A program made the translations under genes and the position numbers. Under the pieces are notes generated by a model. That model saw only the letters and a program-made list of their open reading frames with translations, ran no database searches and had not been told where the DNA came from. Shown one piece after another: positions 1-64,000 of a DNA stretch of 64,000 bases. The stretch comes from Acidobacteriota bacterium (lineage in GTDB: Bacteria; Acidobacteriota; Terriglobia; Acidiferrales; UBA7541): the NCBI GenBank assembly GCA_003223245.1, contig QHYI01000144.1, forward strand, positions 1-64,000, read 5' to 3'. Positions within the stretch are counted from its first letter, which is position 1. The number at the start of each line of letters is the position of its first letter.

Positions 1-304
1 CTTGGTGCACGCGCTGCGCAGCCACATCGGTCAACACAAAGAGGCGCGAGAATGTATTCAATACATCTGGAAAAATCGACGGCGTATGCGGTATCCCGGG
101 TTCGAAAAACAAGGCTTCTGTACTTCGACGGGCGTCGTGGAGTCCGGTTGCAAGCTAGTCGTTGGGACTCGGCTCAAGCGGGCAGGCATGCACTGGACCG
201 TCAAGGGCGCCAACGCCATCATCGCCCTGCGCTGCAGCAAGCTCAGCGGACGCTTCGAAGATTTCTGGCAACGCCGCTCAGAGCAGAAACGGCCGGCCGC
301 ATGA
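1..304 (+). CDS. ISKra4-family transposase, C-terminal fragment (5' end outside window)
   Basis: The frame is open from the left edge, so only about the last 100 residues are visible. The segment VVESGCKLVVGTRLKRAGMH followed by WTVKGANAIIALR resembles the C-terminal end of ISKra4-type transposases, where the last part of the catalytic domain carries a Glu in the VVE(A/S)GCK motif. The reading frame ends cleanly at a TGA. It would catalyse transposition of its own element. No terminal inverted repeat could be recognised in the following 260 bases, and no second copy is present in the window. Family assignment rests on motif recognition; whether the element is intact cannot be judged because the left part is missing. 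Confidence 0.75.
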   Translation, partial: LVHALRSHIGQHKEARECIQYIWKNRRRMRYPGFEKQGFCTSTGVVESGCKLVVGTRLKRAGMHWTVKGANAIIALRCSKLSGRFEDFWQRRSEQKRPAA

Positions 305-567
305 CTCTATTCCCTAAATCTGATGTGCGCCCACGCGAGTACGAGTAGCAACCTGTACTACCGGGCCGACATGTCGACACCCCATTTCTGGCCTCTTGAA
401 CAGTAGACGCTTCGAGAAGCGGACCTTAGCCTGTTGAGGCCAGCTTAATCAAGCGAATGAGCCGGGGCGGGCTGGCTTACTAAATTTTTAACTCCGGTTC
501 GATTTTCTCCCCCCTCCGAACCAGCTGCGTACCGGGGAAACACAAAAAAAGAAAGAAGGATTGAGGC

Positions 568-1287
568 ATGAATCGTTCACGAGTGGTCATACTCTTATTC
601 CTTTTCGCCATGGGAATTACCATTGCCGGGTGTACCGGGACTGTTGCCGGCCCAAAGGGGGCAGTGCCGTCAATCATCGCACAGCCAGCTAACCAGGCGG
701 TGACAGCAGGGCAGCCAGCCACGTTCACGGTGGTGGCTACCGGCACTGCGCCGCTCAGTTACCAGTGGCAGAAGAACGGCGCGGCCATCAGCGGAGCCAC
801 TTCCACAAGCTACACCACGCCTGCAGCCACCTCATCTGATAACGGCGCGAAATTCATCGTGGTGGTGAGCAACGCGGTGGGTAGCGTGACTAGCAATGGC
901 GCCACGCTTACGGTGAATGCAACCGCGACGGCGCCCACGATCAGCACGCAGCCGGCCAATCAGACGGTGGCCGTGGGGCAGATGGCCACGTTCAGCGTCG
1001 TGGCTACGGGTACCGCGCCACTGAGCTACCAGTGGCAGAAGAACGGTACGGCCATCAGCGGGGCGACTTCGGCCAGTTACACTACACCCGCGACAACCTC
1101 GGCAGACAACGGGGCTACGTTCGTCGTAGTAGTCAGCAACGTGGCGGGGAACGTGACCAGCACTGCGGCCAAGCTTACGGTGAACGCCGCCGGCGGCGGC
1201 ACGATGCCGCAGTTCGGGCACGTCTTCATCGCCATCGGGGAGAACACAACCTATACTTCCAGCTATAACAGCAGCAACATGTGCTGA
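568..1287 (+). pseudogene. Ig-like repeat lipoprotein, N-terminal part of an interrupted phosphoesterase gene
   Basis: Starts at ATG with a purine-rich GAAGGATTGAGG just upstream. The first 21 residues are a lipoprotein signal peptide ending in the lipobox IAGC, so the product should be anchored outside the inner membrane. Two Ig-like domains of about 90 residues follow, each with the pattern QPANQ, ATF.VVATGTAPLSYQWQKNG, SY.TPA, VVVSN. The last 25 residues (PQFGHVFIAIGENTTY and following) are the start of a phosphoesterase domain, which stops abruptly after SSNM. The same phosphoesterase start recurs intact at 1925. The gene is therefore the front part of the 1283-2752 product, cut by an out-of-frame insertion, duplication or misassembly. 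If 715 bases between the repeat copies were removed, one continuous lipoprotein would result. Confidence 0.75.
1090..1281 (+). repeat. Exact 192-bp direct repeat, copy 1
   Basis: Base-for-base identical to 1805-1996, offset 715 bp. It covers the end of an Ig-like domain, a glycine-rich linker and the first about 25 codons of the phosphoesterase domain. The identity stops sharply at the shared AACATG. The flanking Ig repeats are similar but not identical, so this is a recent event or an assembly artefact. 715 is not a multiple of three, which puts the two halves of the gene in different frames. Confidence 0.95.
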
Positions 1288-2752
1288 TAACGGCGCTAAG
1301 TTTGTTGTTGTGGTCAGCAACTCCGCAGGAAGCGTGACGAGCAACGCCGCCACGCTCACGGTGAATGCAACCGCGACGGCGCCCACGATCAGCACGCAGC
1401 CGGCCAATCAGACGGTAACCGTGGGGCAGACGGCTACGTTCGCAGTGGTGGCTACGGGCACGGCGCCCTTGAGTTATCAGTGGCAGAAGAGTGGTACCGC
1501 CATCAGCGGGGCGACTTCGGCGAGCTACACTACACCCGCAACTACCTCGGCAGACAACGGGGCCACGTTCGTCGTGGTGGTGAGCAACTCCGCGGGAAGC
1601 GTTACCAGCACTGCGGCCACGCTCACGGTAAATGCAACCGCAACGGCACCCACGATCAGCACGCAGCCGGCCAATCAGACGGTGACCGTGGGGCAGACGG
1701 CCACGTTCAGTGTGGTGGCCGCGGGCGCGGCGCCGCTCAGTTACCAGTGGCAGAAGAACGCTACGGCCATCAGCGGGGCGACTTCGGCGAGCTACACTAC
1801 GCCTGCGACAACCTCGGCAGACAACGGGGCTACGTTCGTCGTAGTAGTCAGCAACGTGGCGGGGAACGTGACCAGCACTGCGGCCAAGCTTACGGTGAAC
1901 GCCGCCGGCGGCGGCACGATGCCGCAGTTCGGGCACGTCTTCATCGCCATCGGGGAGAACACAACCTATACTTCCAGCTATAACAGCAGCAACATGCCGT
2001 ACTTGACCTCGCTGGCCAATCAATACGGGCTGTCCACCAAATTTTGGGCCGACACCCATCCTTCCATTGGCAACTACGAGGTTATGACGGCTGGACAAGT
2101 CTTTACCAATGACGATGGCCAGACGCCGTCCAGTTTGCCACTCTCCTCGGACAACATTGCCGCGGAGGTGGAAAAGGCCGGCAAGACCTGGAAAGACTAC
2201 GTGGAGAGTTGGAATGGCTGCGGCGCCCTGAAAAGCGGGAGCTACATCGTGCGCCACGACCCGCTCCAGTATTTCACCAACATCAACAAGGCCAACATCG
2301 TGTGCTTCAGCCAATTCGCCACCGACTTGGCCAATCACACGCTGCCGAATCTCTCTTGGCTCTCGCCGAACGGCTGCGACGACGCGCACGACTGCGGGAT
2401 CAGCACGTTCGACACTTGGCTGAAGACGGAAATCGGCCCGCTACTGGCTAGCAGCTATTTCCAACCGGGAGGCGACGGCTTGCTGATCATCACTTTTGAT
2501 GAGAACGACAAGTCGGGCAGCCCCAGCTGCTCTACTACCACGGTTGGGAAGGGCTGCGGCGGGCAAATCGAGACAGTTCTGATCAGCCCAATCAGCAAGA
2601 TGGCCTACCAGTCCACGGTCGGCGACCCCCTGAACTACAACAACACATACGATCACGCCAGCGTCCTGCGGACCCTCGCGGACGCGCTTGGACTGAACAC
2701 CTCCGGTCTGGGCGCAGCCGCTCCGCGTCTGCCTATGGCCGACTTCTTCTAA
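1283..2752 (+). pseudogene. Ig-like repeats plus phosphoesterase (acid phosphatase/phospholipase C-like) domain, C-terminal part
   Basis: Open from a mid-domain junction at 1283 (ADNGAKFVVVVSN), through two further complete Ig-like domains, into a C-terminal domain of about 270 residues of the phosphoesterase family (PF04185-type, acid phosphatase/phospholipase C). Family hallmarks are HVFIAIGENTTY, the HPSIGNY segment, FDEND and YDHASVLRTLADALGL, which carry the usual metal- and phosphate-binding Glu, Asp and His. It would hydrolyse phosphate esters at the cell surface. The first possible start, a GTG at 1310, lies inside an Ig domain and has no signal peptide, so this part is not an independent gene. 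It belongs with the lipoprotein start at 568. Confidence 0.75.
1805..1996 (+). repeat. Exact 192-bp direct repeat, copy 2
   Basis: Second copy of the 1090-1281 sequence. Here the sequence runs on naturally into the rest of the phosphoesterase domain, so this copy is the native context and copy 1 is the one followed by a broken junction. Confidence 0.95.
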
Positions 2753-3161
2753 CCTGCAACCGTGGCGGGAGGGAGGCTGCGTGCGATGGAACGCGCCGCC
2801 CTCCCGGCCACTTCCAAAAAGGTGTTGGGACAAAAGCAAGCCGCAACCTTGCCTTAAAGCTTTAAAGGCAGCGTGCTGCACACCATGAGCAAGCCCGCGA
2901 GCTACGCCCTTCTTGTGCCTGGCATTCCTTTCTGGATCCTTTCGAGAAAAGCGTAACAAGTGCCTTTCCTCCCATCGAACGCGGTCGCCCATGGCCGCGA
3001 CGTGCGCCTGTCCATTAGTTCCCCGGCTAGCTAATCTTGACTCTGATCACACGGGCATTAGCCTGTGCGGTCCGAGCAAAGGACGTGATGCGAAGCCAGC
3101 TAAGATCGTGCCAACGCAGAGGAGCTGATCATCAAAAAGAGTTGGGTCGTAAGATGGAGTC
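2753..3161. other. Intergenic region, no gene recognised
   Basis: About 400 bases between the phosphoesterase and the MFS gene. It holds a GC-rich hairpin directly after the phosphoesterase stop (listed separately) and an AT-rich near-palindrome, CCTTAAAGCTTTAAAGG, around 2853-2869. Short open frames here lack recognisable similarity or a ribosome binding site. Confidence 0.5.
2762..2811 (+). terminator. Hairpin downstream of phosphoesterase, possible terminator
   Basis: GTGGCGGGAGGG (2762-2773) pairs with CCCTCCCGGCCAC (2799-2811) with one bulged G, giving a strong 12-bp stem around a 25-base loop, starting 9 bases after the stop codon. No clear T-run follows, so it may be an RNA-stabilising hairpin or a non-canonical terminator. 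Confidence 0.45.
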
Positions 3162-4751
3162 ATGTCTGGCACAGAACCCATCGGCCAGAGGACGTCCGGC
3201 GCGGACTCCGTAGGCGACGCCCAACTGGTTGGAGTCCAAACCGATAAATGGACGCGCTGGATGATCGCCATTGCCGTGATGGTCAGCGCGGTGATGGAAC
3301 TGGTCGACACGTCCGCAGTCAACGTAAGCCTGCCATACATTGCGGGAAATCTTTCCGCCTCCGTCGACCAAGCCACTTGGGTGCTGACGTCGCATCTGAT
3401 TGCGAATGCGGTCGTCCTGCCACTTTCGGGCTGGCTGGCAAACTATTTCGGCCGCCGGCGCCTGCTGATCCTGAGTGTAGCCGGTTTCACTCTGGCGAGC
3501 ATCTTTTGCGGGCTGGCGCCAACGCTTACAACGCTAGTTACCTTCCGCATCCTGCAAGGAGCCGCGGGCGGCTCTCTTCAGCCAACCTCGCGCGCGATTA
3601 TGCTCGAGGCGTTTCCTCGCGAAGAACGCGGACAAGCCATGGCGCTATGGGGCGTCGGCATTGTTATCGCGCCTATCGTCGCTCCGATGCTTGGCGGCTG
3701 GCTTACTACGAATCATTCCTGGCGGTGGATTTTCTTCGTTAATTTGCCGGTCAGCGTCCTCGGACTGTTTCTCGTGTGGAATTATGTCTTCGACCCACCA
3801 TACATTCGCCGCCCCTCGACCCCCGTCGATTATTGGGGCATGGGATTGCTTGCCATAGGAATCGCCGCGCTCCAGGTGGTGTTTGACAGAGGCCAGGAGG
3901 ACGACTGGTTCAGCTCGCACTTTATCGTCATGATGACCGTGATCGCCCTGATCGGGTTGATTTCTTTCACCATCTGGGAGTTACGGTCGAGCAACGCCGT
4001 AGTTCACTTCCGTTTGTTTCGCTACCGGACGTTCGTGACTGGCACGACTCTTTCGCTGGTCTTGTTTTTCGCGCTCTATGGCAGCATTGTGCTGCTGCCT
4101 CTGTTCATGCAGGAGCTGCTGAATTTTCCCGCGGTCACTGCGGGGGTCTGGAATTCTCCGCGTGGCATGGCCACGATGGCCGTGATGCCCCTCGCGGGCT
4201 ATCTTATCGCTAGGCGTTGGGACATGCGTGCGCTGCTGACCGGCGGTCTGATCGTTTCCGCAATTGGCGGCTACATGTTTTCCTATCTGAATTTGAACGT
4301 TGGGCCATGGAATTTCCTCTGGCCTGAGATTGTCATGGGCGCGGGTTTGTCGTTCATGTTTGTGCCGCTCGCGACCATCACGGTTGATCCCATACCCCAA
4401 GAAGAGATGGGCTACGCGACCAGCTTAATTGCCTTAGCCAGAAATCTTGGCGCGGGGATTGGCATCTCTGTGTTTGCCACATTTGTAGCGCGGCGGGAGC
4501 AGTTTCACCAGTTGCGCTTGGCCGCTTCCATGGCGGCGAAACACAACCTGCCCGCGATAACTTCCCAGTTCCAGGGTTATTTGATGCGGCAGGGGGAAAA
4601 CTCCGGGCACGCGGCACGCCAGGCGCTGACTCTGATGTCCCATCAATTTGCTGCAGCAGGCCTCTACGCTGAGTTATCTCGATGGGTTCCGCCTAATGGC
4701 GATGCTGTTATTTATCGCGGTGCCGTTCGTGTGGATTATGAAAAAGCCTAA
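3162..4751 (+). CDS. DHA2-type (EmrB/QacA) MFS drug exporter, C-terminus frameshifted
   Basis: Start ATG with GGAG four bases upstream. After about 30 polar residues the protein has the typical 14-TM MFS layout. Visible motifs are a first-helix acidic motif MELVDTSAVNVSLPYI, the loop YFGRRRLL (motif A) and the antiporter helix GVGIVIAPIVAPMLGG (motif C). It would export toxic compounds using the proton gradient in the inner membrane. The last residues after YAELS are not membrane-like. The +1 frame from 4675 encodes YLDGFRLMAMLLFIAVPFVW followed by IMKKPNF and more, and stops at 4780-4782. This is the expected final helix, so a few residues were lost together with the frame near 4672, and the last helix is missing from the product as read. 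No periplasmic adaptor gene (EmrA-like) or regulator sits beside it. Confidence 0.85.
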   Translation: MSGTEPIGQRTSGADSVGDAQLVGVQTDKWTRWMIAIAVMVSAVMELVDTSAVNVSLPYIAGNLSASVDQATWVLTSHLIANAVVLPLSGWLANYFGRRRLLILSVAGFTLASIFCGLAPTLTTLVTFRILQGAAGGSLQPTSRAIMLEAFPREERGQAMALWGVGIVIAPIVAPMLGGWLTTNHSWRWIFFVNLPVSVLGLFLVWNYVFDPPYIRRPSTPVDYWGMGLLAIGIAALQVVFDRGQEDDWFSSHFIVMMTVIALIGLISFTIWELRSSNAVVHFRLFRYRTFVTGTTLSLVLFFALYGSIVLLPLFMQELLNFPAVTAGVWNSPRGMATMAVMPLAGYLIARRWDMRALLTGGLIVSAIGGYMFSYLNLNVGPWNFLWPEIVMGAGLSFMFVPLATITVDPIPQEEMGYATSLIALARNLGAGIGISVFATFVARREQFHQLRLAASMAAKHNLPAITSQFQGYLMRQGENSGHAARQALTLMSHQFAAAGLYAELSRWVPPNGDAVIYRGAVRVDYEKA

Positions 4752-4782
4752 TTTTAAATCGCCGGGTGAAGATGCCGCTTAA

Positions 4783-5507
4783 CTTCTCGATAATTATCCC
4801 CTGTAAATATGATATTGGCCGTCATCAAGAGAAATACTTAATTCTCATTACCAGCAATACTGTAAGCTAGGCGCCTGATTGTTCGCGTTGCCTTCTCCCT
4901 CCCCGTGTTTAAAGCTTTTCTACCCCCGCATCTTCAAGATAAGACCGGATTGCTATTAACCACCATTTCGCAAGAATTAACACGACTCTCATCAAAGACA
5001 CGAGCGCACCGTAAGGAGGGCGCAGCGGTCTTGATGGAGATCCGGCCGGGGAAGCGTTTTTCGCTCACGTTCTTCCTATTTGCGACGATAGCCCCGCCCT
5101 GACCGCCGGGAAGTAACCCGCCGTTGTGCGTTAAGCATGATTATGCCGAGCGATGAGCGAAAGGGTGGCAAGGCAGACCGTCTCTTCACCAGTGGGTGGT
5201 TGCAACATCGGTCCAAGCGAATACACCAGGTTAAACCCGGTTAAGCGAAGTTGCCGGAGCAAACAACAAGGAAACAAGGAATTGACCGACACGGAAGAAC
5301 TCCCGCAAGGCGACGCCGCGTGCTGCTTTGTTGGGCCGGTCTTCCGGAGCGGAAGATGAAGACAACCAACTTTTCCGTGCTCGCGCGATTACCAGCCCCA
5401 ACGCGCGTCGCCTGAGGGGGATGTCGCTGACGAAGAGCGCGGTCAGCGTACTCCTTGCACGACACACGGAAAAGAACAGTCACAAACACCGCGCTTGTCC
5501 AGTCCAG
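4783..5507. other. Long intergenic region before glycosyltransferase locus
   Basis: 725 bases without a convincing gene. The first 130 bases are AT-rich (around 4780-4890), unlike the GC-rich surroundings, and could hold a promoter. The later part has several short open frames with no Shine-Dalgarno sequence and no recognisable product. No tRNA or riboswitch fold was recognised. Confidence 0.4.
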
Positions 5508-6779
5508 ATGAGAATGCAAATGAATTACACCGACACCGATAGCAACACGACATGCGTCATGACTTATTCTCATGACGGGTTTGGGCTGGGACATCTGCGA
5601 AGGAACACTACGATTGCTTCGGCTCTGGCGCGTCAGGTTCCCGATTCCAGCGTGTTGATGATGATCGGGTGCCCCTCGGGAGCAGTATTCAAGCTGCCGA
5701 CCGGCGTGGATTTCATCAAGCTTCCTTCGGTGATCAAACGCAATACCGGCGTTTGGCTTCCGCTACGGCTCCGGATCGGACTGGAAAAAACCAAGGCCTT
5801 ACGGGTGGCCACAATTCAAGAAGCCGTGCGAGTATTTCATCCGCAGATCCTGCTCGTGGATCACGTTCCCGTGGGGATCTGGGGGGAGCTGCTCCCGTCA
5901 TTGCAAATGCTGAAAAGACGAGGCGATGCACCAACTATCGTTTTGGGCCTCCGGGATATCTTGGACGCTCCGGAAGTTACGCGCACGCTTTGGGAACGCG
6001 AGGGAACGTACGAAGCGATCCGCAGGTATTACGACGAAATTTTCATTTATGGCCGCAAAGAGCTCTTCGACACGGGCGCAGCGTACGGACTGAATCAGTT
6101 TGCTCCGAAATTGCGCTACGTCGGATACGTGTGCGACCAGGAGCCGCCCAAAAGCCAGAGTGAGATGCGCCGTGAGCTTCAAATAGAGAACAAGTTGCTT
6201 GTGGTAACCGGAGGCGGGGGAGCGGACGCCTTTCCAATGATGCTGGAGTGCATGAAGGCTTTGAAGATTTTGGGAGCGAACTCGGGCTTGGAAGCCATCT
6301 TTATAACCGGACCATTGATGGAGAGTGGCCAGCGCGAGCACCTCGGCGACATGGCCAAGGGATTAAACGTCCGGGTGCTCGTCCACGTAGACGATCATTT
6401 GAGCTACATGAATGCGGCGGACTTGGTAGTTACCATGGCCGGCTACAACTCCCTCTATCAGCTTGTGCGGCTAGGCAAGAAAGGACTGGTCATTCCGCGG
6501 TCAGGTCCAAGTGCTGAGCAACAAACGCGCGCGCGGCTGTTCGCTGAGCGGGGTCTTGTCGACGTTATCCTTCCTGCAGAACTATCCCCCGAGAGAGTGG
6601 CCGAAAAAATCATGGACGACCTCGAGCGGACAGACTATCCCGCCTATGAACCTGCATTTGACACTAACGGAAGCCAAACCGCGGCAGACCGGCTTGCCGA
6701 GCACCTCACGGCAGTCCGCATGTCGTCCACAGCTTATTACAGCGGGCGGGGCCAAGGCGAAACTCGGATATATCGTTAG
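5508..6779 (+). CDS. Glycosyltransferase, GT-B fold, MurG/COG4671-like
   Basis: About 423 residues if started at the ATG at 5508; further ATGs lie at 5514 and 5520. The frame is open upstream to a TTG at 5328, but that stretch is not protein-like. The N-terminal glycine-rich loop MTYSHDGFGLGHLRRN is typical of GT-B enzymes that act on lipid- or protein-linked acceptors. The C-terminal half has VVTGGGGADAFPM and then VTMAGYNSLYQLV and PRSGPSAEQQ, the nucleotide-sugar site of the glycosyltransferase-28 C-terminal domain. It should transfer a sugar from a nucleotide donor in the cytoplasm. It is followed by a glycosyltransferase remnant, another glycosyltransferase and an APH-fold gene, suggesting a surface-polysaccharide or glycoconjugate locus. 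The sugar and acceptor cannot be deduced. Confidence 0.75.
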   Translation: MRMQMNYTDTDSNTTCVMTYSHDGFGLGHLRRNTTIASALARQVPDSSVLMMIGCPSGAVFKLPTGVDFIKLPSVIKRNTGVWLPLRLRIGLEKTKALRVATIQEAVRVFHPQILLVDHVPVGIWGELLPSLQMLKRRGDAPTIVLGLRDILDAPEVTRTLWEREGTYEAIRRYYDEIFIYGRKELFDTGAAYGLNQFAPKLRYVGYVCDQEPPKSQSEMRRELQIENKLLVVTGGGGADAFPMMLECMKALKILGANSGLEAIFITGPLMESGQREHLGDMAKGLNVRVLVHVDDHLSYMNAADLVVTMAGYNSLYQLVRLGKKGLVIPRSGPSAEQQTRARLFAERGLVDVILPAELSPERVAEKIMDDLERTDYPAYEPAFDTNGSQTAADRLAEHLTAVRMSSTAYYSGRGQGETRIYR

Positions 6780-6945
6780 CACATGGCCTCGTCTTTCGTA
6801 GACTTTCTTTCTGGCGTGCTGCCGCGTGGCGTCCCAGTGTGCATCTTTTTAATCAAAGAGCCTGATAACGAACCCATCCGCGGCGAGATGCGCTTGGTGA
6901 AAGCGAAAGCGAGGTATCTTTCGCCGAATAAGAACCCCAATAGAA
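6740..6945 (+). pseudogene. Remnant of a GT4-type glycosyltransferase (N-terminal part only)
   Basis: Between the two intact glycosyltransferases, one frame reads KLGYIVSTWPRLS and then TAG, followed by TF. The next frame then reads RGVPVCIFLIKEPDNEP and further to KAKARYLSP. Together these match the beginning of GT4 glycosyltransferases, whose N-terminus runs like YIVSxxPxLSETFV..ALE..GVPVxIFS.K.P. The remnant therefore has a nonsense or indel change at about 6798-6815, and everything after the first roughly 70 codons has been deleted before the next gene starts at 7055. It overlaps the end of the upstream gene. The identification rests on motif similarity only. Confidence 0.55.
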
Positions 6946-7054
6946 TCCCCCGGGGGAAGCGCGATGGAATTCCAACCGGGTCACTGGAAGCCATGGCCTG
7001 GGTTGGCGGAAGGGTGGCTGGAGGGGTCAAACTTTGTCGGCTCGAGGATATGCA

Positions 7055-8335
7055 ATGAAAATCCTCTATCTGTGTTTCGACCCAAGCATCGATTTGGCAG
7101 CAGAGGCCGGAGCTGCCGTGCACGTTCGTGCGATGATCCGCGCAATGGGGAGACTCGGACATGAGGTCACCGCCTTAGGTAGCTGCGTCGGCCGTCCAGA
7201 ATGGGTTGCGTCCCAGACCGGTGCCAGAGTGATTCCTTGCCAGCTTGCGCGTTTGAACCGTGCTTTGAGAACAGCCATTCGAAGAACCAACAAAGTTCTT
7301 CGCCGCCAGCTGCGCCGCGTTCCCGATGCTGTGCGGCTCCTCCACAATGCCACATTCTTACGCAAAGCCTCGAACCTAGTCCGCGACTTCTCTCCAGACT
7401 TTATTTACGAGCGTTACAGCCTTTGGGGAATTGCGGGACTAACTTTGGCCAAGCGCCAGGGAGTGCCATTGGCTCTCGAAGTGAATGCCCCGCTGGTTTA
7501 CGAGCAGCAGCGTTACAGGCAGAAACTTGCTTGGCCGCGTTTTGCCCGCTGGACGGAGCGTCGCGCTTGGCGAGGCGCCAATCCGGTAATTGTAGTTTCG
7601 GAACTGCTTCAAAAGCATCTGCAGGAAGCGGGTGTGGCTCCCGAACAAATTCGCGTTTTGCCGAATGCAGTGGATGCGAGTTGGTTCACGACCGATACTG
7701 AAACAATCCGTCCGCCCAGGGATCTAGAAAAGGAAGGCGAGTTTGTACTGGGCTTTGTCGGAAGTTTCAAAGCCTGGCACGGGGCCGATTTCCTGCTGTC
7801 TGTATTCGAGGAGTTTTACAGAGTTGAGCCACTTTCCCGGCTGCTGCTGATTGGGGACGGTCCGCTGAAGGATGTGCTCCAGGAGAAGGCCTACCGGGCG
7901 GGCCTTGCGAAGGCCGTGGTGTTCACTGGCATCGTTCCACACGAAGAAATACGGCGTTATTTGGCAGCCATGGACGTGGCTTTGGCACCTTACCCATCCT
8001 TGGAAAATTTCTACTTCTCGCCGCTCAAGCTTTTCGAGTACATGGCTGCTGGACTAGCGGTGGTAGCCAGCAATACGGGACAGGTTTCCCAGCTCATTTG
8101 TCATCGCGTGAATGGACTTCTCTACCAGCCTGAAGATCGCGCAGGACTGTTGCGATGTCTTTGCGAACTGCGAACGAACGCCGCCTTTCGGGAAGAACTC
8201 GGAAGAAACGCCAGAAAAGCGAGCGAGGCTTTTACCTGGGAGCGCAATGCAGCCCGTGTCATCGAATGGGTTCGGCCAAGATTAATTCGAGGGAATCTGC
8301 AGGGGTCGCTGCTTGACGCAGACGCTCGAGCTTGA
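7055..8335 (+). CDS. Glycosyltransferase family 4 (group 1)
   Basis: 426 residues from the ATG at 7055 (MKILYLCFDPSID), with CGAGGA seven bases upstream; the open frame begins 21 bases earlier. N-terminal acceptor domain: glycine-poor loop with AAVHVRAMIRAMGRLGHEVT. Linker WARFARWTERRAWRGANPVIVVSE. C-terminal donor domain: FVLGFVGSFKAWHGADFLL, LLLIGDGP and the signature SLENFYFSPLKLFEYMAAGL. In that signature the usual second Glu of EX7E is the Lys seen in the SPLKLFEYM subgroup. It is a cytoplasmic retaining sugar transferase and stops nine bases before the start of the APH-fold gene, so the two are probably co-transcribed. Confidence 0.85.
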   Translation: MKILYLCFDPSIDLAAEAGAAVHVRAMIRAMGRLGHEVTALGSCVGRPEWVASQTGARVIPCQLARLNRALRTAIRRTNKVLRRQLRRVPDAVRLLHNATFLRKASNLVRDFSPDFIYERYSLWGIAGLTLAKRQGVPLALEVNAPLVYEQQRYRQKLAWPRFARWTERRAWRGANPVIVVSELLQKHLQEAGVAPEQIRVLPNAVDASWFTTDTETIRPPRDLEKEGEFVLGFVGSFKAWHGADFLLSVFEEFYRVEPLSRLLLIGDGPLKDVLQEKAYRAGLAKAVVFTGIVPHEEIRRYLAAMDVALAPYPSLENFYFSPLKLFEYMAAGLAVVASNTGQVSQLICHRVNGLLYQPEDRAGLLRCLCELRTNAAFREELGRNARKASEAFTWERNAARVIEWVRPRLIRGNLQGSLLDADARA

Positions 8336-8343
8336 GGTGGTAC

Positions 8344-9369
8344 ATGGCTTCTGGAGAGTATTTGCAACCCCCGGCGCAATGGGACGCGGATCTGCCTACG
8401 CTGCGTACCACGCTCGACCCCGGCGAACTATCGAAATATCTTTACCCCATTGCATCCACTCGCTGGCGGTCGCGCCGCCTGAAGGTCATTGGAACTCGCT
8501 TGCTCAATTGGCATAAGGGCAGCAGGTACACCTTCGAAATTACCGCGACGACCGACACCGGCTGGCACAACCTCATTGGCAAAGTTTACTCGCAGGAAAG
8601 TTTCCATGTGTTCGATGCCATGAAAAACATCTGGCGGGTGGGTCTGGACCGGGACTCGGAATTCGCAATTCCCGAGCCTCTGGCATACGTCCCGGAGCTG
8701 CGGCTGCTCCTTCAAGAAAAAGTCACCGGCCAGCATGCCAAAGAGGTTTTCCTGGCCGGCAGCCCCGCGGAACGCGCCGAGGCTGCCGAGCGTTGCGGGC
8801 GGTGGCTTATGTGGTTTCAGCTGCTGGCTCCCCAGCAAGGCAAGGGTATGAAGGTCCGAAAACTACTGCGGCGGAGCGAACGCAGATTGCGCCACATCGT
8901 CGATGCAAAGGTTCCGCTGGCAAGCAAGGCGGAAGAACTCTTCCAACGCTTGCTGGTAGTTTCCTCAATGCTGGAGGGAAACAACTGGGCGGCCGGACAT
9001 GGAGATTACTCGCATTACCAAATCCTGTTCTCGGGGAAACGCACGGTCACTTTCAATTGGGACGCTTATGACACCGCCGATCCGTGCCGTGATGCCGCCA
9101 GATTTGTTGTCTCTCTTGAGCGTCTTGCGATGAAGGAGCTCACCTCCATTCGGGACTTGGACGTTGCGACACGAAGCTTCTTGAACAGCTACTTAATCGC
9201 CAAGCATCCGAGATTTGCGACGCGATTAGGTTTTTACCGAGCGGTGCTCTACCTGAAGGCGGCGAAGCGGGATGTGATGTGCAGCACGCCAGGAGGCCTT
9301 GAGAGGGCCAAGACCATGTTGGAAGAGGGTCTGAGCGCCCTAGATCAAAATGATGGCGCTGCTAGATAG
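8344..9369 (+). CDS. APH-fold phosphotransferase-like protein with altered metal-site residues
   Basis: About 341 residues from ATG 8344, preceded by TTGAGGTGG. The C-terminal half shows the aminoglycoside phosphotransferase/choline kinase catalytic loop as GHGDYSHYQILF (canonical HGDxxxxN) and, 10-15 residues later, the region normally containing I-D-W-E/D as FNWDAYDTADPCRDAARFV. The catalytic Asp of HGD is kept, but the loop Asn is Gln and the metal-binding Asp of IDW is Asn. It may phosphorylate a sugar or lipid intermediate of the neighbouring glycosyltransferases, or may be a pseudokinase. The locus context argues against a dedicated resistance enzyme. Placement in the fold is from motifs; substrate unknown. 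Confidence 0.65.
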   Translation: MASGEYLQPPAQWDADLPTLRTTLDPGELSKYLYPIASTRWRSRRLKVIGTRLLNWHKGSRYTFEITATTDTGWHNLIGKVYSQESFHVFDAMKNIWRVGLDRDSEFAIPEPLAYVPELRLLLQEKVTGQHAKEVFLAGSPAERAEAAERCGRWLMWFQLLAPQQGKGMKVRKLLRRSERRLRHIVDAKVPLASKAEELFQRLLVVSSMLEGNNWAAGHGDYSHYQILFSGKRTVTFNWDAYDTADPCRDAARFVVSLERLAMKELTSIRDLDVATRSFLNSYLIAKHPRFATRLGFYRAVLYLKAAKRDVMCSTPGGLERAKTMLEEGLSALDQNDGAAR

Positions 9370-9445
9370 GGAAAGGATCGAAACGGTTTCCGGCCGAAAC
9401 CTCTTGAGCTAAGGCCGATACCGCCCTGCGAACAGGCCGTGCGAA

Positions 9446-10249
9446 CTAGCCGTATCCTCCTGTGGTGCGCCTCTCATAGGCAAGGGTCTCTAGAATTGTT
9501 TCAACGGATAATGCGTTATCAGCCGGGAGGGTGAGCTTGGGTTTGACACGCTGGAAAATCTGGTCCGCCATTCGAACGCGCACATCGTAATCCAGTTCCG
9601 AACGACGGTTCAAGAACGAATCGATCAAGGCGCTTTCCTCAAGAGTCAAATGGATGGCTCCGAGAGGGACAAGAACAGGGCTCGATGGCGCTGGCGCCGT
9701 TTGCCAAACGGGCTTCAGATCGCTAAAAGAGGATTCCCGCACCACAAGCGAGCCAGCAACGAGATCACCCAGCCGCTTGTTCTCCTTTGTAAGAACAGCG
9801 CTCACAATCCCAACAGCGTAAAAGGCGGGAAGCCAGTCTACGATACGCAGCAGATTCCTGGCGATGGATTCGGGAACCGTGAGGGGGCGCCCTGAATCCT
9901 TGATGACACGAATGCCCGCTTTTCTTTTGCCAGGAGTCTGCCCATTCCAAATGATCTCAAAAAATGCGAAGTACGCGAAGTACAGCAAAAAGAAAAACAG
10001 GACCAGAACAGCGGCCCCCCAAATTGCGGACTTTGGTAATACGCTGGCCAAGCCTCCAATGGCCATAGTTCCCCCGACTCCGACAATGAAGCCGACTAGA
10101 GTTTGGATCAGCGTGTCCACCGCCAAGGCGAGAAAGCGGCTGCCGACTCCCGCAATCGCAAAATCGAGCGAGGTTTGCTCCGGCGTCTCAATGGTAAGCT
10201 TCTCGGTGTAAGAACCGAGAGAAGCGCGGTCCGAGGGGTTCGAGGACAT
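9446..10249 (-). CDS. RDD family membrane protein
   Basis: 267 residues from the ATG at 10249 (MSSNPSDRASLG); an upstream in-frame start would overlap the divergent gene more deeply. The RDD signature is GVGSRFLALAVDTLIQTLVG, followed by two hydrophobic helices and the second signature NGQTPGKRKAGIRVIKDSG. A third hydrophobic segment lies around WLPAFYAVGIVSAVL, and a soluble C-terminal tail of about 80 residues follows. Its start overlaps by two bases the start of the SpoIIM-like gene on the opposite strand. RDD proteins commonly accompany MoxR/DUF58 operons in Acidobacteriota and other phyla; the molecular role is unknown, with transport or ion exchange proposed for some members. Confidence 0.85.
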   Translation of the reverse strand: MSSNPSDRASLGSYTEKLTIETPEQTSLDFAIAGVGSRFLALAVDTLIQTLVGFIVGVGGTMAIGGLASVLPKSAIWGAAVLVLFFFLLYFAYFAFFEIIWNGQTPGKRKAGIRVIKDSGRPLTVPESIARNLLRIVDWLPAFYAVGIVSAVLTKENKRLGDLVAGSLVVRESSFSDLKPVWQTAPAPSSPVLVPLGAIHLTLEESALIDSFLNRRSELDYDVRVRMADQIFQRVKPKLTLPADNALSVETILETLAYERRTTGGYG

Positions 10250-11225
10250 GATATCCATCCGCTGGCTGGAGAAGCGCAAGCCCTATTGGGCGCGCCTGGA
10301 ACAGCTCGTGCAGGTATCCGGCCGCGGTGTCAGGGCTCTCCGCCACAGCGAATTGCAAGAGCTAGGCCTATTATATCGTCAAACTGCTTCCGACCTGGCG
10401 GCTGTGCGCGAGGATGCTTCCAGCAAGCAACTGGCCGTGTACTTAAATCAGCTTCTGGGACGCAGCCATAATCTCATCTACCACGGCCACAAAACGAAAG
10501 CGAGTGGCATTGTGCGCTTCTATGGCGAGACCTATCCCCGGGTTTTTCGCGAAACGCTCCCACAAACGCTGATGGCCCTGGCGATCTTCGCCGTCACCGG
10601 GCTTGCCTCGTGGATGGTGACGATGCATGACGCCGGATTGGCACACCGCTTGCTCGGTCCGAGCATGATGGAAACCATCGAGCGGCGCGAGATGTGGACG
10701 CATTCGGTGGTGACGATCAAGCCGCTCGCTTCCTCAGGAATCATGACCAACAATCTTTCTGTAGCTTTCAGCACTTTCGCGCTAGGGATCACGGCGGGAA
10801 TCGGCACCATCTGGATGCTTGCCGTGAATGGCGTGCTCATTGGTGTGATTGGCGCCGCCACTTGGAAGGCCGGCATGGCGTTGCAACTCTGGAGCTTTGT
10901 CGCTCCGCATGGCGTACTGGAATTGCCAGCCATCTTTATCTCCGGGGGAGCTGGACTGGAAATTGCTCGGGGCCTCTTGTTTCCAGGTTTCCTTCCCAGA
11001 CGACAATCTCTGGCTCAAGCAGGGGGACGCGGTGCGCGTTTGTTGTTGGGAACGATTCCCATGCTTGTAGTCGCTGGTGTGATTGAGGGTTTTTTCTCGC
11101 CGAGCGCAGCGCCAGTCGCAATGAAGTTCATCTTGGCGGGAGCGTTGTTCGCTGCCCTGCTCGCCTATCTGTTCGTTGCGAATCGGCCTCAGCCAAAACC
11201 GGCTACAGCAAATTCCTCTCTTTAA
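10248..11225 (+). CDS. Stage II sporulation protein M-like (SpoIIM/DUF95) membrane protein
   Basis: 325 residues, start ATG 10248 preceded by CGAGG. A soluble N-terminal region of about 100 residues, rich in charged helices, precedes five or so membrane segments. The family signature APHGVLELPAIFISGGAGLE is present at about residues 222-241. In Bacillus, SpoIIM takes part in septal peptidoglycan hydrolysis. In non-sporulating bacteria like this one the homologue is found beside RDD, DUF58 and MoxR genes, with unknown role. It is convergent with the DUF58 gene and the two stop regions overlap by 23 bases, which leaves no room for a terminator between them. Confidence 0.85.
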   Translation: MISIRWLEKRKPYWARLEQLVQVSGRGVRALRHSELQELGLLYRQTASDLAAVREDASSKQLAVYLNQLLGRSHNLIYHGHKTKASGIVRFYGETYPRVFRETLPQTLMALAIFAVTGLASWMVTMHDAGLAHRLLGPSMMETIERREMWTHSVVTIKPLASSGIMTNNLSVAFSTFALGITAGIGTIWMLAVNGVLIGVIGAATWKAGMALQLWSFVAPHGVLELPAIFISGGAGLEIARGLLFPGFLPRRQSLAQAGGRGARLLLGTIPMLVVAGVIEGFFSPSAAPVAMKFILAGALFAALLAYLFVANRPQPKPATANSSL

Positions 11226-12600
11226 TGTCCAGATACTGATTCACCAGCGAAGAAGCCAGCAGGCCGGGAAGCAGCTCGAACGCAAACACCCCGCGCTGGC
11301 AGAGCCCTCGCAAAAGCAAATCCCGACGGTGGACAATCTCTAGTGCCGCTGCGTGTCGATACATCTCCTCAGGAGTTTGCGGCGTGCTTTCGGCCAAAGC
11401 CGTCAGGTCCGGTTGGTTCATCGCGCTGAAAACCACCAGATGGCGCTGCGTCATTTGCATCGCATATTCGATCACTTCGGGTGTTGTCGGCGTTTCCGCA
11501 AAGTCGGTGATCCATACCACCAGGCTGCGTCTGCTCTGTTCGGTAAGCAAAACGCGGGCCGCGCGGGAATGGTCCGCCTCCGCAGCTTCCGGGCGAACCT
11601 GCGCAAGGCAATCCACAATCGATCGCAGGTGGAGCGGGCCCCGGCTGGCTGCTAAGTTGCATTGAATGGTACGCCCGTACGCCAATAGGCCAACGCGGTC
11701 CCCGCACTGCGTCGCGACTTGCGCCAAGGAAAGTGCCGCGTTCACCGCATAGTCGAGTTTGGAAATTCGCACTTCGCTTCCCTGCTGCTGGACTTCCGCG
11801 CGCAACAGGCGCCCTGCGTCCAACACAATCCAGATCGGTTGGCTGCGTTCCATTTCAAAAATCCGTGTGGTGAGCTGGTGGCGTCGCGCCGTGGCCGTCC
11901 AACAAATGTCGCGAATGTCGTCCCCTAGCTGGTAGTCGCGCAGGCTCTCGAATTCGCGGCCTTGGCCGCGCTGGCGGCGCCGGCGCTTCTCCATTTCAAT
12001 CTGACGGCTGCGAATCAGATAGAGCGCATGCTGGCGAGCCTGCTCAAGGTCGGGAAACACGCGTACCGTCTGCCGGATCTCCGCAACGGCCCAGCGCTGT
12101 GCGAGCCCCAACCAGCTCTGATAACGCAAAAACAGACGCCCCAGGCGCTGGTCGCCGCGCTCGCGCGGAAGAATCTGGTAGGTCGCGCGGGCTCTTTCTT
12201 TTGCCGGAACAGCTAACTCGAGCACCGGAGGAGCGGACCGGAAAGACACCGGCGTTTCATCGATAAGAAAGCACCGGATCGCCATGGCCGCAAAGTTTCG
12301 AACGGTCAACGTCACCTCAGATGGCTGCAACAGCGCAGCCGCGCGCTCCCACGAGCGGCGCGCCTCAATTTCCGCGGGCTTGGGAATGCGCAGCAAATCC
12401 GAAACAAAGGCCAGCAGGATGATGAAATCCCACAGGAACATCGCGACAATGAGTCTCGGTGACCACCATGCGGGCACTAGCCAAAGCAATCCTAAAAGCA
12501 GCAGCACGAAAAAGCGCGGCCCGAACCCGAACGCCAGCCGCCCGATTGGCCGCGCGCGCGCTCCTGCTTCCGCTGGAATGAGTGGCTCTGGGCGATTCAT
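11203..12600 (-). CDS. DUF58 domain-containing protein
   Basis: 465 residues from ATG 12600. Two hydrophobic segments near the N-terminus (FGPRFFVLLLLGLLWLVPAW and LIVAMFLWDFIILLAFVSDL) anchor it. A beta-rich region follows and then the DUF58 signature GQGREFESLRDYQLGDDIRD with IDW-like CWTATARR. A VWA-like region comes next (PIWIVLDAGR, a weak MIDAS-like D.G.). DUF58 proteins pair with MoxR ATPases, which are thought to act as chaperones or metal-insertion machines on VWA-like partners. Last gene of the minus-strand operon that begins at 16645. Confidence 0.85.
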   Translation of the reverse strand: MNRPEPLIPAEAGARARPIGRLAFGFGPRFFVLLLLGLLWLVPAWWSPRLIVAMFLWDFIILLAFVSDLLRIPKPAEIEARRSWERAAALLQPSEVTLTVRNFAAMAIRCFLIDETPVSFRSAPPVLELAVPAKERARATYQILPRERGDQRLGRLFLRYQSWLGLAQRWAVAEIRQTVRVFPDLEQARQHALYLIRSRQIEMEKRRRRQRGQGREFESLRDYQLGDDIRDICWTATARRHQLTTRIFEMERSQPIWIVLDAGRLLRAEVQQQGSEVRISKLDYAVNAALSLAQVATQCGDRVGLLAYGRTIQCNLAASRGPLHLRSIVDCLAQVRPEAAEADHSRAARVLLTEQSRRSLVVWITDFAETPTTPEVIEYAMQMTQRHLVVFSAMNQPDLTALAESTPQTPEEMYRHAAALEIVHRRDLLLRGLCQRGVFAFELLPGLLASSLVNQYLDIKERNLL

Positions 12601-12610
12601 GCTCGGCTCG

Positions 12611-13558
12611 TTATTTCGGCACTTCCACAGCTGCAATGACTTGGCCAATCACCTGATCGGTAGTGAGGCCCTCAAGGTCGGCTTCTGGCTTGAGCAGGAT
12701 GCGGTGCCGCAGCACCGGAAGAGCGGCGGCTTTCACATCATCCGGCAACAAGTAGTCGCGCCCCTCCATGCCCGCCAGCGCACGCGCCACAAAAAACAGA
12801 CCCACGGCCGCTCGGGGGCTGGCGCCAAGCGAGATTGCCGGCCAATCGCGCGTCCGGCGCACCAGGGAGACAACGTAGGAATGAAGGGTAGGCTCGACGC
12901 GCACGCATTCGATTTCGCGGCGTGCTTCAGCAAGTAAACCTGTGCCGAGCGGGGTCAAGGCGATCTCTTCAAATCGTCGCGGGTCAAATCCCTTTTCATA
13001 CTGTGAAAGAATGTGCACTTCTTCTTGCGCGGAGGGATAAGTGACTCGAACTTTAAGAAGAAAACGATCGAGCTGTGCTTCGGGGAGCGGGTAAGTGCCT
13101 TCAAATTCAATCGGGTTTTGTGTCGCCAGTACCGTGAAATTCTCGGACAGCGGATAACGGACGCCATCGATGGTTACCTGGCGTTCTTCCATCGCTTCGA
13201 GCAGCGCTGCCTGCGTCCGCGGGGAGGTCCGGTTGATTTCATCCACGAGCAGCAGGTCGGTGAACACCGGCCCACGATGCAGCGAGAAGGTGCTCGTACT
13301 CAAGTTGAACACGTTCGTCCCGGTCACGTCCGCAGGCATCAAGTCCGCCGTACATTGCACGCGCTGGAAGCCCAGTGCGCAAACGCGCGCCAGGGACTTA
13401 ACGGCAAGCGTCTTGGCCAGTCCCGGCACGCCTTCGATGACCGCGTGTCCGCCGCAAACCAACACCACGAGCAGCTGGTCCATGAATTCACGCTGGCCAA
13501 TGATGATTTTGCCGAGTTCTTGACGAACATGCGACACAAGCTGCGAGAGATGTTGCAC
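12611..13558 (-). CDS. MoxR family AAA+ ATPase
   Basis: 315 residues using the GTG at 13558, three bases after the stop of the upstream DUF4350 gene and preceded by GGAGAAAAGG. The open frame extends 435 bases further, but that part lies inside the upstream gene. Walker A is GVPGLAKT, Walker B is LLLVDEIN, sensor 1 is FTVLATQNP, and the arginine-rich ARTQAALLEAMEERQV segment is typical of MoxR. The C-terminal helical lid contains SLGASPRAAVGLFFVARALA. It is a cytoplasmic ATPase expected to remodel or activate DUF58/VWA partners, here encoded directly downstream. Confidence 0.92.
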   Translation of the reverse strand: MQHLSQLVSHVRQELGKIIIGQREFMDQLLVVLVCGGHAVIEGVPGLAKTLAVKSLARVCALGFQRVQCTADLMPADVTGTNVFNLSTSTFSLHRGPVFTDLLLVDEINRTSPRTQAALLEAMEERQVTIDGVRYPLSENFTVLATQNPIEFEGTYPLPEAQLDRFLLKVRVTYPSAQEEVHILSQYEKGFDPRRFEEIALTPLGTGLLAEARREIECVRVEPTLHSYVVSLVRRTRDWPAISLGASPRAAVGLFFVARALAGMEGRDYLLPDDVKAAALPVLRHRILLKPEADLEGLTTDQVIGQVIAAVEVPK

Positions 13559-13560
13559 GA

Positions 13561-14748
13561 TTACCTTTTCTCCTTCCGGATCGACGGACGCACGGCCAGC
13601 TTGGCGGCATTCCGTTCCAGCTTTTGGACCAAATCGAGGCCTTCGCTTCGCGGCAGTTTCGCTTCGCGGCTCGCTTCTGCGGCGCGTTGCAGCAAATCCG
13701 CGATGCCAGCTTCCTTCCAGCCAAGCCGCTGCTCGGCAGCCTTTCCAAGTTCCGGATCCGGCGTCGTGGAAGGCAAGCCAAGTTGGCGCGTCAGCAGCGA
13801 GCGAAAACGTTGGTGGGATATGGCCACCGCGGACGACGTGGCGCCCGCCCGTTCGTACAAGCCGCCGAGCGTTTCCACGTATTCGAGTGGCGACAAGCGC
13901 GAAACTTCCGCGGGCGTGTAAATCGGGCCGCTCCGCCGGCTGTAGGTGAAAAGCAACGCGAACGCAATCACTCCGATCTGCAGCAGTCCCCACACGAAGG
14001 AAGTCTCAGCCACATAGCTCCAGAGCGAACCCCGCTGCCCGTGGAAATATTCGTCCCAGTAAATTTCATAAGGCTTCTCCGCCGGCCAATTCCTCATCGC
14101 GTTCAGTAAAAAAGGAAGATTATCATCCCTGGTGATCCCCGCATTCGTCAGCGGCGTGGACCCGGCCCACCAAAGAATTTCCCCCTCGCCGAGCTTCCAG
14201 ATCACGACTGCCGCCGTGTCAACATCGCCATAAAGCGGCAGCTGAGAGGAATCGAAAGCGCCCCAGTATGCTTCTGGCTGAAGCGTCACGCGTTGCGCGC
14301 CCCGGGCGAGGCGACTCGGAATGGAGGGATGAAACGTTTCCCACGCGGGATCGGGCGGATTGTTCGACACATGCGCTTGGGGAAAAAACGTTCGAATGTT
14401 CGCTCCGGTGAACAGCACATGCCCGCCGCGTTTAACAAAATCTTCGAGCGCACGTCTTTCCCCTTTGCTTGGCAATTGAGACGGTTCCGCAAGAATGAGC
14501 AGCGCGTTCGCCGGATTGGCGCCGAGTTCCGTCGGAGAACTTTCCCAGCGTCTCACGGGGTAGTGGAGTTGCGAGAGCAGCAAGTATGCGGCCTCCGCTC
14601 CACCGGATTGTCCGGAGTACGTGGAAGGAATCGGCGAATTGACCTCCGCCGGAGGAGCCAGGATCGCGCTCGCCGTCAGCATCAGCGCGAGTAGACCGCC
14701 GCCAATCAGCAGGATCTTGCGGTCGGAAGACGCTATTCGAGCGGGCAT
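13561..14748 (-). CDS. DUF4350 domain-containing membrane protein
   Basis: 395 residues, start ATG 14748 with GGAGG ten bases before. Its start overlaps by 16 bases the end of the DUF4129 gene. An N-terminal helix (KILLIGGGLLALMLTASAIL) is followed by a DUF4350-type periplasmic domain with AYLLLSQLHYPVRRWESSP and GHVLFTGANI, the ThuA/GATase-like fold of this family. A second helix is FVWGLLQIGVIAFALLFTYS, and the C-terminal cytoplasmic tail is of about 130 residues. Members occur almost only in MoxR/DUF58 operons; biochemical role unknown. Confidence 0.85.
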   Translation of the reverse strand: MPARIASSDRKILLIGGGLLALMLTASAILAPPAEVNSPIPSTYSGQSGGAEAAYLLLSQLHYPVRRWESSPTELGANPANALLILAEPSQLPSKGERRALEDFVKRGGHVLFTGANIRTFFPQAHVSNNPPDPAWETFHPSIPSRLARGAQRVTLQPEAYWGAFDSSQLPLYGDVDTAAVVIWKLGEGEILWWAGSTPLTNAGITRDDNLPFLLNAMRNWPAEKPYEIYWDEYFHGQRGSLWSYVAETSFVWGLLQIGVIAFALLFTYSRRSGPIYTPAEVSRLSPLEYVETLGGLYERAGATSSAVAISHQRFRSLLTRQLGLPSTTPDPELGKAAEQRLGWKEAGIADLLQRAAEASREAKLPRSEGLDLVQKLERNAAKLAVRPSIRKEKR

Positions 14749-15734
14749 CCCAGCGCCTCCAAGTGGCGAAGCGATTCCCGGAAAGCTTCAGGGCTCGCGC
14801 CGCGATTGGCATACCAGACCTTCTCAAGTTCCGTGGTCAGTGCCGTCAGGGGTTCACGATGGGCTCGAGATGACCGAAGCTCACCGGCGGCGGGCTCTAC
14901 CACTAAGCGCAAATATTCCCGGGGAGTTTTCGTCCGATCTTTCGGCAAGACACCGAGGTCTTCGAGTCGAGCAATGCCAGCCCAGTAAGCCGAATGTACC
15001 GCCTCGCGATAGTTGCCTTGGCCCTCCGCCTCCCGCGCCGCGCGAATCCACTCTTGCCAGGTCCGAACCGCAATCACTGGCGCGCTCGCCGCCAAGGCAT
15101 TGACGCGGTCCCTTTTGGCGAAAAAACGCAATACCCACATTGCCACGACGCCCACTGCCACAACAACAAGAAGCCAAAACAGAATTTGCCCACCGAGAGG
15201 GTATCTTGCAATTCCTCCGAAGAGCCTGAGCAGCAGCCGCCCGAGCCACATTGCCAGGCGCTGTTTGAATAGTTCCCAGGCGCTCGGTGGCCGGACGCCC
15301 GCAAATGCTGGACGCATCAGGATTCGCTCGAGCTCGCCGCGGGCCTGAGAAGAGGAAGAGGATGGCACAGTTTGCGTGGAATATTCCACTTCCTCTGCCA
15401 GGTGATTGACCCAGGCCTGTGCTTTGTCGCTCGAAAGCGCGGTCAACTGGTTCCGCAGCGGCTCGGTGGAAATGAAGAACGAACCTTCCGAAGTGGATAC
15501 CGTCCAGCGTTTGGGTAGGGAATCTCGCAACGCCGCCATCGCATTTCGGGAAGGCTTGTCCTTCAAAAGTTCCGAAATCCGGTGAAGCTCCGCCACAAAG
15601 GAAGCCTGATCATAGGAAGGATTTGCGAGGCTGGCCGTCTTGGAAGCAGGGAGTTCCTCCTGTCCAAACGCGGGCAGGCTCCCAAACGGGGCCACAAGGA
15701 TAAATAAAAGCAAAAATCTGCGAAGCATGCGCAC
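14733..15734 (-). CDS. DUF4129 domain-containing protein with signal peptide
   Basis: 333 residues from GTG 15734; an ATG two codons later at 15728 has AGGTG just before it and may be the true start. Signal peptide MLRRFLLLFILVAPFGSLPA. The periplasmic region is about 170 residues. A membrane helix follows (GGQILFWLLVVVAVGVVAMW). The C-terminal DUF4129 domain contains GNYREAVHSAYWAGIARLED and then DRTKTPREYLRL, the expected family motif. DUF4129 is related to transglutaminase-associated C-terminal domains; here no transglutaminase domain is fused. Part of the MoxR operon. Confidence 0.85.
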   Translation of the reverse strand: MRMLRRFLLLFILVAPFGSLPAFGQEELPASKTASLANPSYDQASFVAELHRISELLKDKPSRNAMAALRDSLPKRWTVSTSEGSFFISTEPLRNQLTALSSDKAQAWVNHLAEEVEYSTQTVPSSSSSQARGELERILMRPAFAGVRPPSAWELFKQRLAMWLGRLLLRLFGGIARYPLGGQILFWLLVVVAVGVVAMWVLRFFAKRDRVNALAASAPVIAVRTWQEWIRAAREAEGQGNYREAVHSAYWAGIARLEDLGVLPKDRTKTPREYLRLVVEPAAGELRSSRAHREPLTALTTELEKVWYANRGASPEAFRESLRHLEALGCPLE

Positions 15735-15775
15735 CTGCGCGAGGTAGTCGTAGGCAGCTTTTTCGACCAGCGGTT

Positions 15776-16645
15776 TCAGGAAAGCGTTCTCGCCACGCCC
15801 GGCGCTCCCGGTGTGATCGGTCCGCTCGGATTCATCATGAATTGCAAGTCAAAGGCTTCCTTGCGAACTCGCAGGTCATAGTAGAACACAGCCGTCGCAA
15901 TCGTGAGAATAGGACTCACCAACACTTGCGCGACAAATTCTCCCACGTGGCTCAGGGCGAACCACATGCGAACGGCTTCGGGATTCTTGGCCGAAAGTGC
16001 TATGGCAAGGCCAAAAGGAAACGTGAACAGAAATGCCGCAGCGTACGCTAGCACAAAATAAAGCAAGTAGATCACGAAAGCTCGCCCGGCAAAATCCTTG
16101 GTGAGTCCGAAACTTCGCTCCAGCGAGTTTCGCGGTCCAAGATCCTCGAGGAGCGCTGCCGGCACGCAGGTAAGCAATCGGCAAGCGACGTAAATCCCGG
16201 GAATAATCAGCAGGATGAACGCGCCCATTACCGCTAGGCCATTGAGCAGGATGACTCCAAACAAACTTCCCAGTTGACCGCGCATCCGGCCGAGCGATGC
16301 GCCGATGGTGGTCGATTTTCCCAGATACAGGTCGGAGACGGCGAACACCGTTCCGCCTTGGGCGAACAGATAGGCCACCAGGTACACAATCAAGCCCACG
16401 ATCACACCAACAATCCCAAACGCCAACAAGCCGTTGGAGGTCCCCGCCTGCAATTGTTCGACCGGCAGATTCCTGCGAGCCGCTGGAGAGGTCATGAACA
16501 ATGTTTGTGCCAATCTCAGGGCGAGAACCAGCAACTGGGGGATTGCGGTGATTCCGGCAAACAACAGGAAATGCTTACGATAGAGAGTAAATGTGCGATC
16601 CAGGGTTTCGCCAAGTGACAAAGGACGCAAGTCGAGATCGGCCAT
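15776..16645 (-). CDS. Multi-pass membrane protein, glycerophosphoryl diester phosphodiesterase membrane-domain-like
   Basis: 289 residues, ATG 16645 preceded by a strong AGGAGGC. The beginning DLRPLSLGETLDRTFTLYRK matches the start of the GDPD membrane-domain-like family. About six hydrophobic helices follow, including NGLLAFGIVGVIVGLIVYLV and GVILLNGLAVMGAFILLIIP. There is no catalytic phosphodiesterase domain. First gene of a five-gene minus-strand operon (membrane protein, DUF4129, DUF4350, MoxR, DUF58) with gaps of at most 41 bases or overlaps. Function unknown. Confidence 0.75.
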   Translation of the reverse strand: MADLDLRPLSLGETLDRTFTLYRKHFLLFAGITAIPQLLVLALRLAQTLFMTSPAARRNLPVEQLQAGTSNGLLAFGIVGVIVGLIVYLVAYLFAQGGTVFAVSDLYLGKSTTIGASLGRMRGQLGSLFGVILLNGLAVMGAFILLIIPGIYVACRLLTCVPAALLEDLGPRNSLERSFGLTKDFAGRAFVIYLLYFVLAYAAAFLFTFPFGLAIALSAKNPEAVRMWFALSHVGEFVAQVLVSPILTIATAVFYYDLRVRKEAFDLQFMMNPSGPITPGAPGVARTLS

Positions 16646-17049
16646 AAAGCCTCCTGGTTACGAGAATCTCAACGTTCCGAATCGTCGCACTTTATCAAAT
16701 GTCGGTCCAAAAGGCACCCGCAATCGTCAGGCCATTGTCAGGCGCTTTTCGCCCATAATCCACGGATAGAAAGCCCCGTATTGCATAAGTAATTTTCTTT
16801 GCATTCCATGCGCCAGGAATTTTGTCAACCAGGAAGGGTTTTTCAAAGAAATGCGGCCCCGAAAAAGGCAACGCGTCCTGACCCCATGACGGAAAAAGCC
16901 GCTCTAGGAGGGTGTCGGAGAGAACAAATCTTTGACGAAGAATCAATAACTTGCAGACGTACCCCTGTCCGTAACTTATTGATTTCACGTACGACAAAAT
17001 CTATTCCCGACAGGCTCCTAGAGCGATCCGTGAAAGGGAACATCATGAT
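16646..17049. other. Intergenic region, no gene recognised
   Basis: 404 bases between the XRE gene's stop and the MoxR operon's first gene. Short frames on both strands have no recognisable similarity or ribosome binding sites. The part nearest 16700 presumably carries the operon promoter, since the first gene starts at 16645 with a strong ribosome binding site, but no clear -35/-10 pair was identified. Confidence 0.4.
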
Positions 17050-17436
17050 TTATTGAATCCTCTCGCGCTTCTTGGACTTGCCCATCTTCGCCACCGTGAA
17101 TAGAAGGAGATTTCTGTCCTCTTCGCTCATGCGGGCCAGGCATTGCTGCAGCTTTCTCAAGTACCTGGCATCTTTCCCCACAGAGCCCCACAACTTCTGG
17201 CCCGGCTTGCCGCTAGGGATCTGTGTTTTTGGCGGCTCTTCGCCCTCGTACAACAATTCATACATTGGTACTTCCAAAGCGCGCGCCAACTTTTCGAGCG
17301 TTTCTACTGCCGGCACGGTGTGCCCGTTTTCGACCCGGGAAATGTAGCAGCGCAAAAGTCCAGAGCGCTTCTCTACGTCACCTTGCGATAAGTCCTTCTG
17401 TTCCCGTACGCTCCGAAGCCTTTCCCCTAAAATCAT
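17050..17436 (-). CDS. XRE-family HTH transcriptional regulator
   Basis: 128 residues. The N-terminal helix-turn-helix of about 60 residues reads MILGERLRSVREQKDLSQGD, VEKRSGLLRCYISRVENG and TVPAVETLEKLARALEVPMY, the Cro/C1-type HTH_3 pattern with the recognition helix around CYISRVENGH. The C-terminal half is charged and helical, with a basic end (KMGKSKKRERIQ). It probably binds DNA as a dimer; no ligand domain is present. Divergent from the serine hydrolase at 17711 with 274 bases between, but nothing shows that this is its target. Confidence 0.88.
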   Translation of the reverse strand: MILGERLRSVREQKDLSQGDVEKRSGLLRCYISRVENGHTVPAVETLEKLARALEVPMYELLYEGEEPPKTQIPSGKPGQKLWGSVGKDARYLRKLQQCLARMSEEDRNLLLFTVAKMGKSKKRERIQ

Positions 17437-17710
17437 CGATACCCCTCATTCCGGCCATCGGTTTGGCCTTATATCCGTGCCCAGCCGGGTCCGTTTCTAA
17501 ACTCTAACGCTACCGAGGGATAAACGTCGAGTAATTTAAATGGGAAATGCTTCAAAAATTATACATAAGGGAAAGCCACCCGAGCGGTCCAGTGTGAGTC
17601 GAGCATCAGTTCGAGCCCGTCTTCCCGCCGGAAAGTCTCGAGGATCCTATGCCGTATATTACCCGTAGCTCGTCGCGTGATATCCTTCGACGCGCACGCA
17701 AGGGGGTTCG

Positions 17711-18880
17711 GTGAAGCATGTTCTCATTAGCGCCGCTACTTTGGTTTTTTCCGCCTTAGGCCTAACCAGTCGCTTGGACGCGCGAACTCCCGAAGCCTCT
17801 TTGGACGGGAAAATAGATGTGCTCTTCTCCGGAGTGACTTCGCCCGATGCTCCAGGTCTTGCGGCGCTGGTGCGCCAGGGTGGCAAGACCGTGTTCGAAC
17901 GCGGCTACGGCGTCGGCGACCTGCGCAGCAAAGCCAAAATCGACAGGTACGCGAATTTCCGCCTGGCTTCTTTTACCAAACAATTCACGGCCATGGCTAT
18001 CATGCTTCTGGTGCACGACGGAAAACTTCGCTACGAGGAAACGCTCACGGAAATCTTTCGGGAGTTCCCTGAATATGGAAGAACGATCACGGTTCGCAAC
18101 CTTCTGAATCACGTTTCCGGTTTGCCGGATTACGAGGACTTAATGGAGCAAGCGGAAAAGGCCAATGGTCCAATCTGGTCGCCCGAAAAACAGATTCAGG
18201 ACGCCGAAGTTTTGGAGCTGCTGAAAAAAGCAAAGAGCGGCAAATTTGCGCCGGGAACAAGCTGGTCCTACAGCAATTCCGGCTACGTAGTGCTCGGCCT
18301 CATCATTGCCAAAACTTCAGGAAAGCCCTACGGCGAATTCCTTCGCGAAAGAATTTTTGCGCCGCTCAAGATGAATCACACCATCGTCTACCAGAGGGGA
18401 ATAAATGAGGTCGTGAATCGCGCGTTCGGCCATTCCAAAGAAGACCATGCATGGAAGGAGACGGACCAAAGTTCAACGTCGGCGACGCTTGGCGACGGCG
18501 GCATTTATTCCAACCTGGAAGATCTCGCGAAGTGGGACGACGCTTTGCAAAATCACACGCTGCTCAGCGAAAAAGAAATCCAGCCGGCGCTAATGCCGGC
18601 AAAGCTCAACGACGGCTCCGAGCCCCACTGGCCCAACGAACCGAACGGCGACAATCTTCACCCCGGCAAGCCTGTTTCCTACGGCTTTGGCTGGTTCCTC
18701 GATCCGTACGAGGGGCACCGACGCATTTGGCACACCGGCTCAACCATGGGCTTTCGCACCGTCATCGAGCGCTTCCGGGATGAAAATCTCACTATCATCA
18801 TCCTCGCGAACCGCACGGACCTCGACCCGGAAAAACTCTTATTGCAAGTCGCGGACCTGTTTTTGTCCGCCACAAATTGA
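17711..18880 (+). CDS. Serine hydrolase, class C beta-lactamase/PBP-like
   Basis: 389 residues, GTG start with AAGGGGG seven bases upstream. Signal peptide MKHVLISAATLVFSALGLTS with probable cleavage before RLDARTPEA. Catalytic motifs of the family: S-x-x-K as SFTK (near residue 92), Y-x-N as YSN in SWSYSNSGYVVLG, and H-T-G as HTGSTMGF near the C-terminus. Such periplasmic enzymes act as D-amino-acid peptidases, esterases or beta-lactamases. With the H-T-G third motif and the acidobacterial context, a peptidase or esterase is more likely than resistance. Convergent with ffh. Confidence 0.88.
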   Translation: MKHVLISAATLVFSALGLTSRLDARTPEASLDGKIDVLFSGVTSPDAPGLAALVRQGGKTVFERGYGVGDLRSKAKIDRYANFRLASFTKQFTAMAIMLLVHDGKLRYEETLTEIFREFPEYGRTITVRNLLNHVSGLPDYEDLMEQAEKANGPIWSPEKQIQDAEVLELLKKAKSGKFAPGTSWSYSNSGYVVLGLIIAKTSGKPYGEFLRERIFAPLKMNHTIVYQRGINEVVNRAFGHSKEDHAWKETDQSSTSATLGDGGIYSNLEDLAKWDDALQNHTLLSEKEIQPALMPAKLNDGSEPHWPNEPNGDNLHPGKPVSYGFGWFLDPYEGHRRIWHTGSTMGFRTVIERFRDENLTIIILANRTDLDPEKLLLQVADLFLSATN

Positions 18881-18930
18881 ATGATTCTGGGGCCCTCAGC
18901 AAATTCTCCGGAGCTACCGGGCAAAAGTTG

Positions 18931-20274
18931 TCAGGACATGCCCTGGAGTTTGCCGAGGCCTTTCATTTTGCCACGCGCCATCATGCCGCCGTACTGCTTC
19001 ATCATGGTGCGCATCTGGAGGTATTGCTTGAGGACGGTGTTGACCTCCTGCACGGTGGTGCCGCTGCCTTTGGCGATGCGCTTGCGCCGCTTGCCGTCGA
19101 TGACGTTATGGTCGCGCCGCTCTTCGTTGGTCATGGAATTGATGATGGCTTCCACCTGCTTGAGTTTTTTTTCGTCGACGCTTGCGTCTTTCGGCAAATT
19201 GGCGAGCGGTCCCATCTTCGGCAGCATGTCCATGATCTGTTCAAGCGGACCCATTTTGCGCACTTGACGGAGCTGATCGCGGAAATCCTCGAGCGTGAAT
19301 TCGGATTTGCGCAGTTTTCGTTCGAGTTCCTCAGCGGCTTTGCGATCCACGGCCTGCTCGGCGCGCTCGATCAAGGACAGGATGTCGCCCATGCCTAAAA
19401 CGCGCGAAACGATGCGCTCCGGGTAAAAGCCTTCGAGGGCGTCGTATTTTTCGCCAAGGCCCACGAACTTCACCGGCGCGCCTGAAACTTTGGCGATGCT
19501 CAGAGCGGCGCCGCCGCGCGCGTCGCCATCGAGCTTGGTTAGGATCACTCCGGTGAGGCCAAGCCGCTTGTGAAATTCGCCAGCCGACCGAACGGCGTCC
19601 TGACCGATCATGGCGTCCGCGATGAACAGAATTTCGCTGGGTTGCGATTCTTTTTTGAGCACACTCAGCTCATTCATCAATTCGTCGTCAATGTGCAAGC
19701 GGCCAGCAGTGTCCACGAGGATGACGTCGCTCGCGGAAAGCTTCGCTTCCTTGATGGCGCCTTTGACGATTTCGAGCGGTTTGTCCGTGCCTGCTCCAGG
19801 CCAGATCGCCGCGCCAATCGCCTTGGCCACTTGCGTGAGCTGTTCGCGCGCCGCGGGGCGATACACGTCGGTAGAAACCACGAGGGGGCGGTGGCCATGC
19901 TGCGAAAGCCATTTGGCGAGCTTGCCGGTGGTGGTGGTTTTGCCGGAGCCTTGCAAGCCCACGATCATCCACACGGAAGGCGGCTTGGAGGCAAAGAGCG
20001 GCTTGGCGTGCTTGCCCAAGAGCGAGGTCAACTCATCGCGAACCACTTTGACAACTTGCTGGTCGGGAGAAAGCTGCAGCAGCACTTCGCTGCCGATGGC
20101 CTTTTTGCGGATGTTGGCCAGCAGCTCGTCGGCCACGCCCACGTTGACGTCGCCTTCGAGTAGCGCTTCGCGGATTTCGCCGAGCGCCGCGTCCAAGTGC
20201 TCTTCGGTGAGCTTGCCCTGTCCACGCAGGTTCTTGAAGACTCGTTGCAGCTTATCTGCCAGATTCTCAAACAT
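18931..20274 (-). CDS. ffh: Signal recognition particle protein Ffh (SRP54)
   Basis: 447 residues, the usual length. The N domain starts MFENLADKLQRVFKNLRGQG. G-domain motifs are GLQGSGKTT (G1), DTAGR (G3), TKLDGDARGG (G4) and GEKYDALEGF. The C-terminal M domain is methionine-rich, ending KQYGGMMARGKMKGLGKLQG. It binds 4.5S RNA and signal sequences and delivers ribosomes to FtsY. The 4.5S RNA gene and ftsY are not in the window. The expected neighbours rpsP and rimM are absent on both sides. Confidence 0.97.
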   Translation of the reverse strand: MFENLADKLQRVFKNLRGQGKLTEEHLDAALGEIREALLEGDVNVGVADELLANIRKKAIGSEVLLQLSPDQQVVKVVRDELTSLLGKHAKPLFASKPPSVWMIVGLQGSGKTTTTGKLAKWLSQHGHRPLVVSTDVYRPAAREQLTQVAKAIGAAIWPGAGTDKPLEIVKGAIKEAKLSASDVILVDTAGRLHIDDELMNELSVLKKESQPSEILFIADAMIGQDAVRSAGEFHKRLGLTGVILTKLDGDARGGAALSIAKVSGAPVKFVGLGEKYDALEGFYPERIVSRVLGMGDILSLIERAEQAVDRKAAEELERKLRKSEFTLEDFRDQLRQVRKMGPLEQIMDMLPKMGPLANLPKDASVDEKKLKQVEAIINSMTNEERRDHNVIDGKRRKRIAKGSGTTVQEVNTVLKQYLQMRTMMKQYGGMMARGKMKGLGKLQGMS

Positions 20275-20442
20275 ACTTTGCGCAAATCCTTTGTCGATCT
20301 CTCCTCAAGAATATCATCCGCCGCTGAAGCCGCAAGGCGTGGAGTTACAGCTGCAATGTCGCTCCAGAAGAAGGGGCTTGGAAGAATCGAGCCGGAGAGC
20401 TTGCGAGCTGCTATCCACGGGCTTCTCCGCTGGCATGCTTTC

Positions 20443-23400
20443 TTAGAAATAGATTTTGGCGCCCAGTTGAACGACGCGTGGGCCGCCCACGCCAGAGTAG
20501 GTGTCCATGGGAGTTCCCCAGTTTGACGCCCTCGAGAGGGAAAAGGTCGGCGAGGATGAGCCAGCACCCGCCTGGGAGGGGTAAGTCCACTGCCAAGGAC
20601 CGTTCACAGTCGAATTGATGGCGTCCCAATAATGCCTGTCGTTGAAATTAGGATGATTGAAAGCGTTAAACACTTCGAGGCGAAACTGGATGGAATACCG
20701 CGAGCCTTCGCCAATGGGAATGTTTTTGAACAAAGACATGTCCCAATCCTCTAAGCCGCCCGTGCGCAGGATATCTCGTGAAGGCCGAATGCGCGTACCA
20801 ATGGGAGGAAGAACGGGATTTAAGCTCTTGTCCAAGGTGTAGTAATAGGGAATGGCCCCCCACATATTCGAGCCATCGGCAGCTCCGGGCTCCCAATTCC
20901 AATTGTTGTTCATATCGACTGGCGTGCCCGTCATGAACTGGGTAACGCCGCTCAATTGATAGTTGTCTGTAATGTAGGGCAACCACTTTGAGCCACCCAG
21001 ATGCTTTGTGATGTTCGGCAGGTCGTAGACGTAGTTGGCAGCGAATACATGAGTGCGATCCCAGCTCGCAGCGCGATAGTCGAGCCCGCGAACGTTGAAA
21101 GGATCCTGCATCTCTTGATCTGCGCTGGCGGTCGTGAGTGCTTTCGAGTAGGTATAGACCGCCCCGAAGGTGAAGCCTTTGCCGAAGCGGCGCTGCAATG
21201 AGGCTTGCAAGGAATTGTAATTGGAGGTGCCGTCGAACTGGAGGTATTGAATTTGGCCATAACCTTTGTAGGGCACCAAAGGAGCGTTCGAGTACGATTG
21301 TCTGCCGTACGCGTATGCCCCGCTAAAGCTGTAACCAGCTGCGGCATACTCGGGAGGAAGGTTCGGTTCGACAGCGGGAAGCCCGTTGGTGCAGGGATCT
21401 CCGGGCGCAGGGCTGGCGCAATAGGAGGTGAAATTAGCCGGATCCTGCGCAGCCCTTGTGAAGGCATAGCCGTATGGGATGCTATTGATGTCGCGCGCCG
21501 TCACAAGATGGCGTCCCATCGTACCAACATAGGCGACATCGAGCGTTGTGCCCTTTGCGATTTCGCGCTGCACGCCCAGGCTGAAACTGTAAACCGTGGG
21601 AACCTTGCCGTTTTTCGCGGCACCAAGGATATTGCTCAAGACGCCGTTCCCGAAAGAGGGGTTAGAGAGATTGGCAATGTTTCCCGCGCCCAGTTGGGCG
21701 GTCTCGACCAGAGCAGGATTATTAAACACGGTGTTAAAGATCAGGTTGCCTTGCGTGCGGTCGTGCATCATGCCGAACCCGCCACGGAAGACTGTTTTGT
21801 GGTTGCTAAATGGATCGTAAGCAAAGCCGAGGCGCGGCTCGGGCATTATGCCCCGGCTATCCCAGCCCCCGGCGGGAAGCCCCCCCGAGTTGGTGAATTT
21901 CATACCGTCCAGAGCATCACCGCTATTCGGGACGATGTTCCCGCTGCCATCAATCGTCACCTCCGTTGCCGGGTTGTAGGCTGACGGAACGAAGAGCGCG
22001 ACTTGGTTCTTCGCGTCATATTGGGGCGGAATCCAGGCAAACCTCATGCCGTAGTCAAGAGTGAAGCGGGAAGTCAATTTCCAAGTGTCCTGCGTGTAGA
22101 ATTCGAGTTGGTTGTAGCGAAAGTAGCCCACCGGACGCGCAGTGGACTGATCAAAGCTGTCAAAGCTGCCCAATAGTGCACTGGCAAACGGATCGCCAAG
22201 AGCACAATTGGGGGCGGAGGCAGGGCAAGTGCCTCCGCTGGTTGGGCCTTGGCTGAAGCTGAACTGGCCGTTGACATTGCCCCAGGCAATCTGATCCTTG
22301 CGGTTGCGTTGGTAAAACATACCGAACTTAAAAGTGTGGTTGCGCTTCACCCAAGTGAGATTGTCGTTGACGTTGATTGTGGTGTTGGCCTGCTTCCAGG
22401 GAGTGGCGCCGAGGTAGCCTCCACCGAAATTGGTGCTGCCAAGACCACTGAAGCTCATGTCTGGGATGGTTGTTGCCGGATAGAGCAGCGGCAGGTCAAT
22501 GCCGTTCTTGGCGAGGGAGATGTTCCCATTGGTGCCCTCGGCGATAGAGAGAGTATGGCTCGGACCGACGGAGAACTCATTCAAGAGCGATGTGGTGATC
22601 GTGCTGACTAGGTTGACGGAGAGATTCCAGCCCGGATGGTGTTGGGTGCAACCGCCGGGAAAGCTGACCGATGAGGCGCAGGCAAAAATGCCGAATGGAC
22701 CTGGAAATGGCACAAACGGAGAGGAATCGGTCTCGGCGTTGTGCAGCCAGCGCCCATAGAGACGGTTCTTCTGGTTGAGCTGGTAGTCGATGCGCAGAAT
22801 ATCTTCGCGGCGTGGAGCATTGCCTGAGAGCGCTTCGGAAAAGTTGTAGTTCTGGCCGCCGACACCAAATCCACTTACATTTGGCAAGGGGTAGAGATTC
22901 AAAATTTTCTGGATCTGCGTGAAGACCGCCTGCTGTGCCGAGGGCAGTTTTGCAGGATCGATCTTGTTGTTGGTGATACCAGGTCCGGAAATCACAACCG
23001 GGTTGCCGCTGCTGTCTGTGGACTGTGAGAAGTCACCCTGCCGTTCGAGCGCGGTGGGGGTATAGAACTGTGTCGTACCACCGATCGGAACAAATTGGCG
23101 ATAGTACTCCTGATTCCAGAAAACGAAGAGCTTGTCCTTTCGGATGGGCCCGCCAACTTGATAACCAATGTAGTTGTAGCGGTACAATGGCGGCGTGTTG
23201 AAGGGGGTCGACGCGGACAACTGGTCCCGCTTGTTGAAGTACTCGTTGGCGTTGAGGCTCTCATTTCTATGGAAGAAACGCCCGTCGCCATGCCATTGGT
23301 TGGTGCCGCCCTTGGTGACGATGGCAATTTGGCCGCCGGCGGCCTTCCCAAATTCTGCCTGGTAATTCGCGGTCAGTATTTTCACTTCTTCGATAGCGTC

Positions 23401-24075
23401 GGGGTTGATGGTTACGTGCGTGCCGCCGTTGTTGCCGGTGTCCACGTTCGACGCGCCATCAATGGTGAATTCGTGCTGATTTGCGCGGGTACCGTTGATG
23501 TTCATCGAATCCAATCCACCTGTCCCGGATACCGCGCCGTTGAAGCTGCTGATGACTCCGGGCACCAGCTTCATGTAATCCAGCACATTGCGGCCGTTCA
23601 TAGCCACGTCGTTAAGCTGTTTGCTGGTGACCAAGTCGGAACGTTCGCCGGAATTGGATTGCAGTTGCAACTCCCCAGCGTCAGCGGTGACCAGGACCTG
23701 TTCGGTCGCAGCGCCCACGGTGAGCACAAAGTCGCCGGCGTTTAGGCGATCGGCCGCTGACAGCACAACGCCGGTCTTTTCCACCTTTTTAAACCCAGTA
23801 ACGCTGACGGTGATGGTGTAAGTTCCCGGCGGAAGATTGGCTATGACAAATTCACCACTCTCATTGGTCGAGATCGTACGCGAGACACCCGTGGCAGGAT
23901 CGATCGCGGTTACGGTGGCGGTGGCCACGAGCGCGCCGCTCTGATCCTTAACGGTCCCAAAGATAGTGCCGGAAGTAACCTGACCCGATGCACAGACGGC
24001 GCAAAATAAGGCGGCAAGCAGGGCGAAGACAGACTTGTGCGCAAGGCAACGTAGTTCCATGAAGGCGGAATCCAT
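20443..24075 (-). CDS. TonB-dependent receptor with N-terminal carboxypeptidase-regulatory-like domain (Oar type)
   Basis: 1210 residues from ATG 24075, preceded by GGAGGG; the open frame extends 156 bases further without a better start. Signal peptide ends at about CAVCASGQ. Then comes a CarboxypepD_reg-like domain (GTIFGTVKDQSGALVATATV, NLPPGTYTITVSVTGFKK), a plug domain (LNDVAMNGRNVLDYMKLVPG, NGTRANQHEFTIDGASN) and a long beta-barrel. The last residues VQLGAKIYF end in the aromatic residue typical of outer-membrane barrels. This type is expanded in Acidobacteriota and is thought to import large substrates such as oligosaccharides with TonB energy. The divergent LacI gene suggests sugar-dependent control. 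Confidence 0.92.
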   Translation of the reverse strand: MDSAFMELRCLAHKSVFALLAALFCAVCASGQVTSGTIFGTVKDQSGALVATATVTAIDPATGVSRTISTNESGEFVIANLPPGTYTITVSVTGFKKVEKTGVVLSAADRLNAGDFVLTVGAATEQVLVTADAGELQLQSNSGERSDLVTSKQLNDVAMNGRNVLDYMKLVPGVISSFNGAVSGTGGLDSMNINGTRANQHEFTIDGASNVDTGNNGGTHVTINPDAIEEVKILTANYQAEFGKAAGGQIAIVTKGGTNQWHGDGRFFHRNESLNANEYFNKRDQLSASTPFNTPPLYRYNYIGYQVGGPIRKDKLFVFWNQEYYRQFVPIGGTTQFYTPTALERQGDFSQSTDSSGNPVVISGPGITNNKIDPAKLPSAQQAVFTQIQKILNLYPLPNVSGFGVGGQNYNFSEALSGNAPRREDILRIDYQLNQKNRLYGRWLHNAETDSSPFVPFPGPFGIFACASSVSFPGGCTQHHPGWNLSVNLVSTITTSLLNEFSVGPSHTLSIAEGTNGNISLAKNGIDLPLLYPATTIPDMSFSGLGSTNFGGGYLGATPWKQANTTINVNDNLTWVKRNHTFKFGMFYQRNRKDQIAWGNVNGQFSFSQGPTSGGTCPASAPNCALGDPFASALLGSFDSFDQSTARPVGYFRYNQLEFYTQDTWKLTSRFTLDYGMRFAWIPPQYDAKNQVALFVPSAYNPATEVTIDGSGNIVPNSGDALDGMKFTNSGGLPAGGWDSRGIMPEPRLGFAYDPFSNHKTVFRGGFGMMHDRTQGNLIFNTVFNNPALVETAQLGAGNIANLSNPSFGNGVLSNILGAAKNGKVPTVYSFSLGVQREIAKGTTLDVAYVGTMGRHLVTARDINSIPYGYAFTRAAQDPANFTSYCASPAPGDPCTNGLPAVEPNLPPEYAAAGYSFSGAYAYGRQSYSNAPLVPYKGYGQIQYLQFDGTSNYNSLQASLQRRFGKGFTFGAVYTYSKALTTASADQEMQDPFNVRGLDYRAASWDRTHVFAANYVYDLPNITKHLGGSKWLPYITDNYQLSGVTQFMTGTPVDMNNNWNWEPGAADGSNMWGAIPYYYTLDKSLNPVLPPIGTRIRPSRDILRTGGLEDWDMSLFKNIPIGEGSRYSIQFRLEVFNAFNHPNFNDRHYWDAINSTVNGPWQWTYPSQAGAGSSSPTFSLSRASNWGTPMDTYSGVGGPRVVQLGAKIYF

Positions 24076-24269
24076 AGACCCTCCTCTCGCTAGCTCAAGA
24101 AACGGAGTCGTTGAGGACCGCGCTAGCGAGCCAAAAGCTGCCCAAACAAGTCCTGCTGGTGTGGTCTGCCAGATGCTCGACCTTGGCCGGCAGCGCGCAG
24201 AGGCAAAGTTTTGTGCAGCAAGTTCGCGCACCTAACCTATGATTCGGGACATTTAGCCTTACAAAAAAT

Positions 24270-24282
24270 CTGTTGTCAACAG
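24270..24282. promoter_or_regulatory. Perfect palindrome CTGTTGTCAACAG, candidate operator
   Basis: Two 6-bp arms around one central base. It lies in the AT-rich stretch upstream of the TonB receptor gene, about 195 bases from its start and about 135 bases from the LacI start. The symmetrical TTG..CAA core fits general operator symmetry but has a single-base centre, whereas many LacI operators have a central CG. Confidence 0.4.
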
Positions 24283-24303
24283 TAAATTTGTTGAATAAGT
24301 TTT

Positions 24304-24319
24304 AGACAAACGATTGTCT
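24304..24319. promoter_or_regulatory. Perfect palindrome AGACAA-ACGA-TTGTCT, candidate operator
   Basis: Six-base arms with a 4-base spacer, about 100 bases upstream of the LacI gene. Together with the neighbouring palindrome at 24270 it is the best candidate for a regulator binding site in this divergent region. Assignment to this LacI protein is inferred from location only. Confidence 0.45.
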
Positions 24320-24417
24320 TGTGCCCGTGAGCACGGATGACGGCAGGCATGGGCGCGCCGCACGCGCCTGCGGAGAAATGTGCGACTTGGTTTGCGCCGT
24401 AATCTTTTGTTCAGGCT

Positions 24418-25614
24418 ATGCTTATGCAGCCCTTGAAGGATGAAGACGTAGGGGGAACGGGTATCGCGGCCGAAGTCGGGACGCCTGAGACGCGAAAGAC
24501 CCGCCGCCACGGGGGTATTTCGGAGAAACCGGGCGAAGAGGTGGCAGAGTCCGCTGTGGGCGTCCGCGAGAAGAACCAAAACAGTGTGGAGAAGCCCGTC
24601 AGTCTGAAAATTCTCGCGGACTACCTGGGATTGTGCCCGGCGACGGTGTCCGTGGTGCTGAATAATGTTCCGGGGCGGTCGATTCCCGCGGAGACGCGTG
24701 AACGCGTGCGCGCGGCGGCGCGAAAATTCAATTATCAACCGAGCTTGCTGGCGCGTTCGCTGCGGAAGCAGCGGACGTTCACCGTGGGCGTGTTGGCGCC
24801 GGAGCTGAGCGACGGCTACCACACCATGGTGATGAGCGGCATCGGCGACCACCTGATGCGCGAGGGATACTTCTATCTTACGGCGCATCACCGGCACAAG
24901 CCGGACATGATCGAGGAGTATCCGCGATTGCTGCTGGGCCGCGGCGCGGAAGGGCTGATCGCCATCGATACGGCGTTGTCGCACGGGCTGCCCGTGCCGG
25001 TGGTGGCGGTGGCGGGGCACCGAAAGATTTCGGGTGTGACAAACGTTGTGCTGGACCACAAGCGGGCAGCGGAATTGTCGCTGCGACACTTGTACCAGCT
25101 AGGGCACCGGCACATCGCGTTTATGCGCGGGCAGCGGTTCAGCGCGGACTCGGACGACCGTTGGAAGAGCATCGTCAACGTGGCAGGAGAGCTAGGGCTG
25201 GAAATTCGTCCGGAGCTGACGATTCAGTTAGAGCGTGACCTAACTTCGCCGGAGTTGGGCTACCCCGTAGTGCAGGAATTGCTGCAAAAAGGGCGGCGGT
25301 TCACGGCGATTGTGTCGTTTAACGATATCGCAGCGATTGGAGCGATTCGCGCGCTGCGCGACCGAAATCTGCGCGTGCCGGAAGATGTGTCGGTGGTGGG
25401 CTTCGACGACATTCAGGTGGCGGCGTATCACCATCCGAGGCTGACGACGATTCGCCAGCCGTTGCGCCACATGGGCGAAACGGCAGCGCGCATCCTGCTG
25501 CAGCGCTTGCAGGGATTCAAGGATTACCCCGAAGAGTTTGCCGTGCCGCCCGAATTGATCATTCGCGAAACAACCGCGCCGCCTAACAAGAAGCAGCTCA
25601 AGCAACAGCGCTGA
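24418..25614 (+). CDS. LacI-family transcriptional regulator
   Basis: Up to 398 residues. The first about 60 residues before VSLKILADYLG are low in similarity, so the true start may lie downstream of 24418. The HTH is SLKILADYLGLCPATVSVVL followed by NNVPGRSIPAETRERVRAAA and the hinge FNYQPSLLARSLRKQRT. The periplasmic-binding-protein-like domain follows, with VGVLAPELSDGYHTMVMSGI, GRGAEGLIAID, LGHRHIAFMRG, VSFNDIAAIGAIRALRD and VPEDVSVVGFDDI. It would bind an unidentified small molecule, likely a sugar, and regulate the divergent TonB-dependent receptor. The 24-residue N-terminal acidic extension is unusual. Confidence 0.9.
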   Translation: MLMQPLKDEDVGGTGIAAEVGTPETRKTRRHGGISEKPGEEVAESAVGVREKNQNSVEKPVSLKILADYLGLCPATVSVVLNNVPGRSIPAETRERVRAAARKFNYQPSLLARSLRKQRTFTVGVLAPELSDGYHTMVMSGIGDHLMREGYFYLTAHHRHKPDMIEEYPRLLLGRGAEGLIAIDTALSHGLPVPVVAVAGHRKISGVTNVVLDHKRAAELSLRHLYQLGHRHIAFMRGQRFSADSDDRWKSIVNVAGELGLEIRPELTIQLERDLTSPELGYPVVQELLQKGRRFTAIVSFNDIAAIGAIRALRDRNLRVPEDVSVVGFDDIQVAAYHHPRLTTIRQPLRHMGETAARILLQRLQGFKDYPEEFAVPPELIIRETTAPPNKKQLKQQR

Positions 25615-25660
25615 TGTTCCCGCTTTTAGCGGCGGCAGAGCTGAATATGCAACCGCGGAT

Positions 25661-27211
25661 CTAACTCGCGAGAGATTTCACGCGCCAGACAGACGCTGCG
25701 CTATGGCGTCGGTAGCGCGGGAGTATAGCTGCAAACCTTCGAGCGAGCGCGTCGTCAACTTGCGCCAAGGGCAAACTGTTATTTTTGATCCCGGTGAGGG
25801 ATTCACCGAGATCCCTTCGCACGCGCTTGGCCAAGGCATCGACGCGATCAAAGAGCTCTTCTTTGCGTGTAAATTGCTCGCTTTCGACAAACAGGAGGTC
25901 ATCTGTTGCAGGCTCCAGGCCTCGAACAGTGATTTGAAACCTGCCCCCGCTGCCGCGGATGCTGCTGGCGAGCAAAACCCGCAGGTTTTCCCGCTGGCAA
26001 ATTTCACGGCCAAGGGCTTCGTCGACGTGTGCCACCTCCTTCCTCTGCATCCGCGAGAGGGCGTCAAATACGCGCGACTGCGGGAAGACATTCAGATAGC
26101 GCGATTGTTGCAGGGCAATCGCCAATCCTTCACGCAGGGTGGTGTCAAAAAACTCCTGTCCCGTAAGGTTTTCGGGATCGGCGATGAGTATCCAACCTTG
26201 GCTGGCGAAGACCTTTCTAGCCACCGTATGGCCGAGCAGCCAGTCGCGACAGCCGGCGGCGTTGGAGACGACCAAAACAGAAGCGAGCGCCAGCACCGCC
26301 AGAGCGGGATAGGCAAACCGCCTCCAACGAGCGGCTGGATGCGATTGCAAAAGCGCGGAAGACGGCGTTGGCAAGCCGGAGAGACCGAACTGCACACGGC
26401 CGAGGTCCACGAGGAGTTCTTTGGTCGATTGATAGCGGCGGTCCGCGTCCTTGTCCAGACATTTGAGGATGATGGTTTCGACTCCCGAGGAAATTCGCGG
26501 ATTCAAGGCGCGCGGTGAAACCACCGGCTGATGAAGGATGGCATCGATGAGACGGGAGGACAGTTGCTCGCGAAAGGCGCGCAGGCCGGTGGCCATTTCA
26601 TAGAGCACGGCGCCCATGGTGTAGATGTCGGCGCGAGCGTCGACGCGCTCACCCTTTAACTGTTCGGGAGGCATGTAAGGGAGAGTACCTGCAGCAGCCT
26701 GGGAGTCGCTCAAGAATTCCGTCGTTCCTTCCTCCACGGGGCGAAGCACTTTGGCCAGCCCAAAGTCGAGAATCTTCGCGAAGCCTTTGGCGGTGATGGC
26801 GATATTGGGGCGTTTCAAATCGCGATGCACAATGCCGCGGTCGTGGGCTTCCTGAAGGGCTGAGGCAATCTGAATTCCGAGCTCGATGATTTCCCGCTCA
26901 TTGAGGGCCGTCCCGGAAAGCCGGTCGGCCAGAGTTTTGCCAGGCAGGTACTCCATGACGAGAAAATCGACGTCATCTTGCGTTCCGAATTCGTACACGG
27001 TCTCGATATGAGCGTGGTTGAGCTTGGCGAGCGCCATGGCCTCCTGGCGGAAGTGCCTGCGAGTGGCCTGGTCACTGAGCGTGCCCGAAGGCAGTACTTT
27101 CACGGCGACGTCTCGGTCGAGCAGCTCATCGTGAGCGCGGTAGACCACACCCATTCCGCCGGCAGCGACCTTTTCGAGGATGCGATAATGGCCTAGGGTT
27201 TGGCCAATCAT
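25661..27211 (-). CDS. Ser/Thr protein kinase with TolB/FlgO-like extracellular region, C-terminus frameshifted
   Basis: 516 residues. Kinase domain (about 1-270): glycine loop VAAGGMGVVYRAHDE, AVKVLP lysine, catalytic loop HRDLKRPN, DFG as ILDFGLAK and activation-end MPPEQLKGE. A membrane helix at about 305-325 (FAYPALAVLALASVLVVSNA) is followed by about 180 residues resembling the TolB-N/FlgO-like domain found in acidobacterial kinases (IADPENLTG..FFDTTLREGLAIALQQS). After LPLAQV the frame as read ends in unrelated residues. The adjacent frame continues TTRSLEGLQLYSRATDAIAQ and stops at 25678, the usual family continuation. So one base is in excess near 25756, and the TPR region usually present downstream is missing in both frames. 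It senses and phosphorylates unknown targets at the inner membrane. Confidence 0.88.
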   Translation of the reverse strand: MIGQTLGHYRILEKVAAGGMGVVYRAHDELLDRDVAVKVLPSGTLSDQATRRHFRQEAMALAKLNHAHIETVYEFGTQDDVDFLVMEYLPGKTLADRLSGTALNEREIIELGIQIASALQEAHDRGIVHRDLKRPNIAITAKGFAKILDFGLAKVLRPVEEGTTEFLSDSQAAAGTLPYMPPEQLKGERVDARADIYTMGAVLYEMATGLRAFREQLSSRLIDAILHQPVVSPRALNPRISSGVETIILKCLDKDADRRYQSTKELLVDLGRVQFGLSGLPTPSSALLQSHPAARWRRFAYPALAVLALASVLVVSNAAGCRDWLLGHTVARKVFASQGWILIADPENLTGQEFFDTTLREGLAIALQQSRYLNVFPQSRVFDALSRMQRKEVAHVDEALGREICQRENLRVLLASSIRGSGGRFQITVRGLEPATDDLLFVESEQFTRKEELFDRVDALAKRVRRDLGESLTGIKNNSLPLAQVDDALARRFAAILPRYRRHSAASVWRVKSLAS

Positions 27212-27278
27212 GGGGCGGGGACCCGCTTTGCTGCGGTCATCTTAGGGCGGCTGGGCAGGCGCCGGGCGCCTTAGCGCC

Positions 27279-28562
27279 TTAGCGCAGATCGTGCTTATAA
27301 ACCGCCCCGCCCTTCATCACAAATTTCACTTTTTGCAATTCCGTGATGTCTTTGAGCGGATCGCCGGAAACGGCGACGAGGTCCGCCCATTTTCCCGCCT
27401 CGATGGTTCCCGTTTTGTCGCTCCAGCCAAGCAACTCCGCCGCGGTCGACGTGCCGGTGTGAATCGCCTGCATCGGCGTCATGCCGTATTGCACGTAATA
27501 CTCAAATTCTTTCGCTTGATTCACTTTTTTCCAGTCGAACCCGCCGGCATCCGTGCCCAGCGCGATCTTCACGCCTTTTTTTATCGCCTTTCCAAAATTC
27601 TCGCGCTGCAAGTCCGCCATCTTCTGCCAATTTCCTCCGCGCCCTGGTGCCACGTACAAGCCTACCGTCAACGTCGGCACCCAATAGACTTGCTTCCTGA
27701 CCATCTCGTCCATTTCCGCATCGGTTAGGCCGTCGCCGTGTTCGATCGTGTCCACGCCCGCCCGTAACGCCGCGGCAATCCCATCGCTGCCAATGGCGTG
27801 CGCGGCTGCCTTCTTTCCAAGCCGGTGCGCCTCGTTCACGATCTCCTTCGCTTCTTCCTCGGTGAAGTTCACCATGCTGTGCAGCACGCCATCCGCCTCA
27901 AAATGGTAGCGGCGGTCGGAGTAATATTTGATCCAGTCCGCACCGTACATTACTTGTTCGCGCACCGCCTTTCGCACGCCCTCCACGCCGTCGACGTACT
28001 GCACGCCCGTGGGTAGCTTCAGCTCCCACGAATAACCGAGCAGAGGATACATCCCGGTCGGCGTCATTGCCCGCGTTGCCACTTGCATGTGCGGGCCGGG
28101 GACTTCATCATTGTTGATGGCGGTCTTCACGTCCACATCGGCATACATCGCGCCTTCCGTTTCGAGGTCGCGCATCGCCGTGAATCCGTGTGACAACGCA
28201 ATCTGCGCGTTGCGCGCCGCGAGAATCGCGCGATAAGGAATCGATTCCTTTAACAACTGCTCGTCGTATTCCGCCGCGGTCACATCGCCTTGCAGAAGAA
28301 CATGCGTATGCACGTCCATGAATCCCGGCAGCACCGTGGCTTTCGAAAGGTCGATCACCTCCGCACCCGCAGGAGCGTTTCCTCCAGCCGTCACCGAAAC
28401 GATCTTGTCGCCCTCGATCAGAATCAGCGCGTTGTCCACCGGCCTGTCGCTCTTTCCATCGATTAATTTGCCCGCGCGAATGGCGACCCGCTGCGGCGTC
28501 TGTCCCCCCGTAAAAATGGGAATCAGCAGGCCAGCCAAAACTAAAACAAGAAAACGGCGCAT
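27279..28562 (-). CDS. Secreted amidohydrolase (imidazolonepropionase-like/Xaa-Pro dipeptidase type)
   Basis: 427 residues from ATG 28562, with GGAGGG nine bases before; the frame is open 120 bases further upstream. Signal peptide MRRFLVLVLAGLLIPIFTGG. Metal ligands of the amidohydrolase superfamily are visible: HTH in MDVHTHVLLQGD, the carboxylated Lys candidate in ADWIKYYSD, His in KKAAHAIGSDGI, His in DTIEHGDGL and Asp in IALGTDAGGFDWKK. The periplasmic location and CP 'METKLIDGK'-like start (IRAGKLIDGKSDRPVDNALI) match prolidase-like members that cleave Xaa-Pro dipeptides or related amides. Substrate not determinable. Confidence 0.87.
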   Translation of the reverse strand: MRRFLVLVLAGLLIPIFTGGQTPQRVAIRAGKLIDGKSDRPVDNALILIEGDKIVSVTAGGNAPAGAEVIDLSKATVLPGFMDVHTHVLLQGDVTAAEYDEQLLKESIPYRAILAARNAQIALSHGFTAMRDLETEGAMYADVDVKTAINNDEVPGPHMQVATRAMTPTGMYPLLGYSWELKLPTGVQYVDGVEGVRKAVREQVMYGADWIKYYSDRRYHFEADGVLHSMVNFTEEEAKEIVNEAHRLGKKAAAHAIGSDGIAAALRAGVDTIEHGDGLTDAEMDEMVRKQVYWVPTLTVGLYVAPGRGGNWQKMADLQRENFGKAIKKGVKIALGTDAGGFDWKKVNQAKEFEYYVQYGMTPMQAIHTGTSTAAELLGWSDKTGTIEAGKWADLVAVSGDPLKDITELQKVKFVMKGGAVYKHDLR

Positions 28563-28802
28563 GGGGATTCCCTCCTTCCGACGCGCAAGCCTATCAAAGA
28601 CCCGCCGTTTCGTCGCGCCAAAATCGTCTTGGCCGCCTGGCGACCTGGGCCGTTCAGATCGAACATGGGAAGGATTCGACAACGAGGCACAGTTCCGCTA
28701 CCATTAGGGGACTCAGGATCCGGGGAGCGGCGGAGCTCCCCCGGTGAAAGGGTGTCGTTCCAAATACCTGGGAAACCCAGTGCGCATTTCCAGGGAGCAG
28801 AC

Positions 28803-29627
28803 GTGAGCCAATCTTCTGTTGCGACAACCCCGGATAACGTTGCGAAAGAAGAGTCGCGCCGCAGCACGCGCATCGATCGCTCCGTTCCGCTGATTGTCCT
28901 GGGTCAAAACCGCATCGGTGAGCCCATTGTCGAAAGAACCGTCTCGACGAGCGTAAACCTACACGGCTGCCGCTATCCTTCCCGCCACGATTACGGTGTG
29001 GGGACCTGGGTCACGCTGCAAGTCGTGGGTTTGAACGTAGAGCCCAAGCCGCCAGCGATTCGCGCCAGAGTACGGTCCATACACCCGTCGCAAAGCACGC
29101 GCGAATTGCAACAAGTGGGCGTGGAACTCGAGAGTCCTTCTAACGTTTGGGGCATTATTTCTCCGCCGCCAGACTGGCTGAGCTTTGCCGAAACTAACGG
29201 CTCGATGCCTCAGTTCACCGTCACAGAGACAATAGAGACAATACTCGAACCGCTACCGTCCCCCTTTGAAACCGAAACGGCGGAAATAGAAGAGCAGCAA
29301 GAATCACCCGCATCGCTCGAGCAGAAGCTAGCCGAGGTCGCCACTTTTCCCTCTCCCTCGCCAGCCGCCCCGAGGCCGCCAGCCTCCGCGCATGAGGCTC
29401 CCGAACCTGAGCGCGTCGTTCTTTCGCCGGACAACCTACTCAACGCGCTCCAGGAAAAGTTGCAGCTAGCCGCTGAGAAAGCCGTGCAAGCGGCTGCCGC
29501 AGAACAAGTGGAGGAAGCCGTGCGCAATGCCGTCACGGCTATCGACGACGCATTCGCGAAGTTCAGCAGCTTCTGCGTCCGCAGGGGGAGGCCAGGCTTG
29601 CCACCAAGGACGAAGTCGCCGCCGTGA
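28803..29627 (+). CDS. PilZ-domain protein, N-terminal part of a probable frameshifted PilZ/coiled-coil gene
   Basis: 274 residues from the GTG at 28803, with GGAG seven bases upstream. PilZ domain at about 15-130: RRSTRIDRSVPLIVLGQNRI, STSVNLHGCRY and VGVELESPSNVWGI. The c-di-GMP box RxxxR is present as RRSTR, but the usual (D/N)xSxxG is degenerate (NLHGCRYP). A proline- and glutamate-rich linker follows, then a helical segment from LLNALQEKLQLAAEKAVQAA. The last 20 residues are unrelated to this helix. The helix continues naturally in the neighbouring frame from 29561 (VQQLLRPQGEARLATKDEVA), which runs into the next entry. One base is missing around 29559. Confidence 0.7.
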   Translation: MSQSSVATTPDNVAKEESRRSTRIDRSVPLIVLGQNRIGEPIVERTVSTSVNLHGCRYPSRHDYGVGTWVTLQVVGLNVEPKPPAIRARVRSIHPSQSTRELQQVGVELESPSNVWGIISPPPDWLSFAETNGSMPQFTVTETIETILEPLPSPFETETAEIEEQQESPASLEQKLAEVATFPSPSPAAPRPPASAHEAPEPERVVLSPDNLLNALQEKLQLAAEKAVQAAAAEQVEEAVRNAVTAIDDAFAKFSSFCVRRGRPGLPPRTKSPP

Positions 29628-30364
29628 CGGCGTCCGTGATCACAGCGCATTGGAAAGCAGAAATGGAGAAATACCGCGCCAACGTCGAACAGTTGACGCA
29701 AAAGCTTGCCCGGCAAGCCACAGAACTAAAGCGCGAGCTCGACCGCTGCCAGAAATTTCTGGAAAAAATGAACAACGAGCTGGAACCCCGGGCTGAGGCG
29801 CGGCTGAATGAAGCGGTTGCACGCGTATCTGCGGATTTCGACGGGGCGGCTGCCAGAATCATGGAGCGTCGCTTCGAACGACTGCTGAAGAGCAGCCAGG
29901 CGATGATTCAAGAAGGGCTGCTGAAACTGGATGCGCGTTCGTCGGAAGCGCAAGCGCTGGTGCAGAGCTCCGTCAACTCCACTCTTGCCGCGCTCCAGCG
30001 CCAGGCCGAATCGCAGATGAATGCCATGCTCGCGGAGACAAAAGACCGCGCGGCTTCCGCACTTTCCTCACTGGATGCTGAAAACCGCGCGGCTTGCGAG
30101 GAGCGCCGCCGGGCTCTCGAAGCCGAAGTGGCCCGCGCCGCCGAGCGCTCTACGGTGCAATTGCGGAAGGGCATGAAAGCCTTTCTCTACTCCTGCCTGG
30201 TTGCCGCCGTTAGCGCCGTGGACGAGCACTCGAAATCCACTCTCGAAAACCTCACCAAAGACAACGGGAAATCGTTAGAGGACGCTAGCGAAGCAGGCGG
30301 CTCCGCCGATCCCGACGGTCCAGAGATTCTCCCAGCGCCAGATACCGACCCTTTCACCCATTAA
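29561..30364 (+). CDS. Coiled-coil C-terminal part of the PilZ protein
   Basis: The frame starting at VQQLLRPQGEARLATKDEVA continues uninterrupted to the stop at 30362-30364 and is almost entirely alpha-helical with heptad-like spacing: EKYRANVEQLTQKLARQATE, RELDRCQKFLEKMNNEL and many Ala, Glu, Gln and Arg. A GTG at 29624 overlaps the upstream stop in a GTGA arrangement, so coupled translation of a separate 246-residue protein is the alternative. Continuity of the helix across 29561-29624 favours one PilZ/coiled-coil protein of about 520 residues that has lost one base. Function unknown; possibly a c-di-GMP-responsive scaffold. Confidence 0.65.
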   Translation, partial: VQQLLRPQGEARLATKDEVAAVTASVITAHWKAEMEKYRANVEQLTQKLARQATELKRELDRCQKFLEKMNNELEPRAEARLNEAVARVSADFDGAAARIMERRFERLLKSSQAMIQEGLLKLDARSSEAQALVQSSVNSTLAALQRQAESQMNAMLAETKDRAASALSSLDAENRAACEERRRALEAEVARAAERSTVQLRKGMKAFLYSCLVAAVSAVDEHSKSTLENLTKDNGKSLEDASEAGGSADPDGPEILPAPDTDPFTH

Positions 30365-30454
30365 CCCAGCCGGAAAAGTTGGTGCTCGGTAAAGCGTCCC
30401 ATCGGTGACGAACTCCGGGGAAAGTGACCAGCAGACTAAGCCACACCATTTCGC

Positions 30455-31009
30455 TCACTTGCCGGAACGCTGGCCCGCAGACGGATTCATCTCCGAGAGG
30501 TGGTGGACGCCGGACCGCCGCATTGCGAACACAATCGCCCAGCCGATGGCTCCCGCCGCAATGGCCCAGATCAAAACCGCGAGCAGCGTCTCCACAATCG
30601 TAAATTGTTCCGGCCGGATTGGACCGACCGGGGGATTCGCATGAGGTACGGAGGCTGATATTGCCTTGGCCTTTTCAATGGTCCACATCACCGCAGCCAG
30701 AATGGCCACCATGAGTCCCACCGTAGCTTTCGGAAACCGGAATTCAGAGCGCATCGCGAACCTCCCTCCTGAGTACATGGATGAAAACCTGCCGTTGCCA
30801 TGCAAACCGGTGATACCGCGTAAATGTTCATGCAGGGCGCCAAACACCAACCCGCCGGCCTCGTGCGCTCCGAACCACACTCGGGCCAGCACATTGCCTT
30901 TGCGGTTCTCCCCGGCCACTTGCGAGAGAACTTCCAGCATCTCCTCGCCATATTCGTAACGATAGGCGGCGGGATACAAGTGCAGGAGGAACCGGTAGAG
31001 CGCCAGCAT
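30455..31009 (-). CDS. Small membrane protein paired with PadR regulator
   Basis: 184 residues from ATG 31009, two bases after the PadR stop codon. The N-terminus LYRFLLHLYPAAYRYEYGEE with MLEVLSQ is the short motif seen at the start of acidobacterial permease-prefix-like proteins that follow PadR genes. There are two membrane helices: ATVGLMVAILAAVMWTIEKA and ETLLAVLIWAIAAGAIGWAI. It is probably an inner-membrane protein regulated by the PadR protein in the same transcript. Function unknown. Confidence 0.7.
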   Translation of the reverse strand: MLALYRFLLHLYPAAYRYEYGEEMLEVLSQVAGENRKGNVLARVWFGAHEAGGLVFGALHEHLRGITGLHGNGRFSSMYSGGRFAMRSEFRFPKATVGLMVAILAAVMWTIEKAKAISASVPHANPPVGPIRPEQFTIVETLLAVLIWAIAAGAIGWAIVFAMRRSGVHHLSEMNPSAGQRSGK

Positions 31010-31011
31010 GG

Positions 31012-31326
31012 CTAGGTTTCCTTCCGCGCCGCGCGCAGCGCGGCCACCCGCGTGAGATGCTTCATACGGGTCACTTCCCTTTGCAAGTTCCGCCGCCCCG
31101 CCGCCGTAAGCCGGTAAGCTTGTTTGCCCCGCGAATGGTCTTGTTCCTTGAACCGCTCGATCCACTTTTCTTCGAGCAGGCGGGCGAGCGCGCCGTACAA
31201 GGTGCCCGTGCTCAGCCGCACGCGCCCCTCGCTCATTCTCTCCGTGTCCTGCAGGATCGCGTAACCGTGGCGCGGTTGTTCGGCAAGGCTAAGCAGAATC
31301 AGCAGGACCGGCTCGCTTACCTCCAT
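31012..31326 (-). CDS. PadR-family transcriptional regulator
   Basis: 104 residues from ATG 31326, preceded by GGAGG; the open frame extends 174 bases upstream, but the PadR homology begins at MEVSEPVLLILLSLAEQPRH. Winged-helix signature: GYAILQDTERMSEGRVRLST, GTLYGALARLLEEKWIE and YRLTAAGRRNLQREVTRMKH. It lacks the longer C-terminal dimerisation domain (subfamily 1 type). It probably represses its own operon, including the membrane protein downstream. A 12-bp palindrome lies just upstream of the ribosome binding site. Confidence 0.9.
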   Translation of the reverse strand: MEVSEPVLLILLSLAEQPRHGYAILQDTERMSEGRVRLSTGTLYGALARLLEEKWIERFKEQDHSRGKQAYRLTAAGRRNLQREVTRMKHLTRVAALRAARKET

Positions 31327-31336
31327 ATGTCCTCCA

Positions 31337-31348
31337 ACGACATGTCGT
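31337..31348. promoter_or_regulatory. Perfect palindrome ACGACATGTCGT, candidate PadR operator
   Basis: A 12-bp perfect inverted repeat directly upstream of the PadR ribosome binding site, overlapping where transcription of the operon should pass. PadR operators commonly contain ATGT/ACAT half-sites, and the core ACATGT fits that. Autoregulation is inferred. Confidence 0.5.
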
Positions 31349-31529
31349 CTAACGGCATAATATTCTACGACTTTTTGACACCAGTCAAGGCCATAATGTT
31401 CCAGCGCAACAGCGGCCGCCTCCCCCGCAGGGGTTCCTGCCAACAGGGGTTCCTGCCGACGATTGACAGCCTTGGCCGCCGTAGCTACCCTTCTCGACAC
31501 ATTGCTGCCTTTCGGCGAGGCTATTCCTG

Positions 31530-32426
31530 CGAGCCGGCGGCGGCGCCACCTGGGTCACTGGCGCGTACGATCCGGAATTAAAGCTCGTCTATTGGGGTAT
31601 CGGCAATCCCGGTCCTGATTGGAATGGCGACATTCGCCCCGGCGACAATCTCTACACCTGCTCGTTCGTTGCTCTCGATGCGAACACCGGCAAGCTGCGC
31701 TGGTATTTCCAATTTTCGCCGCATGACACTCACGATTGGGACGCCGCACATGTGCCCAGGCTTTTCGACGCGCAAGTCGGCGGCGCAAAACGCAAGCTCA
31801 TCGCCATCGCCAACCGCAACGCGTTTTATTACCTCCTCGATCGCACCACCGGAGAATTCATCGTCGGCCAGCCCTATGCGAAGCAAACCTGGGCTTCAGG
31901 CCTTGACGCCAAGGGCCGGCCGATTCCTCTTCCTAACAACGAACCTTCCGAGGAAGGGAATCTCATCTGGCCCAATTTGAATGGCGCGACGGTGTGGTTC
32001 AGTCCTTCCTACGATCCGCAAACCGGATTCGTGTACGTGGCCACGCGCGAAATCGGCGCGCGCTACTTCAAGCGCGACACGCCCTACAAAGTCGGCACGT
32101 TCTTCGCGGGCGGCGGCGAAAACGAGCTTCCCCCGGATGACGCCTGGGGCGCCATCAAAGCGCTCGAAGCTGAGTCGGGCGAGTTGCGCTGGGAGTTCAA
32201 GCTGCACTCGCCGCCATGGGCCGGCGTGCTTTCGACAGCGGGCGGCCTGGTTTTCTCCGGCTCTGATGAAGGCAATTTCTACGCGCTCGATGCGCGCACG
32301 GGAAAACCGCTTTGGGATTTTCAGACCGGCGGCGCGATTGTTGCCAATCCGGTTTCCTTCACCATCGACGGTCACCAATCGATCGCCATCGCCGCCGACC
32401 GCGTCTTCTACGTTTTCGGTCTGTGA
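31530..32426 (+). pseudogene. PQQ-dependent (quinoprotein) dehydrogenase, C-terminal half only
   Basis: Homology starts abruptly at about 31533 (AGGGATWVTGAYDPELKLVY) and runs for about 298 residues to a normal stop. Features of the eight-bladed quinoprotein propeller are plain: WGIGNPGPDWNGD, LDANTGKLRWYFQFSPHDTH, LDRTTGEFIVGQ, LVFSGSDEGNFYALDARTGK and PLWDFQTGGAIVANPVSF. The N-terminal half (signal peptide, first blades, catalytic Glu region) is absent, and nothing in the 200 bases upstream resembles it. The join lies between the PadR promoter and the first preserved blade. No start with a ribosome binding site precedes the homology, so this is most likely a decayed gene rather than a functional short protein. 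Confidence 0.75.
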
Positions 32427-32451
32427 TCCGTTTATTGCCTGTTGCTCGTTT

Positions 32452-33663
32452 TCACGCGAGGCGTTCGAGGATACCGGCGGCGCCCATGCCCCCGCCAATG
32501 CACATGGTCACCATGCCATAGCGCGCGTTGCGCCGCTGCAATTCGCGAATAACCGTGGCCGTGAGTTTCGCCCCGGTGCAGCCGAGCGGATGGCCGAGGG
32601 CGATCGCGCCGCCGTTGGGATTGACCTTTGCGGGGTCCAGACCGGCTTGCTGGATGACGGCGAGCGATTGCGCGGCGAACGCTTCGTTGAGTTCGATGAC
32701 CGCAATGTCGTTCAGCGAAAGCCCCGCAAGTTTCAAAGCCTTGGGAATAGCCGCGACCGGGCCAATGCCGAATTCTTCAGGAAGAACTCCTGCCGTGGCG
32801 TAAGCCAGGAAGCGCGCGAGCGGCTTTGCGCCGAGCGATTTCGCGCGCGTGTCGCTCATCACCACACTGGCCGCCGCTCCGTCACTCATCTGCGAACTGT
32901 TCCCCGCCGTCACCGTGCCCTTAATGTGAAACGCGGGCTTGAGCTTGGCTAGCGCTTCGAGCGAACTATCCGCGCGCGGCCCTTCATCCACGGAAAACGT
33001 GAGTGTTTGCGTCACCGGTTTCAGCGCGGACTTCGCCTTGGAAGACGCGGCATTGCCGTTGGGCAGCGAAGTGATTTTCACTTCCACGGGAATGGTTTCG
33101 TCCTTGAACTTTCCCGCAGCGATGGCCGCGAGCGCCTTCTTGTGCGAATGCAAGGAGAATTCGTCGGCCTGTTCGCGCGTGATGCCGAATTTTCGCGCAA
33201 TGTTTTCCGTGCCCAGCCCCATGCTGATGTACGCGTCGGGATAATGGTCGACGAGCCAGGGATTCGGCGAAACTTTGTTGCCGCCCATCGGCACCAGCGA
33301 CATGGACTCGGTGCCGCCGGCGACGATGACTTGTGCCGCGCCGCCGCGAATGCGCTCCGCCGCGAGCGCAATGGCTTGCAATCCCGACGAGCAGAAGCGG
33401 TTGATGGTCATGGCGGAAGTTTCGACCGGCAGACCGGCGCGAAGCGCGGCGATGCGCGCCACGTTCATGCCCTGTTCGCCTTCGGGCATGGCGCAGCCAA
33501 GAATGACGTCGTCAATTTCCTTGGCTTCGAGCCCGGGCACGCGCGCAAGCGCTTCCTTGATGGCCAGCGCGGCAAGATCGTCAGGGCGCGTGGCGCGCAG
33601 CGAACCTTTGAAGGCTCGGCCCACCGGAGTGCGGAGGGAAGAAACAATCACGGCTTCAAACAT
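32452..33663 (-). CDS. Acetyl-CoA C-acyltransferase (thiolase)
   Basis: 403 residues, full length. Catalytic Cys in [18 protein letters not shown], substrate loop [20 protein letters not shown], His in [12 protein letters not shown] and second Cys in [18 protein letters not shown]. It cleaves 3-ketoacyl-CoA in beta-oxidation or condenses acyl-CoAs, in the cytoplasm as a homotetramer or with a FadB-like partner. No fadB/fadJ gene is adjacent. FadA-type is favoured over acetoacetyl-CoA thiolase by the GGNKVSPNP loop, but this is not certain. Confidence 0.92.
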
Positions 33664-33909
33664 GGCGGAACCTCGTAAAGCGAAAATCGCAATGGAAAAT
33701 AGAATGCTTTCGCGTGACAGCTTGCATCAGATTCATTGTTGGGCGCAGGCGAAAAAAATGCAACCGATGATCGCGGTTCGTGATCTGTCGAGAACCAGAA
33801 ATCCCGGCACCATAGACGTGACCCTTCGCGTCTCGGACCAGTCGCGCGGCCCGAGTAGAGCAGGGAGAGTGTGTTTACTGCCTTGGGCTGCAATCGTCGC
33901 GCGAGACCC

Positions 33910-36228
33910 TCAGAAATCAAAGCTGAGGCCAACAGTGGGTGTGACGGGCAGCCCGGGATCGGTCACGACAGTGGGAGGGGCAGGGGGCGGATTCAATATA
34001 GAAGTACCGAAACGCGGATTGTTGTGGTTGGTGGTGTTCAGGATTTCGGTATAAAGGCTGAGTCTTCCTTTGCCTAGCGACCAGGACTTGTCGGCGCGCA
34101 AGTCGAGACGTTCGTACGGCCCGATACGAACCGTTGGAAGGTGGAAGAGGGGCTCTGCGGGAAAGCCCGAACCGTAAAAGGCTTTGGCGCTGAGTCGCAC
34201 GCTTGGAGTGAGGCGATAGCTGCCGAAGATGTTGACGGTGTGGCGTTGGTCTTCCAAAGTGGGCGCATACGACTGGTCGAATCCAATGGGACCGAGAGGA
34301 GGCGGAAAAGGAACCTGGTAGGTTCGGGACTTTGCGAAGGTGAGCGTGTAACCGATCCATCCGGAGAGGCGGTTTTCGCTACGGCGCTGGAGCACAAACT
34401 GCAATCCGCGAGAATAATCTCTCCCAAGAAGAGCTGCAGGTTCAGTAAGGACCGGCGGAGAAGCAAAGCTCGGGACGGAATAGAAATCTGCGCGATTTTC
34501 ATTTTGCCTGTCAAACGCTTCGACGCGGAAACGGGTGCGCTCACCAAGCCTTCGCTCGATGGCAACCAAGAAATGAGAGGAGGAAAGGGGCAGCTCGCCT
34601 AATGCGAGACCGGCTCCGCCGTTCAAGGTGAGGATGGAAACGCTGCCGCGCGTCGGGAGTTGTGCGTAGTGTCCCCAGCCGGCCTCAAGTTGCGTGTTCC
34701 GAGCAACCCGTACCGTCAAGGAGGACTGACCGCTCAAAGGTGCGACGCGCAAAGTGTTGAGCCTGCCCCAGCGGAAGCCACCCTCGAAGCGCAGGCGGTC
34801 CTTCCAGAACTGGACCGATTGCTGAACATACGCATCCTGGCGAAGATCGGAAAACCGGGAGGAGGAAAAGACCGGCGGCTGACCGATAGCGAAGAAATCA
34901 AAGGCGAAAGCCTGACGAGGCCGGCGCAGCGCATAGCCCGCCTGCAGGATGGCTCTGGGATGCCAGCTCCAGGAAAAGTTGGTTCCTGTAGACCACGCGA
35001 AGTCGCGCGACTCGTCGATGCGTTGGGCGGCGGCATTGTCCTCTGCAAAACGCGTAGAGACGTGGGCGCCATACACATCCAGAAGGAGATGAGCGGAAGG
35101 GGTCCAGCGCCAACCCAAGCGGCCGATCGCGAGGTCATTGATGCCCCTGCGGAGTTCGCTAGGCGGCGAAGTTGGAGGCAGGCTCGGGTCATCGATGCTG
35201 AGGCGGCCGCCTGTGACCAGGAAACTGAAAGTTTGCCTAGCGGTGAGATTGTAAGTGAGCTTGACGTCCGCGTCATAAAAACCGTCTTGCGAGAAGGGCG
35301 TGCTCGCCACGGCATTCACCAGGTAGCCGATATAGCTTTTGCGCGCGTCGACAAGCCAGGTGCCTTTGTGGGTCAGGCGGCCTTCGCCGAGGATTTCGCT
35401 GTAGGCCAGGCCCGCGGAACCGTGGAAATGAGGGGCCTCGTCGCTTGCGGTTCTCGTGCGAATAGCCAGGGCAGCGCCGATGCCATCCGCATAGCGAACC
35501 GGATAAGCTACAGGCAGCAAGCGAAGGTCCTCGACGTCGTTTCCAGTAAACAAGCTGAGGCTCGGAGCGTCCGGCGTACCTGCGACGGTGTGGACAAGAT
35601 TGGGCACAAGGACATCATCGACGTACACGCCGACCTGGGAATAAGGAGCGCCCATCACGCTGAATTGAGCGAGCAAATCATTGTTCGCCGAAGGAGAGAC
35701 GCCGGGAAGCGCCTGCAAAGAACGGAAAGGATCGTCGGCCAGGACGGTGGAGGTCTGGCGTAGCTCATTGCTGGTCAAGGTAAGCGCACCCACGGCGGGC
35801 CAGTCTTTTGGTTCAAAGACATCGCCCCTCACCTCGAGGTGATCGGTGATCCGGAGGGTTTCCGGCACAAGGGTAATGCAGAACTCCTTTGTGTCGTCGG
35901 GAGAAGCCAATTGAAAAGGGACTTTCGAGGAACGATAGCCCACGCCGCTGATCTCTAGGACGTAAACTCCTGCGGGAAGCCGGGAAAAATGAAACTTTCC
36001 GTCCGGCCCGGTAACCGTGGTGACGCGCGTTCCTAGAAGGACGACCTGGATCTTGGCCAATGGCTCGCCGCCCTGGGCATTCGTGACCATGCCGCTAACG
36101 TCTCCGGCAAGAACGGCAGTGGCCCCAGCGAGCGAGCTGAAAAGGACAACAAGAACAGCCTTGAGAATGTCAGAAAGCGACGATCGGTTGCGCGGGAAGT
36201 GTCGAGCGAGGACTGGGCTTGATCCCAT
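33910..36228 (-). CDS. TonB-dependent receptor with carboxypeptidase-regulatory-like domain
   Basis: 772 residues from ATG 36228 with GGAGGC before it; the open frame begins 27 bases earlier. The signal-anchor region LKAVLVVLFSSLAGATAVLA is preceded by an unusually long N-region of about 25 residues. The carboxypeptidase-regulatory-like domain is DVSGMVTNAQGGEPLAKIQV and FHFSRLPAGVYVLEISGVGY. The plug has DDPFRSLQALPGVSPSANND and VYVDDVLVPN. The beta-barrel ends PTVGLSFDF with a terminal Phe. Compared with the 1210-residue receptor at 20443, this is a shorter, more FepA/BtuB-like type. Substrate unknown. Confidence 0.9.
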   Translation of the reverse strand: MGSSPVLARHFPRNRSSLSDILKAVLVVLFSSLAGATAVLAGDVSGMVTNAQGGEPLAKIQVVLLGTRVTTVTGPDGKFHFSRLPAGVYVLEISGVGYRSSKVPFQLASPDDTKEFCITLVPETLRITDHLEVRGDVFEPKDWPAVGALTLTSNELRQTSTVLADDPFRSLQALPGVSPSANNDLLAQFSVMGAPYSQVGVYVDDVLVPNLVHTVAGTPDAPSLSLFTGNDVEDLRLLPVAYPVRYADGIGAALAIRTRTASDEAPHFHGSAGLAYSEILGEGRLTHKGTWLVDARKSYIGYLVNAVASTPFSQDGFYDADVKLTYNLTARQTFSFLVTGGRLSIDDPSLPPTSPPSELRRGINDLAIGRLGWRWTPSAHLLLDVYGAHVSTRFAEDNAAAQRIDESRDFAWSTGTNFSWSWHPRAILQAGYALRRPRQAFAFDFFAIGQPPVFSSSRFSDLRQDAYVQQSVQFWKDRLRFEGGFRWGRLNTLRVAPLSGQSSLTVRVARNTQLEAGWGHYAQLPTRGSVSILTLNGGAGLALGELPLSSSHFLVAIERRLGERTRFRVEAFDRQNENRADFYSVPSFASPPVLTEPAALLGRDYSRGLQFVLQRRSENRLSGWIGYTLTFAKSRTYQVPFPPPLGPIGFDQSYAPTLEDQRHTVNIFGSYRLTPSVRLSAKAFYGSGFPAEPLFHLPTVRIGPYERLDLRADKSWSLGKGRLSLYTEILNTTNHNNPRFGTSILNPPPAPPTVVTDPGLPVTPTVGLSFDF

Positions 36229-36393
36229 GAAGCCTCCGCGCAGTGTGGCGACCATTCGAAAGGTACCGCAAGGACCAAACGCGCTCCGGGTTCCTGACTC
36301 ATGGCCCGGCGGGCTGTCAAATAGACGGTGAGATGGCGGAAGGGGTTCCGGGGTTGTTTCACATGCCGAGAGCCGGCAAGGAATGGCTGAGTT

Positions 36394-37332
36394 TCACTTG
36401 GTTTTGAAAGGGAGGCCTTTGCGGGGGATGTACATGGTGCCGGGAGGGGTGACGTTGAACTGCTTGGAGTAGTTGCCTTGATTGACGGCGATGCCCACGC
36501 GGCCACGGGAGTCCACATAAAGCAAAGCATCGCCAACAGGCACGTCCATGAAGGTCTTGACGTAGGGCAAAGTGACCGGCTTCTTATCGATGAGCAGGGG
36601 AACTTTGTCGCCAAAACGGTAAGCGAGTTTCTTGAATTCGTCGCCGGGGATGTCGGTGATGAGCGAGCCAAAGGGATCATCGAGGCCGATGACGTCGCCG
36701 GAAATGCCTTGATCGGTGATGACCGCGGTTTTGGGATTCAAGCGGACGAGTTGGGAAATTGGGGGGCCGGCGAGAGAAAAGTCGCCGCCGGCGGCGAGAT
36801 GGGCAGCCACGGGGGAGAAGATGTCGCGTCCGTGGAAGGTGGAAGAAATGGGCGCCTGAATCATCCAGTCGGTGTTGGTGATTTCGCGGGCGGAGTCGAG
36901 GCCGTCGCGGTCGATGACCGGAGTGATGAGGCCATTATCGGGAAGCACAAAGAATTGGCCTTTTTTGGATTTCACGACGATGGCTTTGCGCGTGGTGCCG
37001 ACCCCGGGATCGACCACCACCAAAAAGATCGTGCCAGCTGGGTAGTAAGGCGTAACATCATGCAGAAAGCGCGCGCCTTCTTCGATGGAATAGGGGGTCA
37101 CTTGATGGGTGATGTCCATGATGCGGGCGTCAGGAGCGATGCTGAGAATCACCGCTTTGCAGATGGCCACGGCATCATTGGCGGCGCCGAAGTCGGTCAT
37201 AAAGACGATCGCCGGATGCGGAGTGGAAGAATCGGCGGCGCCAGCTTCGGGCGCGGCGGAATGGGAACGAAGGCAGCCTGCAGCCGGTAAAACTGTTACA
37301 ACGAAAAGAAGCAGCCATCGAAAATGACGCAA
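36394..37332 (-). CDS. SAM hydrolase/SAM-dependent halogenase-family (DUF62) lipoprotein
   Basis: About 312 residues if started at the TTG at 37332, with GGAAAGGA upstream; the frame is open to an ATG at 37524 that would add 64 unlike residues. After the start comes LRHFRWLLLFVVTVLPAAGC, a lipoprotein signal peptide with lipobox PAAGC. The family domain follows: MTDFGAANDAVAICKAVILS, VVVDPGVGTTRKAIVV, LPDNGLITPV, FHGRDIFSPVAAHLA, DPFGSLITDIPGDEF and a C-terminal beta-barrel domain. Relatives in the cytoplasm split S-adenosylmethionine to adenosine and methionine, or halogenate it. Export of such an enzyme is surprising. Confidence 0.8.
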   Translation of the reverse strand: MRHFRWLLLFVVTVLPAAGCLRSHSAAPEAGAADSSTPHPAIVFMTDFGAANDAVAICKAVILSIAPDARIMDITHQVTPYSIEEGARFLHDVTPYYPAGTIFLVVVDPGVGTTRKAIVVKSKKGQFFVLPDNGLITPVIDRDGLDSAREITNTDWMIQAPISSTFHGRDIFSPVAAHLAAGGDFSLAGPPISQLVRLNPKTAVITDQGISGDVIGLDDPFGSLITDIPGDEFKKLAYRFGDKVPLLIDKKPVTLPYVKTFMDVPVGDALLYVDSRGRVGIAVNQGNYSKQFNVTPPGTMYIPRKGLPFKTK

Positions 37333-37563
37333 ATGAAAATCCTTTCCCAAGCGTGAAACGCCGAAGACGCTGCAAAATACAGTTCCGTTTTTCCGGAAAT
37401 TATACACGATGCCGTTTCTCCCGCCGCGTCTGGTTCTAACGGGGAGGAAGGCGGAAGTTCCTGAACTGAGGTAACCTAAGAAAGTCCACAAACCAGCCAA
37501 ATTTTCCGGAAAAACCGGAATCACTTCCCAGTCGGACCCGGCACCAAAATCAGGAGAGGATTT

Positions 37564-38694
37564 ATGCGGCAGGCGATGCTGATGTTCCTCCTGTGCCTCG
37601 TGACCGGCACGGGAGCGAGCGCGGATGAGGTAACACTGCGAAATGGAGACCGGCTCACGGGCTCCATCGTGAAATCGGATCTAGTAACTTTGCTGCTCAG
37701 GACGGAGTTTGCGGGTGACGTGAAAATCAAGTGGGAGGCGGTAGCGGCGATGGAGTCGGACCAGCCCTTGCATCTGGTCTTGAAGGACGGCCAAACGATC
37801 GTGGGCACGGTGAGCACTTCAGGAGGAAAGTTCGAAGTGGCGACAAAAGAAACCGGGAAGGTCGAGGCTGCCAGAGAGGCGGTAGTGGCTGTGCGGAACG
37901 ATGACGAGGAGAGAGCTTACAACGCGGAAATCCAGCGGTTACGCCACCCGAAACTGCTGGATTTCTGGAGCGGCCTGCTGGACACCGGGCTCAGCAACAC
38001 GCAGGGAAATTCTCAATCGCTCAGTTTTACCGTGTCCGGCAAAGCCGCGCGGGTTACCGAGCGCGACAAGATCACCGTGTATGGCAACACCATCTATGCG
38101 AAGAGCACCGTCAACGGGGTCAGCAGCACCACGGCTCATGATATTCGCGGCGGGGTGCGCGGAGACCCGAACCTGAGTGGGCGATTGTTCGTTTTCGCGT
38201 TCACCGATCTGGAATCCAACCCGTTTCAACACCTGGACCTGCGCAATGTACTTGGCGGAGGGTTCGGATATCACGCCATGAAGGGGCCGAACACGACTTT
38301 CGACGTATTTGGCGGGGGCAGCTTCGACCAGGAATATTATGCCGCGTACTCGCTGGTTACCGCGAATCCCACACCTCCGCCCCCGACGACTTCCACGCCG
38401 CAACCCGCCGTTACGCGGAAGAGCGGAGAGGCGGATGTAGGGGAGGAGTTGGACAGGAAGGTCACCGCCCGAACGACCTTCAGTGAGCGGTTTTCGTTCT
38501 ATCCCAACGTCAGCGACACCGGGAATTACCGCACGCAGCTCGACATTAACGCTGCCACGAAGTTGAAAACGTGGTTGGGCTGGCAGATCAGCTTCAGCGA
38601 CGTGTACATCACGAATCCACCGAACGGTCTTAAAGGCAATGACCAAGTGCTGTCGACCGGGCTGCGATTGACATTTGGCAAAGGCACGTTCTAA
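37564..38694 (+). CDS. DUF481 outer-membrane protein
   Basis: 376 residues, ATG with AGGAGAGGA upstream. Signal peptide MRQAMLMFLLCLVTGTGASA. The periplasmic N-terminal part has two repeats of a D-x-L-x-NGDxLxG type motif (DEVTLRNGDRLTGSIV; LVLKDGQTIVGTV). The DUF481 barrel-like domain contains LLDTGLSNTQGNSQSLSFTV and ends TGLRLTFGKGTF. Such proteins are predicted salt-induced outer-membrane barrels; ligand and role unknown. The GlsB/YeaQ gene follows 52 bases downstream. Confidence 0.85.
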   Translation: MRQAMLMFLLCLVTGTGASADEVTLRNGDRLTGSIVKSDLVTLLLRTEFAGDVKIKWEAVAAMESDQPLHLVLKDGQTIVGTVSTSGGKFEVATKETGKVEAAREAVVAVRNDDEERAYNAEIQRLRHPKLLDFWSGLLDTGLSNTQGNSQSLSFTVSGKAARVTERDKITVYGNTIYAKSTVNGVSSTTAHDIRGGVRGDPNLSGRLFVFAFTDLESNPFQHLDLRNVLGGGFGYHAMKGPNTTFDVFGGGSFDQEYYAAYSLVTANPTPPPPTTSTPQPAVTRKSGEADVGEELDRKVTARTTFSERFSFYPNVSDTGNYRTQLDINAATKLKTWLGWQISFSDVYITNPPNGLKGNDQVLSTGLRLTFGKGTF

Positions 38695-38746
38695 AAGAAA
38701 CGCCCGTCGCGGCACCATCCTTACACTTCACGAAAGAGGAGGAATC

Positions 38747-38992
38747 ATGGAAGGCCTCATTTCTGCGATTGTGGTCGGCCTGATTGCCGGGTGGCTGGCG
38801 GGACAGGTGATGAAGGGCGGAGGCTACGGAATTTTTGTGGACATCATTCTGGGAATCCTGGGCGGGATTGTGGGCGGATGGGCGTTTGGGTTGCTGGGGT
38901 TGCACGCAGGCGGATTGGTGGGAAGGATCGTGGTTTCTTTTGTTGGAGCGGTGATCCTGGTGTGGGTCACGCGGTTGGTAAAGAAGAAATAG
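38747..38992 (+). CDS. GlsB/YeaQ/YmgE-family stress-response membrane protein
   Basis: 81 residues from ATG 38747, with AGGAGGAATC directly before it. Three glycine-rich membrane helices: LISAIVVGLIAGWLAGQVMK, GGYGIFVDIILGILGGIVGG and LVGRIVVSFVGAVILVWVTR. The pattern IxAGWLAG...VDIILGILGGIVGGWxFG is the transglycosylase-associated (GlsB/YeaQ) family. These small inner-membrane proteins respond to stress in other bacteria, but their molecular role is unknown. Confidence 0.92.
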   Translation: MEGLISAIVVGLIAGWLAGQVMKGGGYGIFVDIILGILGGIVGGWAFGLLGLHAGGLVGRIVVSFVGAVILVWVTRLVKKK

Positions 38993-39076
38993 CCGAGACC
39001 GGGCAACGACCGCGGCGGATAGACGGGACGCCAAATGCTGCGCCCCTCCAAGAGTAATCACACGACTCCGGCAGAG

Positions 39077-40603
39077 TTAATGGGGTTCCATTGCGGCGTT
39101 GTGCGTGGCTAGAAACCATTCCGCTTCGGAGTTGCGATGGTATTTCAGGCAGGTGCGGGCAGCTTCGGCGGCCGCTGCGTTTCCAAGTTTTTCCTGAACG
39201 ACCGCTAGTTGTTGAAGCACAAGCGGCGAGTGGGGATCGGCCGAGAGCCCTTCGGCGGCCCCTTGAAAGTCACCTGTTGAGGCCAACTGATAGCCAAGGG
39301 CGCTTTCGTAGTAGCTGGCAATCAATTGATCCCGCGAAGAGGCGGCGAGCGCTTGGAGTTCCGAGACGGCCTGAGTCGCATCGTCGGACTTTCCTTGAAG
39401 CGCCAGCACGCGCACGCGTTCGCGCAAAACGGCGGCGCGGGCGATGCCGCGATCGGGTTCGTTCATGCCCGCGAGAGGCTTGGCCAAAAATGCAGAAAGA
39501 GACTGGAGCTGCTCGAGCTCGGCTGGCGAATCGGCGGCGAGCAGAGCCTGAGCCATGCCAACTTGAAATTGCGAATTCGGCTCCTTCTTTTCGGCCGCTT
39601 CCTTCGCGAGCGCGGCAAACGCTTTACGGCCTTCCTCAGGCTTCCCCTCCCAGAAGGAGACGAAAGTCTTCAGATACTTGACATAAAGCAGGTCGAAAAG
39701 ATCCTTCGCCATGGGGATGGCGCGGTCGTACTCCTGGCGCGCGCCCTGAAAATCGCCCATCAAGGTGCGAGTATTGCCGAGGCCATACTGCGAACTAATG
39801 TAGCCGGGATCAATTTGCAGAGCGGCGCGGTAGTGCTCGATCGAACCTTGATCTTCGCCTGCTTCGCGCAGCACTTCGCCGAGAGAGTCCTGAGGATTGG
39901 GGGAAGTCGGTTCGACTTCGGCGTAGCGCTTCAGAGAAGCGACAGCTTTGGCGGGATCCGGATTGCTCGAATCCAAGTACAAATAGCCGAGGCGGTTGAG
40001 GGCCGCCGGGGAATTCGGGTCCACTTGCAAAGCGGTTTCCAGCAGAGTTTGTGCGCGGTCATCATCCTGCTGAAGGAAGAGCCATTCCCCGGTGACATAG
40101 AGGACGTGCTTGTCGCGCGGATAGCGCTTCAGCAGGTCGTTCATGCTGGCGATGGCGGGAAGAAGATTGTGGTCTTGAATGTCGGTCATCCAGCGGACGA
40201 GAAGCTGTTCGTCGGGGGTTGCGCGGGGAAGAAGGGCTTTGGCCTTGGCCAGCGCGGCGGCGTCCGGCATGCCGCGGCGAGCGGCAAATGAAGTCATGGC
40301 GTAGCCGAGGGCGGAGCGCGGGTCTTTCTCGGTGGCTTGACGGGCCAAGTCAGCTGCGGACTGATACATGGCGTTTTCGTACTTGTCCCAGGCCAGTTCG
40401 AGAGACTTGCGCGCGGCCTCGGATTTTGTGGAGAGAGGAATGGCGCCAAACAGATGCTGCGAAAGGGGTGCGATTGGCGCGGTGTGAGCCGCGGCGCGAT
40501 GGGACGCGGGTTCGACACGGGGAGCGGCCGTTTGCGCTAGCGCGCCGGCGGCAAGAAATCCGGGAAAGACGAGCAGGAACCAACGCGTAGCGAAACGAGC
40601 CAT
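39077..40603 (-). CDS. Secreted tetratricopeptide-repeat protein
   Basis: 508 residues with signal peptide ending GALAQTAAPRV. Six or more TPR-type helical pairs, for example VDPNSPAALNRLGYLYLDSS, EPTSPNPQDSLGEVLREAGE and IDPGYISSQYGLGNTRTLMG. Likely a periplasmic scaffold for protein-protein contacts. No catalytic domain was seen. It is transcribed away from the neighbouring PBP-like gene. Confidence 0.85.
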   Translation of the reverse strand: MARFATRWFLLVFPGFLAAGALAQTAAPRVEPASHRAAAHTAPIAPLSQHLFGAIPLSTKSEAARKSLELAWDKYENAMYQSAADLARQATEKDPRSALGYAMTSFAARRGMPDAAALAKAKALLPRATPDEQLLVRWMTDIQDHNLLPAIASMNDLLKRYPRDKHVLYVTGEWLFLQQDDDRAQTLLETALQVDPNSPAALNRLGYLYLDSSNPDPAKAVASLKRYAEVEPTSPNPQDSLGEVLREAGEDQGSIEHYRAALQIDPGYISSQYGLGNTRTLMGDFQGARQEYDRAIPMAKDLFDLLYVKYLKTFVSFWEGKPEEGRKAFAALAKEAAEKKEPNSQFQVGMAQALLAADSPAELEQLQSLSAFLAKPLAGMNEPDRGIARAAVLRERVRVLALQGKSDDATQAVSELQALAASSRDQLIASYYESALGYQLASTGDFQGAAEGLSADPHSPLVLQQLAVVQEKLGNAAAAEAARTCLKYHRNSEAEWFLATHNAAMEPH

Positions 40604-40862
40604 GTCGAATCACTCCTTGTTCGGAGACTGAACTTAGGATTAAGTCGTCGTCCTAGTGCTAGTCCCTGAACGTAGCGCAGGACAGTGTAGGGCTGACACT
40701 GACCTGGAGGGCAGGTGGTACGGAAGGATTAAGAGCGGATGGGAGGCGCGGGAGAGTCGCAGGGAGGCGCAAGGTTAGACACACGAATTGAAACCGAGCC
40801 TTGCCAAGAAACGATGGAAATGGACATACTCGCTGAAATTCTACGAGAAGTGAGCGTGGGCT

Positions 40863-41345
40863 ATGAATCGGCAGGGATTACCGAAGAGGCTGCGGGCAAT
40901 GGCGATCTTGTGCGTCTTGCTGTTTGCCAGCGGCGCATTCGCAGGAATCAAGAACATGGCGATAGTGGTTACCGCCGGAAGCAAATTGACGGATGTTCCG
41001 CTGGCGGATTTGGCGAAGCTTTGTAAAGGCGTACAAAAAACTTGGCCGGACGGAAAGAGCTTCACATTGGTGATAAAGGATCCGGTGTCTCCCGACATGC
41101 ACGTGGCCATGCAAAAGCTGTTTGGCGCGGAACGCGGCGAAGAGAAGGGCCTCATCGCGAAGCTGAACGAATCCCGATTGACGGTGAAGATCGTAGATAC
41201 TGACGAAGAGCTGCTGCGAACCGTGGAAGCGACACCCGGGGCCGTAGGCATCATCGACGTCTATTCCATCAATAGCTCGGTGAAGGTCCTCCGGGTGGAT
41301 GGCAAGCTCCCGTTCGACTTGGGATATGCCCTGAAGGGGAATTAA
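40863..41345 (+). CDS. Short periplasmic PBP/PstS-like domain protein
   Basis: 160 residues. Signal peptide MNRQGLPKRLRAMAILCVLL ending FASGAFAG. The mature part resembles half of a phosphate-type periplasmic binding protein: GIKNMAIVVTAGSKLTDVPL, then LAKLCKGVQKTWPDG, and later ATPGAVGIIDVYSIN, matching the G(A/S)IGY region of PstS-like proteins. At about 130 mature residues it has only one lobe's worth of sequence. No transporter genes are nearby, so it may be a receptor domain or a single-lobe carrier. Confidence 0.7.
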   Translation: MNRQGLPKRLRAMAILCVLLFASGAFAGIKNMAIVVTAGSKLTDVPLADLAKLCKGVQKTWPDGKSFTLVIKDPVSPDMHVAMQKLFGAERGEEKGLIAKLNESRLTVKIVDTDEELLRTVEATPGAVGIIDVYSINSSVKVLRVDGKLPFDLGYALKGN

Positions 41346-41857
41346 GCAGGCCTTACCGAGACTTACCTCTTCCAGTGAATCCCGTTGGCCCCTGGTTGCC
41401 AACCTGGCTTATCTGACTGGCCCGTTTTCCTGCAAAACTTGAGGTTCTCTCGGCTTGCTATCTGCCGGGCCCCATCAGTTTTTTGCGCGGATTCACCGCA
41501 CGATGAAACGATAGAGGAGTGAAAAGCCACTATTCGGATGAGCGACGCTCCCCTGTACGAAGGGTCAGGTTTTCCACGGAAAGTACAGGGAAAGCCTGGC
41601 GAAAATACCAGCGAAAGTATATAATGAATCAAGAGTTTTAGTTTCATTGAGATACAATGTTTCAAGTCGATCGGGAGCAGTACTAGTAGATCGGTTTGGA
41701 GCCTAAAAATGTGACTTACGTACTATCGATTTTCCTGCTCCTGAGGGTGTCTAATGGTACAGGTCGTGCGAAATCTGCCCTTTAGGACAGGTATAGCATC
41801 GAAGTATAGGTAAGCGAATTAGGTCTTCTGGGAAACCTCGGGGGATAGGAACCGGTC
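41346..41857. other. Long intergenic region upstream of small membrane protein
   Basis: 512 bases with no convincing gene on either strand. The middle (about 41615-41660) is AT-rich and contains TATAAT at 41621-41626, which could be a -10 element, but the matching -35 is poor. No riboswitch, tRNA or terminator could be recognised. Confidence 0.35.
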
Positions 41858-42187
41858 ATGAATGCGGGTGGTCGTCAAGTCAGTGCAAGCAAGAAGGACA
41901 AGGATCGGAAGTGGATGTGGTGGCTGCTAGGCAGCATCGCCGCGCTGCAAGTTTATTTCGTGCAGGAACTGTTGGCGGCATTGGCCCTGTTTGCCATGGC
42001 GTTTCTCGCCATTGCCGCAGCCGTTGTCAGCCTGTATGCGTTGCACCGGGCTTGGGCGGAGACCGTAGATCGTCTCGCAGAGAGCCAGCATCCTGTCATG
42101 GTGAGGGTCCGGCACCGCGTCTCGAGCGTAGAAGAGATGGCGCGCCGGCCGTTCCGACGGCCGGGTTCCGAGCAGCCCGCGAACTGA
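41858..42187 (+). CDS. Small membrane protein, unknown function
   Basis: 109 residues, ATG preceded by GGGGATAGG. Basic N-terminus (SASKKDKDRKW), two adjacent hydrophobic segments (MWWLLGSIAALQVYFVQELL, ALALFAMAFLAIAAAVVSLY) and a basic cytoplasmic tail ending RRPFRRPGSEQPAN. I do not recognise the family. The convergent DNA polymerase IV gene ends 17 bases downstream. Confidence 0.6.
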   Translation: MNAGGRQVSASKKDKDRKWMWWLLGSIAALQVYFVQELLAALALFAMAFLAIAAAVVSLYALHRAWAETVDRLAESQHPVMVRVRHRVSSVEEMARRPFRRPGSEQPAN

Positions 42188-42204
42188 GAAATTGCGTTTC
42201 TCAT

Positions 42205-43452
42205 CTACTCCTCTGCGTTGTGGTCCAGCTCGTCCGCCCACAGCGAACCACCAAACTGCAGTTTGCCGAAGCCGAAGCGGTCGCGCAATTGATCGGCCGC
42301 CTTTGTAAGCTTTGCGAGCTTCTCGCGGCGTTCTTTTTCGAGCAAATCGAGTTGCGCGTTGCCGTGCGTGAAGCTGCTCAAGCTTACGCCTAGAAGCCGC
42401 ACCTTCCTCCTCGTGTCGCGATGCTTGCGAAAAAGCTGCTGGAACACGGCATAAATGTCGGAATCGAGTTGTGTGGGCTCCGCCAACGTCTTGGCGCGCG
42501 TGTGCGTTTCGAATCCTGCATAGCGAATCGTCAGCGTGAGCGTTCGCGCGGCCAGTCCCGCTTCGCGCAGCCGCTTGCACGCCTTTTGTGAGAGGTGGCT
42601 CAGCAGGGTAGCCATTTCGTTCTCGTCGTCGGTGTCTTCGCCAAAGGTGTGATTGTGCGAAAGAGATTTCGGCTCTGCGTCAATCACGAATTCGTAGGAG
42701 TCGCCTCCTCGCGCTTTGCGATAGAGCGCTTCGCCCCATTGGCCGAAAATCTTTTCAAGCTTTTCGAGCGGAACCGCCCGAAGCTGCTCGACGGTTTCGA
42801 TGCCCAGCGCGCGCAACGCGCGTTCGGTCACTTCGCCGATGCCAGGAATCTTGCGCACCGGCAACGGCGCAAGAAAGCGTGCTTCGCAGCCCGGGGGAAC
42901 CCATAGGAGTCCGCGCGGCTTGGCTTGGTCGGAAGCGACTTTTGCGGTGAGCCGCGTGGTCGAGAGTCCGCCGGAGCAGGGAAGCGCCGTGGTTTCGGTT
43001 ATCGTGCGAAGAAGTTTGTCCGCCGCGGCCAGCGTCGGCCCATGCAAACGCTCCGTTCCGGCCAGATCGAGATAGGCTTCGTCAATCGAAACCATTTCGA
43101 CGGCCGGAGAGAATTTCACCAGAATGCCGGCGACGCGGTCGCTCCATTCGCAGTATTTTTCGTGATGGCCATTGAGGAAAATGGCGTGGGGACAAAGCCG
43201 GCCCGCGGTGCGGAGCGGCATCGCTGAGTGAATGCCGTACTTTCGCGCTTCGTAACTGGCGGCGGAAACGACGCCGCGTTGATCCTTCTGCCCTCCGACA
43301 ACAACCGGTTTGCCGCGCAGTTCCGGCCGCTCGAGCAATTCCACCGACACGAAGAAGGCATCCATGTCTACATGCAGGATGGAGGCAACCGCATCGGCCG
43401 CCTGCTCCTCGAGCGGTCCATGTTTGGCGCGAAATCTGGCCAGCTCCGGCAT
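42205..43452 (-). CDS. dinB: DNA polymerase IV (Y-family)
   Basis: About 415 residues from ATG 43452 (MPELARFRAKHG), preceded by GAGG; the open frame extends 90 bases upstream but overlaps the antitoxin-like gene. Palm and fingers motifs: HVDMDAFFVSVELLERPELR with the metal-binding Asp, KPVVVGGQ, VSAASYEARKYGIHSAMPL, and SIDEAYLDLAGTERL with the second metal site. HhH motif VRKIPGIGEVTERALRALGI. Little-finger region KTLAEPTQLDSDIYAVFQQL. It performs error-prone translesion synthesis. No clear SOS box was spotted upstream. The C-terminal end lacks an obvious beta-clamp QxLxF motif except possible QLDLLEKE. Confidence 0.93.
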   Translation of the reverse strand: MPELARFRAKHGPLEEQAADAVASILHVDMDAFFVSVELLERPELRGKPVVVGGQKDQRGVVSAASYEARKYGIHSAMPLRTAGRLCPHAIFLNGHHEKYCEWSDRVAGILVKFSPAVEMVSIDEAYLDLAGTERLHGPTLAAADKLLRTITETTALPCSGGLSTTRLTAKVASDQAKPRGLLWVPPGCEARFLAPLPVRKIPGIGEVTERALRALGIETVEQLRAVPLEKLEKIFGQWGEALYRKARGGDSYEFVIDAEPKSLSHNHTFGEDTDDENEMATLLSHLSQKACKRLREAGLAARTLTLTIRYAGFETHTRAKTLAEPTQLDSDIYAVFQQLFRKHRDTRRKVRLLGVSLSSFTHGNAQLDLLEKERREKLAKLTKAADQLRDRFGFGKLQFGGSLWADELDHNAEE

Positions 43453-43459
43453 GGCAGCC

Positions 43460-43672
43460 TCAGCCCATGGAAAGCTTGGGGTTTCGTGTTTGTCGGGTTC
43501 GGCGCCCCAGAGGACGACCGAACGCGCGCGAGTATTCTCCAAGATGCATGATTACGGCATTCGGCTCGCCGTGCCAGGTAATCATGAATCGTTCTTTGTT
43601 CTCGAGCACTCGCCTCAATATCTCTTCCAGGTTTCTGCGCGCTGCGGTTGCGGAAAGAATCTGAGGAAGCAT
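43460..43672 (-). CDS. Phd/YefM-family antitoxin-like protein, orphan
   Basis: 70 residues. The sequence MLPQILSATAARRNLEEILR, RVLENKERFMITWHGEP and NAVIMHLGEYSR follows the Phd/YefM pattern (ISATEARxNLxxLL..V..GE.xxITrxGkPvAvlv...Y). The basic tail after GEYSR (AFGRPLGRRTRQTRNPKLSM) is not typical and may indicate lost C-terminus. Antitoxins of this family bind DNA with this N-terminal region and neutralise a downstream toxin, but no toxin gene is present: dinB starts seven bases downstream in the same direction. It may control dinB transcription. Confidence 0.65.
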   Translation of the reverse strand: MLPQILSATAARRNLEEILRRVLENKERFMITWHGEPNAVIMHLGEYSRAFGRPLGRRTRQTRNPKLSMG

Positions 43673-43764
43673 GTGCGCATTTGCGAGTTATGCTACCACC
43701 ATCGGTTTAGCCTTGTGAACGGGAAGGACAATCAACTCCTAATCGCAACTCAAAACCGGGCCGC

Positions 43765-44751
43765 TCAAGTCTTTTGCGCGGCGAGCACCCGGGGGATTCC
43801 TCGAAGATCGTTGGTCACGCCGACCTTGGCCCATGTAGATTCTTCGAGCAGAGGCGCGACGGCGGGCAAGCTGTCGTGGCCAAGTTCGAGAACCAAAATG
43901 CCGGCGGGCTTGAGCAGCGTCGCGGCTTGTGCGACAAGGTCGCCATAGAGTTCGTGGCCTTCTTCGCCGCCGTAAAGCGCAATTCCTGGTTCGTGCTCGC
44001 GGACTTCGCGCATCAACGTTGCGGCTTCGCGGCGGCCGACGTAGGGCGGATTGCTCACGATGAGATCAAAAAAGCGTGAGTGGTGACTCGTGACCGGTGG
44101 CTCGTGCCCGCTGGCGTTTGGTGATGTGCCGAGATGGGGCGCAGCATGCTGCGCCCCTACCGATACCACACCATTCAAAAGATGGCATTCGACGAACTGG
44201 ATTCGGCTGGCAACGTGGTGGCGGCCGGCGTTGCGGCGAGCCACCGCGAGCGCGGCGGAAGAAATATCCGTAGCGATAAAAGCTGCGGCGGGGAGTTCTT
44301 TGGCCAAGGCAATGGCGATGCAGCCGGAACCGGTGCCTATATCGCCGATTTCGAAGCCGGCGCCATCAGTTTTTTGCGAGCGCCCAGCTCGAATTTCGCG
44401 AACCGCCAGACGGTCCAGCGCGACTTCGATCACGTGCTCCGTTTCCGGGCGCGGAATCAAAACGTCCGGCGTGACTTCGAATTCGAGTCCCCAGAATTCT
44501 TGCTTCCCGGTGAGGTGCTGCGGCGGCTCGCCTCGAGCGCGGCGGCCAATCAGCGTGGAATACCGCTCAGCGCTCACGGCAGAAATTTCTTCTTCGGGAT
44601 GCGCATAAATCCACGCGCGATCACGCCCGAGCACATGAAGCAGCAGCAGCTCCGCGGCGAGCGTATACGAAGGCACGTGGGCCTCACGCAATTGCGCGAT
44701 GCCCGATTTCAGCAGCGCGCGAACGGACTTTTCTTCAGAAACGCGATTCAT
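43765..44751 (-). CDS. prmC: Peptide chain release factor N5-glutamine methyltransferase
   Basis: 328 residues, longer than the usual about 285. N-terminal helical domain LLKSGIAQLREAHVPSYTLA. SAM motif I is GFEIGDIGTGSGCIAIALAK and the catalytic NPPY motif is in FDLIVSNPPYVGR. It methylates the GGQ glutamine of release factors; prfA is directly upstream, the usual operon order. Two stretches are longer than normal. The one between motif I and NPPY (CHLLNGVVSVGAQHAAPHLG and on) is encoded partly by a perfect 22-bp palindrome, so it looks like an in-frame repeat insertion. The other sits before GDIGTGSG (REIRAGRSQKTDGAG). Both are probably surface loops, so activity may be kept. Confidence 0.93.
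   Translation of the reverse strand: MNRVSEEKSVRALLKSGIAQLREAHVPSYTLAAELLLLHVLGRDRAWIYAHPEEEISAVSAERYSTLIGRRARGEPPQHLTGKQEFWGLEFEVTPDVLIPRPETEHVIEVALDRLAVREIRAGRSQKTDGAGFEIGDIGTGSGCIAIALAKELPAAAFIATDISSAALAVARRNAGRHHVASRIQFVECHLLNGVVSVGAQHAAPHLGTSPNASGHEPPVTSHHSRFFDLIVSNPPYVGRREAATLMREVREHEPGIALYGGEEGHELYGDLVAQAATLLKPAGILVLELGHDSLPAVAPLLEESTWAKVGVTNDLRGIPRVLAAQKT
44136..44157. repeat. Perfect 22-bp palindrome (REP-like) inside prmC
   Basis: The left half is GGGGCGCAGCA and the right half is its exact reverse complement, TGCTGCGCCCC, with no spacer. It lies within the coding sequence at a loop between the SAM motif and NPPY, and is translated as part of VGAQHAAPHLG on the minus strand. A half copy (ATGCTGCGCCCCT) occurs at 39036-39048 in an intergenic region, which supports a dispersed element. 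Its total size is not determinable from one full copy. Confidence 0.7.
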
Positions 44752-44789
44752 CCAAAAAGACTTTCCTCTTGCTTACGGCTTAACGGGGA

Positions 44790-45881
44790 TCATGCCTCAG
44801 CAAGCTCCTGCTGCAGCCGCTCGGATTCGTAATGGGAAACGAGCGCGTCGACGAGCGGCGAAAGCTTGCCGTCCATGACTTCGGTCAATTGATGGAGGGT
44901 CAGGCCGATGCGGTGATCGGTGACGCGGTTCTGCGGAAAATTATAAGTGCGGATTTTTTCCGAGCGGTCGCCGCTCTTGATCTGTCCGCGGCGCTCCGCG
45001 ACGATGGCGGCTTGCTGCTTTTCCTGTTCCAGTTCGTAGAGGCGCGCGCGAAGAACGCGCATGGCTTTCGCGCGGTTTTTGATTTGGGATTTCTCGTCCT
45101 GCTGTGAAACCACGAGCCCACTGGGAATATGCGTGATGCGCACGGCCGAGTACGTGGTGTTCACGGATTGGCCGCCGGGACCGGAAGAGCAGAAGGTATC
45201 GATGCGCAAATCCTTCGGCTCGATCTTGATGTCGATTTCGTCGGCTTCGGGCAGCACGGCCACGGTCGCCGCGGAAGTATGGATGCGGCCTTGCTGCTCG
45301 GTGGCGGGAACGCGCTGCACGCGGTGCACGCCGCTTTCATATTTCAGTTTGGAATAAACTTTGTTGCCTTGAATTGCGGCTACGACTTCTTTCATCCCGC
45401 CGAGCGAAGACGGCGAGCTTTCGAGCACTTCCACTTTCCAGCCCTGCGTTTCCGCGTAGCGCGAATACATGCGGAAAAGCTCTGCGGCGAAGAGCGCGGC
45501 CTCGTCGCCGCCCGTGCCGGCACGGATTTCGATGAGCACGCTCTTCTCGTCGTTGGGATCTTTCGGAAGAAGCAAAAGCTTTAATTCGCGTTCCACCGTT
45601 TCCTTGCGCGCGGTGAGGGACTTCTCTTCTTCGTGCGCCATCTGCTTCATTTCCGCGTCTTCGGCTTCCAGGAAGAGCTGGTGCGCGCCGGCGAGGTCTT
45701 TCACGATCTGTTTGTACTCGCGATGCCTGGCGACGAGCTCCTCGAGTTCAGCGTGTTGCTTGGCGATCTTCTGGAAGCGCGCGGAATCCCCCACCACTTC
45801 CGGCGAAGAGAGCTGTTGCGTCATTTCTTCGTAGCGCGAATCGAGCTGGTCCAGTTTTTCCGTCAATGTAAGAACCGCCAT
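44790..45881 (-). CDS. prfA: Peptide chain release factor 1
   Basis: 363 residues, standard length. GGQ motif in [20 protein letters not shown]. The stop-codon recognition motif PxT is seen as [20 protein letters not shown] (PAT). Coiled-coil N-terminal domain and the final domain with [10 protein letters not shown]. It terminates translation at UAA and UAG. 38 bases separate its stop from the prmC start, as in the usual prfA-prmC operon. Confidence 0.97.
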
Positions 45882-46198
45882 AGGAACCTCGGTTTTTAGT
45901 TCTGCGTTTCAAGTTGTAAGCAGAAGAAAGAAGACAAAAGAATTTTGAAAAAGTTGCTTTTGGGTTTGCGTGCGAATACGGGCTCCCGTTGCAGGAGTAA
46001 AAGGCGAGTCAGCTAATAAAAGGCCGCGTACATCTAGGTTTGCCCTGGTTCAAGAATAGCGCTGAACGGAGAATCATGCAATTGGATGGGCGGCGCGGCG
46101 GCGCGGTTGCTGAGATGCAACGCGCTGTACTACGATGCCATGGATTGGAGCGGCCCGCCTCAGAAGGGGACCCCACAGTAGGCCTGAATGAATCGACG
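45882..46198. other. Intergenic region between prfA and Rieske gene
   Basis: 317 bases. It should contain divergent promoters for the minus-strand prfA-prmC pair and the plus-strand oxygenase, but no clear -35/-10 pair was identified. The segment 45905-45965 is purine/AT-rich on the plus strand. An in-frame extension of the oxygenase reading frame begins at 46040 with sequence unlike the family. Confidence 0.4.
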
Positions 46199-47332
46199 AT
46201 GAGCGAAGCGGTACGAACATTGATGCAAAGAAGCGCGGAGGCGGCGCGGGAGGCTTCTGGTGCCGCCGCGGCGGAGAGTGCCGTGGATCCGGGGTTTTTG
46301 TGGGATTTTTGGTATCCGGCGGCGCGGAGCACGGAGATTCGCGCGCGGAAACTCACGAAGGCGCTGCTGCTCGAAGTGCCCCTGGTGCTTGGCCGAACTG
46401 CGGAGCGGAAAGTTTTCGCGATGCGGGATTCTTGCCCGCACCGGGGCATCCCGCTGTCCTACGGCCGCGTGGATGGCAACGTGGTCGAGTGCGGCTACCA
46501 CGGCTGGCGGTTTGACGCATGCAGCGGCCAGTGCGTTGAGATTCCATCGCTCGTTTCGCAGGACAAGTTGAAAGTCGAGCGCATCTTTGCCGGCCATTAT
46601 CCGTGCGAAGAGCGCGACGGGTATGTTTGGGTCTACCTGAACGCGCCGGGCACGCGATTGCCGGAAAGAATCCCAAACCCGCCGGCGCTCAAAGTTTTCA
46701 GTGACAAATACAAAATTACGCACCTTTCCTGTGAGCTGCCCTCGCACATCGATCACGGCATCATCGGCCTGATGGACCCGGCGCACGGGCCGTTCGTGCA
46801 CCAATCGTGGTTCTGGCGCAAGCGCGCGAGCATTCACGAAAAGGCCAAGCAGTTCGAGCCGATCCCCAATGGCTTTCGCATGAGCCCGCACAAGCCAAGC
46901 GCGAACAGCGCGCCGTATCAGTTGCTCAAGAAAATTACGGGCGAACCCGTGACCACCACGATCGATTTTGTCCTGCCGAATCTGCGCACGGAAATCGATC
47001 AGAGCGGGAAACTGTGGTTTTCGAGCCGCGCGACCGTGACGGCTGTGCGCCGCGATTTATGCCGCATCGATTTTGTTGCGGCTTGGAATCTGCCTTTGCC
47101 CGTTTTTCTGTTTCGCCCGTTCGCCAAGAAATTCCTCCGGCAGGACCAGCAGACCATGATCCAGCAAGCCGAAGGATTGAAACACAATCCGCACTTGATG
47201 CTGATTGACGACGCCGACCGCCAGGCCAAATGGTATTTCGCGCTGAAAGCCAATTTGCTCGAGTCGCGCCGCACCGGTTCGCCCATGGTCCATCCTATGG
47301 ACGGCCCGGTGACGTTGCGCTGGCGATCGTAG
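46199..47332 (+). CDS. Rieske [2Fe-2S] oxygenase, terminal oxygenase type
   Basis: 377 residues from ATG 46199 (MSEAVRTLMQRSAEAAREAS); the open frame reaches 46040. Rieske cluster motif CPHRGIPLSYGRVDGNVVEC with GYHGW (C-x-H, then C-x2-H). Substrate-domain mononuclear iron motif around SHIDHGIIGLMDPAHGPFVH, containing the two His ligands, and a later Asp. It resembles ring-hydroxylating or cholesterol-7-desaturase/VanA-type oxygenases that need a separate reductase, which is not encoded nearby. The product WFWRKRASIHEKAKQFEPIP segment is typical of the VanA-like subgroup. Substrate unknown. Confidence 0.87.
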   Translation: MSEAVRTLMQRSAEAAREASGAAAAESAVDPGFLWDFWYPAARSTEIRARKLTKALLLEVPLVLGRTAERKVFAMRDSCPHRGIPLSYGRVDGNVVECGYHGWRFDACSGQCVEIPSLVSQDKLKVERIFAGHYPCEERDGYVWVYLNAPGTRLPERIPNPPALKVFSDKYKITHLSCELPSHIDHGIIGLMDPAHGPFVHQSWFWRKRASIHEKAKQFEPIPNGFRMSPHKPSANSAPYQLLKKITGEPVTTTIDFVLPNLRTEIDQSGKLWFSSRATVTAVRRDLCRIDFVAAWNLPLPVFLFRPFAKKFLRQDQQTMIQQAEGLKHNPHLMLIDDADRQAKWYFALKANLLESRRTGSPMVHPMDGPVTLRWRS

Positions 47333-47519
47333 GGCGGCGTGACGCGTTTGCCGTGACCCGGGGGAAAACTTTGACCACGTATGGCCGCCCTGTGCGGTTC
47401 TAACGCAAATTGGCCCAATGGCAACAGTTGTTCGTGGAATGTTTTGGAAAGAGCCGCAGGCAATCCTTCACGCGTGCGGCCTAAAGGATGGTGTTTCGAC
47501 CACGTAAGGAAGGTACGAC

Positions 47520-47720
47520 TTAGCCCTTTTGCAGGAGCTCGCGCGCCGCCAAAACGCGATTGCGGTTTCGCTCGGTGTACCACACCGGGGCGTAGTCCTC
47601 GAGAAGGTCGGCAAGTTCCAGAAAGGCTTGCGCTAAGGCCTTAAATCGCAAGTCGCGAAACTCCTGCTCGCTGCTTTGCTCCAAAAGCGCTTCATCGCGC
47701 TGCTGTGGCTGAACGTTCAT
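47520..47720 (-). CDS. Small hypothetical protein
   Basis: 66 residues, ATG with AAGGTAG eight bases before. Charged, helical: DEALLEQSSEQEFRDLRFKA and LAQAFLELADLLEDYAPVWY, then TERNRNRVLAARELLQKG. I do not recognise it; soluble and probably helical. No neighbour within 180 bases on the same strand. Confidence 0.5.
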   Translation of the reverse strand: MNVQPQQRDEALLEQSSEQEFRDLRFKALAQAFLELADLLEDYAPVWYTERNRNRVLAARELLQKG

Positions 47721-48127
47721 ATACTACCTTGCTACCAACGTAGAACGAAAGTACCGGCGGTGTCAACAGATGATATAAAGCGATAAAACGATAGCAACTA
47801 TTGTCGCTCGTACGAACCTGCCAATAAACTGTTCAAGACGTAAGACTTGTGAAATCCGTACGCGCCCCGGCGGCAGCGCCGCTCCATAAGCGGCTACGCT
47901 TTAAACATCGTAATGGGAGCTGTAGAGTCCGCTCGCAGTTGAAAAAGACACCAGTATTAGTGGATTCGTGCTTCATGCGCTCCGACGCGCCTGGAGCGTC
48001 GCCGATCAACTTCCCAAGTCTACTACTAGCTTAAGCAGGGATGAGACTCTGTTTTCGGGAATCCAACCAACCTCTACACAAGCCGGATTCGCGAGCGGCG
48101 GCGGAGGGGCTCTAGAGTTTCCAGGAA
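47721..48127. other. Intergenic region, no gene recognised
   Basis: 407 bases. The first 100 bases are AT-rich with a partial inverted repeat (GATAG-CAA-CTATT near 47800) and could hold a promoter for the small gene at 47520. The remainder shows only short frames without ribosome binding sites. Confidence 0.4.
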
Positions 48128-48799
48128 TCAGCGGAGGGCGGCGAGGTCGAAAGACGCTGCGACGCGCTGGCCGTCGGGACTGAAGACTTCCACCTGAGTC
48201 TTTCGGGAGGACACTGTGTGCACGTCGTAAACAAGATTGACGTAAGCTCCTGCGAGCACGCCGTTTATCAAGCCTTCTTCAGGGATGTATTGCGGCTCGC
48301 CCGAAATGCTGCGATATTGCAGGTCTTCGCCATTTTGACTGAGTACAAATCGAAAATCCTTCCAGAAGTCCTCCGGCCTTGGTGCGATATTCGGTTGACT
48401 TCCATCGTTCTTCGTGGGTTTGACGGTCATAACGTCGTTATAGGTCGCCGTAAAGTCGATGCGCACTCGCACAAGCAGCGAATCACCCCGCGCCTTGTAT
48501 TCCGCTTGGGCCTGCTGAGCGCTGTAGCCCACAGTCTTGTGACGAGCGATGTCCACGACCTGAGCGTAAGGAGTAAGCAAACGAATTTCGGAGATGTAAG
48601 GGCCCCGAGGCGGCATCGTGAAATGCTTTGTGTACATTTGGAGGAAAGCCTTCGTATCTTCATTGTTTCGCTGGCCGAGGAAGTACGCATCGCGGACAGA
48701 GCGCGAGGCAAGAGGAGCTTCGTAGGCCCAATTTGCAGGGGAGAACAGAAGCATGGCTGCGGCCAAGAATGCTGCTGGCCTGTTCATCACCCGAAACAT
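48128..48799 (-). CDS. Secreted hypothetical protein
   Basis: 223 residues, ATG 48799 preceded by TAGGAGCACAAG. Signal peptide FRVMNRPAAFLAAAMLLFSP ending NWAYEAPLASRS. The mature part has two alpha/beta segments (DAYFLGQRNNEDTKAFLQMY, GPYISEIRLLTPYAQVVDIA) and ends in a beta-rich domain (GEPQYIPEEGLINGVLAGAY and VDVHTVSSRKTQVEVFSPDG). No known domain recognised. A decayed paralogue lies immediately upstream, at 48813-49310. Confidence 0.75.
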   Translation of the reverse strand: MFRVMNRPAAFLAAAMLLFSPANWAYEAPLASRSVRDAYFLGQRNNEDTKAFLQMYTKHFTMPPRGPYISEIRLLTPYAQVVDIARHKTVGYSAQQAQAEYKARGDSLLVRVRIDFTATYNDVMTVKPTKNDGSQPNIAPRPEDFWKDFRFVLSQNGEDLQYRSISGEPQYIPEEGLINGVLAGAYVNLVYDVHTVSSRKTQVEVFSPDGQRVAASFDLAALR

Positions 48800-48812
48800 C
48801 TTGTGCTCCTAT

Positions 48813-49310
48813 GGATTGGACGCGCGGGATCGCGTCTATCGTTTCAGCCGGGAACCGCATGCGAACAGTGGCGCCGGTGAGATCGCAGACCGCGTCACCA
48901 CAATTGAGGTAGTTGGGCTCACCGGTAACGTCATCCGTGGTGATCTCTTCTTTGCCATCAAGGATGCGGAATTTAAACGCGCGCCAGAATTTGGGCGGAG
49001 CGAGGTTGAATGCCCGGCGGGGAACCAGAACGGGAACCCCTAGGCTTGGTGACAAAGGGGCCATAGGACTGCGTGAGGAGAATGTCGATGGAGATTTCGA
49101 CGATTTCGTCTTGCGCTTTATGATCGAGGGCCGCTTGCTGCGCGCTGCAATTGGACTGGCGGCTGGAATACTGGACGAGAAGAGCCGAAAGGCGTGAGGA
49201 AGGTGACCGAGTCGATGTGCGGGGGCGGATTTGGGAGCCGGAAGAAACCTTGTATATTTAGGAAGTAGGCTTCGCGGACGGCGTGGTCGGCGGTTTCCGA
49301 AGAATGGCCA
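48813..49310 (-). pseudogene. Decayed tandem paralogue of the 48128-48799 secreted protein
   Basis: On the minus strand, one frame encodes SSETADHAVREAYFLNIQGF followed by HIDSVTFLTPFGS. The next frame then gives NCSAQQAALDHKAQDEIVEI, and a third gives PPKFWRAFKFRILDGKEEIT, DDVTGEPNYLNCGDAV and GATVRMRFPAETID. These segments parallel, in the same order, the neighbouring gene's RDAYFLGQRN, YISEIRLLTPYAQVV, GYSAQQAQAEYKARGD and PEDFWKDFRFVLSQNG..ISGEPQYI. At least two frame changes separate them, so the gene cannot make a full product. A tandem duplication followed by decay is inferred. Confidence 0.65.
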
Positions 49311-49380
49311 GAAGGAAACCAGATTCAGTGTTTGTTCGTCCCAAGAAACCAGAGAATCTAGAGCGAACTAGGGGCCTCGC

Positions 49381-50610
49381 GTGATGTGCTTGTACGTGTT
49401 CCTAGAGAATCCCCAAAGAGCTACAAGCAAGTTTAGGGAGGGTCGTGGACTCCCGTTAGCCCTAGCAATCCTCGTGAGTGGTTGCGCCTCAGGTGGAACG
49501 CCCGAGCCAAAACCGATTGTCCAACCGCCAAGCATTACTACGCAGCCGACAAACCAGGTCGTGGCGGCCGGCCAAGCGGCGACATTCACGGCGTCGGCAA
49601 GCGGGACACCGCCGCTGAATTACCAGTGGAGCAAAAACGGAACGGCAATTCCAGGCGCGACTGGCACGTCCTACACGACTCCTCCCGCGGTGGCGGGGGA
49701 CGATGGGTCGACCTTCACCATGACCGTGACCAACGCGATCAACTCCGCCATGACCATGCCAGCGACGCTGAAGGTCCTGCCCGCGCCTCCGCCTCAGCCG
49801 GGAGATTTGAGATTCCAGCAGGTAGATGCGCCTTCGACTATTAACGGGTATGTGTTCGGAGGCCTGCACACAAACATAAGCGGCGGGATGTCATGGTTTT
49901 TCGACAATGCGGTGGGAACGCCGCTGTCGCTCGGAGACATTTGCGGACTGAGCGGCAGCCCATTTGATTGTTCATGGTTTTTTGACCAATTCGGCCTGCC
50001 GGCCAACCTGTCCGGGCTGAATATCGGGTACGTGTCTTCGGGCAGTTTCTCTAACCTGGATTCGGACGTGGGCAACATCGACTCCGGCCATGCGGTGATT
50101 ACCTCCATTGACCTTCACCCCGAGGACGACACCTATGCAATCTCCTACATGGCGGCCGTGCAATCGACGGGATTCGCCTTAACTCGAGGGACGGTGGCAC
50201 CGAGCGCCCTGCAGGCGGTGGCGACGCAGGAAGGCGCGCTGAGCCACGTGATTACCGCGGTTTCGTTCAATGCGGGAAACGTGACATATTTCTCCTACGC
50301 ATGGGAGAGCGACACGTCAACGATTTATGAGGCGCAGGTGGCCACAGCGACGTTTTCAACATTGGGCACGGCAGCGACCAACCTGGGCCAAGCGGGCTAC
50401 ATCATCACGGCGCTCGGTGGGAACGGCACGGATGGATTTGTTCTGGTGGGGACGCGCGTGCAAGGGAACACGGCACCGCGACCGGTGCTGGTCGCGACCG
50501 CCGGAAACCCACAACAGCAGCAAATCTTTACTCAGGGATATGCGATCGTTGGATACATTTTCCAGAGCAGCGCCGGGGTGTCCGCAACGACGTTCATCGG
50601 AGAAAAGTAA
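49381..50610 (+). CDS. Ig-like-domain lipoprotein
   Basis: 409 residues; the first codon may be GTG at 49381 or ATG at 49384. Lipoprotein signal peptide with lipobox LVSGC. One Ig-like domain (PPSITTQPTNQVVAAGQAAT, PPLNYQWSKNGTAIPGAT) of the same type as in the 568-2752 protein is followed by about 270 residues without a recognised domain, containing YVFGGLHTNISGGMSWFFDN and many aromatic residues. It is likely a surface protein. Directed toward the S53 protease gene, convergent with it. Confidence 0.75.
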   Translation: MMCLYVFLENPQRATSKFREGRGLPLALAILVSGCASGGTPEPKPIVQPPSITTQPTNQVVAAGQAATFTASASGTPPLNYQWSKNGTAIPGATGTSYTTPPAVAGDDGSTFTMTVTNAINSAMTMPATLKVLPAPPPQPGDLRFQQVDAPSTINGYVFGGLHTNISGGMSWFFDNAVGTPLSLGDICGLSGSPFDCSWFFDQFGLPANLSGLNIGYVSSGSFSNLDSDVGNIDSGHAVITSIDLHPEDDTYAISYMAAVQSTGFALTRGTVAPSALQAVATQEGALSHVITAVSFNAGNVTYFSYAWESDTSTIYEAQVATATFSTLGTAATNLGQAGYIITALGGNGTDGFVLVGTRVQGNTAPRPVLVATAGNPQQQQIFTQGYAIVGYIFQSSAGVSATTFIGEK

Positions 50611-50704
50611 AGGCGGCCGATCATTGTCCGTGATGCCAGGCTGCGCTTGCATACGCGTGGCAGCCTTCGCAGGCAGATCGGCGCGAGGGCACGTCCAATT
50701 CAGC

Positions 50705-53700
50705 CTACTCGATCGTGACGGTCACGGTCGTATTTTGCGTTGTGCCTGAGACAGAATTTGCTGTGAACGAGCCTGTGACGGTGAACGTATAGGTCCCGGA
50801 TGTCGTACCGAGAATCGGAGGGGGGCCGCTATTGGCGTTACCCCCGCCACAGGCGGCCACGCCACCAAGCACGGCAAGAAGGAATAGGAAAACGAAACTC
50901 GCCAAGCGCCACCGGCGATGACCTTGGCCGCGAATTCCGAAAAGCAACAAAGCTGCCAGCGCGATTCCCGCCGAGCTAGCAAGCCAACCGGGCATTTCCC
51001 GCAGCCAACCGCCTGGCAAGGGCCCGCCGGGGAATGGAGGAACGAATCGAGCAGCGCCAGGCGCAGTGGAGTTGATGGTCAGGGTGGCCGTGACTGCAGC
51101 CGTACCTGGAATGGTGACCGGAGACTGCATGCTACATGTTGGAGGATCGACGGCTCCGGGCGGGGAAGAAGTGAGCGCGCACGACAGATAGACCTTGCCG
51201 GTAAAGCCATTCACCGGCGTGACGGTGACCGCCGAAGTGTTCCCCGTGGTTGCACCGGGAGCGGAGATGGTCACCGGTCCTGCCCCCAGCGTGAAAGGAA
51301 ACGCGTCCATCACATTGAGCGTTACGGTGGCGGGCGCATAGACCGAGTCGCCTGAGTACTCTACCAGTACCGCAACATTGCCCACGTTGAAAAAGCTGCC
51401 GTCTAAAGTGAGGTTGGCGGAACCGTTTACCAACGCTGCTGACGCACAACACCAGCTGGCCCCAGGTCCAGAGGCAGAAATTCCCACGCTTCCGGTAGGC
51501 GTGGGCTGGCCGCTTGCTCCCGGGACTGTGGCGGTGATGACTCCCGTGCCGTCAATATTGATCCCTGGCGGATTGATGACCGCACTCAAGTTGGAAGGCT
51601 GCATCACTACGATGTTGACTGCCGAAGATGTCACCGTCAGATCATTGGCATCGCCGTTGTAAGTGGCCGTAACCGAATCCGTACCGAGCGGCAAGGTCGT
51701 TACGCTCAGCGTAGCTTGTCCTACATGCGGAGCTATCGGAAGAGGCGCCAGAGGGGCCGAGCCCAGCGCGGTACTTCCGAAGTTGAAAGTCACCGTGCCA
51801 GTCGGGGATGGGACGACTCTTGACACTGCGACTTGTGCCGTAAGTACGGTGGCAGAGCCGAGACCGATTGTTTTGGGCTTTCCGAAGAGGCTGATGTTGG
51901 GGGTTGCCTGAGTGATAGTAAACGAGATGGGCGTTGTGCTAGTGGACGCGTTGAAGCTGGCGTCGCCAGAGTAACCCGCGCCTACACTATGCGTCCCCGC
52001 GGGGAGGCCCGCTGACGGTATCCATTCCGCGAGGCCTTCGCTATTGAGATTTAGGCTCGGGGAACTGACGTTGCCAGCGCTCGCGGTGTCGCTAAAGACG
52101 ACACTTCCGGTGGGCACGCCGTCGAGCGCGCCTGCAGGAGCGCTCGCTCCGCGCGGCTGTGCGTCTAGAGCAATGAAAGTACCGTAAGGGAAGCTCGCGC
52201 CGTTGGTGATTGGTATGTACGTGTTGCTGATGGTTGGATTGAAGGCGTTTCCCGAAACCGAAACCGTGCTGTTTTCCGGAGCAACATTGAGTGTGACGGG
52301 ACTGGAAACGCTAGGTCCAAACACGGCGTCGCCAGCGTATCTCGCCGTTACTTGATACTGTCCCCCAGGAAAGTTGTTGGCCGTAGCCGACGCCGCGCCA
52401 TGCTGAAGAGTGAACTCGCCGAGGCCCTTGTTCAGGGAAGGGCTGGCCGCGGTAACCAGGGCGACATCCCCGGAAGGCGTCCCGCCACCCCCGGTCACCG
52501 AGACGGTTACGCCAATGGGCGTGCCGTGAGTAAAACTCGTCTGGCTTAGATTCAGGCTTGTATTCGTGGGCGTAAACGTCAGCGAGTTCCAGAACTTGAC
52601 CAGCAAATTCGCGTCGATACTCCCGAGGCCCGTTGCTTGATCGTATCCCCCCCTGGAATAAAACTGTCCTAGCGTAAAGAAACCCTGGGTGTTGTCTTTG
52701 AGCGTGCTCAGCGTGCACGAAGGAGAGTTTTGCTGGCAAGGCACATTGTTACTGCCGACGGTGATGTCGTGGAAAACCGTGGGCTGCTGTGCGGCCAAAG
52801 GATAGAGAACGAAATTGGCTTGGCCTTGCGCTCCAAACTTCTGATTCACGAGCGCCATAATGCCCGCCATCGCGGGCGACGAAGCCGACGTGCCGCCCAC
52901 AAGAATCAGGGACGTTCCTCCGTTCACCACCGTGCAATCCTCAGCAAACACGCAGATGGGGTAAGCGCTGTTGTTTTCTCCGGCAGCGGCGAAAAGAGAG
53001 ATGTCGGGGAGATCGCGCGCGCCGTCGGCGGGAACTCCCTTGCCGGTTTGCCATGAAGGTTTGGGATAACCTCCGGTGCAGGATGCGAAGGTTCCGTCGG
53101 AGGCGCTGACGCCCGTAACGCAGTTACTTCCACCGCCGCTGCCGGCCACGATCGTGGGAGGAGGCGGATTGTAAATGCCATTGTCGAAGAGATTCAGACC
53201 GAAAGGCCGGTTCCAAGGCTGTTCGGGAATGGGTTTGAGCAGCGAAGTCCCGGGAAGCTTTGCGGGCGTCAAGTTCCAGTAAGTGGCGAGTTCCGCGTTC
53301 TGCGAAGCCGCAGTACCCGCATAGCTCGAGTAGAAAAAATCCGTGCCTCCGACAGCCACGTTCCATGGCGTGGAAGAAAAACCGTTGATGGCCAGGCCGT
53401 GCTGGGCCGCTTGCTGCGCATTGAAGTCATCGCAGCCCGCTGGGCCGCCGTCGCCGCTGGACACAAAGGAGGTTTGTCCCTGTGCGGCAGCTTGCTCCCA
53501 GAGGCTGGCCCAAAACTGATTGCCCGCAGAACCCAAGTTCTGTTCGCAGATGCCGTAGCTGGTGCTCAAGACCGCTGCTTGATCGTCATCGACAGCACGC
53601 TCGGCGGCCAGAACTAAACCATCCTGGACCGTGGTGCTGGCGGCCGTATAAAGGTTGATCGTCGCGCCGGGAGCGACCGAGCCAGCTATTTCCACATCGA

Positions 53701-54661
53701 GATGAGCCTCGATAACAGCGCCGTTTTGACCCGGATCGCTGCCATCGATGATGACGTTGAGCGTACCCGCAGGCAACCCAAACAGAGAGCGATAGGCAGC
53801 CACCATTGTGGGATCTACATTCGAAGCGCTGATAATTCCAATTGTGACGCCGCTGCCATTGACGCCCGCACTATAAAGGGGGCCAAGGTCGTACTGCACA
53901 GCAAAGTCGCCGGGAGCGACAGCCAGTAGCGGTTGTGTGTTCAAGGTCCATTGAGGTGTAATCGTGCGCCTCCCAGCTTCGAACGAGGCCTTGCCTAGAA
54001 CCTTTGTGAAGGACTTTGCACGAAAGTCGTTCATCGGCGTAATGCCGGCGATTACCGGCGCGAGAGCGGCCGGAATCTGTGGGTCGCGGTCGTTAGCGTA
54101 GTGTTGTTCGCCGTCGACCAGATAGGAGTGTATTTCCGTGCCGAAGGCTTCGCGCACTTGTCCCGCTTTGCCTGAGAATTCAATGGCGGTCTTGCCTTTG
54201 GTGACGCGGGCAATAGAGAAGCCGTGCTTTTCTAACCATGCCGTGACGGTCGCAATTTCTGAGTTATCTGGTCCGTAGAGTTCGCCGAATCGTTCGGGAG
54301 TAAGCCATTTGTGATAGTTGGCGCGGCCCGGGGTGTGCGCCTCCTCGAGAAACTGGCGGAGCGCTGCCTCGCTCTCAAAGGGCCGCTCGAGCAGCAAGAA
54401 CATGCGTTGTACGGGAAAGGAGTCCGCAACGGGCCCTCGGTCATAGTCGGGCAGAGCAAGTGGGTGCACGTTGCCCTTCAAGGTGACGCGAACGCGTTCA
54501 TCGATTGGTTGAGTGATGCGGGAGGTTTGCCGAGTCTGCGCCCCAGCAAAGCTGCTAAATAAGTCCGCGACTATGACCAGCAAACACCAGCGCTGCGAGC
54601 GTCGAAACAATCTGCTCCCCATTCTTTGAATAGGAAACGTGCGGTGAAGGGCCCGTTTCAT
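50705..54661 (-). CDS. S53 (sedolisin/kumamolisin-type) protease with Ig-like repeats
   Basis: 1318 residues. Signal peptide ends at about SFAGAQT. Pro-domain (Pro-kuma_activ): HPLALPDYDRGPVADSFPVQ and LTPERFGELYGPDNSEIATV. Catalytic region: IEAHLDVEIAGSVAPGATIN with the Glu/Asp pair, SSGDGGPAGCDD with the oxyanion Asp, and GGTSASSPAMAGIMALVNQK with the catalytic Ser. About 500 residues of Ig-like/Big-type repeats follow (SFTHGTPIGVTVSVTGGGGT, GTVTFNFGSTALGSAPLAPL). Near the C-terminus come a helix (SSAGIALAALLLFGIRG), a second helix and a short tail. It would be a secreted or anchored acid peptidase that needs pro-domain removal. The lipoprotein-like AACGGGN near the end is not a signal peptide. 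Confidence 0.9.
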   Translation of the reverse strand: MKRALHRTFPIQRMGSRLFRRSQRWCLLVIVADLFSSFAGAQTRQTSRITQPIDERVRVTLKGNVHPLALPDYDRGPVADSFPVQRMFLLLERPFESEAALRQFLEEAHTPGRANYHKWLTPERFGELYGPDNSEIATVTAWLEKHGFSIARVTKGKTAIEFSGKAGQVREAFGTEIHSYLVDGEQHYANDRDPQIPAALAPVIAGITPMNDFRAKSFTKVLGKASFEAGRRTITPQWTLNTQPLLAVAPGDFAVQYDLGPLYSAGVNGSGVTIGIISASNVDPTMVAAYRSLFGLPAGTLNVIIDGSDPGQNGAVIEAHLDVEIAGSVAPGATINLYTAASTTVQDGLVLAAERAVDDDQAAVLSTSYGICEQNLGSAGNQFWASLWEQAAAQGQTSFVSSGDGGPAGCDDFNAQQAAQHGLAINGFSSTPWNVAVGGTDFFYSSYAGTAASQNAELATYWNLTPAKLPGTSLLKPIPEQPWNRPFGLNLFDNGIYNPPPPTIVAGSGGGSNCVTGVSASDGTFASCTGGYPKPSWQTGKGVPADGARDLPDISLFAAAGENNSAYPICVFAEDCTVVNGGTSLILVGGTSASSPAMAGIMALVNQKFGAQGQANFVLYPLAAQQPTVFHDITVGSNNVPCQQNSPSCTLSTLKDNTQGFFTLGQFYSRGGYDQATGLGSIDANLLVKFWNSLTFTPTNTSLNLSQTSFTHGTPIGVTVSVTGGGGTPSGDVALVTAASPSLNKGLGEFTLQHGAASATANNFPGGQYQVTARYAGDAVFGPSVSSPVTLNVAPENSTVSVSGNAFNPTISNTYIPITNGASFPYGTFIALDAQPRGASAPAGALDGVPTGSVVFSDTASAGNVSSPSLNLNSEGLAEWIPSAGLPAGTHSVGAGYSGDASFNASTSTTPISFTITQATPNISLFGKPKTIGLGSATVLTAQVAVSRVVPSPTGTVTFNFGSTALGSAPLAPLPIAPHVGQATLSVTTLPLGTDSVTATYNGDANDLTVTSSAVNIVVMQPSNLSAVINPPGINIDGTGVITATVPGASGQPTPTGSVGISASGPGASWCCASAALVNGSANLTLDGSFFNVGNVAVLVEYSGDSVYAPATVTLNVMDAFPFTLGAGPVTISAPGATTGNTSAVTVTPVNGFTGKVYLSCALTSSPPGAVDPPTCSMQSPVTIPGTAAVTATLTINSTAPGAARFVPPFPGGPLPGGWLREMPGWLASSAGIALAALLLFGIRGQGHRRWRLASFVFLFLLAVLGGVAACGGGNANSGPPPILGTTSGTYTFTVTGSFTANSVSGTTQNTTVTVTIE

Positions 54662-54731
54662 CCTGTGGTTTAACGCTGTGCCAGTGGAATCGTGCTTGCC
54701 GAGGACTCCACCGGCACAAACCTTTAGTCTT

Positions 54732-54845
54732 TTACAGCGCGCCGTTCATTTTGGCAACAGGAGCCGTAGCGGAGGCCACGGGCTTGTCTTGCGCGATGGC
54801 AGCCGCTGGCGGCAGAGGGAGGAAAAATGCGAGAACGATTTTCAT
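54732..54845 (-). CDS. Small secreted peptide (37 residues), tentative
   Basis: An open frame too short for standard gene finding: MKIVLAFFLPLPPAAAIAQD then KPVASATAPVAKMNGAL. The start has a weak TTAGGTAG site nine bases upstream. The first 19 residues resemble a Sec signal peptide with cleavage after AIA. It lies between the S53 protease and the BACON-like lipoprotein gene, in the same direction. It may be a real small secreted peptide or a remnant of a signal sequence. Confidence 0.35.
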   Translation of the reverse strand: MKIVLAFFLPLPPAAAIAQDKPVASATAPVAKMNGAL

Positions 54846-54866
54846 AACACTACCTAACGGAGAACT

Positions 54867-57038
54867 TCATTGTTCGAAGACTTGGACGACGGGCGGCAAG
54901 TGTCCGGTTTCATCAATGAAGTAGAGTACGGTGCCGTTGGTCACCGCCACCGTGCTAGCGCCAAGGTTGCCGGAACCGTCTGCGTTAATGGACAGAGCAG
55001 CGTTCAAGGGCGTGGCGAGCGAGAAGCCTGCCTGGCCACTTTTGTCCATGGCGCCCTGGAGGTTGCCGGAGGAAATCCGAGCAACTCCGGAGAAATCTGG
55101 AACGGTGTTGTCGCCGGGTTCGCCGCTGCCGAAGAAGAAATTCCCGGATAGGGAACTGGCGCCATACGTCGCGGCGGGTTGCGTGTCGAAAATGCCGAGG
55201 CTGGCGGAAGGGTCCATGCTGATGCAAAAGGCGGATACTCCGTCGAAAGGATTCGTCAGATAGCAGATGGGGGATGCGGCCGGACTCGCGCCCGTAATAC
55301 CAAGACGTCCGGAAAGCGAGGTGAATGCGTATGTGCCGGTGAGGTTTTGGCTCGCGGCTGTGCCGCCAGAATACTGCTCCATGGTTCCAGAGACCGTGCC
55401 GGATATACCAGGTGAGCCGGGGGTTGAAAGGCTGGCTAGACCGATGGAAGCGGATGGGGTTCCCGAGGAATTCCCTGTAAAACGGAAAATGTAATTCGGC
55501 GAGATAGATGATGCACTGAAGGAGCTGGCCGTCGAGATCGCCTGCCCACTGAATTCAGGGCCTTCCTTGCCGAGAATGAGCGTGACGAAGAATAGCTCGG
55601 AAGAATTGATGATGTAAACCTCTACGTAAAGCGGATTAGCGGAGACCCCTGGCAGGCTTAGGGTTGCCAAAGCACAGCCGGTTGCTGTCGCAATGGGTGA
55701 GATGAGCGTCCCGAAGGTGAACTGCGGCGCGCCTCCGGTTGTGAGCATTTTGCCGCCATCATTTTGATCGGAAGACAGGGCCGAAAGCGCGCCTCCGCTC
55801 TGGGCAAACGAACCAACCATGGCAAAGTGGTTGAGAGTGCCGCTCGAATCATCCCAGCCGTCTACGCCCAAGACATAATTCGGTGCCAGGGCGCCGACCG
55901 AGAAGGCTGTCGGATCTTGTCGTCGCAGAATGCCGGAGGCGTTTTCAGGCGTGGCCGACTGCTCGTTGACGAAGATGATGTCGCCCTTGGATGCGATGCC
56001 TGCGCTAATGCCGCCTAGGGAAAAACGAAATGTAAAGGTAGTTTCAAACTGATCCGTCAACGTCAGGCAGCCGCGATTATCGGGACCAACGGAATAGGAA
56101 CTGGCCGAGGCGATAACGGGAGCGCCCGCGTACGCGTGGTTGGAAAGGTAGGGATTAAACTGATCCTGGCCGCCAGTAATTTTGCCTGTGCCGTCGGCGC
56201 CGAAGCTCGCGGCATACAGAATCGGCGAGCCGCCCGCTATTCCGCTCCAACCTTGGAGCATTATGGCGTACTGGCCGTTAAGGGCGCTCTCGTTGCCGCC
56301 GGTACCGCAAGCGGCGGAGCCGTCAAAGATGGTGAAGGAGTCCGTGTCCGATCTGGCAGCGCTGTATACGGAGGTTGCAGTGAGGGTCGGCGTGTTGCCC
56401 GGTGGTGCAGGAACTGTGGCCGGGGGCGTATAAGTTACGTAATTGAACGTCCCCACGGGTGAGGAAAGCGTACCGCAAGAAGGTGAACACGGAGTGCCGT
56501 TCGCGGTTAACGTCCAGGTTACGCCAGTGCGTGTGGGATCGTTCTCTACGCGCGCACTGAATTGCATGGAGAAATAATTCCCGGTGCCAGCAGCAAGCTC
56601 CGTAACCTTGTTTTGAATGGTCACAACGGTGGCCGGCACGGTGATCACCAGCGAGGCAAAGTTCGCTGGTTGCGCCGCAGAAGTTGCTATAACCGCAACC
56701 GCAAGGTTTGCAGGGATTGCAGTCGGCGCCTTATATGTGACCGACGAAGAGGCTTGGCTCGTAAGTGATCCACACGCAGCCCCGGAACAGCCGTCCAAGC
56801 CAGCAAGCGACCAAGTGACACCTTTACCCGACGAATCGTTCGCGACCATGGCCGAAATGCTGACCGTCTGACCCTGTTGAACGTTCTGCGCTGCAGATGG
56901 AGAAAGGGTAACTCGAATCGGCGGAGAACCGGCGCAGCCAGCGGCGACACAAGTTCCGACCAATAGACCGAGAAGCGCCGAAAACCGTTCACGAGAAGAA
57001 ATGGAAGGAGAGCGAAGCAACGGGGTCGAGGAGAACAT
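54867..57038 (-). CDS. Ig/BACON-like lipoprotein, unknown function
   Basis: 723 residues from ATG 57038, preceded by AGGAGG; the open frame extends 60 bases more. Lipobox in GTCVAAGCAG. Then two or three Ig-like domains (LSPSAAQNVQQGQTVSISAM, GVTWSLAGLDGCSGAACGSL; TVVTIQNKVTELAAGTGNYF, GVTWTLTANGTPCSPSCGTL) followed by three repeats of a longer beta-rich unit, recognisable by LNGQYAIMLQGWSGIAGGSP, LAPNYVLGVDGWDDSSGTLN and LTGTYAFTSLSGRLGITGAS. This is the acidobacterial type in which several 'YxFxxxG' beta repeats follow Ig domains. Function unknown, probably surface display. Confidence 0.75.
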   Translation of the reverse strand: MFSSTPLLRSPSISSRERFSALLGLLVGTCVAAGCAGSPPIRVTLSPSAAQNVQQGQTVSISAMVANDSSGKGVTWSLAGLDGCSGAACGSLTSQASSSVTYKAPTAIPANLAVAVIATSAAQPANFASLVITVPATVVTIQNKVTELAAGTGNYFSMQFSARVENDPTRTGVTWTLTANGTPCSPSCGTLSSPVGTFNYVTYTPPATVPAPPGNTPTLTATSVYSAARSDTDSFTIFDGSAACGTGGNESALNGQYAIMLQGWSGIAGGSPILYAASFGADGTGKITGGQDQFNPYLSNHAYAGAPVIASASSYSVGPDNRGCLTLTDQFETTFTFRFSLGGISAGIASKGDIIFVNEQSATPENASGILRRQDPTAFSVGALAPNYVLGVDGWDDSSGTLNHFAMVGSFAQSGGALSALSSDQNDGGKMLTTGGAPQFTFGTLISPIATATGCALATLSLPGVSANPLYVEVYIINSSELFFVTLILGKEGPEFSGQAISTASSFSASSISPNYIFRFTGNSSGTPSASIGLASLSTPGSPGISGTVSGTMEQYSGGTAASQNLTGTYAFTSLSGRLGITGASPAASPICYLTNPFDGVSAFCISMDPSASLGIFDTQPAATYGASSLSGNFFFGSGEPGDNTVPDFSGVARISSGNLQGAMDKSGQAGFSLATPLNAALSINADGSGNLGASTVAVTNGTVLYFIDETGHLPPVVQVFEQ

Positions 57039-57266
57039 GAGGGCCTCCTGGGACAATCTCCAAGTATGGAACGTGTCAACCCGATCGTTCGGATACAACC
57101 CGGAGTCTTTTATTTGGTTCGCAATTCAATCGCTATCTCGTAAACACCGTAATCGCTAATCCGGTGAGGACCCCTAGTCAGAGATCCGCCAGGCTCCAGT
57201 GAAAGTGCTGGAAGACGCGCGACTCCTTTTCACGGCTGGAAGTACGAACTCGGCTATGACACGGTT

Positions 57267-58856
57267 TCAGATGCGGCGCGGGGTGTTGGGGAAGTCGAGC
57301 CAGACTTTGACACCGCAGAAGTGCGAGCCTTCGGTGCAGATGGGCGTGGTGATGCCGGTGCGGAGATGGCAAGGCGGTCCGATGTAGCGCGCGAGTTCGG
57401 GATGAACTTCGCGGAGCTGCGCGATTTCGTCGATCGAAGCTTGAAAGATTTCTTCCTGGGCATTGAAGCAAGTGCGCATGGTCCATTTGTGGAGCAAATG
57501 GAGGAGTGAGCCGGATTCGTACAGGCGGATGGACTTGGCGTTAGGGAGAACGTAGAGAGCGATTTCCAGAGGGACGCCGCGGTCGAGAAGCTGATTTTTG
57601 GCGGACCAGGCGTCGTGCATGGCGCGGTCGTAGGTTTCTTTAGCGCGGGGATTCGCGGCAAGAAGCATGGGCGTGATGTAATCGGGCTCGCGGGTGTCGG
57701 CGAGGGTAAGCAGCGGACGCGAGCCGGGAACCATGCGGTGGCGCTGGTCCTGGCTGTCGGCGGTGTGGCTGATTTTTTTCGCAAAAGTGTAGTTGGCATG
57801 CTGGAGCGCGCGCATCATGGGCGCGTGGACAGTAACGTTGAGCGTTTCGAGGCGATAGAGATTGCGCGCGGGATTGAGCAGGCGATCGATGGCTTCGGCG
57901 TCGGAACATTCTGAAGCCGTGAGGCCGGCGACAGCGCGATAGGATTCTGCGATGATGCGCAGCGCATTGGGAGAATAGTCGACGAGACGGGAAGTTTTGC
58001 CATTGAGTTTAGCGTCAAATTCGCGAGCGAAGCATTCGCCCGCAGATGCGGCCGGCTGGGAATCTTTAAATTCGGGTAATTCTTCAAGCGGTTCCGTACC
58101 GAAGCGATCGAAAAACTGCGGATCGATCTTCTTGACTTCATCGACCATAGCGCCAATCACCGCGCGGGCCTCCGACGGCGTGTCGGAAGCGGAACTCATG
58201 CGCCAGAGGCGATGAAGGACGATGCCTGAGAGCGTGTGCACCATAGTGGTGAAAGCGGCGACGGGAAGAGCGTAACGGGCGATTTCGATAGCGCGCTTTT
58301 CGGCGGAGCGTTCGATTTTTTGCAGGCGCCTGGGATGCGACATGGGGCTCACGTGCCAGATGTCGTTAAGGATGTTGCGGGCGTCGCCGATCAAAAGCGC
58401 GGACAGTTCGCGGTAGTAATTCCAGGCGCGGGCGATGGCGCCTTCGTAGATTCCTTTGGATTTTTCGTCGAAGAAAAGCGAGACAGGCGGAACGTACGCT
58501 TGCGCGCGGTCGAGGCGAACGTAGCGCTGGCTCTGCTGTTCGGAATTGTAAAAGGGATGCGCGTGAAGGAAAGACCAGACGAATTGGCGGCTGACGTTTT
58601 CGAGGCCAAATTCGAAATGCGCGTGCTGGTAGACGGTGTGGTGGCCGCTGTAAAACGTGGCGGCGCCGATATTGAGGCGCTGCTTGTCGGTGATTTCTTC
58701 GGCGGTGATCAGGCGGGGCGCATAACAGGTGCGCGCAGCGGCAATAGCGGAATCGAAAGGGTGCGCGAAAGCGTTGCGGAGCGTGATGCGAGGCGGGGCG
58801 GATTCGACAAGTTCGCCGGGACGCGAGCTGTCAAACATGCGAGATTGGGTAGCCAC
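57267..58856 (-). CDS. Double-domain ThyX-like (FAD-dependent thymidylate synthase) protein
   Basis: 529 residues, about twice a canonical ThyX (about 230). Both halves have the ThyX fold. N-terminal half: ARTCYAPRLITAEEITDKQR, FYSGHHTVYQHAHFEFGLEN, VSRQFVWSFLHAHPFYNSEQ and QSQRYVRLDRAQ; here the RHR of the RHRxxS motif is AHP, but the S-x-R-Y part is kept. C-terminal half: RALQHANYTFAKKISHTADS, QDQRHRMVPGSRPLLTLADT (an RHR-x4-S), then LPNAKSIRLYESGSLLHLLH, KWTMRTCFNAQEEIFQASID. So the dUMP/FAD motif residues are divided between halves. It may make dTMP from dUMP with FAD and CH2-THF, or be a related flavoenzyme. No thyA is in the window. Confidence 0.8.
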   Translation of the reverse strand: MATQSRMFDSSRPGELVESAPPRITLRNAFAHPFDSAIAAARTCYAPRLITAEEITDKQRLNIGAATFYSGHHTVYQHAHFEFGLENVSRQFVWSFLHAHPFYNSEQQSQRYVRLDRAQAYVPPVSLFFDEKSKGIYEGAIARAWNYYRELSALLIGDARNILNDIWHVSPMSHPRRLQKIERSAEKRAIEIARYALPVAAFTTMVHTLSGIVLHRLWRMSSASDTPSEARAVIGAMVDEVKKIDPQFFDRFGTEPLEELPEFKDSQPAASAGECFAREFDAKLNGKTSRLVDYSPNALRIIAESYRAVAGLTASECSDAEAIDRLLNPARNLYRLETLNVTVHAPMMRALQHANYTFAKKISHTADSQDQRHRMVPGSRPLLTLADTREPDYITPMLLAANPRAKETYDRAMHDAWSAKNQLLDRGVPLEIALYVLPNAKSIRLYESGSLLHLLHKWTMRTCFNAQEEIFQASIDEIAQLREVHPELARYIGPPCHLRTGITTPICTEGSHFCGVKVWLDFPNTPRRI

Positions 58857-59077
58857 GTTGGGAGGTTATTTTACACGCGCGGGCAGGAGAAGGAAGTTGA
58901 AAGTCAAAAGTTGCATGGGAAGAAGGAAGATAACGCCCATAATCGTATGGGCCTAATTTTGCGCTGGCGGACTTTGCAGGAGAAAGTTCGGAAAAACGAA
59001 ACTCGAAATTCGGCAGAAGAGGCGTGGCGCCGGCAAGGCGAATTTCGAGTTTCCGATTTTGGATTTCGAGCGTCCGG

Positions 59078-59311
59078 CTACTTCTTGGCAGCGCCGGCTT
59101 TGGAGGCGGCGTCAGCGTATTTCTTGGTGAAGCGCTCGACGCGGCCGGCGGTGTCCACGAGTTTCTGCTTGCCGGTGAAGAACGGGTGACAATTGGAGCA
59201 GATTTCCACGCGTATCATGTCGCCCTTGATGGTCGAGCGAGTCTGGAACGTGTGGCCGCAGGCGCAGTGCACCGTGACAGGGTGATAATCGGGATGAATA
59301 CCGGGTTTCAT
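59078..59311 (-). CDS. rpmE: 50S ribosomal protein L31
   Basis: 77 residues from ATG 59311 ([20 protein letters not shown]). Contains the zinc-ligand set of the C+ type: Cys in HCACGH and Cys-x2-Cys in [12 protein letters not shown]. Usual positions [17 protein letters not shown] follow. It is part of the large ribosomal subunit near the central protuberance. An in-frame upstream extension of 15 codons lacks homology. Confidence 0.96.
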
Positions 59312-59444
59312 GGGGCTGCCTTTCGTCGCGTCCGGTCTGCACGGCAAACCCGGCAAAGCCGGGGATTACAAGCCGCGTCGCTAGGTCGCGAGCAATTCTA
59401 AATCATACGCGAAGAGTGCAATTTCGCAAAACTGGACAAACGAG

Positions 59445-59960
59445 TCAGCTTCGAATCCAACAAGCTTTGACGAGCATTTCCTTCGCAACGTCGGTCAGGG
59501 AGCGGTTTTCGTTGATGACGGTGAAGTCTTCCAATCGCGCCTCATCAAGAATGGCGTTCAATTTGGCGGCGCGAGTAACGTACTGCTGCCGCAACAGACC
59601 TGATTCGCGCGTACGAATGCGCTGCTCCATTAGTTCTAGGCTCGCGGTAAGACGGCAAACGAGGGTATTTTGGGCTGCCACAATGCTCTGGCAGAGCTCT
59701 AGTTCGGCGCGGTCTTCTATGGCCCGCGCCAGTAGGAGTCGCCTCGCTACGGCGGAATCATAATTGCCGCAGACCGACTGAAGATTGCGGTACATCAGGC
59801 CATCGTTGCCGCTTGGGGAGCGAAGATAGGCTAGCCCCAACCCGTCCAAATCAATCGCCGCATGGGGGATGTGTCGCATTGTCAAGATGTCCGACGCTTC
59901 GGCAAGGACGCTCGTCTTGCCTGCTCCCATGGTGCCGGTGATGACCAGGAGAAATTCCGT
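59445..59960 (-). CDS. P-loop NTPase (adenylate-kinase/gluconate-kinase-like), unusual start
   Basis: At least 161 residues. Walker A is complete only if translation begins upstream of the ATG at 59930: the frame reads ITEFLLVITGTMGAGKTSVL, where GTMGAGKT is the P-loop. Upstream of the P-loop there is no ATG, GTG or TTG before a stop; AAAGGGAG lies just before CTA-ATC-ACG, so an ATC, ACG or CTG start is possible. The rest resembles small AAA-type kinases: AAIDLDGLGLAYLRS, RLLLARAIEDRAELELCQSI, VAAQNTLVCRLTASLELMEQ, RLEDFTVINENRSLTDVAKE. Substrate unknown. Confidence 0.6.
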   Translation of the reverse strand, partial: TEFLLVITGTMGAGKTSVLAEASDILTMRHIPHAAIDLDGLGLAYLRSPSGNDGLMYRNLQSVCGNYDSAVARRLLLARAIEDRAELELCQSIVAAQNTLVCRLTASLELMEQRIRTRESGLLRQQYVTRAAKLNAILDEARLEDFTVINENRSLTDVAKEMLVKACWIRS

Positions 59961-59984
59961 GATTAGCTCCCTTTCTAGTGCATG

Positions 59985-60491
59985 CTATTCTTTCTGAAAG
60001 TGCCATCGGGTGACGGCGTTGGCGAAATTTTCTGCATGCTCGTCTTGGGCGAAAGCGACTTGAGGCTGGACGCGAAAGACGCAGCCACCCGCGGCCGTCA
60101 GAAGAGGTTCGACATCACCGCCGTATTTTTGATTGTAAATTTTGGCCAGCTGCTTCCAAACGGCGCGGTCGGTGATTTCTTCCGCGGCGCCTTCGAGGAT
60201 TACGGCTTCGTCGGCTTTGTCCGTTCCGATGACGACACGCGGCATGGCTGCGATGTTTTTCGCTTTGCGCGTGCGGGGGCCGGTGCTGAACCAGAAGGCA
60301 TCCTGCCACCAGATGCCCCAAACGATCATAAGATGCGGGCGGCGATCGGGCCGTGTGGTCGAAATCCAATAGTTGTGGGATTGTTCGAGACGCTCGAGGG
60401 CCCAAGACCAGGGTTTCAGGCTTGAGGTGTCTTCCGGCGGTTTTGCGAGGGCGTCAGGCCAGTGGGGCCGACTGGCCGTTGGTTCGAGCAT
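59985..60491 (-). CDS. Pyridoxamine 5'-phosphate oxidase-fold protein
   Basis: 168 residues from ATG 60491 with AAAGGA nine bases upstream. The split-barrel flavin-binding pattern is visible: WALERLEQSHNYWISTTRPD, RPHLMIVWGIWWQDAFWFST, GPRTRKAKNIAAMPRVVIGT, DEAVILEGAAEEITD and FRVQPQVAFAQDEHAENFAN. It belongs to the PNPOx/F420-FMN-binding family seen in acidobacteria and actinobacteria. It would bind FMN, haem or F420 and reduce an unknown substrate. No specific PdxH catalytic residues were seen. Confidence 0.82.
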   Translation of the reverse strand: MLEPTASRPHWPDALAKPPEDTSSLKPWSWALERLEQSHNYWISTTRPDRRPHLMIVWGIWWQDAFWFSTGPRTRKAKNIAAMPRVVIGTDKADEAVILEGAAEEITDRAVWKQLAKIYNQKYGGDVEPLLTAAGGCVFRVQPQVAFAQDEHAENFANAVTRWHFQKE

Positions 60492-60514
60492 GGTGAGTCC
60501 TTTCGGCGAGAAAA

Positions 60515-61078
60515 TCACGAAACGAAAGAGCAGCCGACGCGCGTGCCGCCTTGCGGCGTCTGCTGCTTCCAGACCAGTTTGAGGTTGACGCGAACGGGAG
60601 GAAGAATCGGGACGTGCAAGACGGCAAAGAGATTTTCCGGAAGCTCCTCCTGCGAATCAAGTTCAATAGCGACGCCGCCGAAACCCAGGTCAAGAACGCG
60701 GGCACGTTTCGCGCCTTGCTCCCCGATTACGGCGTAGGCGTTTGTGCCGGCCATCGATACGCGCTCGGCTTTGCGCTGCACCGCGAACATGCGAGGAGGA
60801 GCGGGCATGACTTCCGCAGCGGCTGGGACCGCGCTTATGGAAGCGCGAGCTTCGGGATGGTTCTCGGGCTCTTCCGGAGCGCGCTTGGTCTCAATGGAAA
60901 TCGGGGAAGGGGGAGCAGGCCGTTGCTCGGGGCTAGGAGAAGGAGGTGCGGTTTCGGCGGTGACGGGGGTCGCAATCCGGTTGGCGCCATTGACGGTTTT
61001 CCTGTGGTTATCGTGCTTTTGGCGGTAGAGCCGCTCGTCGGCAATCCGAATGAGCTGATCGGCCTGATCGGAATCCGA
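60515..61078 (-). pseudogene. PilZ part of a frameshifted diguanylate cyclase-PilZ gene
   Basis: The frame from about 61078 reads SDSDQADQLIRIADERLYRQ and KHDNHRKTVNG, the end of a GGDEF domain, followed by a proline-rich linker (PPSPSPEQRPAPPSPI) and a PilZ-like domain with RKAERVSMAGTNAYAVIGEQ, KRARVLDLGFGGVAIELDSQ, EELPENLFAVLHVPI and TRVGCSFVS. The (D/N)xSxxG box is represented by DLGFGG, lacking the Ser. No start codon with a ribosome binding site belongs to this part. It was originally the C-terminal half of the gene starting at 61739. Confidence 0.7.
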
Positions 61079-61739
61079 GCATCTCCTCAAAGACAGATTC
61101 GACGCGGCGGCTGAGTGCGAGAGCTTGCTGCGAATCTGTCTGCGGCAACAGCAGAGCGAACTCGTCGCCTCCAATGCGAAAGGCCGAGTCTGAGGTGCGC
61201 AAGGCCTTTTTTAGAGTAGCGGCAGCAACCCGCAAAACTTCATCACCGCGCGGGTGGCCGTGCTTGTCGTTGACTTCCTTGAAGCGATGCAGATCCAATA
61301 TCACCAAGCTGAGCGGGTGCGTGTAGCGGCGAGCGCGATTCAATTCCTTCTCGAAAGACTCCGCAAAAAGCCTGCGGTTGTAGAGTCCCGTCAACGGATC
61401 AGTGACGGCATTCAATTCGAGTTTTTTGAAGTCCTCGTACTCCATGATAATCGGAACGCGCAGGAAGCCGGAGGAAGCGAGCACATCCAGGAGGGCCGCT
61501 TTCAGAACAACCTGGCGGCCCGATTGGTCGGTCAGGTTGCGACGACGCACGAGCATCTCGTCCCAGACCTGGACACACTGCGACTCCGGCAACTCCACGT
61601 GACAGATTGCGCGGAGGAAGCGCTGGAGGAACTGGCCACGTGCGGGCAGGTCGAGGCTCTCGAGCGTATCCGCAAGCATCTCGAGGTAAGTGTCCTCGAC
61701 TGGCAAACGCGGGGGCACGGGGCTACCGGGGCTGGGCAT
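61008..61739 (-). CDS. Diguanylate cyclase, N-terminal and GGDEF part of a frameshifted gene
   Basis: Up to 243 residues. An N-terminal helical region of about 100 residues (LEMLADTLESLDLPARGQFL, VWDEMLVRRRNLTDQSGR) is followed by the GGDEF domain: DPLTGLYNRRLFAESFEKEL, ILDLHRFKEVNDKHGHPRGD, VLRVAAATLKKALRTSDSAF and RIGGDEFALLLPQ. GGDEF is intact, and no RxxD inhibitory site was noted upstream of it. After FEEML the frame diverges into unrelated residues. The matching frame resumes with SDSDQADQLIRIADERLYRQ but lacks about 20 residues that normally contain the Ser/Gly strand (xSxGxA) of the cyclase core. A deletion with loss of frame near 61080 is therefore indicated, so cyclase activity is doubtful. 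Confidence 0.75.
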   Translation of the reverse strand: MPSPGSPVPPRLPVEDTYLEMLADTLESLDLPARGQFLQRFLRAICHVELPESQCVQVWDEMLVRRRNLTDQSGRQVVLKAALLDVLASSGFLRVPIIMEYEDFKKLELNAVTDPLTGLYNRRLFAESFEKELNRARRYTHPLSLVILDLHRFKEVNDKHGHPRGDEVLRVAAATLKKALRTSDSAFRIGGDEFALLLPQTDSQQALALSRRVESVFEEMLGFRSGRSAHSDCRRAALPPKAR

Positions 61740-61988
61740 ATCCGGAATAAACCTGACCTCTGCCTATCCCCGCGGGGTTTGGGGCAAGCGTCTGGATTGT
61801 TCTACAGCTTAGTGGAGCAACCAAGAGACCATTCGTACTGGTCCTTTCTTTGCCCCTCGGGTACAGCAGAAGACGCTACAATTGCCGAATGTATTACAAA
61901 GTGAGGCGAAAAACGATGCGAAAGTAGAGCGAATTGAGTTCAAATTGAGACAGCAATGTAACGAAACTACCCACAAGCACGAAGTACG

Positions 61989-62330
61989 TCATTCCAAAGG
62001 GTGGATAAACTCCAAGCCAAACAGGGACGTATCCCCCACCATGTCCTTGCGAAGAACTTTTGCAATAATCGGTGGCGTTCCACTGGGCACAAGGCTTGGC
62101 GCAACTGGCGAAGGGGCAGGGATAGTGAGTTGGACTATTTCATTTGTTCGAAGAGGGTGCTGACAAGCGATACATGCCCCAATAGCGCTGATATTAATGG
62201 TCTTAGTGAGTTCAATGAATACCGAGCCAGCTGCGTCGGTGCCTCGAACGAAAACAGGAATCTGCAACTGGATGCGAGGGCAGCGCCTGTTCGTCGGAGA
62301 TGCCACCAGTGTTTTGGTTTCCCTGAGCAT
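61989..62330 (-). CDS. PilZ-domain protein
   Basis: About 113 residues from ATG 62330; the frame is open to 62399. Single PilZ domain: RRCPRIQLQIPVFVRGTDAA with RRxxR, then TINISAIGACIACQHPLRTN with the N-x-S-x-x-G box, and later VGDTSLFGLEFIHP. Both c-di-GMP-binding boxes are present, so it can bind the second messenger. It lies between a degenerate cyclase and a histidine kinase transcribed divergently, in a signalling neighbourhood. Confidence 0.8.
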   Translation of the reverse strand: MLRETKTLVASPTNRRCPRIQLQIPVFVRGTDAAGSVFIELTKTINISAIGACIACQHPLRTNEIVQLTIPAPSPVAPSLVPSGTPPIIAKVLRKDMVGDTSLFGLEFIHPLE

Positions 62331-62635
62331 GTTCTTGAGCACGGATTCCCCAATCGGTACCAACGGTATAGTACAAAACAGCAGCATCTTGCATGCCATA
62401 GGAGTTTCTTCTGCGGAAAGATAAGCCTTTACATGAGAAGGGCTTCAACGGCGTACCAGGATGTAGCTTTCCCGATGGGGGCAAAGTCGGGATTTAGAAA
62501 TCCACTGGACTTCCGCAAAAGTGTAAATGAACCGCTTTTACCATTGACTCGACGGGAGACTCTCTGTAAGGATGGGCCATCCGGCAAGGGAAAATATTTA
62601 CCACATTCCTCAAAAGGATAGGTCAGCTCACGATT

Positions 62636-63856
62636 ATGACTGGAAGGACAGCCATGCCCCCCGTGGCGGAAGACCGCAGTCGGTCCTTTCCCACACCTGC
62701 CGTCGTTCGTCTGCTGGATACCCTCGAGAAGCCTTTGATTGTCGCTGACCGCACCGGGAACCTGCTGCTCGTCAATGCCCGCGCGCGGCACCACCTGGAA
62801 ACACAAGGATTCAAGGAGACCGACGACCCCAACCTCTTCAGCGATCTTTTGAAAGTGGATTCCGCCAACATCTTCGGCAAAGTGGAAAAAGGCGAGCACG
62901 CCGTCAACGCGCAAATCGGGCCCATGGAAAGAAGAGATGCCGCGCGGATTCAATGGATTCCTGAAACGGATTGGCTGGTGGTGGAAATTGAGAGTAAGTT
63001 AGAGACGCAAGCCGATCCCACGACGCGGCTTACCGTGCAAGAGCTGCTGCAGGAACGCGAGATCACTTATAGAAATCTTCTTGCCGCCTATTTGAAATTG
63101 CAGGAAGTGAACCGCCAGAAAACGGTGTTTCTCGCTTCTGCCGCCCACGAGTTGAAGACGCCACTCGCGGTCATCAAGGGTTATTACGATTTGCTGCTTG
63201 CCGGTTCGCTTGGCCGGCTGACCGACAAGCAGACAGACATCTTGGAGGAATCCAAAGAGAGTTGCGAACGATTGGTGAGGCTGGTTTCCATGTTCCTGAA
63301 TTATTCGGCACTGGAGAGCGGCAAACTGGTTTTGCAACTTCGGGAAAACGACCTCCGCGATTGCCTGGATGAACTTTCCAAGAGATGGTCGGAAGTGTTT
63401 CAGCGCAAGGGAGTGAGGTTCGAAGCGAACATTGATCCTTCCATAGCAACGTTCCGGTTCGACTACCAGAAGGTTCAGCAGGTCGCCGCGAACTTGCTGG
63501 ACAATGCCTTGAAGCATACGCCGAACGGAGGCACGGTGATGCTGCGAGCGGCTCCCCATTTTTGGGAACGCCGTGTGGCCGCGATGGCGCCGGTCGAAGA
63601 GCGGAGAAGATTCCGCCTGCCGCGACCGAACAGCGTGGAAGTGAGCGTGAAGGATTCCGGCGCGGGAATCCCGGCCGAACACCATCAAGAAATCTTTGAA
63701 GATTTTGTGAGAGTGGATAGGAATACGTCGGGAATGGGGCTAGGGCTGGCAATCGCAAAGCGCCTTATTCAAGCGCACCGCGGCAAGATCTGGGTCGAGA
63801 GCGATCCCGCCGGGGGCAGCAGATTCTCATTTCTGCTGCCGATGGATCAAGGCTGA
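62636..63856 (+). CDS. Sensor histidine kinase with PAS-like N-terminal domain
   Basis: 406 residues, soluble (no membrane segment seen). PAS-like region about 20-120: LLDTLEKPLIVADRTGNLLL, VNARARHHLE. Coiled linker with TVQELLQEREITYRNLLAAY. HisKA H-box is VFLASAAHELKTPLAVIKGY, N-box NLLDNALKHTPNGG, G1 VKDSGAGIP and G2 TSGMGLGLAIAKRL, all intact. Autophosphorylates on the H-box His. The next gene, 36 bases downstream, encodes a response regulator in the same direction, so the two should form a two-component system. The F-box region differs slightly but is present (EIFEDFVRVD). Confidence 0.93.
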   Translation: MTGRTAMPPVAEDRSRSFPTPAVVRLLDTLEKPLIVADRTGNLLLVNARARHHLETQGFKETDDPNLFSDLLKVDSANIFGKVEKGEHAVNAQIGPMERRDAARIQWIPETDWLVVEIESKLETQADPTTRLTVQELLQEREITYRNLLAAYLKLQEVNRQKTVFLASAAHELKTPLAVIKGYYDLLLAGSLGRLTDKQTDILEESKESCERLVRLVSMFLNYSALESGKLVLQLRENDLRDCLDELSKRWSEVFQRKGVRFEANIDPSIATFRFDYQKVQQVAANLLDNALKHTPNGGTVMLRAAPHFWERRVAAMAPVEERRRFRLPRPNSVEVSVKDSGAGIPAEHHQEIFEDFVRVDRNTSGMGLGLAIAKRLIQAHRGKIWVESDPAGGSRFSFLLPMDQG

Positions 63857-63892
63857 CGCCCAAAAATCTCTAGCTAAGAAGGGGAAGAGCGC

Positions 63893-64000
63893 ATGGCTGC
63901 GAAAGACCGAATCCTGGTGGTGGATGATGAGCCGAGCATCCGAAAGTATCTGCAAACGCTTTTGGAGGTGGACGGTTTCCAGGTGGAGACCGTCAGCTCC
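63893..64000 (+). CDS. Response regulator, N-terminal fragment (continues past window)
   Basis: Only the first 36 codons are inside the window: AKDRILVVDDEPSIRKYLQT and LLEVDGFQVETV. The DD pair of the receiver domain (VVDDEPSIR) is present; the phosphorylatable Asp would be about residue 55 and lies outside. ATG has AAGGGGAAG seven bases upstream. Expected partner of the histidine kinase directly upstream. Output domain unknown. Confidence 0.9.
   Translation, partial: MAAKDRILVVDDEPSIRKYLQTLLEVDGFQVETVSS

Follow-up and report, generated by a model that had tools for sequence, protein, structure and literature searches.

Can a ThyX-type protein whose signature motif is divided between two fused domains serve as the thymidylate synthase of its cell? 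The question is raised by a minus-strand gene in an acidobacterial window, the window being the whole 64,000-nucleotide stretch of DNA that was analysed. Canonical ThyX carries the motif RHRxxSxNExSxRY. Residues of the single-domain enzyme are numbered here in what we take to be the T. maritima ThyX scheme.

Gene and predicted fold

The tandem ThyX gene occupies 57267..58856 (-), stop codon included, and encodes 529 aa. It has a GTG start with an in-frame ATG 6 codons downstream, and no clear ribosome-binding site was seen at the start. The whole protein matches the Pfam Thy1 family (PF02511) in 2 stretches at 9.5e-52 and 176 bits, against a curated cut-off of 24.8; taken one by one in the genome search, the Thy1 matches score 6.8e-28 and 7.6e-23. 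With TIGR02170 (thyX) the whole chain reaches 93.4 bits and narrowly passes the NCBIfam cut-off of 87.9. The N-half (58080..58808 (-), residues ~17-259) has a Thy1 match of 98.3 bits, and the C-half (57270..58013 (-), residues ~282-529) one of 81.8 bits.

A sequence error or pseudogene was ruled out by the open frame and by the same pattern in 54/54 relatives. A phage origin of the window gene was rejected on tblastn, in which phage matches have <60% identity and are mostly single-domain; a plasmid origin was rejected on the best plasmid record, that of Thermomicrobium roseum, at 39.6% over 95%. The T. roseum tandem ThyX, WP_012643046.1, is annotated by NCBI simply as FAD-dependent thymidylate synthase. 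No obvious nucleotide or folate gene adjoins thyX among the upstream minus-strand ORFs (59445-61739), which comprise a P-loop-like ORF with no Pfam match and PNPOx-type, PilZ and GGDEF ORFs. Elsewhere in the window, 50705-54661 (-) encodes a large protein with a pro-kumamolisin activation domain and Ig-like repeats, from a family that we take to be ordinary secreted peptidases in Acidobacteriota.

An AlphaFold2 model of the full chain (54 sequences) has pLDDT 86.4 and pTM 0.87. In VIA-align, the N-half (17-259) aligned with M. tuberculosis ThyX 3gwc_B (Z 14.8, rmsd 3.2, 210 aligned) and the C-half (286-529) with 2af6_E (Z 14.1, rmsd 2.1, 199 aligned) and T. maritima 1o26_C (Z 14.0, rmsd 2.6, 201 aligned). 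Foldseek agrees with VIA-align on the ThyX fold, which is predicted for both halves at Z ~14-15 each.

Motif residues in the two halves

A first-pass annotation had reported that the N-half keeps NSEQQSQRY with AHP in place of RHR, and that the C-half has QRHRMVPGSRP without NExSxRY. Both statements are confirmed on the sequence (residues 104-112 and 99-101 in the N-half; 371-381 in the C-half). In the N-half, A99-H100-P101 (58554..58562 (-)) stands in the place of RHR, with loss of the flavin/dUMP-side arginines. The active-site loop NSEQQSQRY (58521..58547 (-)) is kept, with S88, R90 and Y91 represented by S109, R111 and Y112; its E sits at the N85 position and the next Q at E86, as in the Mtb-type SQLSQRY. 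H72-H73-T74 lies at 58635..58643 (-), with H72 and H73 invariant in 54/54 relatives. By motif position H72 is likely the equivalent of H53, the flavin/folate-side histidine, and the H53 column is H in 27/27 A-type N-halves. R194 (58275..58277 (-)) is the R147 equivalent, and the C-half has L434 there. R78, R80 and R174 are absent from the N-half (A99, P101 and S221).

The C-half has Q369-D-Q-R372-H373-R374 (57735..57752 (-)), equivalent to Q75 and the RHR triad, and R461 (57474..57476 (-)), equivalent to R174, where the N-half has S221. Downstream of QDQRHR the sequence continues as MVPGSRPLLTL, so that L382, T384 and L385 stand where S88, R90 and Y91 are expected; R147 is likewise absent (L434). 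The catalytic set is complete only across both halves, with Q75, R78, H79, R80 and R174 in the C-half and S88, R90, Y91 and R147 in the N-half. E106, S109, R111, R194, Q369, R372, H373, R374 and R461 are invariant in 54/54 aligned group-A relatives, the group to which the window protein belongs, and the split motif is therefore not a chance feature. The window protein does not carry RHRxxSxNExSxRY contiguously in one segment, its N-half being without RHR and its C-half without SxRY, and it is for this reason classed within the ThyX family as a tandem variant with a split site.

Predicted composite active site

In an inhibitor structure of PBCV-1 ThyX, monomer A is described as supplying Gln-75 and the strictly conserved Arg-182, and monomer B as supplying Ser-88 and Gln-89 (PMC3498832). 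R174 of the T. maritima enzyme is described as activating dUMP (PMC8316439), and ThyX active sites as drawing on three monomers (PMC5954106, PMC11940539). PBCV-1 Arg-182 matches T. maritima R174 as the alignment reads. By motif position, RHR, three residues after Q75, would belong to chain A, and R90 and Y91, in the S88 loop, to chain B. R147 is probably on the same chain as the S88 loop, which we take to be its subunit attribution in UniProt.

The canonical site lies at a subunit interface, where one chain would give Q75, RHR and R174 and its neighbour the S88/R90/Y91 loop and R147. The split makes structural sense because two subunits contribute the two residue sets to one ThyX site. Since the site lies between two domains, a domain pair has two sites, each of which can be destroyed separately; one of them disappears when RHR/R174 is lost from one domain and the loop from the other. 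In the proposed mechanism, two ThyX domains would have been fused head to tail and then have degenerated in a complementary manner. The C-half and N-half together would form one complete predicted dUMP/FAD site, the reciprocal site (the RHR position of the N-half with the loop of the C-half) would be dead, and two tandem chains may mimic the tetramer with two sites instead of four. The suggestion in the first-pass annotation of a fused, subfunctionalised pair acting as a half-dimer is well supported in the sense of a pseudo-dimer, in that the halves keep the residues that two subunits supply to one site.

An active enzyme could also place its composite site between two polypeptides, with the fusion serving stoichiometry. 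ThyX sites use three monomers, and at least one contribution may accordingly be that of another chain; against this, the fusion is present in every tandem locus read and the single-chain pTM is 0.87, observations compatible with an intramolecular pair that do not amount to a test. We regard the between-chain site as a real but lesser possibility. Catalysis, FAD and dUMP binding, the placement of the site on one chain or two and the quaternary structure are what we infer under the preferred reading, a pseudo-dimer with one composite site.

Conservation of the split in four groups

Four groups of tandem ThyX were read in the phylum: A, which includes the window protein, B, C and D. Their distances from each other are about equal to their distance from single ThyX. 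In the P0001 search, B and C were detected as weakly as single ThyX, and D loci were undetected at E 1e-3; A-type similarity to single-ThyX PDB chains is at the same weak level. Halves were cut from 67 proteins (27 of the 54 group-A proteins, taken as every second row, with 18 B, 8 C and 14 D), leaving out L048 (contig end), L063, L064 and L089 (intein), L085 and L088. The joint alignment of halves and single ThyX has 164 rows, and a local ThyX profile was built from 30 single ThyX.

S88, R90 and R147 are kept in 67/67 N-halves, where the Y91 column is Y or F. RHR and R174 are kept in 67/67 C-halves of the four groups, and R147 in none (0/67). Of the tandem proteins, 64/67 show all four patterns of retention and loss; the 3/67 exceptions (L153, L180 and L069) deviate solely by a C-half Arg in the R90 column. 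In single ThyX, S88, R90, Y91, R147 and R174 occur in one chain in 30/30, with RHR in 25/30, KHR in 4 and KHQ in 1. The N-halves have lost the C-half set to different extents. The R80 column is kept in all B- and D-type N-halves (32/32), and 8 N-halves have R in the R78 column. An Arg is aligned at R174, with a one-residue gap beside it, in 33/40 B-, C- and D-type N-halves, so the loss of R174 is clear only in group A. The D-type N-halves are without H53 and have D instead (14/14), and the C- and D-type C-halves have D instead of Q at Q75.

These counts bear on the possibility that the protein amounts to one ThyX domain plus a decayed partner half and is catalytically weak or dead. Each half alone is indeed without part of the motif. 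A decayed half would not, however, retain S88, R90 and R147 in 67/67, and both kept sets are invariant in 54/54 relatives across several phyla. We consider decay of one half very improbable and retain the reading of two complementary halves.

Group A has a further feature. Its C-terminal segment carries C496-X10-C507-X6-C514 (57315..57371 (-)), found in group A only, with the consensus PPC..R......C.EG..FCG, which is missing in groups B-D. These three cysteines and C463 (57468-57470) are all invariant in 54/54 group-A tandem ThyX. The pLDDT over the segment is 54-61. C463, C496, C507 and C514 are possibly a metal site, zinc or iron-sulphur, close to R461.

Gene content and function

ThyA yields dihydrofolate and depends on DHFR, unlike ThyX, and genomes with thyX are described as often lacking folA (PMC9931769). 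A review table gives ThyX in 6/6 and ThyA in 0/6 Acidobacteria (PMC5954106), counts that agree with the gene content of the phylum found here. The first-pass annotation had made a separate canonical ThyA or ThyX in the genome part of the case against a thymidylate role. Profile searches of the window's genome (95.8% complete) detected no other ThyX, no ThyA and no DHFR, and a second thymidylate synthase of either type was rejected; the thymidylate role stands in this respect. The genome has a thymidine kinase, so salvage is possible.

Among 297 genomes of the phylum, 150 have two Thy1 matches, 59 have one, 70 have a full ThyA and 19 have none. Full ThyA occurs in 0/150 two-match genomes and clear DHFR in 2/150, against DHFR in 67/70 full-ThyA genomes (Fisher p 4e-50, a nominal value because the genomes are related). 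Clear DHFR is present in 12/59 one-match ThyX genomes. The cut-offs, set after the gap in the list had been seen, were E up to 6.6e-92 for full ThyA and E up to 8.4e-34 for clear DHFR. Below them lie weak ThyA-like matches in 8/150 two-match genomes and weak DHFR-like matches in G225, G051, G063, G125 and G285. The ORF was read in ~70 of the 150 two-match genomes. Four of the 150 are not tandem: the gene of G045 is single and lies at the end of a contig, those of G097 and G190 have inteins, and that of G125 is of a permuted phage type. Without these four, DHFR remains in 1/146 (G033). Genomes of group A were also screened for 50 of 80 loci, mostly from other phyla, and contain full-length ThyA in 0/50 and DHFR in 0/50; one of them, that of L184, has weak ThyA-like matches. 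By gene content, tandem ThyX replaces ThyA and DHFR is dispensable.

A different grouping was seen in 12/297 phylum genomes, which have no ThyX, no full ThyA and one weak PF00303 match of ~300 aa. Four such loci are L201, L202, L203 and L205 (in G037, G085, G122 and G282); DPPCLQSLW is present in three that were read. Clear DHFR is found in 0/12 of these genomes, and the ~300-aa proteins are perhaps a divergent thymidylate synthase. A further 7 phylum genomes have no ThyX, full ThyA or weak PF00303 match.

The first-pass annotation had also offered a flavoenzyme with another activity. Such a protein would be a Thy1-fold enzyme with another substrate, acting for example in UMP/dCMP methylation or hydroxymethylation, while thymidylate came from salvage or an unknown enzyme. 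One of the folds close to the N-half is that of the UMP/dUMP methylase PolB (Z 14.5), the genome has the thymidine kinase, and C. glutamicum ThyX is not required for thymidylate according to the title of 3ge9. On the other side, 150 phylum genomes and 50 others show mutual exclusion with ThyA together with DHFR loss, and the kept residues are those for dUMP and FAD. Another activity is therefore disfavoured by the gene content of this genome, the phylum and the 50 others, and we judge it improbable. By every indirect test the tandem protein behaves as ThyX. We think it likely that the gene encodes the ThyX-type thymidylate synthase of the cell, an asymmetric pseudo-dimer in which each chain has one composite site and the reciprocal site is dead.

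Related proteins

The tandem protein resembles ThyX of T. maritima (TM0449), M. tuberculosis and PBCV-1 in the Thy1 domain and in the fold of both halves. Every motif element is present over the whole tandem chain, and like ThyX it replaces ThyA and occurs without DHFR. Unlike ThyX, it has two domains per chain, neither half could form a complete site, and one composite site would be expected per two domains rather than two; the window's group also has the extra C-terminal cysteine segment. Atypical C. glutamicum ThyX (3fnn/3ge9) and the PolB UMP/dUMP methylase (4p5a/b) share the ThyX fold with the tandem protein but are single-domain, and C. glutamicum ThyX has RHR and SQLSQRF in one chain. 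To judge from their PDB titles, the roles of these proteins are different or dispensable. No description of a tandem or split-motif ThyX was found in the open-access PMC literature.

Single-domain ThyX with inteins or insertions (L194, L195; G010 type L113) can also give two separate Thy1 matches per ORF. These proteins differ from the tandem form in having one domain, with the motif complete after the intein, and were removed from the tandem count. In L194 and L195 (G097 and G190), a likely HNH-bearing intein interrupts the ThyX motif after KHRI(A/G) and before SEFNEISGRY. The 882-aa product of L064:103-2748 (+) is a D-like tandem ThyX with an apparent intein at the H53 motif of the N-half, after YGHA and before SVAEHA. 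L088/L206 (G125 C1:7106000-7107500, minus strand) is ThyX-like and apparently circularly permuted, with the motif NTHRMFSRNASSSR; its GHWSPFEH segment follows the R174 region, where it normally precedes the RHR region.

Origin and spread

The architecture is widespread: when 84,980 species genomes were scanned, at least 560 relatives were found. Among 80 of these are members of Thermomicrobia, Myxococcota, Elusimicrobiota, Omnitrophota, Bdellovibrionales, Planctomycetota, Ignavibacteria, Sumerlaeota and others. Tandem ThyX is also present on three IMG/VR viral contigs (L198:5001-6377, L199:5001-6437 and L200:5001-6242), whose proteins show the same split and have the C-terminal cysteine segment.

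In trees of the halves, the order (A,(B,(C,D))) appears in the N-halves and again in the C-halves, whether or not the motif columns are included. One ancient fusion behind the groups is the simplest reading, and A may share it. Alternatively, the four groups might each derive from a duplication of their own, with convergence on one polarity. A tree that keeps the A-type halves as one group is not rejected (AU p 0.298), and the branch of all N-halves has a support of 60 in the 93-row tree and of 86 once the motif columns are removed, both of which leave room for separate duplications. They are opposed by the repeated (A,(B,(C,D))) order with motif columns left out and by the rejection of own-group pairing for B (p 0.00055) and C+D (p 0.017). 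Separate origins appear unlikely to us, and a single fusion is preferred.

The full history that we propose, in which we have about equal belief and doubt, is an ancient duplication-fusion followed by complementary loss, which left a pseudo-dimer that is obligate and asymmetric and has half as many sites. Much of Acidobacteriota, together with members of Chloroflexota/Thermomicrobiota, Myxococcota, Elusimicrobiota, Omnitrophota and others, would today have its descendants, in four very distant groups, as sole thymidylate synthase, and some phages would carry it. The C-half of group A would have gained a four-cysteine site, which may bind metal near the R174 region.

Significance

If the composite-site reading is right, many bacteria depend on tandem ThyX. 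Tandem ThyX also corrects annotation, as screens that rely on the ThyX motif would overlook or misinterpret it. ThyX is both a drug target and a textbook example of identical subunits sharing a site. The tandem form separates the two contributions on one chain and would give a handle on which residue plays which role, on whether four or two sites suffice and on crosstalk between sites. It would be a clean, datable case of a homo-oligomer becoming an obligate pseudo-hetero-oligomer by complementary loss.
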